A stretch of 64,000 bases of DNA. It comes from Alcanivorax sp. DG881. GTDB lineage: Bacteria; Pseudomonadota; Gammaproteobacteria; Pseudomonadales; Alcanivoracaceae. Of the stretch, positions 1 to 64,000 are shown in pieces (positions within the stretch are counted from its first letter, which is position 1; each line of letters starts with the position of its first letter). The notes below the pieces were generated by a model. That model saw only the letters and a program-made list of their open reading frames with translations, did not search any database and was not told the DNA's origin. A program made the position numbers and the translations under genes. The stretch spans positions 2,001,955 through 2,065,954 of the forward strand of contig NZ_DS989915.1 in NCBI RefSeq assembly GCF_000155615.1, given 5' to 3'.

Positions 1-12
1 AGGAGAAAGACC

Positions 13-639
13 ATGGGTAAGCAATACAAGCGACTCGACAAGGACAATGCAGCGGTACTACTGGTCGACCATCAGGCCGGCCTGCTGTCTCTGGTGCGCG
101 ACATTGATCCGGACAAGTTCAAGAACAACGTGCTGGCACTGGCCGACATGGCCAAGTACTTCGAACTGCCGACCATCCTCACCACCAGCTTTGAAACCGG
201 CCCCAACGGCCCACTGGTGCCAGAACTCAAGGAGATGTTCCCCGATGCGCCCTATATCGCCCGCCCCGGACAGATCAATGCCTGGGATAATGAGGACTTC
301 CTCGCCGCGGTAAAGGCCACCGGCAAGAAACAGCTGATCATTGCCGGCGTGGTCACCGAAGTCTGCGTGGCGTTCCCGGCCCTCTCGGCCCTGGAGGAAG
401 ACTTCGAGGTGTTCGTGATCACCGATGCCTCCGGGACCTTTAACGCCATGACCCGGGACGCCGCCTGGGACCGCATGAGCGCCGCCGGCGCCCAGCTGCT
501 GACCTGGTTTGGCGCAGCCTGCGAGCTACACCGTGACTGGCGCAATGATATCGACGGGTTGGGGGCACTTTTCTCCAACCACATCCCGGATTACCGCAAT
601 CTGATCACCAGCTACAGCACCCTCACCGAAGGGAAATAG
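13..639 (+). CDS. ycaC: YcaC-type isochorismatase-family hydrolase
   Basis: A 208-residue cysteine hydrolase of the isochorismatase superfamily, very close to my recollection of E. coli YcaC along its whole length. The putative catalytic residues Asp19 (in LLVDHQ), Arg84 (in YIARPG) and Cys118 (in VVTEVCVAF) are all present. The natural substrate of YcaC-type proteins is not settled. The start is supported by AGGAGA at the window edge, about seven bases before the ATG. The gene ends just before a 12-bp perfect inverted repeat. Its upstream neighbour lies outside the window. It is probably a soluble cytoplasmic enzyme. Confidence 0.9.
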   Translation: MGKQYKRLDKDNAAVLLVDHQAGLLSLVRDIDPDKFKNNVLALADMAKYFELPTILTTSFETGPNGPLVPELKEMFPDAPYIARPGQINAWDNEDFLAAVKATGKKQLIIAGVVTEVCVAFPALSALEEDFEVFVITDASGTFNAMTRDAAWDRMSAAGAQLLTWFGAACELHRDWRNDIDGLGALFSNHIPDYRNLITSYSTLTEGK

Positions 640-655
640 ACCACAGGCAGCGACT

Positions 656-685
656 GGCTGGCCGCCCCTGACAGGGCGGCCAGCC
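656..685 (+). terminator. Perfect 12-bp stem-loop after ycaC
   Basis: GGCTGGCCGCCC (656-667) and its exact complement (674-685) enclose a six-base loop. No T-tract follows on either side, so this could be a weak or factor-assisted terminator, or an mRNA-stabilising hairpin. The rest of 640-890 has no gene; it must hold the promoter of the porin gene downstream. Confidence 0.5.
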
Positions 686-890
686 GACTTCACCGCAAGA
701 GAAGATCTGCACATTTCAGGGTAAACATACCGTTCATCCATGAACCTTCTTCACAGCAATAAACACCATGTTTCCCGAAAATAGTCGTTTTTTACACGAT
801 TTACCGTTAATTATGACGATAAACAACCTGTAATATTTTGTGACTGAATGTTAACTTGCGCCGGCAAAATCATAACTCGGGAAAGTTACC

Positions 891-2162
891 ATGAAGTATT
901 CAAACAAAGCCGTGCTGGCAGCCGCGATTGCTGCGGCGTCTACCCAGCTCATGGCCAATGGCCTCGCCCTGAACGAACAGAGCGCCAGCAGCGCCGGTTC
1001 TGCCTACGCAGGCCGCGCCTCTACCGCTGCCAACGCCAGCACCCTGTATGGCAACCCTGCCGGCATGAGCCGCCTGGACCGCGCCGAAGTGAGCGGCGGC
1101 CTGGCCTTTATTGATGCCAGCACTGACATCAGCAATGCTCAGGGCACCGCCCCAGGCACCAACGATGGCGACATGGTGCCGTTCTCCACCGTGCCGTTTG
1201 GCTACTACGTGAGCCCGATCAATGACAGGCTGCATGCCGGTATCGGCATTTATGCCCCTTTCGGTGTAGAAAGTGATTATGAAGATGGCTGGCAGGGTCG
1301 TTACGAAGGCCTAAACAGCGTAGTACAGGTTGTCACCATCCAGCCCACCATCAGCTACGCGTTCAACGATCGCGTTTCTGTAGGTTTCGGCCCCACCATC
1401 AACCACATCGAAGGCAAGCTGACCAACAACGTTTCCAGCGTTCCTTTCGGTGGCAGCGGCGACGCAGAAGTAGATATTGAGGGGGATGACATTGCCTACG
1501 GTTTTAACCTGGGCGCCTTAGTCGCCATCACCGATACTTTGGACTGGGGTCTGACCTATCACTCCAAAGTGGATTACACCCTGGAAGGCGACACAACGGT
1601 AAGCGGCGGCACTGGCGCCCTCGGCCCCATCCCGGGGATGACACCCGGCCTTAATGGCGAATATGACGCCAAGCTGGACATCACCATGCCAGAATCCGTG
1701 GACACATCATTCAGCTATCAAGCCACTGACGAACTGGCCCTCTACGCTGGCGCCACCTGGACTCGCTGGAGCCGCCTTGAAGGTATTGAAGTGGAAAACA
1801 GCGGGGTATTCCCTCTCTATTCCGCCCAATTCGACACGGTTTCTGAAGAACTAAACTGGGAAGACACTTGGTCCTTCGCCGTAGGCGGTGCCTACCAGCT
1901 GAACCCGAAATGGGTTATTCGCGCCGGCTATGCCTATGACGAATCTCCCACCAGCGACGAACACCGCACCGTGCGCATCCCGGTGAGCGACCGTGATATC
2001 TACACACTGGGTGCCGGCTGGAACGTGTCCGACGACCTGACTCTTGATGCGGCGTATGCCTACATCGATGAAGAAAAAGGCCGCGTATCGCAGGACTCCT
2101 ACAGCGCCGATTTCGAAAACAGCGCTCACGGCCTGGCCCTGCAGGCGACGTACCGCTTCTGA
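891..2162 (+). CDS. FadL/OmpP1-family outer-membrane porin
   Basis: A 423-residue outer-membrane beta-barrel of the FadL/TodX family, which moves long-chain fatty acids or hydrocarbons across the outer membrane. The N-terminus has a signal peptide (about residues 1-22). The family hallmark follows at once: NGLALNEQSASSAGSAYAGR, then STLYGNPAGM, which in FadL forms the N-terminal hatch. The protein ends in an aromatic residue (TYRF), as barrel proteins do. GGAAAG precedes the ATG. It stands alone, closed by a strong terminator. In an oil-degrading marine bacterium such porins often import alkanes or fatty acids, but the substrate here is inference. Confidence 0.9.
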   Translation: MKYSNKAVLAAAIAAASTQLMANGLALNEQSASSAGSAYAGRASTAANASTLYGNPAGMSRLDRAEVSGGLAFIDASTDISNAQGTAPGTNDGDMVPFSTVPFGYYVSPINDRLHAGIGIYAPFGVESDYEDGWQGRYEGLNSVVQVVTIQPTISYAFNDRVSVGFGPTINHIEGKLTNNVSSVPFGGSGDAEVDIEGDDIAYGFNLGALVAITDTLDWGLTYHSKVDYTLEGDTTVSGGTGALGPIPGMTPGLNGEYDAKLDITMPESVDTSFSYQATDELALYAGATWTRWSRLEGIEVENSGVFPLYSAQFDTVSEELNWEDTWSFAVGGAYQLNPKWVIRAGYAYDESPTSDEHRTVRIPVSDRDIYTLGAGWNVSDDLTLDAAYAYIDEEKGRVSQDSYSADFENSAHGLALQATYRF

Positions 2163-2183
2163 TTTCAGACGCAGGCACGTCAA

Positions 2184-2216
2184 ATAAAAAACGGCGCCCC
2201 AGGGCGCCGTTTTTTT
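2184..2216 (+). terminator. Intrinsic terminator after the FadL porin gene
   Basis: ACGGCGCCC and GGGCGCCGT form a GC-rich stem around one or two bases, flanked by an A-tract and followed by seven T residues. Because both flanks are A/T runs it can work in both directions. Confidence 0.9.
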
Positions 2217-2287
2217 ATGCCGCTCTGCGGCGGCAACACGGTTCACGCAACGCACCCAACGCCAAACATGACTCTTCACCCTCTCTC

Positions 2288-2321
2288 GTAGGTCGATTTA
2301 GGCTTAGCCGTAAACCGACAA
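2288..2321. repeat. REP-like extragenic palindrome
   Basis: GTCGATTTAGGC (2292-2303) faces GCCGTAAACCGAC (2307-2319) across a TTA loop, with one mismatch and one bulge, and GTAGG lies just outside. This matches the general form of repetitive extragenic palindromes seen in many gammaproteobacteria. No second copy of this exact palindrome was found in the window. The rest of 2217-2405 shows nothing else. Confidence 0.5.
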
Positions 2322-2405
2322 ACCCGCAGCGATGAAGACAAGCCTCTGAGCACTGGCCACTTTACCAATACGCAACGCCGCATTAGCCCTTGATCGGCAA
2401 GCGAA

Positions 2406-4019
2406 TCAGCTCACCGCTTCCCGCTCCGTTTCGGTAAGATGCTTGGGGTGCCCCTCGGTCACCCTGCCCACCCAGAGCGGATGGGGCTCAGCCAGACGCA
2501 CACGCTTGCGAAACTGGCGGCGCACCACCCACAGGGATAACGCCACCAGCAGCAACAGACCGTTGATCAACAGGTTATCGGCCTCAAGAGCGTGACCACC
2601 CTCCAGCACCACCTGCAACAACGGCACCGCCAGGTAACACAACGGCGCCACCATAAGCATCAGGCCACTGAACCGCAGCGGCGAGGCACGCAAACTCCAC
2701 AGCACCAGCAGCACAACCACCACACCACAAATTGCTCGCTCCGCGGTAGCAACCCAGGCCGCCCAGGGCGTATACGGCAGCCCCTTGCTGACCAGGAAAC
2801 TGCTCGCCACGCCGATCACAACGCCGAAACAAAGCCCCAGGGTCAGGCGCAACAGAAACGCCGATCCACGGCTTGGCCCCTGGCGATCACTGCGACGCTC
2901 ACACCACAGCACATTACCGGACACAAACAACAGCGCCCCCAGCAAGCCCATGGCGAAGTACAGCCATTTCACCAGCATCCCGCCGTAATCGCCAAAATGC
3001 AGGGAGTACACCGGCGAGAACGAATCAAAGTTCAAACTGCGCTGCCCCGGAGCGATCACGTTCAAAACCCCCATCGCGGGGTCCAGCACCACATGCGCAT
3101 GATGCCCCACATACCCCGGCACAGAACCGGCCACATCCACCCAGCCGGCCGCATCGCCGTAACCGCGAATTTCCACCCAATCCACACTCATCTCAGGCAA
3201 CGCATCGGCCGCAGCAGACAGATAATCCGCCATCGGCACCATGGCAACGCTTTCACCCTGGCTTTGCACCGGGGGCCATACCGCCGTTTCCTCTTCAATA
3301 ACCCCACGCAGCTGCGGGCCAAATACCAGGGTTCCCAGCACCACGGCGACCAGCGTAAAGGCGCCCATGGCGGCGCCGGTCACCGACATGATCAAGTGGA
3401 AGGGCAAGCTGACCACACCGATCAGGTTGTGCATGTTCTTCCAGTAACGGCGCATGTTGCCCTCGTGCTTGAGGGCAAAGAATTCCTTGCGCAGTTTCGG
3501 CCAATGAATCACCAGGCCGGTGAACAGGGCGGCGCCGTACAGAATCGAGATCAGCCCCATGAAGGTCATGCCCAGGTTGATGGGCAGGCCGCCACTGGGA
3601 ATCGCTAACTGGTAATGCAGCTGGTTGATGAAATCCGCCAGCGCCGAGCGAGGCTTTTCAACATACTTGCCCGCCTCGTCGAAGTCCGTGGCATGGGCGG
3701 TGAGCCACTCCCCGGCCCCCTCCTCTTCCACACCAGAAGCGCTGGACTGAAACCACATTACCGCCGGGTCTTCCTCCGGCAGGAAAAAGAGGCGCTTACG
3801 CGCATCCGGGTATTGGTCGGTCACACGGTCCAGAAGCGCTTGCCCATCGATGGCGTCTTGCGATGCCACCTCCGAAGCCTGCGGCGCCTGCCAGTGATGC
3901 AGTTCGTGATGGAACACATTGAGGGCGCCGGCAAAAAACGCCACAAATAGAGCCAGGCCACTGGCCATGCCCAGCCAGGCATGCAGGTCGATAAAGCGTC
4001 GCAAGCGGTCCGCCTTCAT
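2406..4019 (-). CDS. PepSY-domain membrane protein, iron-uptake type
   Basis: A 537-residue membrane protein of the PepSY-associated TM-helix family (PiuB-like). The first helix follows MKADRLRRFIDLHAWLG, then a large periplasmic part (about residues 40-155), further helices in the middle, a second PepSY-like segment and a hydrophobic C-terminal half. Proteins of this kind often sit beside TonB-dependent siderophore receptors and are thought to reduce or process iron complexes. I chose the ATG at 4019 because GGGAGGTGG lies just before it; an upstream in-frame start at 4088 would overlap the preceding gene. It is the last gene of a three-gene operon behind a Fur-type operator. Confidence 0.8.
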   Translation of the reverse strand: MKADRLRRFIDLHAWLGMASGLALFVAFFAGALNVFHHELHHWQAPQASEVASQDAIDGQALLDRVTDQYPDARKRLFFLPEEDPAVMWFQSSASGVEEEGAGEWLTAHATDFDEAGKYVEKPRSALADFINQLHYQLAIPSGGLPINLGMTFMGLISILYGAALFTGLVIHWPKLRKEFFALKHEGNMRRYWKNMHNLIGVVSLPFHLIMSVTGAAMGAFTLVAVVLGTLVFGPQLRGVIEEETAVWPPVQSQGESVAMVPMADYLSAAADALPEMSVDWVEIRGYGDAAGWVDVAGSVPGYVGHHAHVVLDPAMGVLNVIAPGQRSLNFDSFSPVYSLHFGDYGGMLVKWLYFAMGLLGALLFVSGNVLWCERRSDRQGPSRGSAFLLRLTLGLCFGVVIGVASSFLVSKGLPYTPWAAWVATAERAICGVVVVLLVLWSLRASPLRFSGLMLMVAPLCYLAVPLLQVVLEGGHALEADNLLINGLLLLVALSLWVVRRQFRKRVRLAEPHPLWVGRVTEGHPKHLTETEREAVS

Positions 4020-4032
4020 GCTCCACCTCCCT

Positions 4033-4290
4033 TCATGCTCCACCCCCATACAAGGCGGTAGTTTGCAGCGCCATCCAGGCGACCCCATTCATTACCAGCA
4101 ACGTCACCAGCGGGGGCCAGGTACGCTCAGGTAGCGCCACCAGCACCACCAGCAGCATCCACAACAAGGTCACCCCCAACAATTGCAACACCAGCCAGGA
4201 CTGCCAGGGCGCCGGTACCGCCGCCGCCAACAACCCCATCAGCATTACCGACAACGGCAGACTCAGCAAAAACGCCAAAAAGGCTCTCAT
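4033..4290 (-). CDS. Small membrane protein of the PepSY operon
   Basis: An 85-residue, very hydrophobic protein with two or three predicted membrane helices and no polar domain. It overlaps the preceding gene by four bases (ATGA) and ends 14 bases before the PepSY gene, so the three genes are surely co-transcribed. Small proteins of families such as DUF3649/DUF3325 accompany PepSY genes in iron operons; I could not confirm which family this is. A partner or chaperone role in the iron-reductase complex is inference. Confidence 0.7.
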   Translation of the reverse strand: MRAFLAFLLSLPLSVMLMGLLAAAVPAPWQSWLVLQLLGVTLLWMLLVVLVALPERTWPPLVTLLVMNGVAWMALQTTALYGGGA

Positions 4291-4559
4291 CGATTGCCCC
4301 CCCGGCGCTGATAGCTATCGCGGTAATGGCTGACCAGCAGCGGCACCAGCAGGGCCGGCAGCGTGAACACCCACAACCCCACAAACAGGCCCACACTGAC
4401 ACCCAACTGCAGTGACAACAGCCACAGCCCGCCGGCCAGCAGGGCCAGCGCGATTACGCGGGTAAAGACAGGAAGGGGCTGATCCAGCCAGCGTTGCTGG
4501 CGATCCGACAGATAAAACAGCAACACACTGGCAAGTGTGGCCAGAACGGCAACCAGCAT
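4287..4559 (-). CDS. Small membrane protein, first gene of the PepSY operon
   Basis: A 90-residue protein with three likely membrane helices (about residues 1-15, 34-53 and 56-80) and a short basic tail ending in RRGGNR. It is the first gene of the operon, six bases from a perfect inverted repeat that matches a Fur box. GGGAG lies just before the ATG. Like its neighbour it resembles the small membrane proteins found with PepSY genes. No receptor gene is adjacent, unlike many related loci. Confidence 0.7.
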   Translation of the reverse strand: MLVAVLATLASVLLFYLSDRQQRWLDQPLPVFTRVIALALLAGGLWLLSLQLGVSVGLFVGLWVFTLPALLVPLLVSHYRDSYQRRGGNR

Positions 4560-4564
4560 AGGGA

Positions 4565-4623
4565 GAGAACCATTAATCCATGATAATGGTTCTCATTTAA
4601 TAGTAGCAGGGAGTTTTCGTCAA
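4565..4623 (-). promoter_or_regulatory. Promoter and Fur-type operator of the PepSY operon
   Basis: On the minus strand TTGACG (4623-4618) and TTAAAT (4600-4595) are spaced by 17 bases, a good sigma-70 promoter. Overlapping its start region is an 11-bp perfect inverted repeat, GAGAACCATTA (4565-4575) and TAATGGTTCTC (4584-4594). The stretch 4582-4600 matches the classic 19-bp Fur consensus at about 13 positions. Iron-dependent repression of the three-gene operon is the natural reading. Confidence 0.75.
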
Positions 4624-4645
4624 GGTGCCCAGGGCACCCACCGGC

Positions 4646-5230
4646 TCAGCGGGGGCGCAGCTCGCGCAAATAATCACTGGCCTCACTAAGACGCGCCGTG
4701 GACAGGCGATCCCAATCCACGGATTCGCGATCCGGCATCCATACACCGGAAAACGTGGACGCATCCGCCAGCACCAGCTCCGCATTGAGCATGGGCACAC
4801 CGTGGTAATCACCGGCCATCCCCCCGGCCCGGCGAATCGCCGACCACCAGGCCGGCGGCCGCCAGTGCAGGCGCACATCCGGCAAATGGCAACTCAGTTC
4901 GGTTTCTGCCACGCAGCATTCCAGCACGCTGTCCTGCTGACGACTCAACCCCTGCCGCCACAGTGCCGACCCGGCCACCATGACCAGCGACGGAAACGCC
5001 CGCAGCAATGCCCGGCAACGGTCTTCATCGGTGAGCGGCTCGCCCAGCACTACCTTGTAGAATACCGGTCGCGGCGGCGCCACCTGCTTGACCACTCCGG
5101 CCTCCAGCCAGCGCAGCACGGTATCCAGCGCGCCACCAGATTCCTCCGGTTGCAGCTGCTTGAGATCCGAGAGGGTAAAAACCCGTGGCAAACTATCCAG
5201 CGCGGGAGACAACATCGTCACTGCCTGCAT
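4646..5230 (-). CDS. Unknown protein with a winged-helix-like N-terminus
   Basis: A 194-residue soluble protein. Residues about 14-50 (RVFTLSDLKQL to EAGVVKQV) look like a winged helix. The next part (PSLVMVAGSALWRQGL, then LHWRPPAWW) faintly recalls AbiEi-type antitoxin regulators, but I cannot establish homology. The start at 5230 overlaps the stop of the upstream gene in an ATGA, so the two are translationally coupled; a longer reading frame upstream would overlap that gene by 80 bases. The partner is not an AbiEii nucleotidyltransferase. Function unknown. Confidence 0.65.
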   Translation of the reverse strand: MQAVTMLSPALDSLPRVFTLSDLKQLQPEESGGALDTVLRWLEAGVVKQVAPPRPVFYKVVLGEPLTDEDRCRALLRAFPSLVMVAGSALWRQGLSRQQDSVLECCVAETELSCHLPDVRLHWRPPAWWSAIRRAGGMAGDYHGVPMLNAELVLADASTFSGVWMPDRESVDWDRLSTARLSEASDYLRELRPR

Positions 5231-5865
5231 CAACGGTCCGCCACATCCGCCAGGGGAAGCCGCAGGCCCAGGCAGGAACGCAGGGCCATGGTCCACGTCA
5301 GCAGATGGCAAATCACCGTAAGTTGCCGGGCCTCCGGCAGGCCGGCCAATCGCAGCAGCACCACCTCGTCGACCTGACGCTCGAGCCTCTTGATTTCCCG
5401 GGCCCGCAGGTCATTGGGGTTCTGACGTTGCGCCAGACGCAAGGTCAACAAACGACCCTGGATATCATCTTCCTGTGCCGCATAGGCGCGCTCGACCAGG
5501 CTGTAACTGGACAAATGCCGCATGGTGCGCGTGCGCTGCTGGCGCCGGGAACGGTGCCTTTGCGGCACCACCAGCACAGAGAAAACCCGCGCCAACCACT
5601 GCACAACAGCCAACCAGCGAGCCCCATCGCGACACGCGATCAGGTACCAGCCCCAGGCCCGCAGACGAGACACATCCCGGCGCAGCACCCGCACCCGGGC
5701 ATGGCTATCCGCACTGCCCGACGAGGCAAAGCTCGCCCGGTAAACGGCCAGGTACTCCTGCAGGGCCTGCAGCCGTGTCTCCACCGCTTCCAGCCCCAAC
5801 TCCTGCTGACGCCATTTTCCCGCGCCCTGCTGTGTGCCCATAAACTGCAACTCCTGCATAGCCAC
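5230..5865 (-). CDS. Unknown basic helical protein coupled to the next gene
   Basis: A 211-residue protein I do not recognise. It is rich in Arg, Gln and Leu, with long helical stretches (about residues 20-45, 130-175) and a basic patch (QRHRSRRQQRTR) near residue 103. There is no signal peptide or clear enzyme motif; two mildly hydrophobic segments (around residues 80-96 and 180-200) could be membrane-associated. It shares an ATGA overlap with the following gene, so the pair probably acts together. The start could also be one of the internal ATG codons at residues 3 or 9. Confidence 0.6.
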   Translation of the reverse strand: MAMQELQFMGTQQGAGKWRQQELGLEAVETRLQALQEYLAVYRASFASSGSADSHARVRVLRRDVSRLRAWGWYLIACRDGARWLAVVQWLARVFSVLVVPQRHRSRRQQRTRTMRHLSSYSLVERAYAAQEDDIQGRLLTLRLAQRQNPNDLRAREIKRLERQVDEVVLLRLAGLPEARQLTVICHLLTWTMALRSCLGLRLPLADVADR

Positions 5866-6124
5866 TACTCAAAGACAATGCATAAAAAGTGAAGCCGGCG
5901 CCGCTGTGAAACAGGCTCAGCCCGGCACCGCTAACTCTAACGAGGCAGCCGCGCCCACCCCAGAACAAAACGGTCCGATTTCCGTGTAGCCACGTAGCCG
6001 TTTTGTATCTTCCTGATACAGGTTTTGGAATCAGTTCACACTTTCAATCGCTGTATCATTTCACCTACAACAAAATGCATGAATATCTTATTCTCCTGCG
6101 TCACCACAGACAGGATCTATCCCT

Positions 6125-6832
6125 TTGCACCTACGCCCCTTCTCGCTCTGGCTTTGCCTTGCCCTGCTTGCCCCCGCAGCGCCCCTTCAGGCCCACCCCG
6201 GCGGGCTCGATCAACAGGGCGGGCACACCGACCGTCGCACCGGCGACTACCATTGCCACCGGAAGCCCTGCCTCACCCTGCACCGCCAACAGCAACAGGC
6301 TGAACAGGAGGCCGCTGACACCCAACGCGCCTTCAGCGGACTCTATGACCGGGACCACTGGCCCCACTGGATAGACGCAGACCGGGATTGCCAGGACACC
6401 CGGGCAGAAGTCTTGATCGCCACCAGTGAAATTGCAGTGACCTTCACCGGCCCGGACCACTGCACCGTGGCCAGCGGCCGCTGGTACGACCCCTACACCA
6501 ACCAGACCTTCACCCGGGCCGGCGATCTGGACATGGATCACTTTGTTCCCCTGCGCCATGCACACGGCCACGGCGGCGACCAGTGGGACGAGCGGTTGCG
6601 CCGACAATTTGCCAACGACCCGGACAACCTGATCCCGGTATCCGCCAGCGCCAACCGCAGCAAAGGCGCCCGCAGCCCGGACCAGTGGCTTCCCGATAAC
6701 CGCCGCTACTGGTGCGAATACGGCCAGCACTGGGAACGAATCAAGCAACGCTACCAATTGATGGTCACACTCCAGGAAGCCGACGCCCTGAAACAGCTGT
6801 TAAGCCATTGCCCGTTGGCGGCACATCCCTGA
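6125..6832 (+). CDS. Secreted HNH-type nuclease with GG-D-YHCHR motif
   Basis: A 235-residue exported protein. It has a signal peptide (cleavage likely after PLQA, residue 23), then a metal-binding-like motif GGLDQQGGHTDRRTGDYHCH near residues 26-45. The C-terminal half is an HNH/DUF1524-type nuclease: DMDHFVPL, then FANDPDNLIPV, N-RSKG and PDQWLP in the family order. Such proteins are probably secreted or periplasmic DNases. The start is a TTG with CAGGA nine bases upstream. It stands alone and shares a bidirectional terminator with the following gene. The upstream 5866-6124 stretch shows no gene and no certain promoter. Confidence 0.75.
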   Translation: MHLRPFSLWLCLALLAPAAPLQAHPGGLDQQGGHTDRRTGDYHCHRKPCLTLHRQQQQAEQEAADTQRAFSGLYDRDHWPHWIDADRDCQDTRAEVLIATSEIAVTFTGPDHCTVASGRWYDPYTNQTFTRAGDLDMDHFVPLRHAHGHGGDQWDERLRRQFANDPDNLIPVSASANRSKGARSPDQWLPDNRRYWCEYGQHWERIKQRYQLMVTLQEADALKQLLSHCPLAAHP

Positions 6833-6844
6833 CCCCAAAACGAC

Positions 6845-6872
6845 AAAACCCCGACCACAAGGCCGGGGTTTT
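6845..6872. terminator. Bidirectional terminator
   Basis: AAAACCCCG (6845-6853) and CGGGGTTTT (6864-6872) pair around a short loop. It lies between two convergent genes and ends both transcripts. Confidence 0.9.
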
Positions 6873-6921
6873 GATTGTCGCATCACCCGTCCGCAGACGG
6901 TGCGCTCACTGCATGACAGGC

Positions 6922-7155
6922 TTACTGCTGGGCAGCGTCTTTCATGTCTTCAGCAGACTCTTCGGCGTTCTCATAGGCGTTATCCATATCTTCGCCCATT
7001 TCTTCCATCGGCCCTTGATCCGGGGTGATGTTTTCTACCGCCTTGTCTACCTTCTCGCCAGCGTCCTCAACCGGACCGTCGTTGGCATCACAGGCTGCCA
7101 GCAGGGCAGAAGAGGCGAAAATGGCGGCCAATGCCGCTTTACCGAAAGTACGCAT
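6922..7155 (-). CDS. Small acidic lipoprotein
   Basis: A 77-residue lipoprotein: a basic start (MRTFGKA), a hydrophobic stretch and a lipobox ending LLAAC with the modified cysteine at residue 22. The following residue is Asp, the classic signal in enterobacteria for keeping a lipoprotein in the inner membrane. The mature part is short, strongly acidic and helical (EDAGEKVDKAVEN, then ENAEESAEDMKDAAQQ) with no recognisable domain. I chose the start at 7155 because AAGGAG lies seven bases before it; the open frame extends much further upstream without support. Function unknown. Confidence 0.8.
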   Translation of the reverse strand: MRTFGKAALAAIFASSALLAACDANDGPVEDAGEKVDKAVENITPDQGPMEEMGEDMDNAYENAEESAEDMKDAAQQ

Positions 7156-7350
7156 AGAATCACTCCTTGAATTAACTGATTCGGACAGTGAGCACTCTAA
7201 GCATGTTCCTGGCACTTGGCCAAGCGGATTCGCACATTTAGCGGCCATTTTACGAAGAGTTACAGATGGGCGCGCGCCAATTGGCATAGTGTTTTTTTCC
7301 TTTCTCAGCGCCTTCCGCCGGGTAAGATACCCCCATAACAAGGAGAACAA

Positions 7351-8484
7351 ATGAAAAAACTCGGCAGGCATGCAGGCCACACCATGGGAAGGAACGTGGG
7401 CGGTCTGGCACAACTGGTCACCCGTTTCGGCAACGAAATAACCCAGGTCGTACAGGATATTCACGGCGCAGTGGCCAACCCCTTCAGCCTGCGCGGGCAC
7501 GATTACACCCCCGCTCCCATGGTGTACAACCTGATCCGCTACGGCTTTCGCCAGGCCGGCAACCTGGCCGGCATGGCCGACCTGCTCGCGGACCCACAAC
7601 GGGAACTGCGCGACAGCCTGGACCTGCAAAGCATCATCAACGGCATTTTCGGTCAGCTACTGGTCGAGCAGAACAACCGCTATGCCCTGCCCATGACGCT
7701 GCTCCCCAAAGCGCCCCCGTCACCGGAGGCCGATACGCTGGTCATCTTCCTGCACGGGCTGTGCATGAATGAAGCCTGCTGGAATAGCCCCGCCGCTGAT
7801 GCCTTCTGCCAATGGGCGCGCCAGAATCTCAACGCGGATATTCGCTACCTGCGCTACAACACCGGCCTGCATATTTCCGACAATGGCCGCAAGCTGGCCG
7901 GGCTGCTGGCCCACACGGCGCTGCCCGAGCGCGTGATCCTGATCGGCCATTCCATGGGCGGACTGGTGGCACGCAGTGCCCTGCATCAGGGGCGCGAGCG
8001 GGATGACAGCTGGGTCAACCGGGTCAGCCACCTGGCCTGCCTCGGCTCTCCCCATCAAGGCGCCCTGCTGGAACGGTTTGGTAACGAAGCCAATCGCCTG
8101 CTGGGCCGCACGCCCTACTCCCGCCCCCTGATGCGCCTGGCCAATCTGCGCTCAGACGGCATCCGTGACCTGCGCTTTGGCTATGTGCTGGAAGACCAGT
8201 GGCGGGACCGCCCACTGGACGACCCGCGCCCCACCCGCAAGGTGCCCCTGGACCCGCAGGTTCAGCAACTGTTTATCGCCGGCAGCGTCAGCGAGCCCAA
8301 CCATGCCCAGCCCCGGGGCGACTGGCTGGTAACCACTGATAGCGCTTTGGCGGAGCATCTCTACCCGCAAGCGGACCATCTGACCCGGGAACTGTTTTAC
8401 CAGATGGGCCACATGACCATGATCGAGGAAACCCGCACCTACGCACGGGTACAGCGGTGGCTGGACGAATCAGCCGCCACGTGA
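7351..8484 (+). CDS. Alpha/beta hydrolase, lipase-like
   Basis: A 377-residue alpha/beta-hydrolase. The nucleophile elbow LIGHSMGG puts the catalytic serine at residue 201, and VIFLHGLC (about 131-138) is the oxyanion-hole strand. A late His in MGHMTMIEE is the likely triad base. The first 120 residues are an extension not part of the core fold. There is no signal peptide, so it may act in the cytoplasm or be membrane-associated. AAGGAG lies about six bases before the ATG. The closest general class is PGAP1/triacylglycerol-lipase-like esterases; substrate unknown. Confidence 0.8.
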   Translation: MKKLGRHAGHTMGRNVGGLAQLVTRFGNEITQVVQDIHGAVANPFSLRGHDYTPAPMVYNLIRYGFRQAGNLAGMADLLADPQRELRDSLDLQSIINGIFGQLLVEQNNRYALPMTLLPKAPPSPEADTLVIFLHGLCMNEACWNSPAADAFCQWARQNLNADIRYLRYNTGLHISDNGRKLAGLLAHTALPERVILIGHSMGGLVARSALHQGRERDDSWVNRVSHLACLGSPHQGALLERFGNEANRLLGRTPYSRPLMRLANLRSDGIRDLRFGYVLEDQWRDRPLDDPRPTRKVPLDPQVQQLFIAGSVSEPNHAQPRGDWLVTTDSALAEHLYPQADHLTRELFYQMGHMTMIEETRTYARVQRWLDESAAT

Positions 8485-8502
8485 AAGTACGGCAAGACCA
8501 GC

Positions 8503-8545
8503 CAAAAAACGCAGTGCAGGCTTGTTATATTTTCCTGCTCTGCGC
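8503..8545 (-). terminator. Intrinsic terminator of the 37-residue mini-gene
   Basis: Minus-strand stem GCAGAGCAGG (8543-8534) and CCTGCACTGC (8520-8511) has one mismatch and a 13-base loop, and is followed on that strand by GTTTTTT. It lies just after the stop codon of the small gene at 8567-8680. Confidence 0.7.
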
Positions 8546-8566
8546 TTTCAGCGAGCCCGCCCCGGG

Positions 8567-8680
8567 TCAGCCAGCGACCAGGACGGCGACAGCCAGCGCA
8601 AATAACGCCAGTGGAAGGATAATGATGCCATTGCGAATAGCGCGCTCGCGCCAGAGCGTCCAGCGATAGTAACGATGCAT
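8567..8680 (-). CDS. 37-residue single-span membrane protein
   Basis: A small gene with its own signals. The protein begins MHRYYRWTLWRERAIRNG, a basic and aromatic N-terminus, followed by one strongly hydrophobic helix (IIILPLALFALAVAVLVAG) that runs to the end. The ATG is preceded by AGGGGGC. Upstream there is TTGACA (8730-8725) and an overlapping TATACT (8720-8715), and a terminator follows the stop. That complete set of signals in a gap of 299 bases argues that it is real. It may be a small inner-membrane regulator; function unknown. Confidence 0.6.
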   Translation of the reverse strand: MHRYYRWTLWRERAIRNGIIILPLALFALAVAVLVAG

Positions 8681-8783
8681 TGAAGTGCCCCCTGTTTTCC
8701 CCAAATAAACAGGAAGTATAGGGATGTCAAAACAATATCAAATCGCCCAAATGGGGTATATGCAACAATAGACCAGCAGGGCT

Positions 8784-9374
8784 TTACAGCGAGTGCAGCC
8801 AGAATTGCATGGCTTTGCGGCTGGGGGCATTGTCGCCCACATCGGTCCAGTCGAAATGGGCCACAAGCTGGTTCTGCGGAAAGTAATCCCGGGCGCGCCA
8901 GAATGCATCCAGCGGCTGGTAATCCGCAGGGCGAGCGGGGTGCGACTCTTCCCGCGCTACTGCGCAAAAGGCGGTATGGCGAAACCCGAAATCCGCCGCA
9001 TATTGCTCACGCAGGTCAAAGAACCGGTGGCCCACTCCCTCGCCCCGGTAGGGCTTGAGCAACACCGACTCCCCAAAATAGAACACCGAATCCAGCTCAG
9101 CCCCCAGTTGCCGAAACGGCGTCTGAAACGCTTCATCCGCCTCGCGCAAGGGCAGCGCCGTTGCCGCACCGACCAGCCGGTTATATTCCAGCGCCAGCAC
9201 AAGCACGCTACGGTCAGACTGGGCATAACGGTCCAGGTAACCGCGCTCGTATTCCAGATCGCCGTCATAGAGGTAGGGGTAATCCCGAAACACCTCAATA
9301 CGCAATTGCGCCAGTGCATCCAGCCAGGGTTCGACGGCAATACCGGTAACCGGACGAATTTCCACTGCGGACAT
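8784..9374 (-). CDS. GNAT-family N-acetyltransferase
   Basis: A 196-residue GNAT protein. The acetyl-CoA loop is visible as LLKPYRGEGVGHRFF, with the R-x-x-G-x-G pattern, after the beta-strand FYFGESVLL. The N-terminal part (LRIEVFRDYPYLYDGDLEYE) is typical of acetyltransferases found near fatty-acid and stress genes, but the substrate is unknown. The start at 9374 is chosen for AGGAG eight bases upstream; an ATG 33 bases earlier lacks a site. A heptamer-ended cassette separates it from the next gene. Confidence 0.8.
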   Translation of the reverse strand: MSAVEIRPVTGIAVEPWLDALAQLRIEVFRDYPYLYDGDLEYERGYLDRYAQSDRSVLVLALEYNRLVGAATALPLREADEAFQTPFRQLGAELDSVFYFGESVLLKPYRGEGVGHRFFDLREQYAADFGFRHTAFCAVAREESHPARPADYQPLDAFWRARDYFPQNQLVAHFDWTDVGDNAPSRKAMQFWLHSL

Positions 9375-9446
9375 GGGCGCTCCTGAATGTCTACGACAAG
9401 GAGTCACATGAATACCACGGCAGGGCCCTGGAGGCGATGAGGAGAC

Positions 9447-9603
9447 GAGTTAAAAGTGAAAAGTTCAAACGCGAAGCTGGCACAGCGCTAACCGGATAAT
9501 ATTTTGCTCCGCGCTTTACGCTAAACGGGAACGCGGGCACGGCCTTCCCGATACAAAACACATTCGCCGCGCTTTTGAACTTTAAACTTTACACTTTCAA
9601 CTC
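9447..9603. repeat. Heptamer-ended cassette, family A, copy 1
   Basis: The left end reads AAGTGAA, AAGTTCA, AACGCGA in phase from 9454, after GAGTTAA. The right end read from the other strand is GAGTTGA, AAGTGTA, AAGTTTA, AAGTTCA, ending at 9603. So both ends start GAGTTRA and are inverted to each other. The core is about 96 bases, begins and ends with CGCG-rich sequence, and has no gene I can support. Confidence 0.75.
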
Positions 9604-9608
9604 AACAT

Positions 9609-10352
9609 TCACCCCGGCCAGGCAAGAATAAGCCCGGTGCACCAGAGCACCATAAACACCGCCTGGCGAAAACGCTCTTCATTCACCCGGTGATGCAGCC
9701 ATTCCCCCAGCAGGATGGCCGCGATAACCACAGGTACCAACAAACCGATACGCGGGGCTGCCGGCAGCAGGGTGCCGTCGATCAGGAACACGACAGTGAG
9801 CAGGCTGTTCAGCGACAGCCAGACCAGAATCAGGGTAGCGCGGAAGGCTTTCTTTTCCAGTGACAGGCCGCTCAGGGCATACACCAGCAGCGGCCCACCG
9901 GAGGCAAACAGGCCATGGGTGATCCCGGCCAGAAACATCCAGCAGCGCGACCACCAGCTACCATGGGGCGCCACCTTGATGCCCTTCCACATGCGCCACA
10001 GCTCACGGCTACTGAACCACACCACCAGCAACCCGAAACCATTTTTCAGCAACTGATCGCCCATCCACGGACGCAAGCCATACCCCGTCAGTGTACCCAG
10101 CACCATCAACGGCAGAATCAGCCGCCACAAGGTGGGCCAGTGAATATGCTGACGATGACGCCAGCTCAAGGTCGCACTCATGACAATATTCAGCGGCACC
10201 AATACCGGCAGAATCTCCGGGATTGGCAGAAACAACGCCCCCAGGGAAAGGGCAATCACGATACTGCCGAAACCGGTCATGGCTTCGGTGGTAAAGGCAA
10301 AGAATATGAACAACCCCAGCAATAGCCAGGGCAAGGTCATCAGGTCCGTCAC
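9609..10352 (-). CDS. TauE/SafE-family membrane exporter
   Basis: A 247-residue polytopic membrane protein of the TauE/SafE (sulfite exporter/anion permease) family: about eight hydrophobic segments, with the family's early glycine-rich turn TEAMTGFGSIVIALSLGALF and a later counterpart GITHGLFASGGPLLVYALSG, which reflects the internal duplication. These proteins usually export sulfite, sulfoacetate or related organic anions; the substrate here is unknown. The start is a GTG with AGGAG upstream. It follows the SDR gene by eight bases on the same strand, so it may end that operon. Confidence 0.8.
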   Translation of the reverse strand: MTDLMTLPWLLLGLFIFFAFTTEAMTGFGSIVIALSLGALFLPIPEILPVLVPLNIVMSATLSWRHRQHIHWPTLWRLILPLMVLGTLTGYGLRPWMGDQLLKNGFGLLVVWFSSRELWRMWKGIKVAPHGSWWSRCWMFLAGITHGLFASGGPLLVYALSGLSLEKKAFRATLILVWLSLNSLLTVVFLIDGTLLPAAPRIGLLVPVVIAAILLGEWLHHRVNEERFRQAVFMVLWCTGLILAWPG

Positions 10353-10360
10353 GGGGGCTC

Positions 10361-11155
10361 CTACTGGTTCAATTCGCTGGCGAATTTACGCTGCATCATG
10401 CGCTGATAAAGGTCCGGGAGCAGCCGCCAGAGCAAGCTGGCGAACCAGGTGAAGCGATCCGGGAACAAACGTTTCTTCTTCTTTGCGTAAGCGTCAAACA
10501 CCAATTCAGCCATCCATTCCGGGCTGCGCATATCGCCGACCATGGAGCGTTTATGGCTGGCCGGGCGCCCATCATGCCCCAGGGCGTTGGTTTCAATCGG
10601 GGTATCCAGAAAGCTCGGGTACGCCATCAGAATATGGACGCCATCACGGGCCACTTCGCCGCGCAACACTTCAAAAAACTGGCTCAAGGCACTTTTCGCA
10701 CTGCAGTAGCCCGCACGGCCCAACACCGGCATCCAGCCCGCCATGGAACCAATATTGATAATGCCGCCACGGCTTTTTTTCAGCAGCGGCAAGAAGCCAA
10801 TCGCCAACTCCACCGGCGCCTGCCAATCCACCGCCATGACTTTACGAAAGACCGCCATGCGGGTTTTTTCCGCCAGCGACCGGTGGGTAATGCCCGCGTT
10901 GTTGACCAGAATATCCAGCGAAGGCTCGTTATCCTGCACCCAATTCACCAACGCCTGCACGGCATCGCCATCGGTGACGTCCAGATCCTGAAAGGTGACG
11001 CGGGCAGGATCTTCAGCGGCCAGCGTATCGGCGCGCGATGCCAGCAACGCAGCATTCATGTCCACCAGGATCACCCGGTGACCCAACGCAAACGCCTGCC
11101 GGCTCAAGGCCCACCCCAGACCGGAAGCCGCCCCGGTAATCAGTACCGTTTTCAT
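10361..11155 (-). CDS. Short-chain dehydrogenase/reductase
   Basis: A 264-residue classical SDR. The cofactor loop TGAASGLG is at residues 7-14, NNAG near 85-88, and the catalytic Ser137, Tyr150 and Lys154 are all in place (GYCSAK). Asp32 after the second strand suggests NAD rather than NADP, as inference. The gene overlaps the epimerase upstream by four bases, so they form one transcript with the BASS and monooxygenase genes. Substrate unknown; the setting suggests oxidation of a lipophilic alcohol. Confidence 0.85.
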   Translation of the reverse strand: MKTVLITGAASGLGWALSRQAFALGHRVILVDMNAALLASRADTLAAEDPARVTFQDLDVTDGDAVQALVNWVQDNEPSLDILVNNAGITHRSLAEKTRMAVFRKVMAVDWQAPVELAIGFLPLLKKSRGGIINIGSMAGWMPVLGRAGYCSAKSALSQFFEVLRGEVARDGVHILMAYPSFLDTPIETNALGHDGRPASHKRSMVGDMRSPEWMAELVFDAYAKKKKRLFPDRFTWFASLLWRLLPDLYQRMMQRKFASELNQ

Positions 11156-12090
11156 AACTGCCCCCGCTGCCGGGCCGCTGCCATGAAAAAGCGGAAGACC
11201 TGCTCGGAAGTCTTGCGGGGAATATAGCCAAACTCTTCTTTCAGCCGGCGATTACTGAGCACCGGCCGGTAGCGCAGAAAATTCACCTGCGCCGGCACAT
11301 ACTGGGTCAACCGCAGTCGATTCCCGATCCATAACCCGCTGCGAATCAGCCAGGCCGGCACATGAATCACCGGCTTGCCCAACAAGTCGCCCAGCGTATC
11401 AATGGACAGGGCGCCATCTCCGGCCAGATTGAAGCAACCGCTACGATCCTGATTGACTCCCTGCTCGATAATACCCACCACATCCTGATCCCAGATAAAA
11501 ACAAACGGCGACGGCGAACCGGCCACGGCCAGCAACCGCTCCCCCTCGAAAAGACGGGTAATCAGGTTACGAGTGTCCGCGCCCAGCACGGTGCCGGGGC
11601 GCAGCACCAGCTGCTTCAGGGCGGGATACTTTTCCCGGTAATCCGCCAGCAACTCTTCCACCTGGCGCTTGTGATCCGAATAGGGGAATTCCGGATTACC
11701 CCGCAAGGGGTCCTGCTCATCCAGCCAGGCCGGGTTATCGGCGTAATAACCGTAAGCCGCTCCGGAACTGGTCACCACCAATTGCGTCGCACCGCTGGCC
11801 ACACAGGCATCCAGCACATTGCGCGTGCCATTTACATCAATATCAAAATCACGTGCACGGTCACCGGAATCTTCCAGTACTGCGGCCAGATGCACCACCT
11901 GGTGGATACCGTGCTCTTTCATCAACGCGCCGATTTTTGGATCACGAATATCCATTTGGTAGAACGGAAAATCCGCGCTTTCGTCCTTACGGATATCCAC
12001 GCCCACCACGTAATGATGTTGCTGCAGCTGCCGGGCCAGCTGGCTACCAATATAGCCAGCGGCGCCGGTGATCAGAATGCGTCGCGACAT
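11152..12090 (-). CDS. NAD-dependent epimerase/dehydratase family protein
   Basis: A 312-residue extended-SDR protein. The Rossmann motif TGAAGYIG is at residues 8-15, and the catalytic Y-x-x-x-K is in FPYSDHKRQ. No UDP-sugar motif stands out, so it may be a 3-beta-hydroxysteroid-dehydrogenase-like or reductase member rather than a sugar epimerase. AGGAGGACAC precedes the ATG at 12090, which decides this start over one 33 bases upstream. Its start overlaps the BASS gene by 19 bases and its end overlaps the SDR gene by four. Confidence 0.8.
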   Translation of the reverse strand: MSRRILITGAAGYIGSQLARQLQQHHYVVGVDIRKDESADFPFYQMDIRDPKIGALMKEHGIHQVVHLAAVLEDSGDRARDFDIDVNGTRNVLDACVASGATQLVVTSSGAAYGYYADNPAWLDEQDPLRGNPEFPYSDHKRQVEELLADYREKYPALKQLVLRPGTVLGADTRNLITRLFEGERLLAVAGSPSPFVFIWDQDVVGIIEQGVNQDRSGCFNLAGDGALSIDTLGDLLGKPVIHVPAWLIRSGLWIGNRLRLTQYVPAQVNFLRYRPVLSNRRLKEEFGYIPRKTSEQVFRFFMAAARQRGQL

Positions 12091-12977
12091 GTGTCCTCCT
12101 GCGCCGGGCTTCGTGACCACCACCAGGCCAGCAACAAGCCACTGATCAGGTGCCAGACACCCCAGAATGCAGCGATCAAAATCATTTCACTGGCGTCCGG
12201 GAAGAAGGTAAACAGAATGGCCAACCCGAGGCCGGAGTTCTGAATACCCACCTCCATGGTGATGGCGCGCCGGTCTCCCCGGGGGAGCCCGGTAATCATG
12301 CCGGCCATGGCCCCCAACCCCAGCGCCAGAAAGTTCTGCAGCACCACCAGCCCGACAATACGGTTCGCCGTGGCCAGAAACACATCCATGTTATTGCCGA
12401 ACGCCACACCCACGAACAGCAACAACACCAGCAAGGTGACATAACGCATGGGCTTCTGGGCTTTTTCCGCAAATACCGGAAACGCCTTGCCCATCAACAT
12501 GCCCACCAACAGCGGCAGACCCAGCACCAGCGCCACCAGAACCAGGATGTTCATGCTGTCCATCTGGATGTCGGTGAGGATGGGTCGGGTAATCGGGTTC
12601 AGCCAGCCATAAAGTGAAAAGTTGAACGGCGTCATAACAATCGCCACCACGCTGGACACCGCTGTCATGCTCACCGACACAGCCACATTGGCTCGCCCGA
12701 GCCAGGTCATGATGTTGGAAAACGAACCGCCGGGACACGACGCTACCAGTATCATCCCCAGTGCCAGTTCCGGATCGACTTCGAAATACCAGGTGGTGAC
12801 ACAGGTGGCCGCCGGCAACAGTACAAACTGGGCTAGCAGACCGACGATGGGGGCATCCGGGCGCTTCAGCACCCGCCGGAAATCATCACCGGTAAGCGAC
12901 AGGGAAACACCAAACATCATGAACGCCAGGATGACGTTCAGGATCAGCAGATTTTCACTTCCGAAGTGTATTTCCAT
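12072..12977 (-). CDS. Bile acid:sodium symporter-family (BASS) transporter
   Basis: A 301-residue membrane protein of the BASS family with eight to ten helices. The conserved ASCPGGSFSNIMTWLGRANVAVSVSMT segment lies in the first half; the second half has GIQNSGLGLAILFTFFP, which in the family forms the crossing helices and sodium sites. It probably imports an organic acid or sterol-like compound with sodium. It sits between a flavin monooxygenase and two oxidoreductases, so a role in uptake of the compound they degrade is a fair guess. Confidence 0.85.
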   Translation of the reverse strand: MEIHFGSENLLILNVILAFMMFGVSLSLTGDDFRRVLKRPDAPIVGLLAQFVLLPAATCVTTWYFEVDPELALGMILVASCPGGSFSNIMTWLGRANVAVSVSMTAVSSVVAIVMTPFNFSLYGWLNPITRPILTDIQMDSMNILVLVALVLGLPLLVGMLMGKAFPVFAEKAQKPMRYVTLLVLLLFVGVAFGNNMDVFLATANRIVGLVVLQNFLALGLGAMAGMITGLPRGDRRAITMEVGIQNSGLGLAILFTFFPDASEMILIAAFWGVWHLISGLLLAWWWSRSPAQEDTCRDAF

Positions 12978-12978
12978 C

Positions 12979-14280
12979 TCACACCTCCGTCTTCAATTTT
13001 TTCAGTTCGGCAATGTGAGTGTTGACCGCCTTGCGATAGCAGTCCTTGTTGACGTAATACGCCATGCGCGCCAGTTTCAGATAGGCGTAACCGCCATCCA
13101 GATTTTTTTCCGCCTCCTTGCGCACGGTTTCTTCCAGGGCTTTTGCGGCGGGCGCCCCCTGCTGGCTGGCACGGATATACAGCGCCACCATTTCGGCCTG
13201 CTCATTACGCCCTTCCCAACCCAGACCCGCAGCCTCCACCATGCCCATCATGAACAGGTTACGGTGCACCGGATTGAACACATTCAGATAAAGCTGCGGG
13301 GCATCACTGTTTTTCCAGTTCAACTCGGCCGGGTCGATGAAGGGATAATCCAGCTTGTAACCGGTACCCATGAGAATCAGGTCATACTCCCGTGATTGCC
13401 CATCGGCAAAGGTCACGGTCTTGCCGGAAACGGCAGAGATGTCCCCCCGCGGCGCAATGTCGCCGTGGCCAATATGATGCAATACCAGCGAGTTGATCAC
13501 CGGGTGGGACTCATACAGCTTGTAATCCGGGTCCGGCAAACCGTAGTCGCTGGGCTTGCCGATGATCATGCGGATCAGGCGATCATCCACCTTTTGCTTG
13601 AGCGCGCGGGGCAACTTGATTTTGCCGCCAATGGAATCGGTGGCCTTGCCGCCAATAAACTTGGGCAGGAAGTAATAACCCCGGCGCACGGACATATCCA
13701 CACTGGCCGCCCGGTGCACCGCATCCACGGCGATATCACAGGCCGAATTACCGCAGCCCACCACCAGCACCCGCTTGTCATCGAAACGGGACGGATGGCG
13801 GTACTCACAGGAATGCATCAATTCGCCATCAAAGCGGCCCGGCAGGTTGGGCAGATTCGGCGTATGCAAGGTACCGTTGGCAATCAGCACACCGGAAAAG
13901 CGGCGACACTGTTCTTCCCCGTTTACCTCGGTGGTCACCAGCCATTCATCACCATCACGCAACACCTGGACCACCCGGGTGGAAAACTCGTAGTGCTCAT
14001 AGAGTCCAAAATGCGCAGCGTATTGCTGGAAGTAACGCTTCATTTCGCGGTGATGGGGGTAGGTTGCCACCTCATCGGCCATGGGGAATTCCCGGAACTC
14101 GGTCATCGCCTTCGACGAGATCAGGTGGGCCGACTCATACATGGTGCTGTGCGGGTTATCGATATCCCACAGGCCACCCACATCGGTATTCAGGTCAAAA
14201 CCGACAAAAGGAATACCGTATTTCTTCAGGTTTCTGGCCGTGGCCAGCCCCATGGGGCCGGCCCCTATCACTGCGTACAT
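12979..14280 (-). CDS. FAD-dependent monooxygenase (FMO-like)
   Basis: A 433-residue flavin monooxygenase. The FAD motif GAGPMGLATA starts at residue 6, and the NADPH motif VVGCGNSACDIA lies in the middle. GTGY at about residue 315 (LILMGTGYKLDYPFI) is the family's late motif. Such enzymes insert oxygen into amines, sulfides or ketones (Baeyer-Villiger). First gene of a run of four to five genes, divergent from an AraC regulator that is a likely controller. Substrate unknown. Confidence 0.85.
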   Translation of the reverse strand: MYAVIGAGPMGLATARNLKKYGIPFVGFDLNTDVGGLWDIDNPHSTMYESAHLISSKAMTEFREFPMADEVATYPHHREMKRYFQQYAAHFGLYEHYEFSTRVVQVLRDGDEWLVTTEVNGEEQCRRFSGVLIANGTLHTPNLPNLPGRFDGELMHSCEYRHPSRFDDKRVLVVGCGNSACDIAVDAVHRAASVDMSVRRGYYFLPKFIGGKATDSIGGKIKLPRALKQKVDDRLIRMIIGKPSDYGLPDPDYKLYESHPVINSLVLHHIGHGDIAPRGDISAVSGKTVTFADGQSREYDLILMGTGYKLDYPFIDPAELNWKNSDAPQLYLNVFNPVHRNLFMMGMVEAAGLGWEGRNEQAEMVALYIRASQQGAPAAKALEETVRKEAEKNLDGGYAYLKLARMAYYVNKDCYRKAVNTHIAELKKLKTEV

Positions 14281-14442
14281 AGCTATCCCGTTTTATTGTG
14301 TCTTTTTTATTCGGTCACCGGTGCCCCACAAGCGAAGCGGAGCACAGAGTTTGGTATGCTTGCTACTCTAGGGTCGGCCAGCAATAGACACACGGCTATT
14401 TCAGGACTTTGTCACGGTTAATTCGGGACCTCACTCACACCC

Positions 14443-15408
14443 ATGTCGCATACCCCCACCGTCACGGTACGCTTTACCCAGGCCATCAGTCAGGCCGCAG
14501 AGCAGTTGGGATTCTCCCTGCCTGCGCCCCTGAAGAACGCCTTTGCCGAGCAGGAACGGGTGAGCCTGGAGTTGCAGGGGGAGATCTGGGAAACCTTTTG
14601 CCAGCAGGCAGACGATCCGCTGATTGGCATCCAGTTCGGGCTGGCCATTCAGGTCGGGCACCTGGATACCGTGGGCATGGTGCTGATGAGTTGCGACACC
14701 GTGGCCGAAGCGCTGGACTCGTTGATAGATTACTACCCCATTGTTGGCGAGGGCGGCACCTTTGAATATGCCGTGGCAGGTGATGTGTGCGAAATCCGCT
14801 ACCAGCCCCAATACACCACCCGGCTGGCGGAGCGGGTGGAAGCCGCGCTGGCCTCACTGCTGCAGCTGACACGCTGGTCTACCGGCGAGCAGCTTCAAGC
14901 CAACAGCATCAGTGTCTCCCATCCGGCACTGGCCGACCCGGATCGCTATCAACAACTGCTGGGTGTCCCCGTTGAATTCGAAGCTGCCCACAACAGCTTG
15001 CGTATTCCGGCTGCCGCCCTGTCGCTGCCGTTAATTTATGCCAACCCGGCCCTGTGCCAGCACTTGCGCACCCTGGCCGACCAGCTGCTGGAGCAACTGG
15101 GGAGTCAGTCGTTGAGTGTGAGTGTGCGCGACCTGCTGCGCCAGAATCCCCGTTGGGGCAAGGAAAAAGTGGCCGAGCAACTGGCCATGAGCGGCCGCCA
15201 CCTGATCCGCAAACTCAGCGAAGAAGGCACCAGCTTCAAGCTGCTGCGCGATTCACTGCTGCAGGGCATGGCAGAACAGTCGCTGAAGGAAGGGTTAAAA
15301 CTCTTTGATATTGCCGACAAACTGGGCTTTTCTGATGAAAGCGCCTTTGCCAAAGCCTTCAAACGCTGGACCGGCATGACGCCGGCCCAGTTTCGTTCAC
15401 AACCTTAA
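14443..15408 (+). CDS. AraC-family transcriptional regulator
   Basis: A 321-residue regulator of the type with an N-terminal sensing domain of about 200 residues and a C-terminal AraC DNA-binding domain. The two helix-turn-helix parts are visible as GKEKVAEQLAMSGRHLIRKL and LKLFDIADKLGFSDESAFAKAFKRWTG, followed by MTPAQFR. It is transcribed away from the FMO/BASS/epimerase/SDR cluster, with 162 bases between the start codons, and probably activates it. Its 3' end overlaps metY (convergent) by four bases. Confidence 0.9.
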   Translation: MSHTPTVTVRFTQAISQAAEQLGFSLPAPLKNAFAEQERVSLELQGEIWETFCQQADDPLIGIQFGLAIQVGHLDTVGMVLMSCDTVAEALDSLIDYYPIVGEGGTFEYAVAGDVCEIRYQPQYTTRLAERVEAALASLLQLTRWSTGEQLQANSISVSHPALADPDRYQQLLGVPVEFEAAHNSLRIPAAALSLPLIYANPALCQHLRTLADQLLEQLGSQSLSVSVRDLLRQNPRWGKEKVAEQLAMSGRHLIRKLSEEGTSFKLLRDSLLQGMAEQSLKEGLKLFDIADKLGFSDESAFAKAFKRWTGMTPAQFRSQP

Positions 15409-16676
15409 ACGGCCAACAGCGCCTGTTCGATATCCGCCAGGATATCGTCAACATGCTCGATGCCAATGGACAAACGCACCAGGTCCGCACTGACCCCCGC
15501 CTTGCCCAACTCTTCATCATTTAACTGCCGGTGTGTGGTGGTCGCCGGATGGCACGCCAGAGACTTGGCATCACCAATGTTTACCAATCGTTTGATCAAC
15601 GCCAGCGCATCGATAAAACGCGCCCCCGCTTCACGGCCACCTTCTACACCAAAACTGAGGATGGACGAGGGCACCCCGCCATCCATGTATTGCTGTGCCA
15701 ACGCGTAATCCTTGTCGGTTTCCAGGCCGGCAAAATTCACCCAGCTCACCTTGGCATGGTCGCGCAGGTACGCAGCGACTTTCATGGCATTCTCACAATG
15801 GCGCTCCATGCGCAGACTCAAGGTTTCAATGCCCTGCATGATCAGAAACGCATTCATTGGTGATAGCGCGGCGCCCATATTACGCAACGGAACCACCCGG
15901 GCGCGGCCAATAAACGCCGCCTCTCCCATGGCTTCCACATACACCACACCGTGATAGCTGGGGTCCGGCTCATTGAACTGCGGAAAGCGCGGGTTGCCTT
16001 TCCAGGGGAATTTCCCGGAATCCACGATGGCACCGGCAATGGTGGTGCCGTGGCCGCCCATGTACTTGGTCAGCGAGTGCACCACGATATCGGCGCCGTG
16101 TTCAAAAGGCCGGCACAGTGCAGGCGTCGCCACCGTATTATCCACCACCAGCGGCACACCCGCGTCATGGGCGACCTTGGCCAAGGCTCCCATGTCCACC
16201 ACGTTGCCCGCCGGGTTACCGATGGATTCGCAGAATACCATCCTGGTTTTTTCATCAATGGCATCCGCAATCGCCTGGGGATTACGGCCATCGGCCATGC
16301 GCACCTCAATGCCCTGATTCGGCAAGGTATGCGCGAACAAGTTATAGGTACCGCCATAAAGCTGGCTGGTGGAAACAATATTGTCCCCGGCTTTGGCCAG
16401 CGTCTGAATCGTCGCGGTGATCGCCGCCATACCTGACGCCATGGCCAACGCACCGATGCCACCCTCCAGTTGCGCAACGCGCTCTTCAAGCACCGCGTTT
16501 GTCGGATTCATGATGCGGCTGTAAATATTACCCGGCACTTTGAGATCAAAAAGATCCGCACCATGCTGGGTATCATCAAAGTAATAGCTCGTCGTCTGGT
16601 ACATCGGCACGGCCACCGCATGGGTCTGCGGATCGCCGGCAAAACCACCATGAATGGCAATTGTTTCCCGTTTCAT
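15405..16676 (-). CDS. metY: O-acetylhomoserine sulfhydrylase
   Basis: A 423-residue PLP enzyme of the Cys/Met metabolism family. It makes homocysteine from an O-acyl-homoserine and sulfide. The PLP lysine is Lys204 in [18 protein letters not shown] and VVDNTVATP are typical of the MetY branch. The ATG at 16676 is preceded by a GGCAGGGA site; an earlier frame start would lie in the terminator of the upstream gene. metX and metW are about 22 kb away in this window, so the direct sulfhydrylation route is complete here. Confidence 0.9.
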
Positions 16677-16720
16677 AAATCCCTGCCTCAGATTGAATTG
16701 TCGCCCGGGCGACATACACG

Positions 16721-16746
16721 CAAAAAAGGCCGCCAAACGGCGGCCT
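16721..16746 (-). terminator. Intrinsic terminator after the enoyl-CoA hydratase gene
   Basis: AGGCCGCC (16727-16734) and GGCGGCCT (16739-16746) form an eight-base stem with a four-base loop; on the minus strand six T residues follow. It separates the hydratase transcript from metY. Confidence 0.85.
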
Positions 16747-16762
16747 GAAAAAATCGTTCTCT

Positions 16763-17629
16763 CTATTTAATCGGGGGTTCGTTCCAGAAATCAAATTGTT
16801 TTGGCACATCCGCCAGCGACGTCTCAAAACGCGGCTCGCGCTTTTCCAGGAAAGCGGTGAAACCATCCTTGCCGTCCCAGAACTCGTTGGACCAGTAAAT
16901 CATTTTCGATTCCACCACATGGGCTTCCGCCGGATGGGAGAAATTGGGGTTGCGCCACAACATCTGCTTGGCCAGCGCCACGGCCACCGGGGAGCTTTTG
17001 GCAATCAGTTTGCGGGCTATACAGCGCGCCACGTCCAGCACTTCACCCTTGTCATGCACACTGTGGAACAGGCCAGCCTTCTCGCCTTCTTCGGCCATGA
17101 AAATGTCGCCACTGATTACCCACTCCAGCGCCTTCTGAATACCCACCACTCGGGGCAGGAACCAGGAAGAACAGGCCTCCGGGGTAATCCCCCGCTGGGT
17201 AAAGACAAAACCGATCTTGCTGTTGGCCGCCACCAGACGGATATCCATGGGCAGGGTCATGGTGATACCCACACCCACCGCGGCGCCATTGATGGCCGCA
17301 ATCACCGGTTTGCGACAATTGTAGATGGCCAGCGACAGCTCACCACCGGAATCGCGAATGGTTTCCAGCGGCGGATCCATCCCCTCCGCATCGTCATAAC
17401 CGAACAGGTGACCGCCATCTTCCGGCTGCATTTCCATGCCGGCACAAAACACCTTGCCCGCGCCGGTAACAATCACCGCGCGGATGTCATCGTTGCGGTC
17501 CGCTTCTGCCAGCGCATGCACCACTTCGTCTTTCATCCGCAGGGTAAACGCATTGAGGCGGTCGGGGCGGTTGAGGGTAATGGTCAGAATCTGCTCGGCC
17601 AGATCCGTCTTGATGTCCTGATAATCCAT
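16763..17629 (-). CDS. Enoyl-CoA hydratase/isomerase family protein
   Basis: A 288-residue crotonase-family enzyme. The oxyanion-hole segments are KVFCAGMEMQ and AINGAAVGVGI, and TPEACSSW carries the glutamate expected at the catalytic position. It would hydrate an enoyl-CoA in fatty-acid breakdown. I place the start at 17629 because GGAG lies five bases before this ATG; an in-frame GTG two codons upstream is also open. An AraC-family gene ends two bases before it, so the two form an operon. Confidence 0.85.
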   Translation of the reverse strand: MDYQDIKTDLAEQILTITLNRPDRLNAFTLRMKDEVVHALAEADRNDDIRAVIVTGAGKVFCAGMEMQPEDGGHLFGYDDAEGMDPPLETIRDSGGELSLAIYNCRKPVIAAINGAAVGVGITMTLPMDIRLVAANSKIGFVFTQRGITPEACSSWFLPRVVGIQKALEWVISGDIFMAEEGEKAGLFHSVHDKGEVLDVARCIARKLIAKSSPVAVALAKQMLWRNPNFSHPAEAHVVESKMIYWSNEFWDGKDGFTAFLEKREPRFETSLADVPKQFDFWNEPPIK

Positions 17630-17631
17630 GG

Positions 17632-18426
17632 TCACTCCACAGGGGTTGTGCGGTTTTCAGCAGGTATCGACAGAGGCACTACCTGCACCGTTTGACCCCG
17701 AGCATACCCCGACGGCAAGGCATCGAACATGGCACGAAGTGTCCGGTTGAGGTGAGGCTGATCGTAAAAGCCGGCGAGCACCGCCAGCTCGGTAAAATTC
17801 ATCCCGCTCTGCCAGAGCGACAGGGCCCGTTGGCACTTGAGATGCAGCTGGTAACGCTTCAACGCCACCCCCATCTGCTCCCGGAAAAGGTGGCGAAAGC
17901 GGGATTCGGACAACCCGGCCTGCTGCGCCAGATGGGTCATGGTGGGCGCCGGCTCCGGCGCATCACGCAGCCAGGCACAGCTGGCGGCAATGCGCGCATC
18001 CAGCGGCGGCGGAGAGGCCAGCTGCCGCAATTGCTGCACAAACGTCACCACCCCGGTTTCGGGCTGAGCCGCCCGCGATAAATCACGCAAGGTATCGCTG
18101 AGCCACTGCTGGTGCGCCGCCGACAACGGCTGCTGCAGGGCCAGGGATCGCCAGGCCGGCTCGTCCGGGTCGAGGTGCAGGATAGCCACCGGGCCATCGC
18201 TGTGCAGACTTTGCTGGCACTCCGGGGGCACCAGAACGGCCCGGGCACAAAGAACCCGGCCGTCACGGGTGACCCGAATATCCTTTTCCAGCCCGACCAG
18301 TAACGACGCCGCCACATGCTGGTGGGGCTGGTTGTGCAGCGAGGAAAGCGCCATCAGCCAACCGCCCCGCCACAGAAACAGCGGGGTCAGCAGACGAGGA
18401 TCAGAAGCCGGCGACGATTGGGACAT
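17632..18426 (-). CDS. AraC-family transcriptional regulator
   Basis: A 264-residue regulator: an N-terminal cupin-like sensing part and a C-terminal AraC domain (about residues 165-255) with APTMTHLAQQAGLSESRFRHLFREQ and then MNFTELAVLAGFYDQPHLNRTLRAMF. It is followed after two bases by the enoyl-CoA hydratase gene, so it may control its own operon. The start at 18426 is the first with sensible context, though no strong ribosome site is seen. Confidence 0.85.
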   Translation of the reverse strand: MSQSSPASDPRLLTPLFLWRGGWLMALSSLHNQPHQHVAASLLVGLEKDIRVTRDGRVLCARAVLVPPECQQSLHSDGPVAILHLDPDEPAWRSLALQQPLSAAHQQWLSDTLRDLSRAAQPETGVVTFVQQLRQLASPPPLDARIAASCAWLRDAPEPAPTMTHLAQQAGLSESRFRHLFREQMGVALKRYQLHLKCQRALSLWQSGMNFTELAVLAGFYDQPHLNRTLRAMFDALPSGYARGQTVQVVPLSIPAENRTTPVE

Positions 18427-18479
18427 GCCGGAAATAGTGCCCGCCCGGGGCCGGGCAGGCAACGTTCATCAGCGCCTGA

Positions 18480-18971
18480 TCAATTCACCACACCGGAGCG
18501 GCGCAGCCCCAGCTTGTGGGCCAGCTCGATGCTGACGAACATGGGGCCGACCAGCAGAAACACCAGATCATCCACAAACGACGGCTTTTTGCCCTCTACC
18601 TTGTGGCCCCACACTTGTACGGCCCAGGCCAGCAACCACAAGGCCGCCGCACTCCAGCCCAACGACAGGGCGCTGCGATCCACCGCCACCACGGCGGCAA
18701 GGGACAGGGCCAGCCACACCCCCATCAACGCCGTCATACCCACGGACATGCGCAGATAGAACGGCATGCAGATCGCGGCCAGCAAGGTGCCACCGTTGAC
18801 CCAGTACGCCAGGCTGCCGTCCAGCCCCAGCCAGTGCCCCAGCGGTATCAGCCAGAACAGCCCCAGGGTGGACACAAAAATGGCCGGCACACAGAGGATG
18901 TGTACCCATTGATTGACCGGATTGCGGTGGCTATCGCCATAGTCCGCCAGAAAGGTATTGAGATCACGCAT
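18480..18971 (-). CDS. Mpo1/YGL010W-like (DUF962) membrane protein
   Basis: A 163-residue membrane protein. The N-terminal motif (LADYGDSHRNPVNQWVHI, then CVPAIF) fits the Mpo1-like DUF962 family, whose yeast member is an iron-dependent dioxygenase that removes one carbon from 2-hydroxy fatty acids. Four hydrophobic helices follow. A lower-scoring frame starts 36 bases upstream; GGGAGAG before the ATG at 18971 favours this one. A function in lipid alpha-oxidation is inference from the family. Confidence 0.8.
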   Translation of the reverse strand: MRDLNTFLADYGDSHRNPVNQWVHILCVPAIFVSTLGLFWLIPLGHWLGLDGSLAYWVNGGTLLAAICMPFYLRMSVGMTALMGVWLALSLAAVVAVDRSALSLGWSAAALWLLAWAVQVWGHKVEGKKPSFVDDLVFLLVGPMFVSIELAHKLGLRRSGVVN

Positions 18972-19092
18972 GGACAGCTCTCCCGAGTTGTTGTTTTGAG
19001 CTGCCACACAGCTTAGCGGCAGCTCACACCCGGAAATTGTACGAAGGGGTTATCCCGCGCGGTGGCCCCTGGGAAGCAGGCAGACGAGACTG

Positions 19093-19500
19093 TCAGTCGC
19101 AGCCCCGGCGGCTGTCCTTCAGCGCGCGCAGCACCTGCTCGCGGGTCAGCAGGCCAGTCAGGATGCCCTGGGCATCCACCACCGGGTAGATTTTGGGTTT
19201 TTCCGTGACCATCAGCTCCGCCACGTTCACCGCCGAATCGTCTTCTTTCACCGTCAGCGGCTGATCGTGCATAAAGTCTTCCACCACCAGCGCCCCTTCA
19301 CAGTGATAACTGGAAATCAGCAGCTTGCGCAGGCAATCCTGTTCGGAGACAAACCCCACCACCTTGTTCTGGCTATCCACCACCGGCAGCCCGGTGAACT
19401 TGTGCTGCAACAGCGCGTCCACCACTTCGGTCAGCTCGGTGCCGGTCTTGATTGCCATGGGGTGCTTTGCCATCAGGGCACGTACCGTCATCTCTTGCAT
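19093..19500 (-). CDS. CBS-domain pair protein
   Basis: A 135-residue soluble protein made of two CBS domains (about 8-65 and 75-132), each ending in the expected strand-helix pattern (GFVSEQDCLRKLL; GLLTREQVLRALK). Such stand-alone pairs bind adenosine nucleotides and act as regulators or sensors. No enzymatic domain is attached. GGAGAG precedes the start. It is divergent from the large ATPase gene, with 215 bases between the start codons, but any link is a guess. Confidence 0.9.
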   Translation of the reverse strand: MQEMTVRALMAKHPMAIKTGTELTEVVDALLQHKFTGLPVVDSQNKVVGFVSEQDCLRKLLISSYHCEGALVVEDFMHDQPLTVKEDDSAVNVAELMVTEKPKIYPVVDAQGILTGLLTREQVLRALKDSRRGCD

Positions 19501-19715
19501 GTCGCTCTCCTTCTGCCAGCCCGGCCACTACCGGAACAGTCCAGATTCATGGTTTTGACTATAGCACCCCCCGAGGAGCCTCTGCCTGCGGTTCTTGCCC
19601 ATCCCAACGATCAATTCCTGCAATCGCTATACAATGCAGGCATCGCCTTCCTACAATGGCTCCCAAGACAACAAGAAGCCTGACCGCAGGCCCACATGGA
19701 GCAGAGGAACAGCGA

Positions 19716-22451
19716 ATGGTATCGCCCCGCGTCTGGCTGGCTTTCGGGCTATTGGCCCTGTTGATTATCTCCCCGCTGCAAGCCGCCGAAAATGCGGCCT
19801 GCGATGCGGCAGAGCTGACACTGGCCCAGCTGAAACAGCAGCGTCAGCAACTGCGTACGGACCGCTACACCCTGCAATCCATTTTCGATGGCGACGTCCC
19901 CACCCCACACCAGCTCAACACCCTGCTGGGGCGCCCCCTGAACCAGCGGCCGTTACTGCCCCTGATCGAGCCGCAACCGCTTGCTGTGGTCGACAGCAAA
20001 TGTCCGGCGCTGCAGAACGATATCGACACCCTGACCCAACAGGTCAACACGCTGGAGCAATCGCTCTATACCTTGCGGCAGGCGTTTTTCGGTCTCAACT
20101 TCCCCCAGCGCCAGGCCTTTCTGAACCTGGCAACGCACCATACAAAACTGCAGACACTGGCCGATAGCCCGGAGACGGATCCCTCCATTCACCAGGCGAG
20201 CCAGGTACTGCAGCGGCACATTCAGCAGGTGTGGGCGGTGCTGGGCCAGCTACAGAGCGCCCCCGCAGAGGCCCTGCAAACGCTGGATGAATTGTGGCTG
20301 CAACTACCCGCATTGCGCGCCCCCAGTGGCGCCCGTTCCACCGCCTGGCGCAGCCTGCTCAAGACACGGCTGGATATTCAGAAAGACGTCCGCGCGCTGC
20401 GCTCGGAACTGTGGGAAAACCGCCCGCTGCTGGAGCAGATCAACAACCTGGGCGGCCTTGGCCAGGCCCCACTGCTGTTACAGCACGAAAGCCAGCGCAT
20501 CGGCCTGCGCGTGCTCGATATCGTTGCGTTGATGCGCTACGACCTGAATGGCCCTATCCGCAACGGCGGCTTCATGCCGGTGGTACAAAATATCCTGGCG
20601 TTGATTCTCGGGGTGGTGGGCTTCTGGTTACTGATTCATCTTGCCCAGCGCACCCGCCGCTGGGCCCTGTCACTACATGACCGGGTGGTGCAACTCAGTG
20701 GCGAGCGCCGCTGGCTACTCAATGCCAGTCGACTGATCAGCGGGCTGGCGCCGATTCTGCCGTGGATTTTGATCTGGCTGGTACTGGGGCGCCTGGACCC
20801 GTTGCTGGACACCCCCTCCAGCAAGATTCTGTTATGGCTGCTACCACTGGCGCAGCTGTATGTGATCTACGGCCTGCTGTGCCTGATTGGCGAATGGCTG
20901 GTCATGCGCGTTGCGCAAAGCGCCAATGCCTATCTGGGCGGTGGGCAGACCCAACAGGTAACACGCCACGCCCGTAATCTGGCGCGCTGGATGATTGTCC
21001 CCTGGGTGCCGGTCATTGTGGTCTGGGAAAGCCTGGGGCCATCGCTGATGTACTACCTGTTTTTCGGGGTACTGCTGGTAGCCATTTACTGGGGGCTGGG
21101 TCGGTTACTGGCATTGCGTCATCAGGACTATCAGGTCTGCCTGCAAACCCTGATGCCCTCGCGGCTGGACCCGCTGATTACTCGCCTGTTGCATCCCCGG
21201 CTCTTCTGGCTGTTTGCGCCGATGATGCTGCCCATCGCCCTGATCAGCTTTCTGGTCGGCTTTGTGGACCGGGTGCTGGCTGACTTCGACTGGTACATGC
21301 GCCTCAAGGCCCGCTGGTTCCGGTTCCGTGCCACGGTGGCCACCGACGAAGACGAGACCGATGATGCTGAACAACCGGCGGCGCAGTCCTACGAGCGCTG
21401 GTTTGCCTCCGCCCTGCCGGACGATGCGAGCAAAACCCCGTTTATCGATACCGGGCTGGTGGCGGCCATGGAGAAAAGCATCCAGCGCTGGCACGAAGAC
21501 AAGACCGATGAGAACGCACTGGTCGTGGCCGGCGAGAAAGGCTGCGGCAAAAGTGTTTCGCTGGGCAAACTCAACGCGGTGCTGGAGAAAAGCTGTGAAT
21601 CCCTGCAGACCCTGCACCTGAAAGTGCCTGCGAAAACCTGCACACCGGAAGCCATTCACCGATTAATTGGCGATGCGCTGGGCTCGGATCTGCTCAACGA
21701 CGGCCCCGCCGCTCTGGTCAAGGAAGACGAACACCGCCAACCCACGCTGGTGGTTCTGGATGAAGCACAGAACTTTTTCCTGGCCCAGCTGGGCGGGCTG
21801 GAAGGCTGGCGCACGGTACTGAATCTGGTCAATGCGCGGCTGGACAATGTGTTCTGGGTACTGCTGATCAACAACCAGAGCTGGGCCTACCTGTGTAACG
21901 TCTTCGGCCGCGAATACCAGTTCCGCAATGTGATCCGGGTAAAACACTGGGGCCAGACCGACATTCGCTCACTGATCCTTAGCCGCAACCACCTGAGCAA
22001 CTTCCAGCTACGCTACGACGAAGTGTTGCTGTCCTCGCGTGGGCCGGAGGCCGGCAATCTGCGTAATGCGGAACAACGCTATTTCAGCCTGCTGTGGGAC
22101 GCCAGCCGCGGTAACCCCATGGTGGCATTACGGCTGTTCCTGACCTCAGTCAAAGTGAAAGGCCGACAAGTCACCGTGGGGCTGCCCAATCCTCCTTCTG
22201 CCAGCCTGCTCGACGGCATGGGCGATAACTCCCTGTTTGTGTACGCGGCCATTGCCACCCACGAAAACCTGACCAGCCACGAAATCACTGCGGTCACCCA
22301 TTTGCCAGAGAACATCGTGCGCTACGCCCTGAAAGGCGGCTTTGATGCCGGCTTTCTGCACAAGGATGAAGACAGCCGCTACCGCCTGGTGCCCCTGTGG
22401 TACCAGCAGGTGATCAGTTACCTGACACGGAAGAACCTGCTCAATGAATGA
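19716..22451 (+). CDS. Large membrane-bound P-loop ATPase
   Basis: A 911-residue protein of unusual build. A signal peptide (about 1-23) is followed by a largely helical extracytoplasmic part (to about 280). Then come about six membrane helices (about 286-310, 338-359, 370-395, 425-465 as two, 497-517). The cytoplasmic C-terminal third is an ATPase with Walker A GEKGCGKS (606-613) and Walker B LVVLDE (678-683), ending in a winged-helix-like tail. The start is the ATG at 19716 with AGAGGA upstream; the open frame extends 264 bases further but has no support. It overlaps the MscS gene by eight bases. I do not recognise the family. Confidence 0.8.
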   Translation: MVSPRVWLAFGLLALLIISPLQAAENAACDAAELTLAQLKQQRQQLRTDRYTLQSIFDGDVPTPHQLNTLLGRPLNQRPLLPLIEPQPLAVVDSKCPALQNDIDTLTQQVNTLEQSLYTLRQAFFGLNFPQRQAFLNLATHHTKLQTLADSPETDPSIHQASQVLQRHIQQVWAVLGQLQSAPAEALQTLDELWLQLPALRAPSGARSTAWRSLLKTRLDIQKDVRALRSELWENRPLLEQINNLGGLGQAPLLLQHESQRIGLRVLDIVALMRYDLNGPIRNGGFMPVVQNILALILGVVGFWLLIHLAQRTRRWALSLHDRVVQLSGERRWLLNASRLISGLAPILPWILIWLVLGRLDPLLDTPSSKILLWLLPLAQLYVIYGLLCLIGEWLVMRVAQSANAYLGGGQTQQVTRHARNLARWMIVPWVPVIVVWESLGPSLMYYLFFGVLLVAIYWGLGRLLALRHQDYQVCLQTLMPSRLDPLITRLLHPRLFWLFAPMMLPIALISFLVGFVDRVLADFDWYMRLKARWFRFRATVATDEDETDDAEQPAAQSYERWFASALPDDASKTPFIDTGLVAAMEKSIQRWHEDKTDENALVVAGEKGCGKSVSLGKLNAVLEKSCESLQTLHLKVPAKTCTPEAIHRLIGDALGSDLLNDGPAALVKEDEHRQPTLVVLDEAQNFFLAQLGGLEGWRTVLNLVNARLDNVFWVLLINNQSWAYLCNVFGREYQFRNVIRVKHWGQTDIRSLILSRNHLSNFQLRYDEVLLSSRGPEAGNLRNAEQRYFSLLWDASRGNPMVALRLFLTSVKVKGRQVTVGLPNPPSASLLDGMGDNSLFVYAAIATHENLTSHEITAVTHLPENIVRYALKGGFDAGFLHKDEDSRYRLVPLWYQQVISYLTRKNLLNE

Positions 22452-23247
22452 TGGAAATATCGTCAACGACCTGACCGTCGTGGTGGAACTGTTCAATGTC
22501 TACGCCTTGATGCTGCTGTTTATCGGCGGCCTGGTGCTGTGGGCGCTGAACTGGGGCATCAGCAAGGCAAGCCAGAAAATCACCGAGAAAATGCCCACCC
22601 GGCGCTTCCTGATTCTGCAGATCACGACCCTGATCGGTTTTGTGCTCTACACCGTCGGCGCCATCGCGCTGGTGATCGGGGTACTGCAGCCCCCCAAGGA
22701 GTTCATGCTTGCCGCCGGGGGCTCCATCGCCGTGGCGCTGGGCTTTGCCCTGAAAGACATTGCCGCTTCGCTGGTGGCCGGCCTGCTCCTGCTGTTCGAC
22801 CGCCCTTTCCGGGTGGGCGACCGGGTCAGTTTCGATAATGTCTACGGGGAAATTGTCTCCATCGGCCTGCGCACCGTGCGCCTGCAAACCCTGGACGACA
22901 ACCTGGTCACCATCCCCAATTCACGCTTTATCACCGACGTGGTCGCCTCCGGCAATGCCGGCGAGCTGGACATGATGGTCGTCACTGATTTCCACGTCGC
23001 CCTGGATGCCAACATCGAACAGGCCCAGGCCATCGTGGAGGAAATCATCGTCACCAGCCGCTACGCCTACCTGAAAAAACCGGTCACCTTTGCCATTGAA
23101 GAAATCGAAGTGGGCTACCGGCTGGCGATTCGGCTGCGCGCCAAGGCCTATGTGCTGGATGTGCATTACGAGAAGGCGTTCCAGAGCGATATCGTGGTAC
23201 GGGTCTCCAAACGCTTTGCCGAAATGCAGGTGGCACGGCCCGCATAA
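22444..23247 (+). CDS. MscS-family mechanosensitive ion channel
   Basis: A 267-residue small-conductance mechanosensitive channel. Two helices come first, then the pore helix (AAGGSIAVALGFALKDIAAS, glycine/alanine-rich like MscS TM3). The MscS beta domain begins LLLFDRPFRVGDRVSFD and continues with GEIVSIGLRTVRLQTLDDNLVTIPN. It opens to release solutes when membrane tension rises. The start overlaps the end of the ATPase gene by eight bases, so both are made from one transcript and presumably work together, which is not typical of known MscS loci. Confidence 0.9.
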   Translation: MNDGNIVNDLTVVVELFNVYALMLLFIGGLVLWALNWGISKASQKITEKMPTRRFLILQITTLIGFVLYTVGAIALVIGVLQPPKEFMLAAGGSIAVALGFALKDIAASLVAGLLLLFDRPFRVGDRVSFDNVYGEIVSIGLRTVRLQTLDDNLVTIPNSRFITDVVASGNAGELDMMVVTDFHVALDANIEQAQAIVEEIIVTSRYAYLKKPVTFAIEEIEVGYRLAIRLRAKAYVLDVHYEKAFQSDIVVRVSKRFAEMQVARPA

Positions 23248-23259
23248 CCTGCCGGGCCG

Positions 23260-23556
23260 TTATTCCGTGTTCTTGTTGCCATTATCACTGGCGGGCTTGT
23301 CGGCCTCGCCGGACAGCACCTCTTCCAGCTCCTCACGGGGCATATAATCCAGATCCCAGTGACTGGTGTAGGTTTCTTTCAAACGCCGCCGCCCCCGGTG
23401 CAAGGGCTCCGGGTCTTCATCACTGCCATGGGCTGCGTGGTGCTCACCCAGTGCCGGCCCGGGCGCGCTGTCGCCCTCCGATTGCGGACGCTCCGTTTCC
23501 TGCGCCACCCCACGCCGTTGGCGCCAGGCGGTAAGCCATCGTTTCAGCCAGTGCAT
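23260..23556 (-). CDS. Small charged protein, unknown
   Basis: A 98-residue hydrophilic protein with a basic start (MHWLKRWLTAWRQRR), a low-complexity middle and an acidic tail. No domain is recognised. GGAGGAAAG six bases before the ATG at 23556 makes it very likely to be translated; a longer frame starts 54 bases upstream. It lies 38 bases after the nnrS stop codon on the same strand, so the two may share a transcript. Confidence 0.6.
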   Translation of the reverse strand: MHWLKRWLTAWRQRRGVAQETERPQSEGDSAPGPALGEHHAAHGSDEDPEPLHRGRRRLKETYTSHWDLDYMPREELEEVLSGEADKPASDNGNKNTE

Positions 23557-23593
23557 ACTCTTTCCTCCGGCCGTTACTGTTCTGCCTACCCTA

Positions 23594-24802
23594 TCATCCC
23601 GGCTTGCCATCCACGCGCGGGCGCGTCAGCAACGGCCCATAAAGCAGCAGGAAGCCGGCAAAGGCCAGGCTCCATAGCCCCGCAGACAGCCACACCCCGG
23701 ACAACCAGGGCAACCAGCCCAGCGCCGTGAGTACCCGTAAGCCACCCGCCGTCAGCACCAGCGCATACAGCAGGATTCCGCCGGGCGGCAGCGCCATGGC
23801 ACGGCCGGTATGCCCCACCGCCACACGGGTCATGACGCCCATAATGGTGGTGCCCATGGCGCCCGCCCCCAGGGCATGCAACCAGCTGGTCGGCGCCACC
23901 CAATGCCACTGGGCCAGCGCCAGCAGTACAAAGCCCAGCACCACCCACACATGCCCCAGGTGCAGAATCCACAACAGCGGCTCATCGCGGATCTGCCAGG
24001 ACGACCAACCCGCCAACCGCAACGACGCCATGAGCGCAGCCGCCAGCGCCAGCACTGCCAGCAGCGTCCCCTTGATATCGAGCGCCACCAGCACGGCCAC
24101 CATCAGCGCCAGGCCCAAGCCCACCGGCGTCATCCAGGGGATAGTGCGCACCCGGGCACTGTCCCGACCGCGAGCCTGTAGCCAGTTGCGTGTAAACGCC
24201 GGGGTAATGCGCCCACCGATAATCAAGATCAGCACCGCCGCCAGCACCACCAGGGCATGCAAATAATGCGGCGACCCGGACAAATGAAACAACAGATCCA
24301 GCACCCAGCAGAACGCCAGCACCATCATCAGCACTAGCTGCCGATACTGGCGGGCATGCCAGATGCGGATACCTGCCAACCAGGCCAGCACGGGCATAAA
24401 GGCCAGATCGATCACACTGGCCGCCATGGGCCAGGTGCCAGCAAACGTCATTGCCAACCGGCCGGCCAGCCACAGCAACCACACCGCCAGCAACCGCCCC
24501 CCTGCCACCGGGCGCGCCCCGGTCCAGTTGCACACCGCCGTTAGCAGAAAACCGGCAATGGCCGCATTGAGAAAGCCCGCCAGCATTTCGTGCTGGTGCC
24601 ACAGCATGGGGGGCAAAGCCAGATTATCCAGGCCCCCCCGGGTCAGCAGGAACACCCACAACGGCACCAGCACGGCTGCAATTAAGGCTGCGGAAAGAAA
24701 AAACAGACGAAACGGAAACGCAAACAGCGGCGCCTGCAATCCACGCGGGGACTGCCGGGCTTGCGCGTCGGGGGTATCGGATGTGGAATCTGACGGTGCC
24801 AT
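23594..24802 (-). CDS. nnrS: NnrS-family membrane protein
   Basis: A 402-residue membrane protein with about twelve helices, of the NnrS family (heme- and copper-containing in studied cases). It begins with PLFAFPFRLFFLSAAL and has WHQHEMLAGFLNAAIAGFLLTA, the family's histidine-rich hallmark. NnrS protects cells from nitric oxide and nitrosative stress. No denitrification genes are next to it and I see no FNR-type site in the 110-base upstream gap. Confidence 0.85.
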   Translation of the reverse strand: MAPSDSTSDTPDAQARQSPRGLQAPLFAFPFRLFFLSAALIAAVLVPLWVFLLTRGGLDNLALPPMLWHQHEMLAGFLNAAIAGFLLTAVCNWTGARPVAGGRLLAVWLLWLAGRLAMTFAGTWPMAASVIDLAFMPVLAWLAGIRIWHARQYRQLVLMMVLAFCWVLDLLFHLSGSPHYLHALVVLAAVLILIIGGRITPAFTRNWLQARGRDSARVRTIPWMTPVGLGLALMVAVLVALDIKGTLLAVLALAAALMASLRLAGWSSWQIRDEPLLWILHLGHVWVVLGFVLLALAQWHWVAPTSWLHALGAGAMGTTIMGVMTRVAVGHTGRAMALPPGGILLYALVLTAGGLRVLTALGWLPWLSGVWLSAGLWSLAFAGFLLLYGPLLTRPRVDGKPG

Positions 24803-24875
24803 CGGGCTCTCCCTGCCGGAACAGACACCCTCGAATATACCCGGTTGCAGGCGAGCATGATGGTAATAACGCGGT

Positions 24876-24905
24876 AAAACTGACCGGGATCACGACCCGG
24901 CCAGT
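24876..24905 (-). terminator. Intrinsic terminator after the metal-dependent hydrolase
   Basis: ACTG-A-CCGGG (24879-24888) and CCCGG-C-CAGT (24896-24905) form a stem with one mismatch and a seven-base loop. On the minus strand it is followed by TTTT, just after the stop at 24916. Confidence 0.7.
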
Positions 24906-24915
24906 CAGGCGAGGA

Positions 24916-25821
24916 TCAGGACAGCAATTGCGGGCGCTTCATCAGCCGCGCCAGTTTTTCCAGGCCCTGCTGTCGCAGGTGGGCACTATCACGCTTGGAA
25001 GGGTGAAAATCGCGTTTGTAATAGGCCAGGTAGGATTTGCCCAGCTTGCGCAGCCAGCCGGGCTTACCCACCAGCCAGTTGAGCCCCTGGCGCACGGATT
25101 TCCAGTCAGTGGGATCATCCATTTCAGCGCGCAACTGGTTGTAATGCAGAATGGTAAACCCGATGAATTCCACCGTGGTAAATGCCATTTCCGACGTCCG
25201 CACCCAATAGCTGTCCACCTGATCGCGGTACACATCAAAGGCCACGGATTTGTGTTCGCTTTCTTCCACCGCATGCCACAACCACAGCGGCACCATGCGC
25301 TCGTCCATGCCTTCGATAAATTCCGGATGTTCCAGAATCATTTCCGCCAGCATGGCGGTGAAATGCTCCAGCGCGCAGGTCTTGGCCAGCTGCCGCTCCG
25401 GCGACAACCACTTGGCCATGAATTTCAGGCCATCCTTCACATAGGCATCCACCTTGCCGGTGGGCACGCCCTTGGATTCCATAAACGCATTGAAGGCATC
25501 GTGTTCGTTGCCGTGATGCGCTTCCTGGCCGATAAACCCTTTCACCTGCTCACGCAGCAAGGGATCGGTGAGGTTCTTCTGGAAATGGCGCACGGAACGG
25601 ACGAAAAAGCGTTCACCTTCAGGAAAAGTGCAGGACAACGCCGTCAAGAGCATGGTCTTGAACTGGTCATTGTCGAACCAGTAACGGGGCATGGCCGGAT
25701 CAAATTGGAAATCCATCTTGCGGGGCTGAATATCACTTTTATTCACTTTTTTCGGCGGCTGACGCTTGGCCGTTTGATCGCGTTGCCCTGTGGTTATAGC
25801 AGTGGCTGCATTGGCATTCAT
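24916..25821 (-). CDS. Metal-dependent hydrolase family protein (PF10118-like)
   Basis: A 301-residue, mostly helical protein of the predicted metal-dependent hydrolase family. Its likely metal ligands are in GQEAHHGNEHDAF, EHFTA and WLWHAVEESEHKSVAFDVY, the pattern of a helical di-metal centre. These proteins are common in lipid-rich bacteria, function unproved. I chose the ATG at 25821 because GAGGACA lies just upstream; ATG codons at 25848 and 25842 are also in frame. The first 40 residues are low-complexity. Confidence 0.75.
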   Translation of the reverse strand: MNANAATAITTGQRDQTAKRQPPKKVNKSDIQPRKMDFQFDPAMPRYWFDNDQFKTMLLTALSCTFPEGERFFVRSVRHFQKNLTDPLLREQVKGFIGQEAHHGNEHDAFNAFMESKGVPTGKVDAYVKDGLKFMAKWLSPERQLAKTCALEHFTAMLAEMILEHPEFIEGMDERMVPLWLWHAVEESEHKSVAFDVYRDQVDSYWVRTSEMAFTTVEFIGFTILHYNQLRAEMDDPTDWKSVRQGLNWLVGKPGWLRKLGKSYLAYYKRDFHPSKRDSAHLRQQGLEKLARLMKRPQLLS

Positions 25822-25991
25822 GGCGGTGTCCTCGTTGCTCATGGACACAGTATTTGTCAGTCACAACTGGCACACTAGTGCAGGTTGTGCCATTTTGCTG
25901 GCGCAACCTGCCCATGCCCGGCTCAATGAGATGAGGCCTGTGCGCGGGCGCCGGTTTACTGTGCCGTCACGCCATCCCGCCACGGCACGGG

Positions 25992-26609
25992 TCAAACCGC
26001 GCCGGTTTCCCGCCGGTACAACCGCGCATGAATATCGCCGCCGCTTTTTTCTTTCGACAACACCCAGTGTGCAGGCACCGCCGGCACCTCGCCCTGGCGG
26101 CGACTTTCCACATAGATAATCGCCCCGTCTGCCAGCAGCCCGTGGGCTTCCAGCGCCTCACAGGCCGGCGTCACCAAGCCCAGATCGTAAGGCGGGTCGA
26201 TAAAAACCAAATCAAATGCTTCCCGTTGCGCAGGCAGCCAACTCAAGGCATCGGCGCAATGCACCGTAATGCGCCCCTCGAACAGGGGCGTTAACTGACG
26301 GTTCAGGTCCGCGCTCCGGTCACGCTGCTTCTCCACCAACACCGCCTCCCGGGCACCCCGGCTCAGGGCTTCCGCCCCCAACGCACCGGAACCCGCGAAC
26401 AGATCCAGCACCCGCAGCCCCGGCAACTCGAATTGCAACCAGTTGAACAGAGTTTCGCGCATACGATCCGAAGACGGGCGCAAATCACCACCGTGGTCCA
26501 CAAAGTGCAGCCGATGGCCACGCCGTTCACCACCGATAATCCGTACCTGGCCTTTCTGCGCCGCCCCGGCGCTGGCGACGGGGCGTTTACCTGAACGCTT
26601 ACGGGGCAC
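25992..26609 (-). CDS. rsmD: 16S rRNA (guanine966-N2)-methyltransferase
   Basis: A 205-residue SAM-dependent methyltransferase that modifies G966 of 16S rRNA in the small subunit. Seen motifs are RPSSDRMRETLFNWL, VLDLFAGSGALGAEALSRGA (SAM site) and FIDPPYDLG (the catalytic DPPY). A basic, Ala-rich tail of about 18 residues comes first. It overlaps the preceding M16 peptidase gene by 11 bases, so rsmD is the last gene of that operon. Confidence 0.95.
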   Translation of the reverse strand: MPRKRSGKRPVASAGAAQKGQVRIIGGERRGHRLHFVDHGGDLRPSSDRMRETLFNWLQFELPGLRVLDLFAGSGALGAEALSRGAREAVLVEKQRDRSADLNRQLTPLFEGRITVHCADALSWLPAQREAFDLVFIDPPYDLGLVTPACEALEAHGLLADGAIIYVESRRQGEVPAVPAHWVLSKEKSGGDIHARLYRRETGAV

Positions 26610-28041
26610 GATCGGCGGGCTCCTCGGCGGCGGCCGCGTCAGCGTCGCTATCGGCCGGACGAATCTGTGGCGCCTTGGGACCGATGCTGACGATGGCCAG
26701 ATTGTCCGGGGTCAGGTTGCGCTGGAACGCGGCCTGAATCTCCTCCGCCGTCACCGTGCGCACCTGCTGGTTGAACCACTGCAGGTAATCCAGCGGCAGG
26801 TCGTAGAAACCGATGGCGCCAAGCTGGCCGATGATGTCGCTGTTATCCGCCGTGCCCAGGGCAAAGCTGCCAAGAATGCTGGCGCGGGTTTCTTCCAGCT
26901 GTTCCGCGGTGGGGCCGTCCTGCACAAACTGGTCGATCAGATCCAGGGTCAGGGTCAGCGCGTCGTCGGCATTGTCGTTACCCGTCTGCAGGCGCACCTG
27001 AAACGGGCCACCGGCGGCCATGGGGCCGAAATGGCTGCTGATACCGTACACGTAGCCACGCTTCTGCCGCACTTCGTCGGTGAGAATGGAGGCAAAGCCA
27101 CCACCACCGAGCACCTGATTGCCCACATACAAAGCCACATGGTCCGGGTTGCCCCGCCAGGTGGCCTGATTGCCGAGCAGGATATGGGTCTGGGCGGAGG
27201 GAAAGGTAATGTGCTGGCGTTGGCGCTCGGCGAGCGGTGCGGCCCGCTCCAGCGACGGCGCCGCCTGACCTTCCGGCAACGCAGCGCTGATGTCCGCGGC
27301 AATTGTCTCCGCCTGGGCGCGGTCCAGATCACCCACCATGGCAATCACGGTGTTACCCGCCGCGTAGTAGGTGCGGTAGAAATCCTGCAGTTGATCACGG
27401 GCGATGGCCGGCAGACTCTCCAGGGTGCCATCACTGGGCTGCCCGTAGGGATGGCCGGCAAACACCGTGGCCTGAAACGCCTTGCTCACCTGCGGGCCGG
27501 GCACCTGGGTTTCCATGCGCAGCCCTTGCATCATCTGGGTACGAATTCGCGCCAGGGTGTCCTGCTCAAACGTCGGGCTACCGATCACCTGATTGAACAG
27601 CGCCAATACCGGTTCACGGTACTGCGCCTCGGACAGGGTCCGCAGGCTGATCACCCCCATGTCCCGGTAGCTGGACGAGGAAAAGCTGGCGCCCTGATCT
27701 TCAAAGCCGCGGGCGATATCGTCCACGCTCATGCCATCGGCGCCTTCGCCCAGCAAGGCGCTGGTGAGTGACGCCAGGCCCGGGTGCGCACCATCGCGGG
27801 CGGAGCCGGCATCACTGACCAGACGAATATCCAGCATGGGCAGCGCATCGCTGGCCACAAACAGGACTTTCGCCCCGTCCCCAGTTTGCCAGGACTGGAT
27901 ATCCAGCGCTGGCGCTTGCGGGTCGGTTGCTGCCACCTGCGCTTCGGTGCGGGGGAAAGCCCCCGAAAAGGTCCCGGCACAGGCACTCAGCAGCGCGCCC
28001 AGAACGAGCAAACAGGCCAGTCGGAAAGCATTCATCTTCAT
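26599..28041 (-). CDS. M16-family peptidase-like lipoprotein, probably non-catalytic
   Basis: A 480-residue M16 (insulinase/processing-peptidase) relative with a lipoprotein signal ending LLSAC, Cys21. The position of the zinc motif is filled by LLGEGADG, so the H-x-x-E-H motif is missing and the protein is most likely the structural partner. The next strands (TYYAAGNTVIAMVGDLD) fit the family. Its gene overlaps the stop of the catalytic-type M16 gene by four bases. Both proteins are exported and may form a periplasmic heterodimer. rsmD follows. Confidence 0.85.
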   Translation of the reverse strand: MKMNAFRLACLLVLGALLSACAGTFSGAFPRTEAQVAATDPQAPALDIQSWQTGDGAKVLFVASDALPMLDIRLVSDAGSARDGAHPGLASLTSALLGEGADGMSVDDIARGFEDQGASFSSSSYRDMGVISLRTLSEAQYREPVLALFNQVIGSPTFEQDTLARIRTQMMQGLRMETQVPGPQVSKAFQATVFAGHPYGQPSDGTLESLPAIARDQLQDFYRTYYAAGNTVIAMVGDLDRAQAETIAADISAALPEGQAAPSLERAAPLAERQRQHITFPSAQTHILLGNQATWRGNPDHVALYVGNQVLGGGGFASILTDEVRQKRGYVYGISSHFGPMAAGGPFQVRLQTGNDNADDALTLTLDLIDQFVQDGPTAEQLEETRASILGSFALGTADNSDIIGQLGAIGFYDLPLDYLQWFNQQVRTVTAEEIQAAFQRNLTPDNLAIVSIGPKAPQIRPADSDADAAAAEEPADRAP

Positions 28042-29390
28042 GGTTGCGGCTCCGCTTTCGGTTGATCAGAGGTGGGCGCTTTCGGTTTCACCGTGCCCAC
28101 GGTCAGCCGTTCTGGCACCAGCCATTGCTGTGCCACGCGCTGCACGTCTTCGGCGGTAACTGCCTCCAGGTTGTCGGCAAAGCGGGCGGACAGGTCAATA
28201 TCCAGCCCCAGGGTGCTCAGCATCCCCAGCTCCATGGCCTGACCCATCACCGAGTCTTTTTCGTACACCTGGCCCGCCAGCACCCCGGCCCGCACCCGCG
28301 CCATTTCCGCGTCGGTGGGCAGCGTGGTTTGCAGCCGTTCGATCTGCGCCAGCAGCGCTTTTTCCACTTGCTCCAGAGTCACGTCCGGGCTGGGAGCGGC
28401 GGTCAACGTGAAGGTACCATCGCCCCGCTGAATCCCGCTGTAGCTGGCACCGGCGCCGGCCACCAGCCGTTCGCCACGCACCAGATCCGTTTCGATGCGC
28501 GCGCTCATGCCGCCATCAAGCACGCCAGCCAGCATGGTCAGGGCGTAGAAATCACTCTTGTCTTCCAGCGTGACCAGCGACGGCACGTTGTACATCATGT
28601 ACAGGGAGGGCACTTTTACCGGCAGATTCAGCGCCAGACGGCGCTCACCGGCCGGCGGATTCACCGTCTGTTTGGGCCGTGGCGGAGTCTGCCCGGCCGG
28701 CAGATCGGCAAAGAATTTCTCCACCAGAGGCTCCACCTGCTCGCGGGTGACATCCCCGGCAATCACCAGGGTGGCGTTGCCCGGCACATAGAACCGCTGG
28801 TACCAGCTACGCGCCTGCTCCGGCTGCAGCTGGGCCAGCAGCGAGCGCCAGCCAATAATCGGGTGGGCATAGCCAGTCCCCGGACGGGCCACCGCCTGGA
28901 ATTTTTCCCAGGCCAGCGCATTGGGGTTATCGTCCGTGCGCATGCGCCGCTCTTCCATCACCACATCCAGCTCGCGGGCAAATTCCGCGTCGTCAATTTC
29001 CAGGTGCCCCAAGCGTTCCGCCTCCAACTCCAGCGCCAACGGCAGGCGCGACACTTCGTATTGCTGGAAGTAAGCGGTGTAGTCATAACTGGTAAAGGCG
29101 TTATCGCTGCCCCCGTAACGAGACACCAGCCTGGAAAAATCGCCGGGGCCCAGCTTCTCGGTGCCCTTGAACATCATGTGTTCCAGCACGTGGGCCAGCC
29201 CGGTCTCAAAAGGGGCTTCATCAATACTGCCCGCCTTGAACCACACCATCACGGTGACCACCGGCGCGCGGTGATCTTCACGGACCAGCACTTTCAGGCC
29301 GTTATCCAGCGTAAAGGCATGGGTCGGCAGCGCCGCCTGGGCAGTCAGCGACCACAGACCCAGCGCCAATACCGTTATCAGTCTTTTCAT
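28038..29390 (-). CDS. M16-family zinc peptidase, catalytic type
   Basis: A 450-residue exported zinc peptidase. The signal peptide (about 1-19, ending TAQA) is followed by the inverted zinc motif HVLEH at residues 67-71, with GSIDEAPFETGLAH before it and MMFKGTEKLGPG after it. The third ligand should be a glutamate near the EFARELDVVMEERR stretch. Its partner gene lacks the zinc motif. The pair is divergent from ftsY, an arrangement common in gammaproteobacteria. Confidence 0.9.
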   Translation of the reverse strand: MKRLITVLALGLWSLTAQAALPTHAFTLDNGLKVLVREDHRAPVVTVMVWFKAGSIDEAPFETGLAHVLEHMMFKGTEKLGPGDFSRLVSRYGGSDNAFTSYDYTAYFQQYEVSRLPLALELEAERLGHLEIDDAEFARELDVVMEERRMRTDDNPNALAWEKFQAVARPGTGYAHPIIGWRSLLAQLQPEQARSWYQRFYVPGNATLVIAGDVTREQVEPLVEKFFADLPAGQTPPRPKQTVNPPAGERRLALNLPVKVPSLYMMYNVPSLVTLEDKSDFYALTMLAGVLDGGMSARIETDLVRGERLVAGAGASYSGIQRGDGTFTLTAAPSPDVTLEQVEKALLAQIERLQTTLPTDAEMARVRAGVLAGQVYEKDSVMGQAMELGMLSTLGLDIDLSARFADNLEAVTAEDVQRVAQQWLVPERLTVGTVKPKAPTSDQPKAEPQP

Positions 29391-29609
29391 GAAATACCTC
29401 TATTGGGGGCACACCTGTGTTGAGAACCACAAACCCGAAGCTGCTCCCCTCTCCCCATAATGGTAGGATAGCGGCGCGTTCGCCCCCGCGAACGGCAACT
29501 CTGCAAGCAGGTCCTTTTTTTCTCCGGCATAGCATACCGGGTTATCGCCCTGCTCTTGCAGCCTCATTGCAAAAGAAGGGTCACCCTTCTTGATTGGATA
29601 CGACTGATC

Positions 29610-30794
29610 ATGAGCGACGAAGTTTCCCGCGACGACGACAACCGCCCGCAACCGGACGAAAAACCGGAAGAAAAGAAGACCGGTTTCTGGAAGCGCATAT
29701 TTACCGGTGTGGATGCCGACGAGGCACCCACCGCAGCGCCCGAGCCCGCGGCAGAAAGCGCTCCGGCACCCGCTGAGCCTGCCACACCGCCACCAACAGC
29801 AGCGCCGGAGCCCATACCTTCTGCGCCAGCCGCCCCCGAGGAAAGCCCTCAGGATGAGGACGGCGACGGCGGTTTCTGGACCCGCATGAAGCAGGGCATG
29901 AGCAAGACCCGCAAGGGACTGGGCAAGGGCCTGGCCGACCTGCTGGTGGGCGCCAAAGAGATCGACGACGAGATCTTCGAGGAAATCGAAACCCAGCTGC
30001 TGGTGGCGGATGTGGGCGTGGAAGCCACCGACGTGATCGTTCAGGCCCTCACCGACCAGGTGACCCGCGAAGAACTGGTAGACGCCGACGCCCTCTACGA
30101 ATCCCTGCAGAACGAATTGCGCAAGTTGCTGGTTCCGGTGGACCAGCCCATGCAGATCGACGGCAGCAAAAAGCCCTACGTGATCCTGATGGTGGGTGTG
30201 AACGGGGTCGGCAAGACCACCACCATCGGCAAGCTGGCCTGCCGCTTCAAGGCCGAAGGCAAGAGCGTGATGCTGGCCGCCGGTGACACCTTCCGGGCGG
30301 CCGCCGTGGAGCAGCTACAGGTATGGGGCGAGCGTAACGACATTCCCGTGGTGGCCCAGCACACCGGCGCCGATTCTGCCTCGGTGGTCTATGACGCGGT
30401 GCAAGCCGCCCAGTCTCGCGGTGCCGATATTTTGATCGCCGATACCGCCGGGCGCCTGCATACCCGCGGCAACCTGATGGAAGAACTCACCAAGGTCACC
30501 CGGGTGATGAAAAAACTGATCCCGGATGCGCCCCACGAGGTATTGCTGGTACTCGATGCAGGCACCGGCCAGAATGCCATCAACCAGGCAGAACAGTTCC
30601 GTGATGCCGCCGGCGTGACCGGGTTGGCACTCACCAAGCTCGACGGCACCGCCAAAGGCGGTATCCTGTTTGCCTTGGCCAAACGCACTGGCCTGCCGAT
30701 TCGTTTTATCGGCGTCGGGGAACGACTGGAAGACCTGCGCCCCTTCCATGCGGAAGAGTTTGTGCAGGCACTGTTTGAAGATGTGACCGGTTAA
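29610..30794 (+). CDS. ftsY: Signal recognition particle receptor FtsY
   Basis: A 394-residue SRP receptor GTPase that brings ribosome-nascent chain complexes to the SecYEG translocon. An acidic, proline/alanine-rich A domain (about 1-85) leads to the NG domain. GTPase motifs: GVNGVGKTTTIGKLA (196-210), DTFRAAA, DTAGR (278-282) and TKLD (342-345). The ATG at 29610 starts right where the acidic A domain begins; its ribosome site is weak. First gene of ftsY-ftsE-ftsX, but separated from ftsE by a heptamer-built hairpin. Confidence 0.95.
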   Translation: MSDEVSRDDDNRPQPDEKPEEKKTGFWKRIFTGVDADEAPTAAPEPAAESAPAPAEPATPPPTAAPEPIPSAPAAPEESPQDEDGDGGFWTRMKQGMSKTRKGLGKGLADLLVGAKEIDDEIFEEIETQLLVADVGVEATDVIVQALTDQVTREELVDADALYESLQNELRKLLVPVDQPMQIDGSKKPYVILMVGVNGVGKTTTIGKLACRFKAEGKSVMLAAGDTFRAAAVEQLQVWGERNDIPVVAQHTGADSASVVYDAVQAAQSRGADILIADTAGRLHTRGNLMEELTKVTRVMKKLIPDAPHEVLLVLDAGTGQNAINQAEQFRDAAGVTGLALTKLDGTAKGGILFALAKRTGLPIRFIGVGERLEDLRPFHAEEFVQALFEDVTG

Positions 30795-30812
30795 ACGCCG
30801 CACGCCCCAGGC

Positions 30813-30857
30813 TTCACGCAACACGCCGCGTGTAAGCCTGCTGCGTGTTACGTGAAG
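30813..30857. repeat. Heptamer hairpin, family C, between ftsY and ftsE
   Basis: Written in sevens from 30813 the sequence is TTCACGC, AACACGC, CGCGTGT, AAGCCTG, CTGCGTG, TTACGTG. The first two units pair with the last two as a 14-bp stem (one mismatch). So the repeat folds on itself inside the operon and could slow or end transcription or stabilise the mRNA. The same unit recurs at 33754-33774. Confidence 0.65.
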
Positions 30858-30880
30858 CGGTCGAGCCTAAGCGAGACACC

Positions 30881-31567
30881 ATGATTCAGTTTGACCGGGT
30901 CAGCAAACGCTACCCGAACGGGAAAGACGCGCTCAGCAAAGTGGGGTTCACACTCCCCGCCGGGCAGTTGACGTTTCTCACCGGTCACTCCGGGGCGGGC
31001 AAGTCCACCCTGCTGAAACTGATCATGATGATTGAGCGCCCTACACAAGGGCAGGTGCTGATAGATAACCAGAACCTGAACGGTTTCAGTAATCGCCACA
31101 TCCCCCTGCTGCGCCGCAAGATCGGCATGGTCCACCAGAACCACCAACTGCTGTTCGACCGCAGTGTCTTTGATAACGTGGCCCTGCCGTTGATCATCGC
31201 CGGCTATGCCCGTGCCGACATCGGCAAACGGGTGCGCGCCGCCCTGGACAAGGTGGGCCTGCTGGACAAGGAAAAGCTCAACCCGATCATGCTCTCCGGC
31301 GGCGAACAGCAACGCGTGGGCATCGCCCGGGCAGTGGTCAACAAACCCCCGCTGCTGCTGGCCGATGAGCCCACCGGCAACCTGGACCCGGCCCTGTCCG
31401 AAGAGATCATGGACCTGTTCAAGGATTTCGCCCGGGTCGGCGTGGCGGTCTTGATCGCCACCCACGACCTGAGCCTGATCGCCCGCTACAACCACCGCCT
31501 GCTGACCTTGCGCGAAGGCCGCCTGATCCATGACGGCGACGAATCGGGAGAGGCCCATGGCGCCTAA
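30881..31567 (+). CDS. ftsE: Cell-division ABC ATPase FtsE
   Basis: A 228-residue ABC ATPase that pairs with FtsX to activate peptidoglycan hydrolases at the division site. Walker A GHSGAGKS (35-42), signature LSGGEQQ (138-144) and Walker B LLLADEP (158-164) are complete. The ATG at 30881 matches the usual FtsE start (MIQFDRVSKRYPNG); an upstream frame would start inside the repeat. The ribosome site is weak. It overlaps ftsX by 11 bases. Confidence 0.95.
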   Translation: MIQFDRVSKRYPNGKDALSKVGFTLPAGQLTFLTGHSGAGKSTLLKLIMMIERPTQGQVLIDNQNLNGFSNRHIPLLRRKIGMVHQNHQLLFDRSVFDNVALPLIIAGYARADIGKRVRAALDKVGLLDKEKLNPIMLSGGEQQRVGIARAVVNKPPLLLADEPTGNLDPALSEEIMDLFKDFARVGVAVLIATHDLSLIARYNHRLLTLREGRLIHDGDESGEAHGA

Positions 31568-32609
31568 CAACACCAACAAGGGCAAAAGCAACCGGGGCGC
31601 CCGCAGCGCCACTCCGGTCAAACCCGGCCGCCAGAAAACGGAACGGCCACGTCGGGTGGCCGGCGCTCACAGCGCCCAGACCTCCCTGAGAGACCGTTTT
31701 ATCAGCTGGCGCCAGCACCATCGCGACTCCCTGCGCGACGCCCTGCAACGCCTCAATGCCGCCCGCGCCAGCAGCGCCATGACCATTCTGGTCATCGCCA
31801 TCGCCCTGGCCCTGCCCGCCGGGTTGGCCGTGCTGCTGGACAATGCCCGCGCCATCACCCGGGGCTGGGACGGCAATGCCCATCTGTCCGTGTTCCTGGA
31901 CATGGATATTAGCGAGGCCCGCCAGCGGGCGCTGGCCGAGGAATGGCAAGGCACCGAAAATATCACCCGCACCGAGGTGATTACCCGCGCCCAGGCGCTG
32001 GCGGAGTTCAAGGCCCTGTCCGGTTTCGGTGATGTACTCGAAGCCCTGCCGGACAACCCGCTTCCCCCGCTGATTGTGGTCTTCCCGGACAGCACCGACC
32101 CGGTGACCCTGCGCGCCCTGGAGAACCGCCTGGGCGACGCTGATGGTGTGGATCTGGTGCAGCTGGACGTGGAATGGGTACGCCGCCTGCACGCCCTCAT
32201 CGAGCTGGGAGAGCGACTCATTTCCGCCCTCACCCTGGCGCTGGCCGCCGCCGTGGTGCTGGTCATGGTGAACACCATCCGCCTGGCCATCGAAAGCCGG
32301 CGGGAAGAAATTGTGGTGGTCAAGATTGTCGGCGGCACCGACGGCTTCGTCCGTCGTCCCTTCCTCTATACCGGCTTTTGCTTCGGCTTCGCGGGCGGCC
32401 TCACCGCAGTCATTCTGGTGCAGGTTGCGCTGTGGTGGCTGGGCGGGCCCATTGATGAATTGCTGATGCTTTATAGCAGCGAGCAATCTCTGACCTCCAT
32501 GGCCGCATCCAGCCTGATCATCCTGCCCCTGTTCAGCGGTGTACTGGGCCTGCTGGGCGCCTGGCTGGCCGTGGGCCGCCACCTGGGCGATATCGAGCCT
32601 AATTTCTGA
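31557..32609 (+). CDS. ftsX: Cell-division membrane protein FtsX
   Basis: A 350-residue permease-like partner of FtsE. A basic cytoplasmic N-tail of about 70 residues, a first helix (ASSAMTILVIAIALALPAGLAVLL), a periplasmic domain (about 100-205) and three C-terminal helices match the FtsX plan. It links FtsE to the septal wall hydrolases. GGGAGAGG before the ATG at 31557 decides the start; an earlier in-frame ATG at 31530 has no such site. It is followed by 265 bases that hold the rpoH promoter region. Confidence 0.93.
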   Translation: MAPNNTNKGKSNRGARSATPVKPGRQKTERPRRVAGAHSAQTSLRDRFISWRQHHRDSLRDALQRLNAARASSAMTILVIAIALALPAGLAVLLDNARAITRGWDGNAHLSVFLDMDISEARQRALAEEWQGTENITRTEVITRAQALAEFKALSGFGDVLEALPDNPLPPLIVVFPDSTDPVTLRALENRLGDADGVDLVQLDVEWVRRLHALIELGERLISALTLALAAAVVLVMVNTIRLAIESRREEIVVVKIVGGTDGFVRRPFLYTGFCFGFAGGLTAVILVQVALWWLGGPIDELLMLYSSEQSLTSMAASSLIILPLFSGVLGLLGAWLAVGRHLGDIEPNF

Positions 32610-32784
32610 GGCAAAGGCCCCGCAGCCCGGCTTCAAGCCTGAGCGGGTAGCCTGACAAATTGACGCCCAGGGAACCTGATCGCCCCAAACCCCTCTAATA
32701 CTCTGTTCATCCGTGCTTAACACGGGCGATGCATGCTCTTCAGCATCGATCAACTGAGTCGATCAAACGGAACTTTTTCGCCTA

Positions 32785-32811
32785 TTAGCACTCTATGAAT
32801 GCGAGTGCTAA
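32785..32811 (+). promoter_or_regulatory. Perfect CIRCE operator upstream of rpoH
   Basis: TTAGCACTC (32785-32793), nine bases, then GAGTGCTAA (32803-32811): an exact match to the CIRCE consensus bound by the heat-shock repressor HrcA. It ends 63 bases before the rpoH start. The hrcA gene itself is not in this window. I see nothing else certain in 32610-32784. Confidence 0.9.
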
Positions 32812-32874
32812 TATCAGGACTCAAACGGATTGGGATGCTCGTCAACGAGCGACGCCAACGAGGAGAACACGCGC

Positions 32875-33738
32875 ATGACACACCTTTCAGAACGCGCACA
32901 GGCGCTCACATTAGCCGTACCGGGTAACGACCTGGACGCCTACATGCGAGCCGTTAACGCCGTGCCGGTACTCAGCGCAGAGGAAGAACAACGCCTTGGC
33001 GAACGACTGTATTACGATCAGGACCTGGATGCGGCACGCAGCCTGGTCCTGTCTCACTTGCGCTTTGTCGCCCACATCGCCCGCAGCTACACCGGTTACG
33101 GCCTGCCACTGGGCGACTTGGTGCAGGAAGGCAACGTGGGCCTGATGAAGGCCGTAAAACGCTTTGACCCCACTAAAGGGGTCCGTCTGGTGAGCTTTGC
33201 GGTGCACTGGATCAAGGCCGAAATCCACGAATACGTGATCAAGAACTGGCGCATCGTGAAAGTGGCCACCACCAAGGCCCAGCGCAAGCTGTTCTTCAAC
33301 CTGCGTGGCCAGAAAAAACGTCTGGGCCGCCTGACCATGGAAGAGGCCCAGCGGGTCGCCGACGACCTGGGCGTTACCGCCACGCAGGTCAAGGAAATGG
33401 AAGGCCGTCTGGGCGCCTACGACGCCAGCTTCGATGGCCCCACCAACGATGACGACGACAGCACCGTGGTGTCACCCGCCGCCTATCTACACAGCGACAA
33501 CAGTGACCCGGCCGATCTGCTTGCGGAACAGGACAAGCAGCAGCGCGAAAGTCGCCAGCTGAGCTCCGCCCTGATGGCACTGGACGAACGCAGCCGCGAC
33601 ATTCTGGAACGCCGCTGGCTGGCGGACCAGAAATCCACCCTGCAGGAACTGGCCGACGAATACGGCGTGTCTGCCGAACGGATTCGCCAGCTGGAAAACA
33701 ACGCCATCAAAAAGCTGCGTAACGCCATCGCAGCGTAA
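32875..33738 (+). CDS. rpoH: Heat-shock sigma factor RpoH (sigma-32)
   Basis: A 287-residue sigma-32. Region 2 ([33 protein letters not shown]) and the RpoH box QRKLFFNLR (136-144) identify it beyond doubt. The C-terminal region 4.2 helix-turn-helix is [20 protein letters not shown]. It directs transcription of chaperone and protease genes after heat stress. AGGAG precedes the ATG at 32875 by about nine bases. A perfect CIRCE operator lies in the leader region, so the repressor HrcA may control it. Confidence 0.97.
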
Positions 33739-33753
33739 AGATACGCTGCATGC

Positions 33754-33774
33754 TTCACGCAACAGGCAACACGC
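33754..33774. repeat. Heptamer repeat, family C, after rpoH
   Basis: Three tandem units TTCACGC, AACAGGC, AACACGC lie just before the rpoH terminator. A further GTAACACGC at 33837-33845 is in the same direction, so this copy is not a clean inverted pair. Confidence 0.5.
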
Positions 33775-33775
33775 T

Positions 33776-33801
33776 AAAAGCCCCTTCCGAGGGGCTTTTT
33801 T
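33776..33801 (+). terminator. Intrinsic terminator of rpoH
   Basis: AAAAGCCCC (33776-33784) pairs with GGGGCTTTT, loop TTCCGA, followed by more T residues. Confidence 0.92.
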
Positions 33802-33863
33802 GTGCCGCTTTACGGCAACGACACACATCATGCGGCGTAACACGCAAAAACCTTATTCCCGCT

Positions 33864-34031
33864 GTAGGAACCGAGCTTGCGAAGGTAACCGCCACAGGCT
33901 GGCCCGTAAGGGTGAGCGAAGCGAATAACGCCACTTGAGGCGCGAATAGCGGCCCCTCGCAACCCCTTCTCGTTACTCGAAACGACATCCCTCGCCAAGG
34001 CTCGGGTTCGCGCCCCAAGCGGCGCTCCTAC
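33864..34031. repeat. Paired REP-like element (BIME-like)
   Basis: A 168-base stretch begins GTAGGAACCGAGCTTGCG and ends, read from the other strand, GTAGGAGCGCCGCTTGGGG. The shared GTAGGA ends and GC-rich stems recall the REP pairs of Pseudomonas. It fills most of the 385-base gap after rpoH, which otherwise has no gene. Confidence 0.55.
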
Positions 34032-34123
34032 CCTCGCAACGAATGTACCCCGCGACACGGATATTCCGGTACACTATGCAACCCGAGGCGGCACTCGTTT
34101 TGACCGCCACTGCGGAGTCCCGA

Positions 34124-34492
34124 ATGAAAACCCTGCTTGTACTCGGCGCCCTCAACAGCGCCCTTGCCGTCATGCTCGGCGCCTTCGGTGCCCATGGCCT
34201 GAAAGCCCGCGTGGACGAATCCCTGCTCGCCACCTGGGCCACCGCCAGCGAATACCATTTCTTTCATGCGCTGGCGCTGCTGCTGGTGGGTTTACTGGCG
34301 AAAACGTTCGGCGCCTCCAGCATGGTCACTGCCGGCTGGGTATTGTTTGCCGGTATGCTGGTATTCAGTGGTAGCCTGTACGTACTGGTGTTAAGCGGGC
34401 AGAAATGGCTTGGCGCCATTACCCCGCTAGGCGGCACCGCCCTGATCATCGGCTGGCTGATGCTGGCCTGGTCCCTTTTCAAACACGCTTGA
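34124..34492 (+). CDS. DUF423 (YgdD-like) small membrane protein
   Basis: A 122-residue protein with four membrane helices. The start MKTLLVLGALNSALAVMLGAFGAHGLK is the hallmark of DUF423 (the YgdD family), and YHFFHALALL follows. Function unknown in all bacteria. GGAG lies before the ATG at 34124. It precedes thiS by eight bases, so it may be in the same transcript. Confidence 0.88.
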   Translation: MKTLLVLGALNSALAVMLGAFGAHGLKARVDESLLATWATASEYHFFHALALLLVGLLAKTFGASSMVTAGWVLFAGMLVFSGSLYVLVLSGQKWLGAITPLGGTALIIGWLMLAWSLFKHA

Positions 34493-34500
34493 TAAAGATC

Positions 34501-34698
34501 ATGAAGCTCATTGTGAATGGCGATACGCTCTCCCTGGACGGCAACACCATTGCCGACCTGGTGGCCCAGCTGGAACTGACTGGCCGCCGGCTGGCGGTGG
34601 AAGTGAACCGGGACATCATCCCGAAAAGCCAACATGCCGACTTCACGCTGAACGAAGGTGACGTGCTGGAAATCGTGCATGCCATCGGCGGCGGCTGA
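34501..34698 (+). CDS. thiS: Sulfur carrier protein ThiS
   Basis: A 65-residue ubiquitin-like protein ending in the required Gly-Gly (HAIGGG). Its C-terminus carries sulfur as a thiocarboxylate for thiazole synthesis in thiamine biosynthesis. It starts at the ATG at 34501 (MKLIVNGD); the ribosome site is weak. thiG follows 57 bases later. I looked for a TPP riboswitch ahead of it and found no clear one. Confidence 0.93.
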   Translation: MKLIVNGDTLSLDGNTIADLVAQLELTGRRLAVEVNRDIIPKSQHADFTLNEGDVLEIVHAIGGG

Positions 34699-34755
34699 CC
34701 CGCACCACCCGAATTGTCCTGACAGCAAACTACTCACCGAATTATCGAGGCCAGA

Positions 34756-35535
34756 ATGTCCGACCTGCTGACCATTGCCGGAAACACCTACTCCTCCCGC
34801 CTGCTGATCGGCACCGGCAAGTACAAGGATTTTGAGGAAACCCGCGACGCCATCGAAACCAGCGGAGCAGAAATCGTCACTGTGGCCATTCGCCGTACCA
34901 ACATTGGCCAGAACGCGGACGAGCCCAACCTGCTCGACTACATCACCCCGGACAAATACACCATCCTGCCCAACACCGCCGGCTGTTTTACCGCCGAAGA
35001 TGCGGTGCGGTGCTGCAAGCTGGCGCGGGAACTGCTGGATGGCCACGACCTGGTGAAACTGGAAGTGCTCGGCGACCAGAAAACCCTGTACCCGAACATT
35101 ACCCACACCCTGCACGCCGCCCGCGAATTGATCGACGACGGCTTCAAGGTGATGGTTTACACCAACGACGACCCCATCGTGGCAAAAGAACTGGAAGACA
35201 TGGGCTGCGTAGCAGTGATGCCATTGGGTTCGCTGATCGGTTCCGGACTGGGTATTCTCAACCCGCACAACATCAAGCTGATCATGGAAGAAGCGAAGGT
35301 CCCCATCATCGTGGACGCCGGCGTGGGCACCGCCTCCGATGCGGCGCTGGCCATGGAAATGGGCTGTGACGGCGTGCTTCTCAATTCAGCCGTGGCCCAT
35401 GCCCAAAAGCCGGTATTGATGGCCTCCGCCATGAAGAAAGCCATCGAAGCCGGCCGCGAAGCCTTCCTGGCCGGGCGCATGCCGCGCAAGGCCTACGCCT
35501 CGGCTTCTTCGCCGCTGGATGGTCTGAGTCGCTAG
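34756..35535 (+). CDS. thiG: Thiazole synthase ThiG
   Basis: A 259-residue TIM-barrel enzyme that joins 1-deoxy-xylulose-5-phosphate, dehydroglycine and ThiS-bound sulfur to form the thiazole ring of thiamine. Lys101 in LVKLEVLGD is the likely Schiff-base residue. [16 protein letters not shown] and the late [16 protein letters not shown] are family motifs. CGAGG precedes the ATG. It works with ThiS encoded directly upstream. Confidence 0.95.
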
Positions 35536-35557
35536 TAAAAGCCCGCTGCCGGCAGGC

Positions 35558-35592
35558 AAAAAAACGGCGCCACTCAGGGGGGAGTTGGCGCC
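35558..35592 (-). terminator. Minus-strand terminator with no known gene
   Basis: GGCGCC-ACTC (35566-35575) pairs with GAGT-T-GGCGCC (35582-35592) with one bulge. On the minus strand it is followed by seven T residues (35564-35558); on the plus strand no T-tract follows. No minus-strand gene is visible upstream of it. Nothing else certain is seen in 35593-35724. Confidence 0.65.
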
Positions 35593-35724
35593 AAGGGGAA
35601 GTGTTGAACCGTTGATGCTCGTGCACTTCAGGCAGAGTTGTATTGAATCTCTGTGTTCACTTTACCCATCCCCGATCAAGGTGGCGTGAAGAGGGCACAT
35701 TCACCGCCAACCGGTCCTTTTTGT

Positions 35725-35730
35725 TATAAT
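35725..35730 (+). promoter_or_regulatory. Likely -10 element of trmB
   Basis: A perfect TATAAT 56 bases before the trmB start, without an equally good -35 box 16-18 bases upstream. Confidence 0.4.
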
Positions 35731-35786
35731 CCACTGCTACAGCGTCACCCTTTCATCCGCCTCTTTCACTACGGTAGTCCGGCCCC

Positions 35787-36506
35787 ATGCTCGATTTCAT
35801 CAACCACGATAAAGATCCGGAAACCGGCAAGGTCATGCGCAAGGTGCGCAGCTTTGTCCTGCGCGAGGGCCGCCTGACCGCCGGGCAGCGCAATGCCCTG
35901 GATACCCTGTGGCCCCGCTTCGGGCTGGAGCGGGCTCAGGGCGCGCTGGATCCCGAACACGTTTTCGGCCGCGATGCTCCCCGGGTGCTCGAGATCGGTT
36001 ACGGCATGGGCCAGTCGCTGGCCCAAATGGCCGCCGCCGACCCGGACAAGGACTTTATCGGTATCGAAGTGCACCGTCCCGGCGTAGGCGCCCTGCTAAT
36101 GGAAATCGAGCAGCAGGGCCTGAATAACCTGCGCAGCTACTGTGACGATGCGGTAGAGATTCTTGAACTGTGTATTCCCGACAACAGCCTGGCACGGGTG
36201 CAACTCTACTTCCCCGACCCCTGGCACAAGAAGAAACACCACAAGCGCCGTATCGTCCAGCCCGCCTGGGTGGCGCTGGTGCAGCGCAAATTACAGCCCG
36301 GCGGCATCCTGCATATGGCCACGGACTGGGAAAACTACTCCGAACACATGATGGAAGTGATGAACACGGCCGAGGGATTCAACAATGCGGCAGGGCCTGG
36401 CGGCTTCTCGCCGCGCCCGAGCTGGCGCCCGGAAACCAAGTTTGAGCGCCGCGGAGAAAAACTTGGCCACGGAGTCTGGGACTTGTTGTTCGAGAAAAGC
36501 GCTTAA
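35787..36506 (+). CDS. trmB: tRNA (guanine-N7-)-methyltransferase
   Basis: A 239-residue SAM-dependent enzyme that makes m7G at tRNA position 46. [34 protein letters not shown] (SAM site), [10 protein letters not shown] and [15 protein letters not shown] are the family motifs in order. The N-terminal extension is as in E. coli TrmB, so the start fits. It is monocistronic, closed by a terminator. Confidence 0.95.
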
Positions 36507-36534
36507 CAGGAAAGAATTCGTTCTACAAACGGGC

Positions 36535-36565
36535 AAAAAAACCGCAGCGTGGGCTGCGGTTTTTC
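36535..36565. terminator. Terminator after trmB
   Basis: ACCGCAGC (36541-36548) and GCTGCGGT (36553-36560) with a four-base loop, A6 before and T5 after; it also serves the convergent barrel gene. Confidence 0.9.
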
Positions 36566-36576
36566 TTTGCTCGATC

Positions 36577-37191
36577 TCAGCGGAAGTAGCCTTCCACCCC
36601 CAAGCTTAAGCTGTTGTATTCCAGCTCTTCACCCATTTCATCTTCAAAACTGTAGAAGGTGTAACCGGCGACAATACCGCCTTTGCCCTGATTGAAGAGA
36701 AATTTACCACGCAGGCCATAGAAAAAATCCCGACCATCGCTGCTGCCTTTAGACGTTCCGAGGGCAGTGGTAGTAGTGGATTCGCCATCCCAGTTCTGCA
36801 AACCCAATGTCCCCCCCAAATAAACGGTGTCCGCAAGTGGGAACATGATATCAGCAGCCAGGTACAGACCATCGGCATCCACCTCATATTCGCCTATCTT
36901 CATTCCACCAGTGAACACCTCTCCGGATTGCTCCCCGAATTGGCGATACCCAACCCGAATAGAAGACGCGCCACTAAAAGCATACCCCAGGTACAGGTCT
37001 GGGCCGGTACTGGCACCATCATCTTCTACGTTGAAGCCGCTACCCAGTACATCTTCCAGCTCATCAGCAAAATTGCCGGTATCCCGCGCAAAGCCTCCAC
37101 CCACAAGAAAGCCTCCTTTCAGGCTATCTTCGGCAGCCCAGGAATTTCCGGTGGCCAAGGTTACCAGCAACATCACTAGCGTTTTTTTCAT
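36577..37191 (-). CDS. Small outer-membrane beta-barrel protein
   Basis: A 204-residue exported protein: signal peptide (MKKTLVMLLVTLATGNSWA), then alternating strand pattern with glycine/tyrosine-rich turns (GPDLYLGYAFSGASSIRVGY, VYLGGTLGLQNWDG) and a C-terminal aromatic-Arg end (VEGYFR). This is the pattern of an eight-stranded OmpA/OmpW-size barrel. Function unknown. It shares a terminator with trmB. Confidence 0.8.
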   Translation of the reverse strand: MKKTLVMLLVTLATGNSWAAEDSLKGGFLVGGGFARDTGNFADELEDVLGSGFNVEDDGASTGPDLYLGYAFSGASSIRVGYRQFGEQSGEVFTGGMKIGEYEVDADGLYLAADIMFPLADTVYLGGTLGLQNWDGESTTTTALGTSKGSSDGRDFFYGLRGKFLFNQGKGGIVAGYTFYSFEDEMGEELEYNSLSLGVEGYFR

Positions 37192-37276
37192 GATTCCCCC
37201 CTTATTTTGGCAAAGGCGGCAAGACTAATAGCTAAACGGCAGATGGAAAATCTTTTTCTTATCGTTGCGATATTGC

Positions 37277-38578
37277 TTACACGCTTTTGAGAGATGTCGC
37301 ACTGGCAACCCCCATCGCCCCCATCGTGCCCAGCACCAGCAACGCCCAATCGTTCCCCAACATGGCCACCGCCGCACTGATACCGCCAACCGCCAGCAAC
37401 AGAACGCCAATCACGGTATTGCTCACCGCAGTGTAATCGGTGCGCTTGGTGCCGCCCGCCATGTCCACCATGTAGGTCTTGCGGCCGATACGCACGCCGG
37501 CATGGGCAATAGCCAGGATGAAAAAAGCCACCGGGTACAACCAGTGCATCCCCTCTGCCTGCACACCGGACACCGACACCGCGCCCGCCACCACACACAC
37601 CAGCGCCGCCAGCGCGCCACCGCGAACCATCACGGTGCGGCTGGAGCTGTCCGCCATATAGCCCCACACCGTGGCACTCACCGCACTGGCCAGGCTCGAC
37701 GCCAACACGAAACTCCCCAGCAGCAACGCCAGGCTGGATTGCTCTTTCGCCAGCAACACCAGAAACGGCGACGCCAATGACGACGCCATCAGCAAGGCAC
37801 GGGTGATTACGAAACGCCGAAAAGGCGCATCGTCCTTCAACAGGGACAAGCTATTCCAGGCCTCGCGAAGGGCGTTGCTACCGCCCTCGCTGGCACCGGG
37901 ATATTCATCCACGGACAGAAACATCAGCGCGGCCACCAACCAGGCCGCACCGGCACCGGCCAGCAGTGCACTGTAGAACAGGACGGAAGGGTCGCTGTCG
38001 CCACGGAAGATCAACAGCGTCAGCCCGAAGGTCAGCGCTCCGGACAGCGTGGCCGACAGTCCGGTGAGCCGGCCACGGCGGGATTTGGGAATGCACTTGC
38101 CCTGCACATCCTTCATGGACACGGAACAGAAGCCCCGGCTGATGCTAAAGAGCACCAGCAGGCCAACAATCCCCCACCCCGCGGCCAGGCCATCCAGCAA
38201 CCAGACCACCAGCGCCATGCCCAGCACGGACAATCCCTGCAGCGCCGCTCCCAGCACCCAGAAGCCCTTGCGTACGGGATAGCGCCGCACCAGCGCGCCG
38301 ATCATCAACTGAGGAATCAGCGAGCCGGACTCGCGAATCGGCACCAGCAAACCGGCCAGAGAGCCCGGCGCGCCCACCGCACTGATCAGCCAGGCCAGCA
38401 CGGTTTTCGGGTTGATCAACAGGTCGCCGACCTTGGTCAGCGTATTGGCGGCGATAATGCGAAAGAAGTTGCCCGGCACCTCCCGGCAAGCGTCCTCACT
38501 AATGTCCGTACAGGTGCGCGCATCTTCATCGTTGGCCACTTTTTCATACAAAGCGTCCACTACCGATTCTTTCTTCAT
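37277..38578 (-). CDS. MFS permease
   Basis: A 433-residue membrane protein with about twelve helices and a 35-residue hydrophilic N-tail that has several acidic residues and two cysteines (ARTCTDISEDACREV). GALVRRYPVRKGFW and the middle basic KSRRGRLTG match the cytoplasmic loops of major-facilitator transporters. Substrate unknown. It is divergent from metX across a family D cassette. Confidence 0.8.
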   Translation of the reverse strand: MKKESVVDALYEKVANDEDARTCTDISEDACREVPGNFFRIIAANTLTKVGDLLINPKTVLAWLISAVGAPGSLAGLLVPIRESGSLIPQLMIGALVRRYPVRKGFWVLGAALQGLSVLGMALVVWLLDGLAAGWGIVGLLVLFSISRGFCSVSMKDVQGKCIPKSRRGRLTGLSATLSGALTFGLTLLIFRGDSDPSVLFYSALLAGAGAAWLVAALMFLSVDEYPGASEGGSNALREAWNSLSLLKDDAPFRRFVITRALLMASSLASPFLVLLAKEQSSLALLLGSFVLASSLASAVSATVWGYMADSSSRTVMVRGGALAALVCVVAGAVSVSGVQAEGMHWLYPVAFFILAIAHAGVRIGRKTYMVDMAGGTKRTDYTAVSNTVIGVLLLAVGGISAAVAMLGNDWALLVLGTMGAMGVASATSLKSV

Positions 38579-38599
38579 ACCCTTCCTGATAATCGCTAG

Positions 38600-38716
38600 A
38601 CGCCGAATGCCGGATGCCTGACGAAAAACACGCGGCCTGAAATGCTGCCGCTATTCCGAGACGCTTTCCCCGTTTTGCGGCGCGCAGGGGTTTTGTATGA
38701 AAGCATCCGGCATACT
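38600..38716. repeat. Heptamer-ended cassette, family D, short copy
   Basis: Left end in sevens from 38600: ACGCCGA, ATGCCGG, ATGCCTG, then ACGAAAA. The right end on the other strand reads ATGCCGG, ATGCTTT (38716-38703). About 80 bases of core without a gene. It sits between the divergent MFS and metX genes. The remaining 38717-38841 must hold the metX promoter; I saw no SAM riboswitch there. Confidence 0.65.
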
Positions 38717-38841
38717 GGATGCACAGAACCGCGAAAATACCGTGCCCGATTCGGCAGGATACCATGGCAACGGCCGGGCTTTGATTGCGCCCCCACCGGG
38801 CGGGCTTTAGACTTTGCGACATCTCTTGCTAGCGAGTCATC

Positions 38842-40065
38842 ATGTCGCAACAGAATCCCGACGTCTTGCCCCATGCCGCCGCCGGCTCCGTAGGGCTGAT
38901 CGAGCCACAGGTTCACCACTTCGACACCCCGTTGGAGCTGGAATGTGGCCGCACGCTGCCGACCTATGATCTGGTTTATGAAACCTACGGCACCCTGAAC
39001 AGCGACGCGTCCAACGCGGTGCTGATCTGCCATGCCCTGTCTGGCCACCATCACGCCGCCGGCTATCACCGGCCGGACGACAAACGCCCGGGCTGGTGGG
39101 ATACCTGTATCGGCCCCGGCAAGGTCATCGACACGGACCGCTTCTTCGTAGTGAGCCTGAACAACCTGGGCGGCTGCCACGGCTCTACCGGCCCGGCATC
39201 CATCAATCCGGAGACCGGCCAGCCTTGGGGTCCGGATTTTCCCATGATGACGGTGAAGGACTGGGTGAACAGCCAGGCACGGCTGGCCGATGTGCTGGGT
39301 ATCCAACGCTGGGCCGCGGTCATCGGCGGCAGCATGGGGGGCATGCAGGCTCTGCAGTGGTCCATCGATTACCCGGAACGCCTCAGCCATGCAGTGGTCA
39401 TCGCCGCCGCGCCGAAGCTCTCTGCCCAGAACATCGCCTTCAATGAAGTGGCGCGACAGTCGATTCTGACCGACCCGAACTTCCACGGCGGGCGTTATTA
39501 CCTGCACGATACCTACCCACGCCAGGGGCTGATTCTGGCGCGCATGGTCGGCCACATCACCTACCTGAGTGACGACGCCATGCGCATGAAGTTCGGCCGC
39601 GACCTGCGCGCCGGGCGTTTCCATTTCGGCTTCGACGTGGAGTTTCAGGTGGAATCCTACCTGCGCCATCAGGGCGAGGTGTTTTCGCGCAACTTCGACG
39701 CCAACACCTACCTGCTGATGACCAAGGCGCTGGACTATTTCGACCCGGCCCGGGAGTTTGACCACTCACTGGAGCAAGCGCTCGCCAAACCCAGCTGCAA
39801 CTTCCTGGTCATGTCGTTCACCTCGGACTGGCGCTTCGCGCCGGAACGCAGCCGGGAAATCGTTAACGGCCTGGTCCACGCCGGGCGCAATGTGAGTTAC
39901 GCGGAAATCGACACACCCAAGGGCCACGACGCCTTCCTGCTGGACATTCCCGAGTACACCAAGCTGTTCGGCGCCTACATGCACAGGGTCGCCAACGAGG
40001 TGGAAAACAGCGCCAACGAGACTGAAAACAGGGCAACAAACGTGGAGGCCAGCACCGATGCGTGA
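38842..40065 (+). CDS. metX: Homoserine O-acyltransferase MetX
   Basis: A 407-residue alpha/beta-hydrolase-fold enzyme that activates homoserine with an acetyl or succinyl group for methionine synthesis. The nucleophile is Ser164 (GGSMGG); Asp329 (FTSDWRF) and His362 (GHDAFL) complete the triad. MetX next to MetW in gammaproteobacteria has often proved to use succinyl-CoA; sequence alone does not settle which donor is used here. metW overlaps its end by eight bases. The C-terminal 20 residues ([17 protein letters not shown]) are a low-complexity tail. Confidence 0.95.
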
Positions 40066-40648
40066 TGACCTGCAGCTAATCAGCGACTGGATTCCCCACA
40101 ACGCAACCCTGCTGGATCTGGGTTGCGGCGACGGCACCCTGCTGGCCCACCTGAAAACGCACAAGCAAACCGCCGGCTATGGCCTGGAAATCAACCAGGA
40201 CAACCTGGCCGCCTGTTTTGAAAAGGGCGTGAATGTGCTGGAGCAGGATCTGGACGGCGGGCTGGGCAATTTCCAGGATCACCGCTTTGATTACGTGGTG
40301 ATGACCCAGGCCCTGCAAGCGGTGCTGCGCCCGGACCAGATCCTCAACGAAATGGTCCGCGTCGGTCGCGAAGCGATTATCACTTTCCCCAACTTCGGCC
40401 ACTGGAAAGTCCGCGCCTACCTGGGCCTGAAAGGGCGCATGCCGGTGTCGTCCGCGCTGCCCTACGAGTGGTACAACACCCCGAACATTCACCTGTGCAC
40501 CGTGCAGGATTTTGAAACCCACTGCCGAAAGCACGGCATTCGTATCCTCGAACGCCAGGTGATTAACCGTAATCACCGCACCAGCGTGCTCAGCAAATGG
40601 TGGCCAAATCTGTTCGGGGAAATCGCTATTTATCGGGTGACGGTTTAA
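40058..40648 (+). CDS. metW: MetW methyltransferase-fold protein
   Basis: A 196-residue SAM-methyltransferase-like protein ([15 protein letters not shown]) always found beside metX in proteobacteria and needed for full MetX activity in studied cases. It overlaps metX by eight bases. After it lies a family A heptamer cassette. Confidence 0.95.
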
Positions 40649-40657
40649 TTCAGGAGC

Positions 40658-40816
40658 AAGTGGAAAGTTCAAAGTTGAAAAGCGCGGTAGAGTTGGCAGG
40701 GCTCTGTCAGGCCCTCGCCGCGATACCACTTCTTTTGCAGCGCGAGGACATTGCCATTTCGAGCAACCCACAGCCTTTCCCCGCGTTTTGAACTTTCAAC
40801 TTTGAACTTTCAACTC
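40658..40816. repeat. Heptamer-ended cassette, family A, copy 2
   Basis: Left units from 40658: AAGTGGA, AAGTTCA, AAGTTGA. Right units read from the other strand from 40816: GAGTTGA, AAGTTCA, AAGTTGA, AAGTTCA. The core is about 110 bases and differs from copy 1, but both cores start with CGCG-rich sequence next to the repeats. The overall length (159) matches copy 1 (157). Confidence 0.8.
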
Positions 40817-40829
40817 ATCAGGATACCCC

Positions 40830-41420
40830 ATGGAAAAACTCGTTCTCGCCTCCGGCAACGCCAAGAAACTCGCCGAAATGCAGCACCTGCTGGCCCCGCT
40901 CAACATTGAAGTGGTCGCCCAGAGTGAGTTCGATGTGCCGGAAGCCGAAGAAACCGGCAGCACCTTTGTGGAAAACGCCATCATCAAGGCCCGCAATGCC
41001 TGCAAGCACACCGGCCTGCCCGCCATCGCCGACGATTCCGGACTCGAGGTCGCCGCTCTGAACGGCAGCCCCGGCATCTTCTCCGCCCGCTTTTCCGGGG
41101 TCGGTGCCAGCGACGCCAAAAACAACGCCCTGCTGGTAGAGATGCTCACCGAGATTCCGGAAGAGGCTCGCCAGGCCCGCTACGTGGCATTGATTGTATT
41201 GATGCACCACGAAGACGACGCCACCCCACTAATCTGCCAGGGCAGCTGGAACGGACGCATCGTACTGGAACCCCAGGGCGAGCAAGGTTTTGGCTACGAT
41301 CCCCATTTCTTTGTGGAAGCAAAAGGCTGCACCGCCGCGCAGCTGCCCGCGGAGGAAAAAAATGCCATCAGCCACCGGGGCAAGGCCATGGCTCTCCTGA
41401 TCGAAGCATTGAAAGCCTGA
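40830..41420 (+). CDS. rdgB: Non-canonical purine NTP pyrophosphatase
   Basis: A 196-residue RdgB/HAM1 enzyme. It removes dITP, XTP and related damaged nucleotides from the pool. LASGNAKKLAEM, TFVENAIIKARNA, ADDSGLEV, FGYDPHFF and ISHRGKAM are the family motifs. CAGGATA precedes the ATG. A cassette with heptamer ends lies directly upstream. Confidence 0.96.
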   Translation: MEKLVLASGNAKKLAEMQHLLAPLNIEVVAQSEFDVPEAEETGSTFVENAIIKARNACKHTGLPAIADDSGLEVAALNGSPGIFSARFSGVGASDAKNNALLVEMLTEIPEEARQARYVALIVLMHHEDDATPLICQGSWNGRIVLEPQGEQGFGYDPHFFVEAKGCTAAQLPAEEKNAISHRGKAMALLIEALKA

Positions 41421-41506
41421 CGACCGCGCAGGGAGTGAGCGCCTTCACCGCGCCTTCGCTCCCCTCTGATAAGGTCAGGGTTTACCGTCAGCAAGGAGCC
41501 GCTTCG

Positions 41507-42226
41507 GTGCCAACCCCACGTCGCCCTTATCCACAACATTACCTCTGCCTTGCCCTGCTACTGCCTGCCGCCCTGAGCGAGGCCAACCCGCTACACGGCA
41601 GCCTGCAGACGCAATGGCACAGCCGCTATGTGAGCGAAGGCCGCGACAATCTCGATGGCCACAGCCTGCATAGCCTGGGCGGCGACCTGACAAAAGACCA
41701 CGGGGCCCTGGGGGTCTGGCAAGCCTGGGGCGCTGGCAGCAGCGACTACCGGGAGAACAACCTGTTCGCGGAATACGCGCCGGGCATCGGCCGCTGGGAA
41801 CCGTACCTCAACGTGACCTACCTGCAGTTCCACGCGGACGACCCGGCACTGGACACCCCTGATGACGTGGAAGCCGGCTTCGGTATCGCCACCCATCTGC
41901 AGCCCTGGCTGGCCCTGCGCGCAGACGGCACCTGGAGCAGGCAGGCCGACGGCGCTTTCTATGCGCTATCACTGGTAGGGGAACAGCAGCTCTGGGCAAC
42001 CGGCATCGCGCAACTGCGGCTGACGCAAGCCTATGATCAGGGTTACGCCAGCGAGGACTATGACGGCCCCAATCACCGCGAAGTGGGTGTGATGCTGACC
42101 TTGCACTGCCACCGGTCGGTCAACCTGTGGGCCGGCTGGCAGCACAGCTGGGCAGGAGAAGATGTGCGCCGCGACGGCGGTGGTGACCTCAGCTGGGGAC
42201 AGGTCGGGGTGATGGGTTACTTCTGA
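41507..42226 (+). CDS. Exported outer-membrane barrel-like protein
   Basis: A 239-residue exported protein. It starts at a GTG with AAGGAG eight bases upstream (an in-frame GTG 72 bases earlier has no proper site). The signal peptide ends near SEA. The mature part begins [23 protein letters not shown], like the TorF/Gcw_chp-type barrel proteins, and shows alternating strands throughout. It ends in VMGYF, a barrel-type end. Function unknown. The 3' end overlaps convergent yaiI by ten bases. Confidence 0.7.
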
Positions 42227-42666
42227 GCCCGCGCCAGCCACCGGTCCAGCGCATTGGCAAACCGCCCCTTGTCCTGACTGGAGAAGCTGGCCGGGCCGCC
42301 GGTCTGCATCCCCGCCGAACGCATTTCTTCCATGAAATCACGCATATTCAGGCGTTCGCGCACGGTATCCTTGTCCAGCCAGTGACCACGAGGCGTCACC
42401 GCCTCGGCGCCCTTTTCCACCACTTCAGCGGCCAACGGTATGTCTTGGGTCACCACCAGATCGCCGGCCTCACAGCGCTGCACGATTTCATTATCCGCCA
42501 CGTCAAAGCCCTGCCCCACCTGAATGGAACGGATCAACGGCGTACGTGGTACGGCGATATGCTGATTCGCCACCAGCGTGCAGGGAACCTGCGCTCGCTG
42601 TGCAGCACGGAATAACACTTCTTTCACCGGACGCGGGCACGCATCCGCATCAACCCAGATATGCAT
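42217..42666 (-). CDS. yaiI: YaiI/YqxD-family (DUF188) protein
   Basis: A 149-residue PIN-like protein of the DUF188/YaiI family ([50 protein letters not shown]), a widespread conserved hypothetical protein with nuclease-like acidic residues. Its ATG lies five bases from a family B cassette and has no visible Shine-Dalgarno site. Confidence 0.92.
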
Positions 42667-42671
42667 AAATG

Positions 42672-42801
42672 GCAGTTAATAATGAGCAATTAATAGTGAA
42701 CAACTAAAGAAAAACCCCTAGTCACCCGACTCTGTTACCATACTCCAACCCGGCACTGTTTTTTATCTGTCGCTATTAATTATTCACTATTCATTATTCA
42801 T
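42672..42801. repeat. Heptamer-ended cassette, family B, copy 1
   Basis: Left units from 42672: GCAGTTA, ATAATGA, GCAATTA, ATAGTGA, ACAACTA. Right units on the other strand: ATGAATA, ATGAATA, GTGAATA, ATTAATA. GGCA or GGGCA stands at each outer edge. The 67-base core holds no gene. It fills the whole yaiI-hemW divergent gap. Confidence 0.75.
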
Positions 42802-42810
42802 TGCCCTTCC

Positions 42811-43962
42811 ATGCCCCTGACCAACCCGCCGCTCTCGCTGTACATCCACACCCCCTGGTGCGTGCGTAAATGCCCCTATTGCGATTTCAACTCCCATGAG
42901 CGGGGCGAGATTCCGGAAGCCGCCTACCTGCAGGCCCTGCTTACCGATCTGGAACAGGATTTACCGCTGATCGGTGACCGTCCAGTGGAAACGGTGTTTA
43001 TCGGCGGCGGCACCCCCAGCCTGATGTCCGCCGACTTTTACCGGCAACTCTTTCAGGGCATTCGCCAGCGACTGACCCTGCAGGCAGACGCCGAGATCAC
43101 CCTGGAAGCCAACCCCGGCACCCTGGAAACTGGCCGCTTCGAAGGCTTTCGCGACGCGGGCATCAACCGCCTGTCTATCGGTGTCCAGAGTTTCAATAAC
43201 GCGCACCTGCAAGCGCTGGGGCGCATCCACGATGCCAGCGCCGCCATCGACGCCGCCCACCAGGCGCGGGCCGCCGGCTTCGACAATTTCAATCTGGATA
43301 TCATGCATGCGCTACCCGGGCAGAGCCACGCCCAGGCCCTGGACGATCTGCAGCAGGCCATCGCCCTGCAACCCACGCACCTGAGCTGGTACGAACTGAC
43401 CATCGAGCCGAATACTGTTTTCTACCGCGCGCCGCCGGTCCAGCCAGACAGCGACGCCATGGCCGACACCGAACAGGCCGGCTTCGCCCTGCTCGCTCAG
43501 CACGGCTACCAACGCTACGAAATTTCCGCCTTCGCGCAATCTGGACGCCGCTGCCGGCATAATCTCAATTACTGGCAATTCGGGGACTATCTCGGAATTG
43601 GCGCCGGCGCCCACGGCAAGATCACCCAGGCCTCGCAGGGTCACGTGCACCGGTACCAGAAAACCCGAAAACCCGAGGACTACCTGGCCGACGCCGCCCA
43701 TGCCCGCCGTCAGCACCAGCCCATTGCCCGCGAAGATCGCCTGTTCGAGGCCCTGCTAAACGGCTTGCGTCTGGTGGACGGCATCACCTGGCAAACGCTG
43801 GCGCAAGCCACCGGAGAGCCGGTCTCACAATGGCAAAACGCACTGACCCCGTTGGAGCAGCAGGGGTTGCTCGCCATCACAGACCAGCGGCTGGCCTGTA
43901 CCGATAATGGTTTGCGCCACCTGAACGGATTGCTGGAAAAACTGGCGGCGGCGCTTTTGTAA
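42811..43962 (+). CDS. hemW: Heme chaperone HemW (radical SAM)
   Basis: A 383-residue radical SAM protein. Cys17, Cys21 and Cys24 (CVRKCPYC) hold the 4Fe-4S cluster. VFIGGGTPSLM, EANPGTLE, RLSIGVQSFN and NLDIMHALPGQ are typical of HemW, which inserts heme into respiratory enzymes and is not coproporphyrinogen oxidase. Upstream, the family B cassette ends nine bases before the ATG and no Shine-Dalgarno site is seen (TTGCCCTTCC). Confidence 0.93.
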   Translation: MPLTNPPLSLYIHTPWCVRKCPYCDFNSHERGEIPEAAYLQALLTDLEQDLPLIGDRPVETVFIGGGTPSLMSADFYRQLFQGIRQRLTLQADAEITLEANPGTLETGRFEGFRDAGINRLSIGVQSFNNAHLQALGRIHDASAAIDAAHQARAAGFDNFNLDIMHALPGQSHAQALDDLQQAIALQPTHLSWYELTIEPNTVFYRAPPVQPDSDAMADTEQAGFALLAQHGYQRYEISAFAQSGRRCRHNLNYWQFGDYLGIGAGAHGKITQASQGHVHRYQKTRKPEDYLADAAHARRQHQPIAREDRLFEALLNGLRLVDGITWQTLAQATGEPVSQWQNALTPLEQQGLLAITDQRLACTDNGLRHLNGLLEKLAAALL

Positions 43963-44047
43963 ACGGCACGCCCGTCCACACGCCGACAAAAGCGCTTGAA
44001 CCCTATTGCAAGGCTATTCACACTGAATGGCGGGATCACAAAAGATT

Positions 44048-44815
44048 ATGACTATGACAAAAACACGCAGCGGGCGCGAACAGGCGCTAGCAGAAAGAGA
44101 ACAGCTCTTTATTGAGGCAACCCGACAGCAGCTTTGCGATGAAGGCTTGCTGGGCGTGCAGATGGCGGCCATTGCCCGCAGCTGCAATTTTGCCACTGGT
44201 ACGCTCTATCACCACTTCGCGTCCAAGGAAGACCTGCTTATCGCGGTCTGCACCGAGCTGACCACCACACGGCGGGAATACTTCGAGAAAGTCGCCCATT
44301 CCGACCTGTCCAGTCGCGACAAGATGCTGGGGTTTTCCCTGGCCTACTCACTGTTTGCCCAGCACTACCCTGAACACTTCCGGCTCGAACAGTACATCAT
44401 GACAGAAGTCGTCTGGCTGGCGTCGTCACCCAGCCGTCGGGAGCAGTTCCTGACCGCCACCCAGCCCATTGGCAGGATGGTAGAACAGGTCGTTCGCGAT
44501 GCCATTGGCAATAACGAACTGGAAGACCATGGTCAGGACCCGCTGACATTCAGCATCGGCCAGTGGTCCATGGCCATGGGCATGCATACGCTGATCCATG
44601 CCGACGGCATCCTGGATATGTACGACCTGAAAGACCCTCACAGGTTGCTACTGCGCAACGTACAGCTGCAGCTCAATGCCATGCAGTGGCAACCGCTTGA
44701 CGACAGCCCCTTTGATGACGGCGCACTGAGCAGCAAAGTCACCAGCCTCTGCGATTACCTGTTCGCGGATCTGTGCAAGGAAAAAGGCAGTTGCCTCAAG
44801 CTTGGCAGCGCCTGA
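44048..44815 (+). CDS. TetR-family regulator
   Basis: A 255-residue TetR protein. The N-terminal helix-turn-helix is VQMAAIARSCNFATGTLYHHFASKEDLL. The C-terminal ligand domain is not assignable. The start is uncertain: ATG codons at 44027, 44048 and 44054 all open the frame without a clear ribosome site. Its targets are unknown; it stands alone. Confidence 0.85.
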   Translation: MTMTKTRSGREQALAEREQLFIEATRQQLCDEGLLGVQMAAIARSCNFATGTLYHHFASKEDLLIAVCTELTTTRREYFEKVAHSDLSSRDKMLGFSLAYSLFAQHYPEHFRLEQYIMTEVVWLASSPSRREQFLTATQPIGRMVEQVVRDAIGNNELEDHGQDPLTFSIGQWSMAMGMHTLIHADGILDMYDLKDPHRLLLRNVQLQLNAMQWQPLDDSPFDDGALSSKVTSLCDYLFADLCKEKGSCLKLGSA

Positions 44816-44841
44816 CCCCGGCTCGACCGTTTGCTCACCCA

Positions 44842-44871
44842 TAAAAAAGCCCCGCAATGCGGGGCTCTTTT
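44842..44871. terminator. Bidirectional terminator
   Basis: AGCCCCGC (44848-44855) and GCGGGGCT (44859-44866) around AAT, with A6 before and a T-rich run after. Confidence 0.9.
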
Positions 44872-44892
44872 GTGGTGAACAATGGCCGGCGG

Positions 44893-45273
44893 TTATTCCG
44901 CACTGGCCACCGCTTCCTGTTCTGCGCTTTTCTGCATCTCTTTTTCCGCCTTCAGGCTCTCATGCTGAGCCGGCGTACAACCGAGGCAACGAACGAAGGT
45001 ATTCTTGCCCGGGTTCATCACCAGCACTTCGCCGGCTTCTCCCGGATTGCCCCCCAGCAGACTGAACGGCAGCGTAACCACATACAGGCCAGCCCCCACC
45101 ACCGTGGAAACCAGCAGCAATGGGCGCGCAAAAACCGCGTCGCCGATCATTGCCATTTCCCCCGGCCGATCCAGCTTTGATTCAGCCGCCTGTGCCGTGA
45201 CGGGCGCCATGGCAGCAAACAGCATGGTGGAGGCGAGTACGGATGCCACTACCGGGCGCTTTGCTCGCTTCAT
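44893..45273 (-). CDS. Small exported protein, unknown
   Basis: A 126-residue protein with a signal peptide (cleavage near AQA, residue 28), one more hydrophobic segment (RPLLLVSTVVGAGLYVVTLPFSLLGG) and the conserved-looking GEAGEVLVMNPGKNTFVRCLGC. I recall similar small proteins in Pseudomonas of unknown function. The two cysteines in CLGC could bind a metal or form a disulfide. AGAGGG precedes the start. The upstream gap 45274-45449 shows nothing else. Confidence 0.7.
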   Translation of the reverse strand: MKRAKRPVVASVLASTMLFAAMAPVTAQAAESKLDRPGEMAMIGDAVFARPLLLVSTVVGAGLYVVTLPFSLLGGNPGEAGEVLVMNPGKNTFVRCLGCTPAQHESLKAEKEMQKSAEQEAVASAE

Positions 45274-45449
45274 GGTGAGTCCCTCTTGTATTTTTATAGT
45301 TAAAGTATCGCTGACATTGTTTCAGCTAAGTCGTTAATATTCCGACAATTGCATCACAATCTACACCTTTGTTCTTAGGCCAGCAATAGGTCAGGCGCTC
45401 AATCATTGATCAGCACCGACGCGAGGCGATCCCCCCATCCTTCACCCCG

Positions 45450-46259
45450 TCACCGCTGGCATTGCGGGCAATAGGCCGTACTGCGCTGGCCATGCCGATC
45501 CGCCTTCAGGATGGCTTCGCATTGCAGGCAGGGCTGGCCAGCGCGGCCATACACATTCAGCGACTGGGCAAAATACCCGGGCTGACCATCGGCGCGGGTA
45601 AAATCCTTCAGAGTCGTCCCGCCCGCTTCAATCGCCCGGGCCAGCACCACCTTGATGGCCTCCGCCAGCGCCTGATAGCGCGCCAGGGAAATACGCCCGG
45701 CCGCCCGTGATGGATGGATACCCGCCATGAACAGGCTTTCCTGGGCGTAAATATTGCCCACCCCCACCACCGTGGCGTTATCCATGATGAAGCTCTTCAC
45801 TGCCACCTTGCGTCCCCGGGAGCGGGCAAACATCCTCTCACCGTTGAACGCCTCGCTGAGCGGCTCCGGTCCCAGCGACTGCAACAAGCTGTGTGGCTCT
45901 TCGCCGGCCTGGAACAGCACCGTGCCGAACCGGCGCGGATCGTTGAAACGCAGCGCCTTGCCGCTATCGAGCAGCAGGTCCACATGGTCGTGTTTGCGCA
46001 ATGGCAAGGTCGCATCCACCACCCGCAGGGTGCCGGACATGCCCAGATGAATCAGCACCTGCCCGTGCTCCAGCTCAATCAACAGGTACTTGGCCCGCCG
46101 GCGCAGGGCCACAACGGGGCAATCACGCAACGCATAAAGCGCCTCACTCACCGGCCAGCGCAGGCGCGGCTCACGCACCGTGACCGACGTCAAAATGCGT
46201 CCCTGCACATGCGGACGAATGCCGCGCAGGGTGGTTTCCACTTCAGGTAATTCAGGCAT
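45450..46259 (-). CDS. mutM: Formamidopyrimidine-DNA glycosylase
   Basis: A 269-residue DNA-repair enzyme that removes 8-oxoguanine. It must begin MPELPEVE because the N-terminal proline is the catalytic amine, so the start at 46259 is certain. Lys57 is also catalytic, and the C-terminal zinc finger has Cys244, Cys247, Cys264 and Cys267. The start codon is preceded by six T residues and then a family B cassette, so it has no Shine-Dalgarno site. Confidence 0.96.
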   Translation of the reverse strand: MPELPEVETTLRGIRPHVQGRILTSVTVREPRLRWPVSEALYALRDCPVVALRRRAKYLLIELEHGQVLIHLGMSGTLRVVDATLPLRKHDHVDLLLDSGKALRFNDPRRFGTVLFQAGEEPHSLLQSLGPEPLSEAFNGERMFARSRGRKVAVKSFIMDNATVVGVGNIYAQESLFMAGIHPSRAAGRISLARYQALAEAIKVVLARAIEAGGTTLKDFTRADGQPGYFAQSLNVYGRAGQPCLQCEAILKADRHGQRSTAYCPQCQR

Positions 46260-46265
46260 AAAAAA

Positions 46266-46403
46266 GGCAATGAATAGTTAGTAATGAATAATTAATAACG
46301 AAAACCAACACAACATCCAAAAGCATGCATGTCTTAGGCTACACTGCTTCCGCAACTCGTTTTTCAATTATTCATTATTAACTATTAACTATTCATTATT
46401 AAT
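46266..46403. repeat. Heptamer-ended cassette, family B, copy 2
   Basis: Left units from 46270: ATGAATA, GTTAGTA, ATGAATA, ATTAATA, with GGCA outside. Right units on the other strand from 46403: ATTAATA, ATGAATA, GTTAATA, GTTAATA, ATGAATA. The core is about 70 bases. It fills the mutM-hyuA divergent gap from six bases before one start codon to eight before the other. Confidence 0.8.
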
Positions 46404-46411
46404 TTACTCTC

Positions 46412-48388
46412 ATGTCTCTCACTTACTGGCTCGGCGTCGATACCGGCGGCACTTTTACTGATTTTGTTCTGCTGGGCGACGGCGAACCGCGCATCCACAA
46501 AGTGCTGTCCACCCCCTCATCCCCGGAACGCGCCATCCTGCAGGGCATCAGGGACCTGAGCCTGAGTAATGCCATGGCCAGCGGGCAGTTGGCCATTGTG
46601 CACGGCACCACCGTGGCCACCAACGCGGCCCTGGAAGGCAAGGGCGCCCGCACCCTGCTGATTACCAATGAAGGGCTGGAGGATATCCTCCGCATTGGCC
46701 GCCAGAACCGCCCGGAACTCTACAATCTGACGCCCCCCAGCAACGCCTCTGCGGTCAGCCTGCTGCCCGCGCTCGGCTGCCCGGCACGGCTGGATGCCGC
46801 CGGCCACCCGGTGACGCCGCTCACCGACGAACACATTGCCACCCTGTTGAGCGCCGTCCGCGAGCTGGACCCGGAATCCATCGCCCTGTGCCTGCTGTTC
46901 AGCTACCTGAACCCGGAACACGAACAACGGCTCAATGACGCCTTGTGTGATGCCGGCTTTGCGGTGAGCCCATCGCACCAGATACTGCCCACCCGGGGCG
47001 AATACGAACGGGGCATGGCCACCTGGCTGAATGCCTGGCTGGCCCCCCGCGTCGCCGACTACCTGCAACGCCTGCAACAGGCCACGGCCCCCGCGCCACT
47101 GGCGATCATGCAATCCCACGGTGGCACCATTGCCTCACAGCAGGCGGCCGATCTGGCCGTCAACCTGCTGCTGTCCGGCCCTGCCGGCGGGCTGGCCGCT
47201 GCCCAGCGGCTAGGTCATCAGCTGCAGCAACCGCAGCTGATGACCTTCGACATGGGCGGCACCTCCACCGATGTGGCCTTGCTTGATGGCGATATCCGCC
47301 TGACCCAGCAGGGCCACATTGGCCCCTATCCGGTAGCCGTTCCCATGGTGGACATGCACACCATCGGCGCCGGCGGCGGCTCGCTGGCCTATGTGGATGA
47401 CGCGGGCCTGCTGCACGTGGGGCCGCAATCCGCTGGTGCCGACCCCGGCCCCGCCTGCTACGGCAAAGGCGGGCAACAGGTCACCGTCACCGATGCCAAT
47501 GTGGTGCTGGGCCGGCTGCAGCCGGACTTTGCCCTCGGCGGCTCACTGGCGCTGGATGTGCCCGCCGCGGAACAGGCCATGGACAGGCTCGCCCAGGCCC
47601 TGGGCCTGACTCGCCAGCAAGCCGCCGACGGGGTGCTGGCGCTGGCCAACGAACACATGACCCAGGCGCTGCGGGTAATCTCCATCCAGAAAGGCTTCGA
47701 CCCCGCGGACTTCGCACTGATGAGCTTCGGTGGCGCCGGCGGCCTGCATGTCTGCGCGCTGGCCGACAACCTGGGTATGACCCAGGCCATTGTTCCGCAA
47801 CGGGCGGGCGTCCTGTCTGCCGAAGGGCTGGTCTACGCCCCGCGCAAACGGGAAATGCTGCAGGCACTGCCAGAACAGATAGACGAGCCCCTGTTGCACG
47901 AACGCATTGCGCAACTGCAACAGCAGGGCCAGGCAGAGCTCATTGCCGAAGGCGTCAGCGCAGACCGGATTCGCCACCGGGTGTTTGTGGACATGTGCTA
48001 CCGGGGGCAATCTTCCGTCCTGCAGATTGACTGGGAGCCCACCCTGGCCGACCGGGAAACCGGCTTCCACACCGCCCACCAGCAGCGCTTTGGTCACCAG
48101 CTGGGGCTCCCCGTTGAGCAGGTCAACCTGCGCGTCCAGAGCCAGGCCCAAAACAGCCCGCCTGCCCAGCCAGATCGCCATACCCGGTCAGCGTCAGCAG
48201 AACGCCTTATCACCTTGCCCGGCATAGACACCCCAGTGGCCGTGTATAACCGCGAATCACTGGGCGCCGGGCAGCGTATCGCCGGCCCTGCCCTGATCTA
48301 CGAAGCCGTGGGCACCACCTGGCTGGCCGCAAACTGGCATGCCACCGTCGATTCCCAGGGGCACCTGTTGCTGCAACGGAAGGCATAG
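46412..48388 (+). CDS. Hydantoinase/oxoprolinase HyuA-like protein
   Basis: A 658-residue protein of the HyuA family: LGVDTGGTFTDFVLL at the start, HGTTVATNAALE, MTFDMGGTSTDVALL and GAGGGSLAYVD in order. The family contains ATP-dependent hydantoinase, 5-oxoprolinase and acetone carboxylase subunits. HyuB, the usual partner, is not next to it. No ribosome site is seen before the ATG. It could work with an unlinked partner; the substrate is unknown. Confidence 0.85.
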   Translation: MSLTYWLGVDTGGTFTDFVLLGDGEPRIHKVLSTPSSPERAILQGIRDLSLSNAMASGQLAIVHGTTVATNAALEGKGARTLLITNEGLEDILRIGRQNRPELYNLTPPSNASAVSLLPALGCPARLDAAGHPVTPLTDEHIATLLSAVRELDPESIALCLLFSYLNPEHEQRLNDALCDAGFAVSPSHQILPTRGEYERGMATWLNAWLAPRVADYLQRLQQATAPAPLAIMQSHGGTIASQQAADLAVNLLLSGPAGGLAAAQRLGHQLQQPQLMTFDMGGTSTDVALLDGDIRLTQQGHIGPYPVAVPMVDMHTIGAGGGSLAYVDDAGLLHVGPQSAGADPGPACYGKGGQQVTVTDANVVLGRLQPDFALGGSLALDVPAAEQAMDRLAQALGLTRQQAADGVLALANEHMTQALRVISIQKGFDPADFALMSFGGAGGLHVCALADNLGMTQAIVPQRAGVLSAEGLVYAPRKREMLQALPEQIDEPLLHERIAQLQQQGQAELIAEGVSADRIRHRVFVDMCYRGQSSVLQIDWEPTLADRETGFHTAHQQRFGHQLGLPVEQVNLRVQSQAQNSPPAQPDRHTRSASAERLITLPGIDTPVAVYNRESLGAGQRIAGPALIYEAVGTTWLAANWHATVDSQGHLLLQRKA

Positions 48389-48530
48389 CAGCAGTGCCCA
48401 TTCGTCAGTCAGCAAGCACCTTTGGGACCCTGATTGGCCGTAAAGTCCGAATTTGACCCGTTTAGTGTCTTATGTCCGTCATCCCGGGTAGGGCACAATA
48501 GCGGCTCCGTCTTTTTACTGTGCGACATCT

Positions 48531-49718
48531 ATGCTGAATTATCTGAGTGAGGGCCTTCTGGCTCCGAGTCTCGGTGCCCTGGTGCTGATCACCCTGGCCA
48601 TGACCCACGTGACCATTGTCAGCGTCACCGTTTACCTGCACCGCTATTCCGCGCATCGGGCGCTGGACATGCACCCGGTGCTCAAGCATTTCTTCCGTTT
48701 CTGGCTGTGGCTCACCACCGCCCAGAACACCCTGGAGTGGACTGCCATCCACCGCAAACACCACGCCAAGTGCGAGACCGAAGAGGACCCGCACAGCCCG
48801 GTGGTGAAAGGCATTCGCAAGGTACTGAGCGAAGGGGCCGAACTGTACCGCGAAGAAGCGGAAAACGAAGAGACCCTGAAGAAGTATGGCGCTGGCTGCC
48901 CGAACGACTGGGTGGAACGTAACGTCTATTCCCGTTTCCCCATGGGCGGCATTGCTCTGATGGCGGTCATCGACCTGCTGCTGTTTGGCGCCGCGGGCAT
49001 TACCGTGTGGGCCGTTCAGATGATCTGGATCCCGCTGTTCGCCGCTGGCGTCATCAACGGCCTGGGCCACTACTGGGGTTACCGCAACTTCGAGTGCGCC
49101 GATGCGTCGCGCAATATTTCCCCCTGGGGCATCCTGATTGGCGGCGAAGAGCTGCACAACAATCACCACACCTACCCCAACTCCGCCAAGCTATCCGTAC
49201 GCCGCTTTGAATTCGATGCCGGCTGGGCCTGGATTCGCCTGTTCGAGATGCTGGGACTGGCCAAGGTGAAGAAAGTCGCCCCGAAACCGGCCCTGGAAAA
49301 AAGCGCCCGCGGGATCGACCTGGACGCGCTTCGCGGCGTCATGCAACACCGCTTTCAGGTCATGCGCCATTACCGCAAGACCGTGATTACGCCGGTCTTC
49401 AAACAGGAACAGGCCCGCGCCTGTGACGCCACCCGCGACCTGTACGGCCGCGCCAAGGCGTTGCTGCACCGGGACCTCACCCTGATCAAGCCCAATCAGG
49501 AACTGCGCCTGAAAAGCCTGACCGAGAACAACGAAACCCTGGAAGCGATTTACCAGTTCCGTCTGCGCCTGCAGGATATCTGGACGCAGACCAGCCGCAG
49601 CTCATCGGAAATGGTGGACGCATTGGAGAAGTGGTGCCACGACGCCCGCGAATCCGGCATCCACGCGCTACAGGAATTCGCCGACCGGTTACCTCATTAC
49701 CGGCACGCTACTGCCTGA
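48531..49718 (+). CDS. Membrane fatty-acid desaturase
   Basis: A 395-residue di-iron desaturase with three histidine boxes: HRYSAH (37-42), HRKHH (74-78) and HNNHH (209-213). It resembles the Pseudomonas DesA-type delta-9 acyl-lipid enzymes, which act on membrane lipids to keep them fluid. The last 100 residues form a helical, charged extension. Its upstream gap of 142 bases shows no clear operator. Confidence 0.9.
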   Translation: MLNYLSEGLLAPSLGALVLITLAMTHVTIVSVTVYLHRYSAHRALDMHPVLKHFFRFWLWLTTAQNTLEWTAIHRKHHAKCETEEDPHSPVVKGIRKVLSEGAELYREEAENEETLKKYGAGCPNDWVERNVYSRFPMGGIALMAVIDLLLFGAAGITVWAVQMIWIPLFAAGVINGLGHYWGYRNFECADASRNISPWGILIGGEELHNNHHTYPNSAKLSVRRFEFDAGWAWIRLFEMLGLAKVKKVAPKPALEKSARGIDLDALRGVMQHRFQVMRHYRKTVITPVFKQEQARACDATRDLYGRAKALLHRDLTLIKPNQELRLKSLTENNETLEAIYQFRLRLQDIWTQTSRSSSEMVDALEKWCHDARESGIHALQEFADRLPHYRHATA

Positions 49719-49722
49719 AACG

Positions 49723-49749
49723 AAAACGGCCGCTAATGCGGCCGTTTTT
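49723..49749 (+). terminator. Terminator after the desaturase gene
   Basis: AAAACGGCCGC and GCGGCCGTTTTT pair around TAAT. Confidence 0.92.
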
Positions 49750-49856
49750 CATTCATCTCTTTCCAAGCATTTTCCCCGTTTTTTTGGTTCATCGCGGAAT
49801 GGAGTGATGAGTCGATTTCAGGCGTTACCTCTTTATCCAACCTCGACAATCGCTGG

Positions 49857-50040
49857 GCGCCAGATGCCCGACGACGGACGCTTGCATTTCAAACCATGGC
49901 CGCTATGCGATCTTCGCAAAACGAATGGCTCAATGATTCCCTGAATAATGGCCCTGGAGCCCTCAAAAGAAATACCGCAATAGCGACAGCCACTCAGGCT
50001 ATGGGGGTCTACGTCAGGCATCCGGCGTCGAGCGTTTGGC
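49857..50040. repeat. Heptamer-ended cassette, family D, no gene
   Basis: Left units from 49857: GCGCCAG, ATGCCCG, ACGACGG, ACGCTTG. Right units on the other strand: ACGCTCG, ACGCCGG, ATGCCTG, ACGTAGA. The two ends are inverted and align well. The core of about 130 bases has an open frame (minus strand, 88 codons) that crosses both repeats and has no ribosome site, so I do not call it. The rest of the gap to 50155 shows nothing. Confidence 0.7.
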
Positions 50041-50155
50041 AACAAAGTGCGGAGGGATTCGCTATAAGCTAACCAAACGGCAAGAAGCGTGTTATTCACT
50101 CTAATCCGTGATGAACCTTTCTTGGTCGGCCAGCATTGAATACCGGTTTACATGC

Positions 50156-51952
50156 TCAGCCCTGTGCAGACGCAACAGTGATGTTCTCAATCACCTGAAT
50201 GGCATCCTGATTTGCCGCTGAGACATTCACCGAAATCCCTCCCAAGCCCACACCCAACGTGCGCAGAAGAGGATTGATCAAAGCATCGCCCAGACTGACG
50301 ACCACATCCGAAAGCAGATCCTCAATCAAATCGATCACGGGATTCAGCACCTGACCAAGTGATATCCCTCCCAGCGTACCCTCCAGCAAACTTGCGTTAA
50401 CCGTGAGCCCAAGATTAAGACCGGCCAAGCCACTTCCCAGATCCTCATAGCCCACCTCAGCACAACCAGTCAGCGGGTCACAATAAAGATCATAGCGAGG
50501 ATCCAGCACCACCCTTTCCTCTGTTCCTGGTACGGTGCCATCCAGTTCGGCATCAAGATGCAATAGTGGATCAATCGACAACAAACCGAACAAGAGACTG
50601 ATTCGACCCACATCCGCATCCAGAGGCGAGGATTGCAATTCGCCCTCACTATCCAGGCTTCCTGTCACGATCCGGGCCACTTCCCGTTCCAGCTCGACAG
50701 TAAATTCCACGGTATTGGAAGAACCTGCCGCACAATCAGCTGCGACCAGGTACCCACGACCGCCACCGGCGTTCACTGCCAGGGGTATTTCCAGATCGGC
50801 CAGAGAAAAGTCCACAATCCCCAATATAGGGATCGGCAGAATCTCGGCTCTTGCCCGTAACTGTAGAGTCACATCCGGTGCGTAAAACTGTGTCCTCCAG
50901 TTACCGTCAGCATCCTGCCTCGCCGGCCCGATAGCCACGGTGGGAGGTTCCCCCACGTGTAGCCCCAGATCCACCGTTTCAATATCCGCAATCAGGGGGA
51001 TATTGAGGTCATTGATATTCAATGGCAGATCCAGCACGCCTCCCTGACCAGCCTGTTGTTGCTCAGCCAGATTCAGCACCAGGCTGATCACCAGATCATA
51101 GACCGGAAACTCACTGTCTTCCGGTACTGAGGTCGCCTCAACCACCTCAATGACATCACTGACCTTGATGGTTTCAATACCTTGCGAGGTAGCAATATCA
51201 TCCAGCAAAGAAGCAACCGGTGCGGCAACGCCACCCACATCAGCAATCGCGGATGCCAGTTGATCCGCATCCAGCCCCAGCAGCTCCGTCAGATCATCCA
51301 CCGCCAACGCGGACAATAAATCTCCGAGCTGCACGGTGGCGTTTTCCAGGCTATCCAGGCTGGTTGGATCCAGAGAAAAGCCCGGCTGATTCAAGACCAC
51401 CCCCAACAGCGAGCCCAATAGTGAGCCGTCGCCACCGACCCCAGCGGTGCCTCCGGCAGCACTGATCGTCGCTGTCACCTCGCGACGGGCGGCCGCATTC
51501 ACCGACATATCCAGCGTGCCAAAGGTGGACTCGGGCAATAGCAGGGAAATGGGCTCACTACGGGTATAGGTCACCAGTACGGCATTACTTTCTTCAACGA
51601 AGTTCACCGGCCGAAACGAAAGGACATTGCTGCCGTCCGCGTCTTCAATCAGGCCGACCTGAACCTGCAACGAGCCATCCTCTTCACTAAAACCCTGAGC
51701 CTGAGCAGCAGCAAGGGCCCGGGCTTGAATCACAGCCGTGCTAACAAATTGGCCTCCACAACTCTGCGCCTCTGCCGCCCCTGCCTGCGCCGCCACATTC
51801 ACCTGCGCCTGCATTTCGCCGCGCAGCATATACAGGCGCGCGCCATCCAGTGCCATCACCGACAGGATGACGACAATCAACAACAGCAGCGGTGTAATCA
51901 CCGTCAGGGCGCCTTGCTGGCGCCGGCGATTACTCGTCGCGGGTCTGTTCAC
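50156..51952 (-). CDS. tadG: TadG-like pseudopilin-domain protein
   Basis: A roughly 598-residue membrane protein of the Tad locus. RRRQQGALTVITPLLLLIVVILSVMALDGARLYMLRGEMQ near the start is the TadE/TadG type membrane anchor; a long extracytoplasmic part with many repeated Leu/Asp/Ile strands follows. I take the GTG at 51952 as start (the helix begins soon after), since ATG starts at 52012 or 52033 would overlap the previous gene by 80 bases or more; this is uncertain. Tad proteins build the Flp pilus used for tight surface adherence. Confidence 0.75.
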   Translation of the reverse strand: MNRPATSNRRRQQGALTVITPLLLLIVVILSVMALDGARLYMLRGEMQAQVNVAAQAGAAEAQSCGGQFVSTAVIQARALAAAQAQGFSEEDGSLQVQVGLIEDADGSNVLSFRPVNFVEESNAVLVTYTRSEPISLLLPESTFGTLDMSVNAAARREVTATISAAGGTAGVGGDGSLLGSLLGVVLNQPGFSLDPTSLDSLENATVQLGDLLSALAVDDLTELLGLDADQLASAIADVGGVAAPVASLLDDIATSQGIETIKVSDVIEVVEATSVPEDSEFPVYDLVISLVLNLAEQQQAGQGGVLDLPLNINDLNIPLIADIETVDLGLHVGEPPTVAIGPARQDADGNWRTQFYAPDVTLQLRARAEILPIPILGIVDFSLADLEIPLAVNAGGGRGYLVAADCAAGSSNTVEFTVELEREVARIVTGSLDSEGELQSSPLDADVGRISLLFGLLSIDPLLHLDAELDGTVPGTEERVVLDPRYDLYCDPLTGCAEVGYEDLGSGLAGLNLGLTVNASLLEGTLGGISLGQVLNPVIDLIEDLLSDVVVSLGDALINPLLRTLGVGLGGISVNVSAANQDAIQVIENITVASAQG

Positions 51953-52199
51953 CGAAGGTGTCCGGTATGGCCGTGCGGAATGAATCCGCCAGGCGACGCT
52001 GGGTATCCACATAGATAGGCGCCGAGAGCTCACTTTTTGCGGCCGGACGAGAGTCCCGCTGCTGGTTCAGCAACCAGTCGGTCACTGTTTCCGGCACATT
52101 GTTTACCACTTGATCGGATACACCGAAGCTATAATTCTGCTCGGGCTCGGCCGCCACGGCCAGGCCCGGCAGAAGAAGCACAAGAAGCCATTTATTCAT
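51930..52199 (-). CDS. DUF3613-like exported protein of the Tad locus
   Basis: An 89-residue exported protein (signal peptide MNKWLLVLLLPGLAVA, cleavage after A16). The core VTDWLLNQQRDSRPA, then RRLADSFRTAIPD, fits the DUF3613 proteins found in Tad loci. Start overlaps tadD by four bases. Function unknown, perhaps pilus assembly. Confidence 0.75.
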   Translation of the reverse strand: MNKWLLVLLLPGLAVAAEPEQNYSFGVSDQVVNNVPETVTDWLLNQQRDSRPAAKSELSAPIYVDTQRRLADSFRTAIPDTFGEQTRDE

Positions 52200-52885
52200 G
52201 GTGCGACCCTCCCGAACTGTTGACTGAGTTTCTCCGCATAGGCCATTTCGTCCTCGGAAAAACCGTATTGAGACTGCAATTCCTGGATGCCTTTTTCGTT
52301 ATTACTCATCAGGTAGGCCACTGCCAGATTCTGGCGAACCGGCCCCTGGCCATTCGCCAGCTCCAGGGCCGTGCGCAATTCAAATGCTGCATCGTCATAA
52401 CGGCCAACCAGCAACAACGCATAACCGTAATCGTTGCGCACCTGGGATGTGGCTGGTGCCATATCACGGGCTTTTTCCAGATGTGAAATTGCCGACATGA
52501 CCTCATGGCGCTTCAGCAACACCATGCCCAGACCATGTTCACTGCGGCCATCACCACAACGGTTGGCCATGGCCCGATACACCTCTTCCGATTCTTCCAG
52601 TTTGCCGGACGCCGCCAGTAACTGCCCGTAACGCAACCAGTGATCGATGGCGTTCATCGGATCATTCTCCAGCTGCGCCAACGCCGCATAGTTGCGCCCT
52701 TTGGCCATCAGGGTATCGACCATTTCCAGGTCCACCCTTTGCTCCGGCTGCAGCGCATCCTTGCAGACAATGCCAGACACATCCACGGTGCCGCTCGCCT
52801 GTGCAGGCGCGCTTTGGTGGGCGCAGCCCGCCAGCACTGTCAGCAGCGCCCCAGCACACAGACCTCCCCAATTACTGCCACGCAT
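52196..52885 (-). CDS. tadD: TadD-like TPR lipoprotein
   Basis: A 229-residue lipoprotein (lipobox LLTVLAGC, Cys21 of this start) with three to four TPR-like repeats (LRYGQLLAASGKLEESEEVYRAM, HEVMSAISHLEKARDMAP, YDDAAFELRTALELANGQ). It matches the TadD class, which supports the outer-membrane secretin. I prefer the ATG at 52885 with GGGAG upstream; an ATG at 52903 overlaps the tadC stop and is possible by coupling. Confidence 0.85.
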   Translation of the reverse strand: MRGSNWGGLCAGALLTVLAGCAHQSAPAQASGTVDVSGIVCKDALQPEQRVDLEMVDTLMAKGRNYAALAQLENDPMNAIDHWLRYGQLLAASGKLEESEEVYRAMANRCGDGRSEHGLGMVLLKRHEVMSAISHLEKARDMAPATSQVRNDYGYALLLVGRYDDAAFELRTALELANGQGPVRQNLAVAYLMSNNEKGIQELQSQYGFSEDEMAYAEKLSQQFGRVAP

Positions 52886-52899
52886 GTCCCTGCTCCCTT

Positions 52900-53775
52900 T
52901 CATCGTGTCAACGCCTCGGCAATGGACACCACCGCCGGGCCACCAATCAGAATAAATAACGCCGGCAGCATGAAAGCCATCATGATCACCGTCATTTTCG
53001 CCCCGATCCGGTTGGTTTCTTCCCGGATCCGGTTACGCTCCACGTTCTGTGCTTCGTCAATAATCTGGTCCAGGCTGTGCGATACACCGGCCCCTAACTG
53101 GCTGCTCTGTTTCATCAGCACCACATAACTGCGCAGCACCGGAATCCGTTTATTTTCACCCAGCTCATCCAGCGCCTGGGTGCGTTCCGCACCGGATTTC
53201 ATTAACCGGTTAAACCGGTCAATACGGGCAATCAGGATTGGCAGCAACGGGCGGCCCTGCACACCAATAATGCGCAGCACGCGCTCCAGTGACAGCCCCG
53301 CCTCCATCAGCATGCGCGTCATGTGACACAGCTCCACCGCTTCCAGGTTCTGGCGCATTTCCGCCTGCGCCCCCATGCCACGAATGGTTCTGCGCGGCAA
53401 AATAAATCCTGCCGCCGACATCAACAGCCCGCCCAGCGCGCCGAAAAACAGAAACCCGATGGCCGCCACCAACACCGGCAACAACCAACACGACAATAAA
53501 TAAATCACCTGGGACTGTTCACGGGTTTTACCCATGCCTTTCAGCGCAAGGCGAATATCTTCGTAATCACTGGCCGCCAGGGAAGACTCTGTCAACGCCC
53601 CGGAAATACGCCACAGCCAGAAACCGCCACTGTCATTTTCCACACGGACGCCCGCAGTGTCGTGCAACCGGGCATGAACTCGTGCCCGCATTTCCCATTC
53701 CCGTGCCTTGAACAGCAGCAGCCACAGCGCCACCAGCACAAGGACGACGGACAGCGCCAGAAACAGATCACTCAC
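52900..53775 (-). CDS. tadC: Tad inner-membrane platform protein TadC
   Basis: A 291-residue membrane protein of the type II/IV secretion F family. Hydrophobic helices are at the N-terminus, about 110-140 and at the very end, with the F-domain in between (HMTRMLMEAGLSLERVLRII, then GAGVSHSLDQIIDEAQNVERNRI). It forms the platform with TadB. It overlaps tadB by eight bases. Confidence 0.9.
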   Translation of the reverse strand: MSDLFLALSVVLVLVALWLLLFKAREWEMRARVHARLHDTAGVRVENDSGGFWLWRISGALTESSLAASDYEDIRLALKGMGKTREQSQVIYLLSCWLLPVLVAAIGFLFFGALGGLLMSAAGFILPRRTIRGMGAQAEMRQNLEAVELCHMTRMLMEAGLSLERVLRIIGVQGRPLLPILIARIDRFNRLMKSGAERTQALDELGENKRIPVLRSYVVLMKQSSQLGAGVSHSLDQIIDEAQNVERNRIREETNRIGAKMTVIMMAFMLPALFILIGGPAVVSIAEALTR

Positions 53776-54688
53776 GCCCCACCCCCTGCACCATGCGCCA
53801 GATAATCACCACACCGATGCCCTGCAGCACACCGGCGATAATCAGCATGGTGTGCCCGGTGTCCGTGCGCAAAAGCACATCGGCATATTTTTCATTAATC
53901 AGCATCATGTACACCGCCATACCCAAGGGCAGCAGCGTAAAGGCTCCTGCGGTAAAACGGGTTTCTGCGGTGGACGCAAGAAACTCACGGCGCAGTTCCT
54001 GTTGCGAACGCAGGGAATTGGCCACTTGCTGCAGAACCGGCCGAATGGATGAGCCGAAGCGGGCGGAGGTGCGCAAGGCAATGGATACCAGCACCAGTGA
54101 CGGCACCCGATAAAGCCGCGCAAAATCATCGAACAGGCCGGTGTAGTCACGCCCGGATTCCACCGCACTGCGCAGCCGGAATGTCAGCGGTTGAAACACC
54201 GGCGGCGCATCCTGAAACGACTCCAGCAACGACGCTTCCAGAGAACGGCCCGCCCCCATGTAACGCAGGGTCGAATCCATGATGCCCGGCAGGGATTCAA
54301 AAATGGCACGGCGCTGCTGTTGAAACCGGAAACGCCAGTACAGCCACAGGCTCGCCATAATGAACAGGGCGACCACGGCAGCCGCAATAAAACCGGACGA
54401 TGCCAGCACCAGCGCCAGCATGACAAAGATGACAATGCCCATCAGCGTCAACTGGGTACGCGACAAACGAATATCTGCGCGCAGCAACAGACGCTCCAGC
54501 GGCCCACTGACCACCCGTGTCTGCCCCAGCTCCTGACCCAGCTCGGTGCGTTGCTGTAACCGCTGGCGCACCCGGTCGCTGACCAGGCTGCGCTGCCGGT
54601 AACGGAACCAGACCAGCTGCAACAACACCGTCAGCACGGCAATGATGCCGAGCACCTGTGCCATGCCGAGCAGCTCAACCGCGCTCAT
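53768..54688 (-). CDS. tadB: Tad inner-membrane platform protein TadB
   Basis: A 306-residue F-domain membrane protein. The N-terminal helix (MAQVLGIIAVLTVLLQLVWF), two middle helices and a C-terminal helix follow the TadB plan; the conserved segment is LPGIMDSTLRYMGAGRSLEASL, then FGSSIRPVLQQVANSLRSQQ. GGAG five bases before the ATG at 54688 sets the start. It overlaps tadA by 14 bases. Confidence 0.9.
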   Translation of the reverse strand: MSAVELLGMAQVLGIIAVLTVLLQLVWFRYRQRSLVSDRVRQRLQQRTELGQELGQTRVVSGPLERLLLRADIRLSRTQLTLMGIVIFVMLALVLASSGFIAAAVVALFIMASLWLYWRFRFQQQRRAIFESLPGIMDSTLRYMGAGRSLEASLLESFQDAPPVFQPLTFRLRSAVESGRDYTGLFDDFARLYRVPSLVLVSIALRTSARFGSSIRPVLQQVANSLRSQQELRREFLASTAETRFTAGAFTLLPLGMAVYMMLINEKYADVLLRTDTGHTMLIIAGVLQGIGVVIIWRMVQGVGRE

Positions 54689-55844
54689 CATTGCTCCGGT
54701 ACAGGTAATCCATGTGATAAAGGTCATCGCTGGTGGGCGTTAACGCCACCACTTCACTCACCCGGCGGCGGCCGTCCGGCGTCCGCTCCAGTTGAATAAT
54801 GATGTCCAACGCCGAACCGATCAGCCGGCCAATAGCCGTTTCACTGGCGTCATAGCCACTCACCGCCAGCAACGTCTCAATACGCACCAGCGCATCGCGG
54901 GAACTGTTGGCGTGGATGGTGCTCATGGAGCCTTCATGGCCGGTGTTCATGGCCTGCAGCAATTCAATGACTTCATTGGAACGCACCTCACCCAGAATCA
55001 CCCGGTCCGGGCGCATCCGCAGGGCGTTAATCACCAGCTCACGGGCACTGATGCGCCCCTTGCCCTCGGTGTTTGCCGGGCGCGTTTCCAACCGCACCAC
55101 ATGGGGGTGGTTCAGTACCAGCTCCGCCGAATCCTCAATGGTGAGGATGCGTTCCGGGCGGGGAATGTACTGGCTGATCAGGTTCAGCATGGTGGTCTTA
55201 CCGGTACCGGTACCACCACTGACAATAATATTGCGGCGCGACTCCACCGCCTTGATCATGATGTCCAGGCATGCCTCGGTCAGCGAACCTGAATCGATCA
55301 GTTCCTGGGCGCTCAGATGGTTGCGCGTGAACTTACGAATACTGATGCTGGGGCCATCCAGCGCCAGCGGCGGGATAATGGCGTTCACCCGGGAGCCATC
55401 CGGCAGGCGGGCATCCACCATGGGGCTGGATTCGTCCAGCCGCCGCCCCAGCGGCGCCAGCATGCGGCGAATCACTCTCACCACGTGGTCGTCATCGATA
55501 AAACGCACCGACGCCTTTTGCAGCACCCCGGACACTTCAATGAACACACTGTCAGGGCCGTTCACCAGGATGTCATTGATCTGTTCATCCGCCAGCAAGG
55601 GTTCCAACGGACCAAAGCCGGTGACTTCATCCAGCGCATCGCGGGCAAGCTGATTGAGATCCTGGGTGGAAAGAGGGACCCGGTTCAGGGCGATATACTG
55701 GCCCACGGTGGTACGGACAAAATCCGACAGCTGGTCGCTGCCGGCATTGCCGACCTCGATCCCTTCTTCATCCAGGCGCTCTACAACCCACCGATGGGTG
55801 CGATCCTTGAGCTGCTGGTATTCCGCATCGATCCGTCCGGCCAC
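54675..55844 (-). CDS. tadA: Tad secretion ATPase TadA (CpaF)
   Basis: A 389-residue hexameric ATPase that powers both extension and retraction of the Tad/Flp pilus in studied cases. Walker A GGTGTGKT (210-217), Walker B RVILGEVR (281-288) and the His box TGHEGSMSTIHAN (301-313) are present. The start is a GTG with GGAG nine bases upstream. Followed by tadB and tadC. Confidence 0.95.
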   Translation of the reverse strand: MAGRIDAEYQQLKDRTHRWVVERLDEEGIEVGNAGSDQLSDFVRTTVGQYIALNRVPLSTQDLNQLARDALDEVTGFGPLEPLLADEQINDILVNGPDSVFIEVSGVLQKASVRFIDDDHVVRVIRRMLAPLGRRLDESSPMVDARLPDGSRVNAIIPPLALDGPSISIRKFTRNHLSAQELIDSGSLTEACLDIMIKAVESRRNIIVSGGTGTGKTTMLNLISQYIPRPERILTIEDSAELVLNHPHVVRLETRPANTEGKGRISARELVINALRMRPDRVILGEVRSNEVIELLQAMNTGHEGSMSTIHANSSRDALVRIETLLAVSGYDASETAIGRLIGSALDIIIQLERTPDGRRRVSEVVALTPTSDDLYHMDYLYRSNDERG

Positions 55845-55912
55845 AACTGCTCCTGCTATCCGTTGCGTTGACTGTTATTCGGGCCAGGCGCCACGCTCAT
55901 TGCGCAGGCCAG

Positions 55913-57103
55913 CTACCCATTACTGCGCACGCGCTGCCACCAGCTCGAACTGGTGACATCGTCCTGCTGCATTTCCAGCTTGCCGACCAGCGCCTGCAAG
56001 GTGCGACTGTAACGGCACCGCGGCGACTGCTCATGGATCGGCAGCCCACTGTTCATGGCCAGCAGCCGGTACCGCCAATCCATCGGCAGGCCACCAAGCA
56101 GCGGCACCCCGGCCGTGTCTGCCAGTTCGTCCAATCCCGGCGGCACATGGCTGTCCACACCATCGACGACCAGACTCACCTGGCTCTCGCGGCCCAGATG
56201 GGAGCGCCAGTCGTTACCCAGGCTACGCACCGCATGGGCCTGATCCACCAAAGGATGCATGGCCACCAGCAGGTGCCGGGCATGGATACCCAGCGCACGC
56301 ACCCAGTGGCGACTTTCCAGCGTTCCCACATTGATCACGATGCGATCGAACATCTGCATCAGGTGATTCAGGGCAATGAACAGGTCCGCACTGCGATCGC
56401 CCTGCAGGTTGCCGCTGTCCACGCCACCAGCAAGCAACCGTAACCCAGGCCGGTATTCTTCCAGCGCCGTGCCGATCAGGGTTTCATCCAGGGTTTCAGG
56501 GCTGGCCAGCAGGTTTTCCAGGTTGTACTCGTTATGTACATCCAGATAGAAAATCCCCCGCTCACCCGGCTGGGTATCAATGGCCAAGCAGCGCTCTCCG
56601 GGAAACAGCCGGTTCAGCGCCAGCGCCACATTCTGCGTCAGGAAGCGGGTATCCACCGTGGCACTCGCCGAGGCCACCAGCGTGAGATTATTGGTGCCGG
56701 AACGTACCTCGTCACCGTAATGGCCCACCCGCAATAACTGGTGGCGGCGCAAGCGCTCACGGACATCACCGGCATCCGTACCGGCAACGAAACAATCCCG
56801 GGCACCGGCGCGCATGGCCTGCAACAGCAGTTCCTGATTGGCCCGGGCGCATACGGTAATCACAGTGACCCAGGGGCGGGCGCTGGTCAGCGCGGTGATA
56901 ATGGCCAAAGACTGGTCCATATCCGCTTCAGAAATTTCCACCATCACCACATGGGCGGTGGTGGCCTCCAGTAGACGCAGCACCCGGGTCAGGTCGGAAC
57001 GGCTGACCTGTTCCAGCCGAAAGGGTTCTTCGACAACCCGCTCCAGCCAGGCCTCGATGCCATCGTCATCAACAACCGAAAGAACAATGTCGTGGTCACT
57101 CAT
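55913..57103 (-). CDS. tadZ: TadZ/CpaE-like protein without Walker A
   Basis: A 396-residue protein: an N-terminal receiver-like domain (about 1-120; VVMVEISEADMDQSLAII in the Asp region) and a C-terminal MinD/ParA-like domain (about 135-385). Where an ATP-binding P-loop is expected (LTLVASASATVDTRFLTQN) there is no lysine-containing Walker A, so it probably does not hydrolyse ATP. TadZ proteins place the pilus machine at a pole. It lies four bases after the secretin gene. Confidence 0.85.
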   Translation of the reverse strand: MSDHDIVLSVVDDDGIEAWLERVVEEPFRLEQVSRSDLTRVLRLLEATTAHVVMVEISEADMDQSLAIITALTSARPWVTVITVCARANQELLLQAMRAGARDCFVAGTDAGDVRERLRRHQLLRVGHYGDEVRSGTNNLTLVASASATVDTRFLTQNVALALNRLFPGERCLAIDTQPGERGIFYLDVHNEYNLENLLASPETLDETLIGTALEEYRPGLRLLAGGVDSGNLQGDRSADLFIALNHLMQMFDRIVINVGTLESRHWVRALGIHARHLLVAMHPLVDQAHAVRSLGNDWRSHLGRESQVSLVVDGVDSHVPPGLDELADTAGVPLLGGLPMDWRYRLLAMNSGLPIHEQSPRCRYSRTLQALVGKLEMQQDDVTSSSWWQRVRSNG

Positions 57104-57107
57104 AGCA

Positions 57108-58280
57108 TCACCAGCTCAGTCCATGGCGGATGGGTTGGGAGCCGCGACGGCTTTCCGTGGCCATATCCAGCCAGCCCATGCTGCTGGAGTGATAGCCAGC
57201 ACCCGGCAAGGTCACCGGCGGGCTGGTGGCCTCCTGCGGCGTGACCAGATGTGGTGTCACCACCATCACCAGCTCCTTGTCGTCTTTCTGGATCCGCGAG
57301 GAGCGGAAGAAAGCGCCAAGCAATGGAATGTTGCCGATACCGGGCAAGCGGTCGCTGCTGTTAATGGTGTTACGACTCACCAGACCACTGATGATGAAGG
57401 TTTCCCCCGGTGCCAGTGACACGGTGGTTTCCGCCCGGCGTACCCGCAGGCCCGGCACCGCCACACCGCCGGTTTCCACCCCGGCAGAAAAATCCAGCTC
57501 GGAGACTTCCGGCGCCACCTTGAGAATAATCTGACTCTTGTCGATAACGGTGGGAGTGAGGCTCAGGCCGATCCCGAATTCCTTGAATTCGATCTGCACG
57601 CCATCGGTGGTGCTACGGGTGGGCACCGGGAATTCACCACCGGACAGGAAGCTGGCGCTTTGCCCGGACAGGCTGGTCAATGACGGCTCGGCCAGGGTAT
57701 AAGCAAACCCCCCGGCCTCCAGGGCATTGATCGCCAGCACGGAGTTGGCGCCGAAGCCGAACAGGTTGAAGCCTTCGGTGCCCAGCGGCGTGGGCACCGC
57801 CCCCGGCACTTGGAATCCGGAGCCTGGAGCGGCAATACCCACCGCAGACTGCCCACCGTTAAAGCTGTTGCTGTAACTCATGCCCAACTGATTCAGTTCG
57901 GAGCGGCTGACTTCCAGCACGCGGATATCCGTTTGCACCTGGGTCCCGAACGGCAAGGCATCCCCCAGGGTTGTCGCCACCACCACCGTGCTGCGCAGCG
58001 GTTTGCTGCTATTGCGCAACCACACCGATAGCACCGCTGACCCTTCGGCTTTGGCCGTCAGCAACAATTCCGCACTGCCAGTGACGGTCAGTGCCGCCAC
58101 CCCCGGATCCGAGGTCGCCACCTTTGACACCGCCGCCGGGAACGTAAGCACCTTCTGATCCCCGGGCGCCAAACGCATGGAGTCGGTCAGGTCCTGTGCA
58201 TTCGAGACCGTGGCCGTCAGCCACAGCAGCGTTGCCATTACCGCCCAAGCGGCCCCTTTCATCCCACCCTTAACGCACAT
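57108..58280 (-). CDS. rcpA: Tad outer-membrane secretin RcpA (CpaC)
   Basis: A 390-residue exported secretin. After a signal peptide comes a BON/N-domain part (LAPGDQKVLTFPAAVSKVATSDPGVAALTV), then the secretin core with VPTRSTTDGVQIEFKEFGI, VSLAPGETFIISGLVSRN, and LPGIGNIPLLGAFFRS near the end, which is the family signature. It forms the outer-membrane ring. The start at 58280 is set by AAGGAG five bases before the ATG; the open frame runs 97 codons further upstream through the cpaB gene. Confidence 0.93.
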   Translation of the reverse strand: MCVKGGMKGAAWAVMATLLWLTATVSNAQDLTDSMRLAPGDQKVLTFPAAVSKVATSDPGVAALTVTGSAELLLTAKAEGSAVLSVWLRNSSKPLRSTVVVATTLGDALPFGTQVQTDIRVLEVSRSELNQLGMSYSNSFNGGQSAVGIAAPGSGFQVPGAVPTPLGTEGFNLFGFGANSVLAINALEAGGFAYTLAEPSLTSLSGQSASFLSGGEFPVPTRSTTDGVQIEFKEFGIGLSLTPTVIDKSQIILKVAPEVSELDFSAGVETGGVAVPGLRVRRAETTVSLAPGETFIISGLVSRNTINSSDRLPGIGNIPLLGAFFRSSRIQKDDKELVMVVTPHLVTPQEATSPPVTLPGAGYHSSSMGWLDMATESRRGSQPIRHGLSW

Positions 58281-59127
58281 AAGTGCTCCTTGAGTCAGAT
58301 CCTTCATAGACTTCGACTCGCTGTCCCGGCGACTTGGCCTTTGGCGCTGGCGCACGGGTGACCGGGAACAGATCCTTGTAATAGACCGGTTTGCCTTTGC
58401 CATCGCTGGCGCTGGCCACAGCCTCTTTGTTGGTGTCCTTGTCGTCGCTGGCAACCACCGCCAGGCGCATCGACCCTTCTTCCGCCGCCAGGAGCAGCGG
58501 AGGCACTTTATCCCTGGGCACCGCCAGCACCACCGTATTGTTACGGCGCTGGGCCTCACGGTCCTGCTCACTGCTGGCGGCGGCCATGGCGCCTTTTACC
58601 GCCAGCACCTGAATATTGCGCAGCAGCACCAGCGCCGCCGGGTTATCCCGCTCGACCTTGCGAAACGCCACCACCACATCCACCAGGTCGCCGGGCTGCA
58701 ACAAGCCGCCCGCCATGACCACATCATCCACAGCAACGCCCACCGCACGGAACCCCGTGGGCAAGGCACCGGGAAGCGTGCCGCCTGGCTCAAGATGATT
58801 ACGGGAAAGCAGCTCACCCGGACGGGCAAACTGGCGAAGCTCTTTGCCCACCACCGTTTCATCGGCGGTCAGCACATTGGCAATTGGCGCAGGGGATGAC
58901 ACCACCGCCAGGGACTCTTCATCGAGTGTATCCCCGACATTCAGGCTTTGTGTCACCACCCAATAGCGATAGCTGGGCGCCTCCTGAGTGGACGACGCTG
59001 TATCCGCCCCCTCATCCTTCACCACCAACGCCGGTGTCGGATCGCGACTCAATCCCACCAATGCCAAAATCAATGCCACCAGCGCCACTGCCAGCGCCGG
59101 CAACATGTACAGCAGTCTTGATCCCAT
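58270..59127 (-). CDS. rcpC: Tad periplasmic protein RcpC (CpaB)
   Basis: A 285-residue protein with an N-terminal membrane anchor (LLYMLPALAVALVALILALVGL) followed by an SAF domain (VGDTLDEESLAVV to ARPGELLSRNHLEPGG) and the RcpC/CpaB part (VDDVVMAGGLLQPGDLVDVVVAF). It supports the secretin in the periplasm. It overlaps the secretin gene by 11 bases. Confidence 0.9.
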   Translation of the reverse strand: MGSRLLYMLPALAVALVALILALVGLSRDPTPALVVKDEGADTASSTQEAPSYRYWVVTQSLNVGDTLDEESLAVVSSPAPIANVLTADETVVGKELRQFARPGELLSRNHLEPGGTLPGALPTGFRAVGVAVDDVVMAGGLLQPGDLVDVVVAFRKVERDNPAALVLLRNIQVLAVKGAMAAASSEQDREAQRRNNTVVLAVPRDKVPPLLLAAEEGSMRLAVVASDDKDTNKEAVASASDGKGKPVYYKDLFPVTRAPAPKAKSPGQRVEVYEGSDSRSTYVR

Positions 59128-59181
59128 GTTCTCTCCGGAACATCCCTGTCTGTTTCTGGTTCTTGTGGCGGGCGCGCAGAA

Positions 59182-59634
59182 TCAGAATGCTGCCCGCGCC
59201 TCCGCATCCAGCCGGTCCGGCAAGGGAGGAAACTCCCCCAACATACCGAAGCTCAACGCCGGCACCACCGGATTGGTCTGATAATTCGGGTAAACCAGGC
59301 GACAGTGGAGCATTTCTATCCCCCCCACTGTTTCCAGATTGCAGGCACCGCTGGCATCCAGCCCCCTGAGGCTTGGCGGTAGCTGTGTCACCAGCCCGGC
59401 CAACGCCGAATTGGCGCGCTGCGTCACCGATGCCCCCAGGGCGGCCCCTTGTAACGCAGAGCGGTCAATGTACAAGGCGGTGGATACCGCATTGTCCACC
59501 GCATCCTGCATCCGGTACTGGGCAAAGAATGTCAGGCCGTATACCGCCGCGCCATATAACATGGCGACAACGAAGGGGAATAGCATCAGAAACTCCAGTG
59601 CCACTGCCCCTGCCTGTTTACGACCTGCTTTCAC
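59182..59634 (-). CDS. tadE: TadE-like pseudopilin
   Basis: A 150-residue protein with a short basic tail and the pseudopilin core GAVALEFLMLFPFVVAMLYG, where Glu sits five residues after the Gly as in prepilins. A GTG start at 59634 has CAGGAG six bases upstream. It is a TadE/TadF-type minor pilin, probably needed for Flp pilus formation. Confidence 0.8.
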   Translation of the reverse strand: MKAGRKQAGAVALEFLMLFPFVVAMLYGAAVYGLTFFAQYRMQDAVDNAVSTALYIDRSALQGAALGASVTQRANSALAGLVTQLPPSLRGLDASGACNLETVGGIEMLHCRLVYPNYQTNPVVPALSFGMLGEFPPLPDRLDAEARAAF

Positions 59635-59657
59635 AGCACACTCCTGCCCAGCCGATA

Positions 59658-59888
59658 TCAAGTACCAGTACCACCATCCGTTGCATCAGAAAACAGGCCT
59701 TCGAAAGCCCCTTCCAACGCGTCTTTAACCGTATCGTTGGTAGCCAACACGCCAATGATGATGATCAGCGCGGCGGCCAGGACAATGTACTCCAGTGCAC
59801 TGGCACCACGCTGCTTACGCGCGCGACCTGGCAACTGGGTGTAAAGACGGGCAAAGATAAATTGAGAAATCATAGTCAAAGTACTCAT
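59658..59888 (-). CDS. flp: Flp/Fap pilin, major pilus subunit
   Basis: A 76-residue Flp-family pilin. The basic leader RKQRG is followed at the G|A site by ASALEYIVLAAALIIIIGVLA, with the Flp motif (E5, Y6). The leader is a little longer than average. It is the first gene of the Tad locus and has GGAGAG upstream. No tadV peptidase gene is found beside it. Confidence 0.92.
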   Translation of the reverse strand: MSTLTMISQFIFARLYTQLPGRARKQRGASALEYIVLAAALIIIIGVLATNDTVKDALEGAFEGLFSDATDGGTGT

Positions 59889-59985
59889 AGTGCTCTCCGT
59901 GCACGCTCTTTGTGCGGGTTACCAAACTTATCCCAAAACCATTACATATGCGCAAATATGAACTTACGGTTCAATCCTATGCAAC

Positions 59986-60001
59986 TGTGATGTCCTTCAC
60001 A
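59986..60001. promoter_or_regulatory. CRP/Vfr-type operator upstream of flp
   Basis: TGTGA (59986-59990), six bases, then TCACA (59997-60001): a perfect CRP palindrome about 100 bases before the flp start. A CATATT-like -10 lies at 59960-59955 on the minus strand, which would put the site close to a class II position, though I would not insist on the promoter. Confidence 0.7.
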
Positions 60002-60178
60002 ACGCCGGGCATGTAGCCTTTTGTTGCAAAACCTCCCGGTCCTGTAAAGCTAGCACCGGCGCCGTTTTGTGACGCAGGTCAAACCTCTGTGCGGGACAGG
60101 AAAGACGATAGACGGGCTTTTCCCGCGCAGATTTGATATGCAAATCAGCTTATCTTGCGTGTACTTTTCTCCGGACAT

Positions 60179-60208
60179 AAAAAAACCCGGGAAATCCCGG
60201 GTTCTTTT
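60179..60208 (-). terminator. Terminator of rpmB-rpmG
   Basis: ACCCGGGA (60185-60192) and TCCCGGGT (60195-60202) with a two-base loop, preceded by seven A residues that become T on the minus strand. The rest of the gap 59889-60242 holds only the flp upstream region. Confidence 0.88.
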
Positions 60209-60242
60209 ATGTCCGCTGCCAGGCAGGCAAGCTAGAAGATCA

Positions 60243-60410
60243 TTACTTGATCTTCGCTTCCTTGTAGGCCACATGCTTACGCACGACCGGATCATACTTC
60301 TTGGTTTCCATCTTTTCAGGATGGAGACGCTTGTTCTTGGTGGTGGTGTAAAAATGACCAGTGCCAGCAGAGGACACCAGGCGGATTTTTTCACGAATAG
60401 GACCGGCCAT
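60243..60410 (-). CDS. rpmG: 50S ribosomal protein L33
   Basis: A 55-residue L33: [20 protein letters not shown], then [20 protein letters not shown] and [14 protein letters not shown], a full-length match to the gammaproteobacterial type without zinc cysteines. AAGGAG precedes the start. It lies 23 bases after rpmB in one operon. Confidence 0.97.
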
Positions 60411-60433
60411 GGGTTTAACTCCTTCTGTTAGCC

Positions 60434-60670
60434 TTAAACGCGATCGCCGCGAGAACGGATATCGGACAATACAGAGTCGATACCTTTCTTGTCGATGATG
60501 CGCATACCTTTAGAGCTCACCCGCAGACGCACGAAACGCTTCTCGGACTCAACCCAGAAACGGTGGTGGTGCAGGTTCGGCTCGAAACGACGCTTGGTCT
60601 TGATGTTCGAGTGGGAAACGCGATTGCCCGTTACAGGGCGCTTACCGGTCACCTGGCAAACTTTGGACAT
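60434..60670 (-). CDS. rpmB: 50S ribosomal protein L28
   Basis: A 78-residue L28 ([22 protein letters not shown] at the start, then [26 protein letters not shown]). GGAGCAAGACA precedes the ATG. First gene of rpmB-rpmG. In relatives radC lies next upstream; here a phosphatase gene on the other strand separates them. Confidence 0.97.
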
Positions 60671-60907
60671 TGTCTTGCTCCGTAAATCTTCTTGCGGGGG
60701 GACGGTAGAGCCCCGGAAAAGGCGCGTTTTATACCAGTACGGCGATCAGGATTCAAGTATTCTTTGCTTGACGCTCCCTGCCAACCCGCCTCCTGCCCCC
60801 ACAAAAGCAGCCTAATGTGTTGATTGGTAAGCGGAACAATAAATTCACTCGATATTCATATTTTACCGTTACTGATGGGGTCCTCATTCAGACAAGACAC
60901 CTTTGCC

Positions 60908-62476
60908 ATGCCCGCTTATCGATCAAACAGCCCGGGGGCCGCCCCTGCTGGACCGAACTCCACCTCCCGCCGAACCTTCCTTGCAGGACTGGCTGGCGCT
61001 GCCACCGTACTGTCGGGGTGTGGTGGAGGCAGCAGCAGCTCGCCTTCCGATAACATCGCGAGCCCGAACCAGCCCACGGAACCCGATCCCGGGCCGGACA
61101 TTGATCCACCGGTGGAGCCCCCGGAACCCCCTGCGCCCTTCCCGCCCCGGGGGGTTCACGCCAGCATTGAGGAGAGCAGCCTTACCTCCCGGTCTATTAC
61201 CTGGTTTACCGACACCAGCCATGCGCCGGCGCAGCGGCTCGAATACGACCAGGAACCCCTGCTGGAAGGACAGCAAAACACGCCTGTTTTTCTCCATCAG
61301 CGCCAGGCCAGCTCTGAAGCCACCTTCGGGGTAGACGCCCAAACCCACCGCATCAAAATAGACGGGCTTGATCCGGATAAACCCGTCCGCTACCGCGTCG
61401 GTTCCCCTTCCGGAGGCTGGTCTCCCGTTTACCAGTTAACACCCATCAACACCCAGAACTGGTCGTTTGTGCATTACGGCGATCAAGGGGTTAGCGTTCG
61501 CGCCCAACGGGTTACCGAAGAAATCCTCAAACAACCCCGTGACCTGGCTATCATCGCCGGCGATCTTTCCTATGCTGACGGCGAGCAATCGGTATGGGAC
61601 ACGTGGTTTGATTTGGTGGAACCCCTGCTGGCCAACACCATCACCATGGCGGCGGCGGGCAACCATGAGTCCAAAGATGGCGACGGCCTGCAATCCGGCA
61701 AGGCCTTCAAATCGCGCCTGACTCACCCTGACCCACTACTGAACAACCTCAACCCCAACCCCGGCAGTACCTACTATGGCTTTGACATCGGTCGGGTGCA
61801 TTTCTTTGTCAGCAGTGCAGGAGCCTTGATCGATGACTTCACCCTGGCCGAAGAACTGATCAACCTGGAGATCGACCTTGCTAAAGCGGCACTGCGGCGT
61901 GCCCGCGGCGAACTGGACTTCATTATACTGATCCAGCACTACCCCATCTGGACCGACCAGGATGGCCGCAGCCCCGCCAACCTGACACTGGTTGCCCTGC
62001 AGGAAAACATTCTGCTTCGCTACGGCGTCGATCTGCTGCTGGTCGGCCATGACCACATTTACCAACGCTCCGTCCCCATGGGCTTTGGCATCCCTTCGCG
62101 GCTGGGTTATGTGCAGGTGCTTACCGGCACTGGCGGTCAATCCGTCCGGCTGTTTGACGACAACGGGATACAGCGCTGGTCTGCCAGCGAATTCGTGGGC
62201 ATCGGCTTCTCCCGTTTCGAAGTGGAACCCGGCCGCATCAAGGGCTATTTCTACGGCGCGGCCCCCCAGGGCCTGGGGGACGACGTTCGCCAGACGGTCA
62301 CCGACCCCTTTGCCCTGCATGATGAATTTGAGGTGGAACAGCGCGACTGGCTGGCCTGCCAGAACTGCGCCTTACCTGCCCGCCCGGCCAGCGAACTACT
62401 ACAAGACTTCCCAGCGCTGGTTGCGCACACCCGGGAACGTAATCGACGCGCCATGGAGCACCACAGCCATGGCTGA
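60908..62476 (+). CDS. Tat-exported lipoprotein purple-acid-type phosphatase
   Basis: A 522-residue metallophosphoesterase. The start carries a twin-arginine signal (SRRTFLAGLAGAATVLSGC) that ends in a lipobox, Cys38, so it is likely folded before export and lipid-anchored. A Pro/Glu linker and a fibronectin-like domain (about 75-175) lead to the catalytic domain with YGDQG, GDLSYAD, AGNHE, QHYPIW and GHDHIYQR, the full set of metal ligands. It probably frees phosphate from organic compounds outside the inner membrane. Start at 60908 is chosen for the signal peptide; the ribosome site is weak. Confidence 0.85.
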   Translation: MPAYRSNSPGAAPAGPNSTSRRTFLAGLAGAATVLSGCGGGSSSSPSDNIASPNQPTEPDPGPDIDPPVEPPEPPAPFPPRGVHASIEESSLTSRSITWFTDTSHAPAQRLEYDQEPLLEGQQNTPVFLHQRQASSEATFGVDAQTHRIKIDGLDPDKPVRYRVGSPSGGWSPVYQLTPINTQNWSFVHYGDQGVSVRAQRVTEEILKQPRDLAIIAGDLSYADGEQSVWDTWFDLVEPLLANTITMAAAGNHESKDGDGLQSGKAFKSRLTHPDPLLNNLNPNPGSTYYGFDIGRVHFFVSSAGALIDDFTLAEELINLEIDLAKAALRRARGELDFIILIQHYPIWTDQDGRSPANLTLVALQENILLRYGVDLLLVGHDHIYQRSVPMGFGIPSRLGYVQVLTGTGGQSVRLFDDNGIQRWSASEFVGIGFSRFEVEPGRIKGYFYGAAPQGLGDDVRQTVTDPFALHDEFEVEQRDWLACQNCALPARPASELLQDFPALVAHTRERNRRAMEHHSHG

Positions 62477-62498
62477 TCCGAACTGGCCCAGACAAGGC

Positions 62499-63173
62499 TC
62501 ACAACGCTCCTCGCGAAGCCAGTGACACCCAGCCACCATCACCGATTACCAGATGGTCTAACACTCGGACTTCCACCAATCCTAGCGCCTCCACCAATCG
62601 CCGGGTGATGGCATGGTCCGACTGGCTGGGCTCAGCCACGCCCGATGGGTGATTGTGGGCCAGGATCACAGCTGCGGCGTTGTGCTCCATGGCCCTACGC
62701 ACCACTTCCCGCGGATAAACCGCCGCCGCATCGATGGTGCCCTGAAACAACTTCTCAAAGGCAATCAGTCGATGCTTATTATCCAGGAACAGGCAAGCGA
62801 ACACCTCAAACGGTAACCCGCGCAACTGGGCCGTAAGCAACTGCCCGGCCTTGTCCGGATTATCCAGTGGCTGCCCCCGCTCCAGAGGCTCCGCCAGATA
62901 GCGCCGCCCCAGCTCCAGCGCCGCCAGCAACAACGCCCGCCGGGCGGTCCCCATACCGGGCAAATGCGCCATGCGTTCCGGGCCCAGATCCAGCATGGCC
63001 CGCAAACCACCGCTGCCCGCCAACTGCCGGCGCGCCAGATCCACCGCCGTCATGCCCTGCTGGCCGGTACGTAGAAAGATCGCCAACAACTCCGCATCAC
63101 TGAGCGCCCCGGCACCCCGCGCCAGCAACTTCTCCCGCGGCCGCTCATCCGCCGGCCAGTCTGTTATGGCCAT
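62499..63173 (-). CDS. radC: JAB/MPN-domain protein RadC
   Basis: A 224-residue RadC-family protein. N-terminal helix-hairpin-helix part ([39 protein letters not shown]), then the MPN metal site [21 protein letters not shown]. Its precise role is unsettled despite the name. The ATG at 63173 follows the stop of the four-helix-bundle gene by two bases and has no clear ribosome site, so it may depend on coupled translation. Confidence 0.93.
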
Positions 63174-63175
63174 GG

Positions 63176-63565
63176 TTATACGCCCCACGCCTGAGGCCGG
63201 ATGCCTGACGCTAAAAACGTCTCATCCTGCATACGGGTGATCAACGCTGACAACTGGGCGAACACTTTCTCCGTTTGTCCAATAAGCACGTTGGCACCGG
63301 CATATGCCAGCCTTGCGGCTATGGCAATCTGGGTCTCGAGCTCCATCAACGAGCCTCTGGCGATATAAAAGAACCGCAGTCGGTCAGCCTGCGAACCCCG
63401 CCCATATCCCTCCGCTATATTGGAGGGAACGCTGACCGACGCCCTGCGCATTTGGCTAACGAGTCCAAATTGCTCGCTCCGTGGGAAATCCTGCGTTGCC
63501 TTATAGATCAATACCACCAAGTCCATGGCTGACTGCCAAACCCGAATTTTCTCGTACGTCCTCAC
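63176..63565 (-). CDS. Four-helix-bundle protein, S23/IVP family
   Basis: A 129-residue protein of the 23S rRNA intervening-sequence/S23-like four-helix-bundle family: [41 protein letters not shown] and [16 protein letters not shown] are its hallmarks. Members sit in 23S rRNA intervening sequences or stand alone; function is not established. A GTG start has GAGGGAG eight bases upstream. The gene lies inside a family D cassette, and its last 12 residues ([12 protein letters not shown]) are coded by the repeat block itself. radC follows after two bases. Confidence 0.85.
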
Positions 63566-63613
63566 AATCTTGCTCCCTCTTTTGCGTCAGGCATCAGGCA
63601 TGTGGCGTCCTGC
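63180..63613. repeat. Heptamer-ended cassette, family D, carrying the S23-like gene
   Basis: Left units from 63180: ACGCCCC, ACGCCTG, AGGCCGG, ATGCCTG, ACGCTAA. Right units, other strand: ACGCCAC, ATGCCTG, ATGCCTG, ACGCAAA. The inner edges agree (GCCTGACGC then A-rich), as in the short copy at 38600. It is 434 bases long, and the only gene inside is the four-helix-bundle gene. It sits in the divergent space between radC and coaBC. Confidence 0.8.
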
Positions 63614-63740
63614 CAACCGTCCTGCGTGCCGCGTCTCTTATACAGTGCTACTCTATGCAGCCTGACTTGATAGCAGCCTTGCAGCTGCAGCGGCAGTGGA
63701 GATTCGCCATGCCTGCCGTCATCCAAACAAGGGTTTTTGC

Positions 63741-64000
63741 ATGCAACGTCTGATGAACAAACGGGTCCTGCTGGGCGTCACCGGTGGTATTGCCGCCTAT
63801 AAAGCCGCTGATCTGGTGCGCCGGCTGCAAGATGTGGGCGCACAAGTGCGGGTGGTCATGACCCAGGGCGCCTGTGAATTCATCACCCCGCTGACCATGC
63901 AGGCCCTCTCCGGCCACCCGGTGCACACCACCCTGCTGGACCCCACCGCCGAAGCGGCCATGGGCCATATCGAGCTGGCCCGCTGGGCAGACCTGGTGCT
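63741..64000 (+). CDS. coaBC: CoaBC (Dfp), partial at window end
   Basis: The first 86 codons of the bifunctional phosphopantothenoylcysteine decarboxylase/synthetase for coenzyme A synthesis. The flavoprotein start is plain: [20 protein letters not shown], then [23 protein letters not shown] and the conserved [12 protein letters not shown]. The ATG at 63741 or the in-frame ATG at 63753 could be the start. The gene continues past the window. Confidence 0.92.

Follow-up and report, generated by a model that had tools for sequence, protein, structure and literature searches.

S23 genes between inverted arrays of 7- or 8-bp units form a candidate family of mobile cassettes

The radC cassette and related array pairs in the genus

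The window (the whole 64,000-nucleotide stretch analyzed here, from a host genome of 3.8 Mb) carries between radC and coaBC a small gene encoding an S23/IVP protein (PF05635, four helix bundle protein; minus strand, 63176..63565, 129 aa, GTG start). By direct reading, its stop codon lies 2 nt ahead of the radC ATG at 63173, and a likely ribosome site, GGGAG, is found at 63571..63580 on the same strand. Profile searches place the protein within the family, with 119.8 bits against PF05635 (cut-off 33.8) and 116.2 bits against TIGR02436 (cut-off 24). Tandem 7-bp units form an array on each side. The array 5′ of the gene (63584..63635) has a strong part at 63584-63606 with a lag-7 score of 10 and reads on in degenerate units beyond, while the 3′ array (63180..63211, lag-7 score 11) abuts radC and overlaps the last codons of the S23 gene, which on direct reading are themselves spelled in heptamers. 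A preliminary description of this DNA had proposed a cassette holding an S23/IVP gene between facing heptamer arrays, and the two ends do give a best inverted match score of 17, a value reached in 0/400 shuffles. The extent proposed for it stands as regards arrays on both sides and needs correction at the far array, part of which, with units to ~63635, falls beyond the earlier range. An S23 gene between inverted ends is also the plan of the 23S rRNA intervening sequence; the radC cassette, at its radC/coaBC location, is not within a 23S rRNA gene. Compared with its counterpart in the congener G009, the S23 gene has 12 synonymous and 3 nonsynonymous differences (pN/pS 0.08) and on this comparison is under purifying selection.

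The genome carries four S23 genes, each between inverted arrays with a word of their own: GCRTCAG-like at radC, GCGTGCA-like at metK-ahcY (where the arrays are short, with lag-7 scores of 7 and 5), GAGCTAC at cysC and TTAATAR-like at glyA-nrdR. Members of the family are present in 16/17 genomes of the genus, G001 being the one with no match. A tree of 32 genus proteins (of 44 matches above cut-off) fully supports a glyA-nrdR group and a radC-plus-metK group and does not resolve the cysC-type remainder as one group; judged by eye, groups differ in word family and sub-groups in sub-word. At cysC, left arrays resemble their own right arrays (0.764) more than the arrays at the same site in other species (0.626; 0/5000 permutations), and at glyA-nrdR the joint change of the two ends was equaled in 9/5000 permutations. 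By these alignments the two ends change together at one site at cysC and glyA-nrdR; joint change is not significant at radC (779/5000) or metK-ahcY (3735/5000, L002 left out).

The window also holds array pairs that enclose no gene. Array and inverted-match scores mark AGTTNAA-like pairs at 9447..9606 and 40655..40818 and a TTAATAR-like pair at 46262..46408. A further pair at 42670..42805 has a degenerate left array (lag-7 3/16), and two short pairs share the word type of the radC cassette, one at 38600..38725 (inverted score 11; lag-7 9 and 5) and one at 49850..50045 (inverted score 15; lag-7 7 and 7). The inverted ends reported earlier for these six gene-less sites (9447, 38600, 40658, 42672, 46266 and 49857) are borne out in that each inverted match exceeds 400/400 shuffles; since the sites were picked post hoc, these are not independent P-values, and three of the sites (38600, 42672 and 49857) are weak as arrays. 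Across the whole window, 7 lag-7 segments score at least 11, against a mean of 0.35 and a maximum of 2 in 60 shuffles. Two further heptamer arrays, of ACGCAACACGC type and absent from the preliminary description, lie at 30795-30826 and 33745-33781.

Within the genus, 864 kb from ten genomes contain 49 period-7 inverted pairs, compared with 5 in total at six other periods, where pairs shared by descent are counted repeatedly and are not independent because the stretches are mostly one orthologous region. Judged by interior size, 4 or 5 of the 49 contain S23. All 49 come from 784 kb of nine genomes, compared with 0 in 80 kb of G001, a single genome and the one member of the genus in which no S23 gene scores. 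We rejected the idea that gene-less pairs are copies of one interior: 44 interiors of at least 40 bp gave five within-genome matches only, all of them the same 27-nt piece at one pair of sites, and since this piece reads as promoter-like it was set aside as evidence of copying. No clean movement of a gene-less pair was caught in the comparisons made.

Some positions in the genus have held more than one kind of insert. At metK-ahcY an SAH riboswitch is found in 11/17 genomes and is absent from the other six, of which five have an S23 cassette (of two word types; the gene in G009 has a stop inside) and one, G001, has an array-ended gene-less remnant. The loci at which the riboswitch before ahcY is missing are L212, L213, L217, L220, L225 and L228; G014 (L226), for its part, has two in tandem before ahcY, at 1239-1316 and 1403-1480. 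At radC and at 40658, one place can hold different words and interiors in different species. Congeners lacking the cassette at the radC locus have other leader sequence, with no clean joined site. Array-to-array recombination could account for such replacements if its main act were that S23 anneals or pairs arrays and the DNA between facing arrays is exchanged, cassette-like. Insertion followed by deletion could also yield a replacement, and together with the empty sites described below this leads us to regard array exchange as the main act as quite unlikely. The similar words that gene-less pairs use and the G001 remnant at metK-ahcY suggest that these pairs may be moving derivatives of the cassettes.

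S23 genes and arrays across bacteria

Across phyla, S23 genes elsewhere also lie between short-period arrays. Loci were sought with the protein as query and without regard to arrays, and the 80 best of 583 were kept, so the set stays close to the query. Two of these had too little length for scoring, leaving 78, and three more were too short for the tree, leaving 75. Arrays with a lag-7 or lag-8 score of at least 8 flank both sides of the gene in 63/78 cases, compared with 12/223 other ORFs of the same loci (S23 paralogues excluded; Fisher P = 8e-38), and the expectation that S23 genes sit between such arrays more often than chance is thus upheld. The remaining 15/78 are without detectable arrays. 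Of the 63, 41 have period 7 and 22 period 8; counts at the remaining periods between 4 and 13 range from 0 to 4. Arrays are likewise found in 9/18 genes of order relatives, 21/24 genes of class relatives, 11/12 genes of a Nostoc genome (mostly with different words) and 20/30 genes of many-copy Bacteroidota; before genes giving two rows were merged, these sets had 19, 25, 14 and 31 rows, with 9, 22, 12 and 21 positive. The class set omits L318 and L327 as well as loci whose flanks were too short or that gave no profile match, and the Nostoc and Bacteroidota sets overlap the first 80 by at least five genes.

Array type follows the protein. On the S23 tree of 75 rows the labels 7, 8 and none require 22 changes (shuffled mean 31.1, 0/200 as low), a clustering to which near relatives contribute on a tree with many unresolved forks; the label none alone is unclustered (317/500). 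Judged from these trees and words, period and word go with S23 lineage. Order-wide, at least 10 matches to AGYTNNN arrays occur in 6/19 genomes with S23 and 8/126 without (Fisher P = 0.0036), with a threshold set after the counts were known and tandem arrays counted several times.

The arrays at the two ends are built from a common repeat word without duplicating one another. Similarity between the left array and the inverted right array of the same locus is 0.708 for period 7 and 0.676 for period 8, compared with between-locus unit similarities of 0.466 and 0.463, and inverted orientation beats direct in 56/63 S23 loci. The order of variant units, on the other hand, shows no mirroring, with a best inverted match above the unit-permutation mean in 24/49 S23 loci and 29/47 genus pairs (P ≤ 0.05 in 3 and 4, respectively), the genus pairs having been picked for word similarity, not order, and including 4 or 5 S23 cassettes. 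On this ground we rejected both ordinary terminal inverted repeats and a conserved hairpin or RNA stem. The unmirrored order also speaks against palindrome copying and a cruciform stem. Shared word without shared order fits many small binding sites.

Cassettes occupy characteristic positions in host operons. Among 72 loci (eight had no neighbors or lacked 1 kb on a side), S23 is co-directional with both neighbors in 54, opposite to both in 4 and mixed in 14, whereas ordinary ORFs are co-directional with both neighbors in 85/157 cases. In co-directional cases the left array starts at most 10 nt from the upstream stop in 34/46, and the right array ends between 15 nt inside and 34 nt before the next start in 36/49. 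One example adjoins sufB. S23 genes are also found inside CRISPR operons at L083, L085 and L386, twice as cas6-S23-cas4 and once as cas10-S23-cmr3.

Such placement at stop and start codons, and an S23 orientation that is sense in 54 loci and antisense in 4 where neighbors agree, could mean that S23 is no mobility factor at all. The arrays would then be slippage-prone leader repeats with a role in RNA or translation, S23 would be an RNA-binding regulator, and ordinary recombination or transfer would do the spreading. TAACTGA repeats are taken as translation signals in the portions of MacGregor 2015 (PMC4679880) available to us. However, the array positions can arise if insertions that damage tight operons are selected against, and read-through expression can explain the sense orientation. 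The absence of a mirrored stem and the unrelated neighbors of the cassettes also argue against a regulator, as do the precise empty sites and the presence of related elements in unrelated places (below), and we judge this reading unlikely.

An S23 gene on an Azospirillum plasmid (L087) lies inside a full LSU rRNA match and has heptamer ends, so that this intervening sequence shares the anatomy of the cassettes; it was the sole LSU rRNA case among the nine S23 loci scanned besides the radC cassette. On this one case, the classical 23S rRNA intervening sequence appears to be a place where the element can land. An intervening sequence in an rRNA gene, the sense orientation of S23 and a weak similarity of S23 to Avd would also suit an element that moves as RNA and is reverse transcribed by an enzyme in trans. 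PF05635 is described as resembling Avd, a related family, in the accessible part of PMC10053308. S23 falls far below the Avd cut-offs (20 of 40 bits for PF22296, 18.6 of 80 bits for NF033474), and the Avd of diversity-generating retroelements (DGRs) works with a reverse transcriptase partner, whereas this genome has no RVT_1 match. Since RVT_1 is unmatched in 11/16 S23-bearing congeners, this genome among them, a trans-acting reverse transcriptase was rejected as a candidate, and with no mirrored stem either we consider movement as RNA highly improbable.

Related copies and empty sites

Comparisons of S23 loci reveal related elements at unrelated places. Two loci of the Nostoc genome G161, L281 and L288, align from array to array over ~500 positions at 81% identity, with unrelated flanks; a second pair, L280 and L289 (86% identical), matches from the start codon to the end of the right array. 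Three loci on cyanobacterial plasmids, L373, L374 and L375, have ~416 bp in common at 79–83% identity, although their sites are unrelated. L280 and L289 have in addition ~23 nt in common just past the right array, though their sites are otherwise unrelated. The diverged Nostoc S23 copies L288 and L289 carry a similar ~22-nt insert at the same codon, and both frames are broken.

Empty sites, which the preliminary description had called for, do exist and are cleanest on cyanobacterial plasmids. The Trichormus (L374) and Scytonema (L377) plasmids, compared with three empty plasmids whose flanking genes are 97–98% identical to those of L374, contain one insertion with GTAAT on both sides. One Nostoc plasmid has an S23 element in the gap from gene A to gene B and another plasmid has a different element in the gap from B to C, so that each provides the empty site of the other. 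A further two pairs of occupied and empty sites, from Calothrix and Picosynechococcus, have junctions that are more diverged. Three events differ at the target: one has a duplication of 5 bp, one a 3-bp overlap, and at L373, where insertion also shortens the preceding gene, ~9 bp are lost. The Trichormus insertion place is occupied in L381 by a left array and a truncated S23 remnant (1643-1776); three further records have a similar shortfall at the level of the match listing. Within the genus there are no clean empty sites because the intergenic DNA is too diverged, and the one array-ended gain seen there, G003 compared with G016, is not clean.

On these alignments, the arrays are the boundaries of an element that has related copies at unrelated sites and occurs in occupied and empty states. 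The empty sites of Calothrix, Trichormus and Nostoc have no apparent array, so exchange between preexisting arrays cannot be the sole route. Boundaries, empty sites and lineage-coupled words support the earlier idea of an element and of a link between its protein and its word. Carriage as phage cargo was considered and rejected, with one weak match in 50,697 phage records (one query) and 19 loci in IMG/VR (one pattern).

S23 as a candidate mobility factor

The evidence above points to a widespread family of mobile, selfish cassettes whose cognate mobility factor is probably S23. The preliminary description offered S23 as a candidate trans factor or, alternatively, a cassette system recombining at heptamers; both ideas, like that of moving gene-less derivatives, are inferences here too. 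The closest solved relative of the protein is 2gsc (E = 1e-28, five chains in one entry). According to the accessible text of two later papers (PMC4990558 and PMC10053308, citing Lin et al. 2006), 2gsc is a homopentamer of four-helix bundles. Several results weigh against this role: by eye, S23 has no recognized catalytic motif, 15/78 S23 genes have no detectable arrays and order relatives reach 9/18, the ends at radC and metK-ahcY show no significant joint change, junctions differ from event to event, and AGYTNNN arrays are also present in genomes that have no S23. A cassette would consist of an S23 gene enclosed by two facing arrays of tandem units, 7 bp long or, in some S23 lineages, 8 bp, and would reside in operon leaders and intergenic gaps of the host, for the most part in sense orientation. 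S23, related as it is to a ring-shaped pentamer, may bind the array units singly and bring two facing arrays together, whereupon the cassette would move; gene-less pairs with the same word may be moved likewise by S23. Cutting and joining could be the work of S23 itself by a novel route or of host break repair, and the target would be variable, with duplication, overlap or loss at the junctions.

A bolder proposal is that S23 is a mobility protein of a new class. It would form a ring of five subunits that counts off units of 7 or 8 bp and reads a lineage-specific word, such that DNA between two facing arrays of that word would be a mobile cassette. Ribosomal intervening sequences, operon S23 genes and the orphan heptamers of Xanthomonas, Nostoc, Beggiatoaceae and Calothrix would all be its traces, which we think possible without yet calling it probable. 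These orphan repeats (GGGAATC in Xanthomonas, GGGGA(C/T)T in Nostoc, TAACTGA in Beggiatoaceae and heptanucleotides in Calothrix) likewise consist of 7-bp units, often in facing pairs, and were reported with no associated protein and interpreted as quadruplexes or translation signals. For Xanthomonas, the part of PMC4692102 accessible to us places GGGAATC repeats near stop and start codons, counts 70 facing pairs in X. campestris, reads them as quadruplexes and describes them as generally unlinked to insertion sequences. The genome G547 has an S23 gene (L336) that is broken by a stop codon and lies between GGGAATC-type arrays. Doublets of GGGAATC match this genome 29 times, with overlaps, at 21 places, four of them facing pairs, and a search of seven other genomes gave no match. 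No near-identical copy of the Xanthomonas gene XCC0516 was found among the 369 genomes sampled, the best match being 60% over part of its length.

The cassettes resemble several known systems and differ from each. Like the 23S rRNA intervening sequence, they have an S23 gene between inverted ends, but that sequence is an rRNA insert removed by RNase III, whereas the cassettes described here lie between protein genes; word- and period-specific arrays and gene-less pairs also set the cassette family apart from intervening sequences as described. In Coxiella, GACAGAT heptamers precede S23p within the intervening sequence and differ in number among strains, according to the accessible text of PMC4990558. 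Among the open PubMed Central papers searched, we found none joining S23 genes to heptamer or octamer array ends generally. REPINs with their RAYTs, and MITEs, are numerous short inverted elements of intergenic DNA, presumed to rely on a protein supplied in trans. The cassettes are likewise small, intergenic and inverted, but their ends are tandem arrays with a shared word and no shared order, and S23 cassettes have no recognized transposase. The terminal inverted repeats of IS elements and MITEs are copies of each other, unlike the cassette ends.

PF05635 proteins are common and include a solved pentamer, yet we know of no function for them and, to our knowledge, no means of movement is known for rRNA intervening sequences. 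One element family would tie together PF05635, these intervening sequences and the separately reported heptamer repeats. For annotators, intergenic inverted repeats may be element ends, as with the cassettes that occupy the SAH riboswitch place of congeners. With a common word in unmatched unit order, the cassette ends differ from the termini of known insertion sequences, which are mirrored. If S23 alone suffices, the cassettes would constitute a recombination system without a recognized recombinase.
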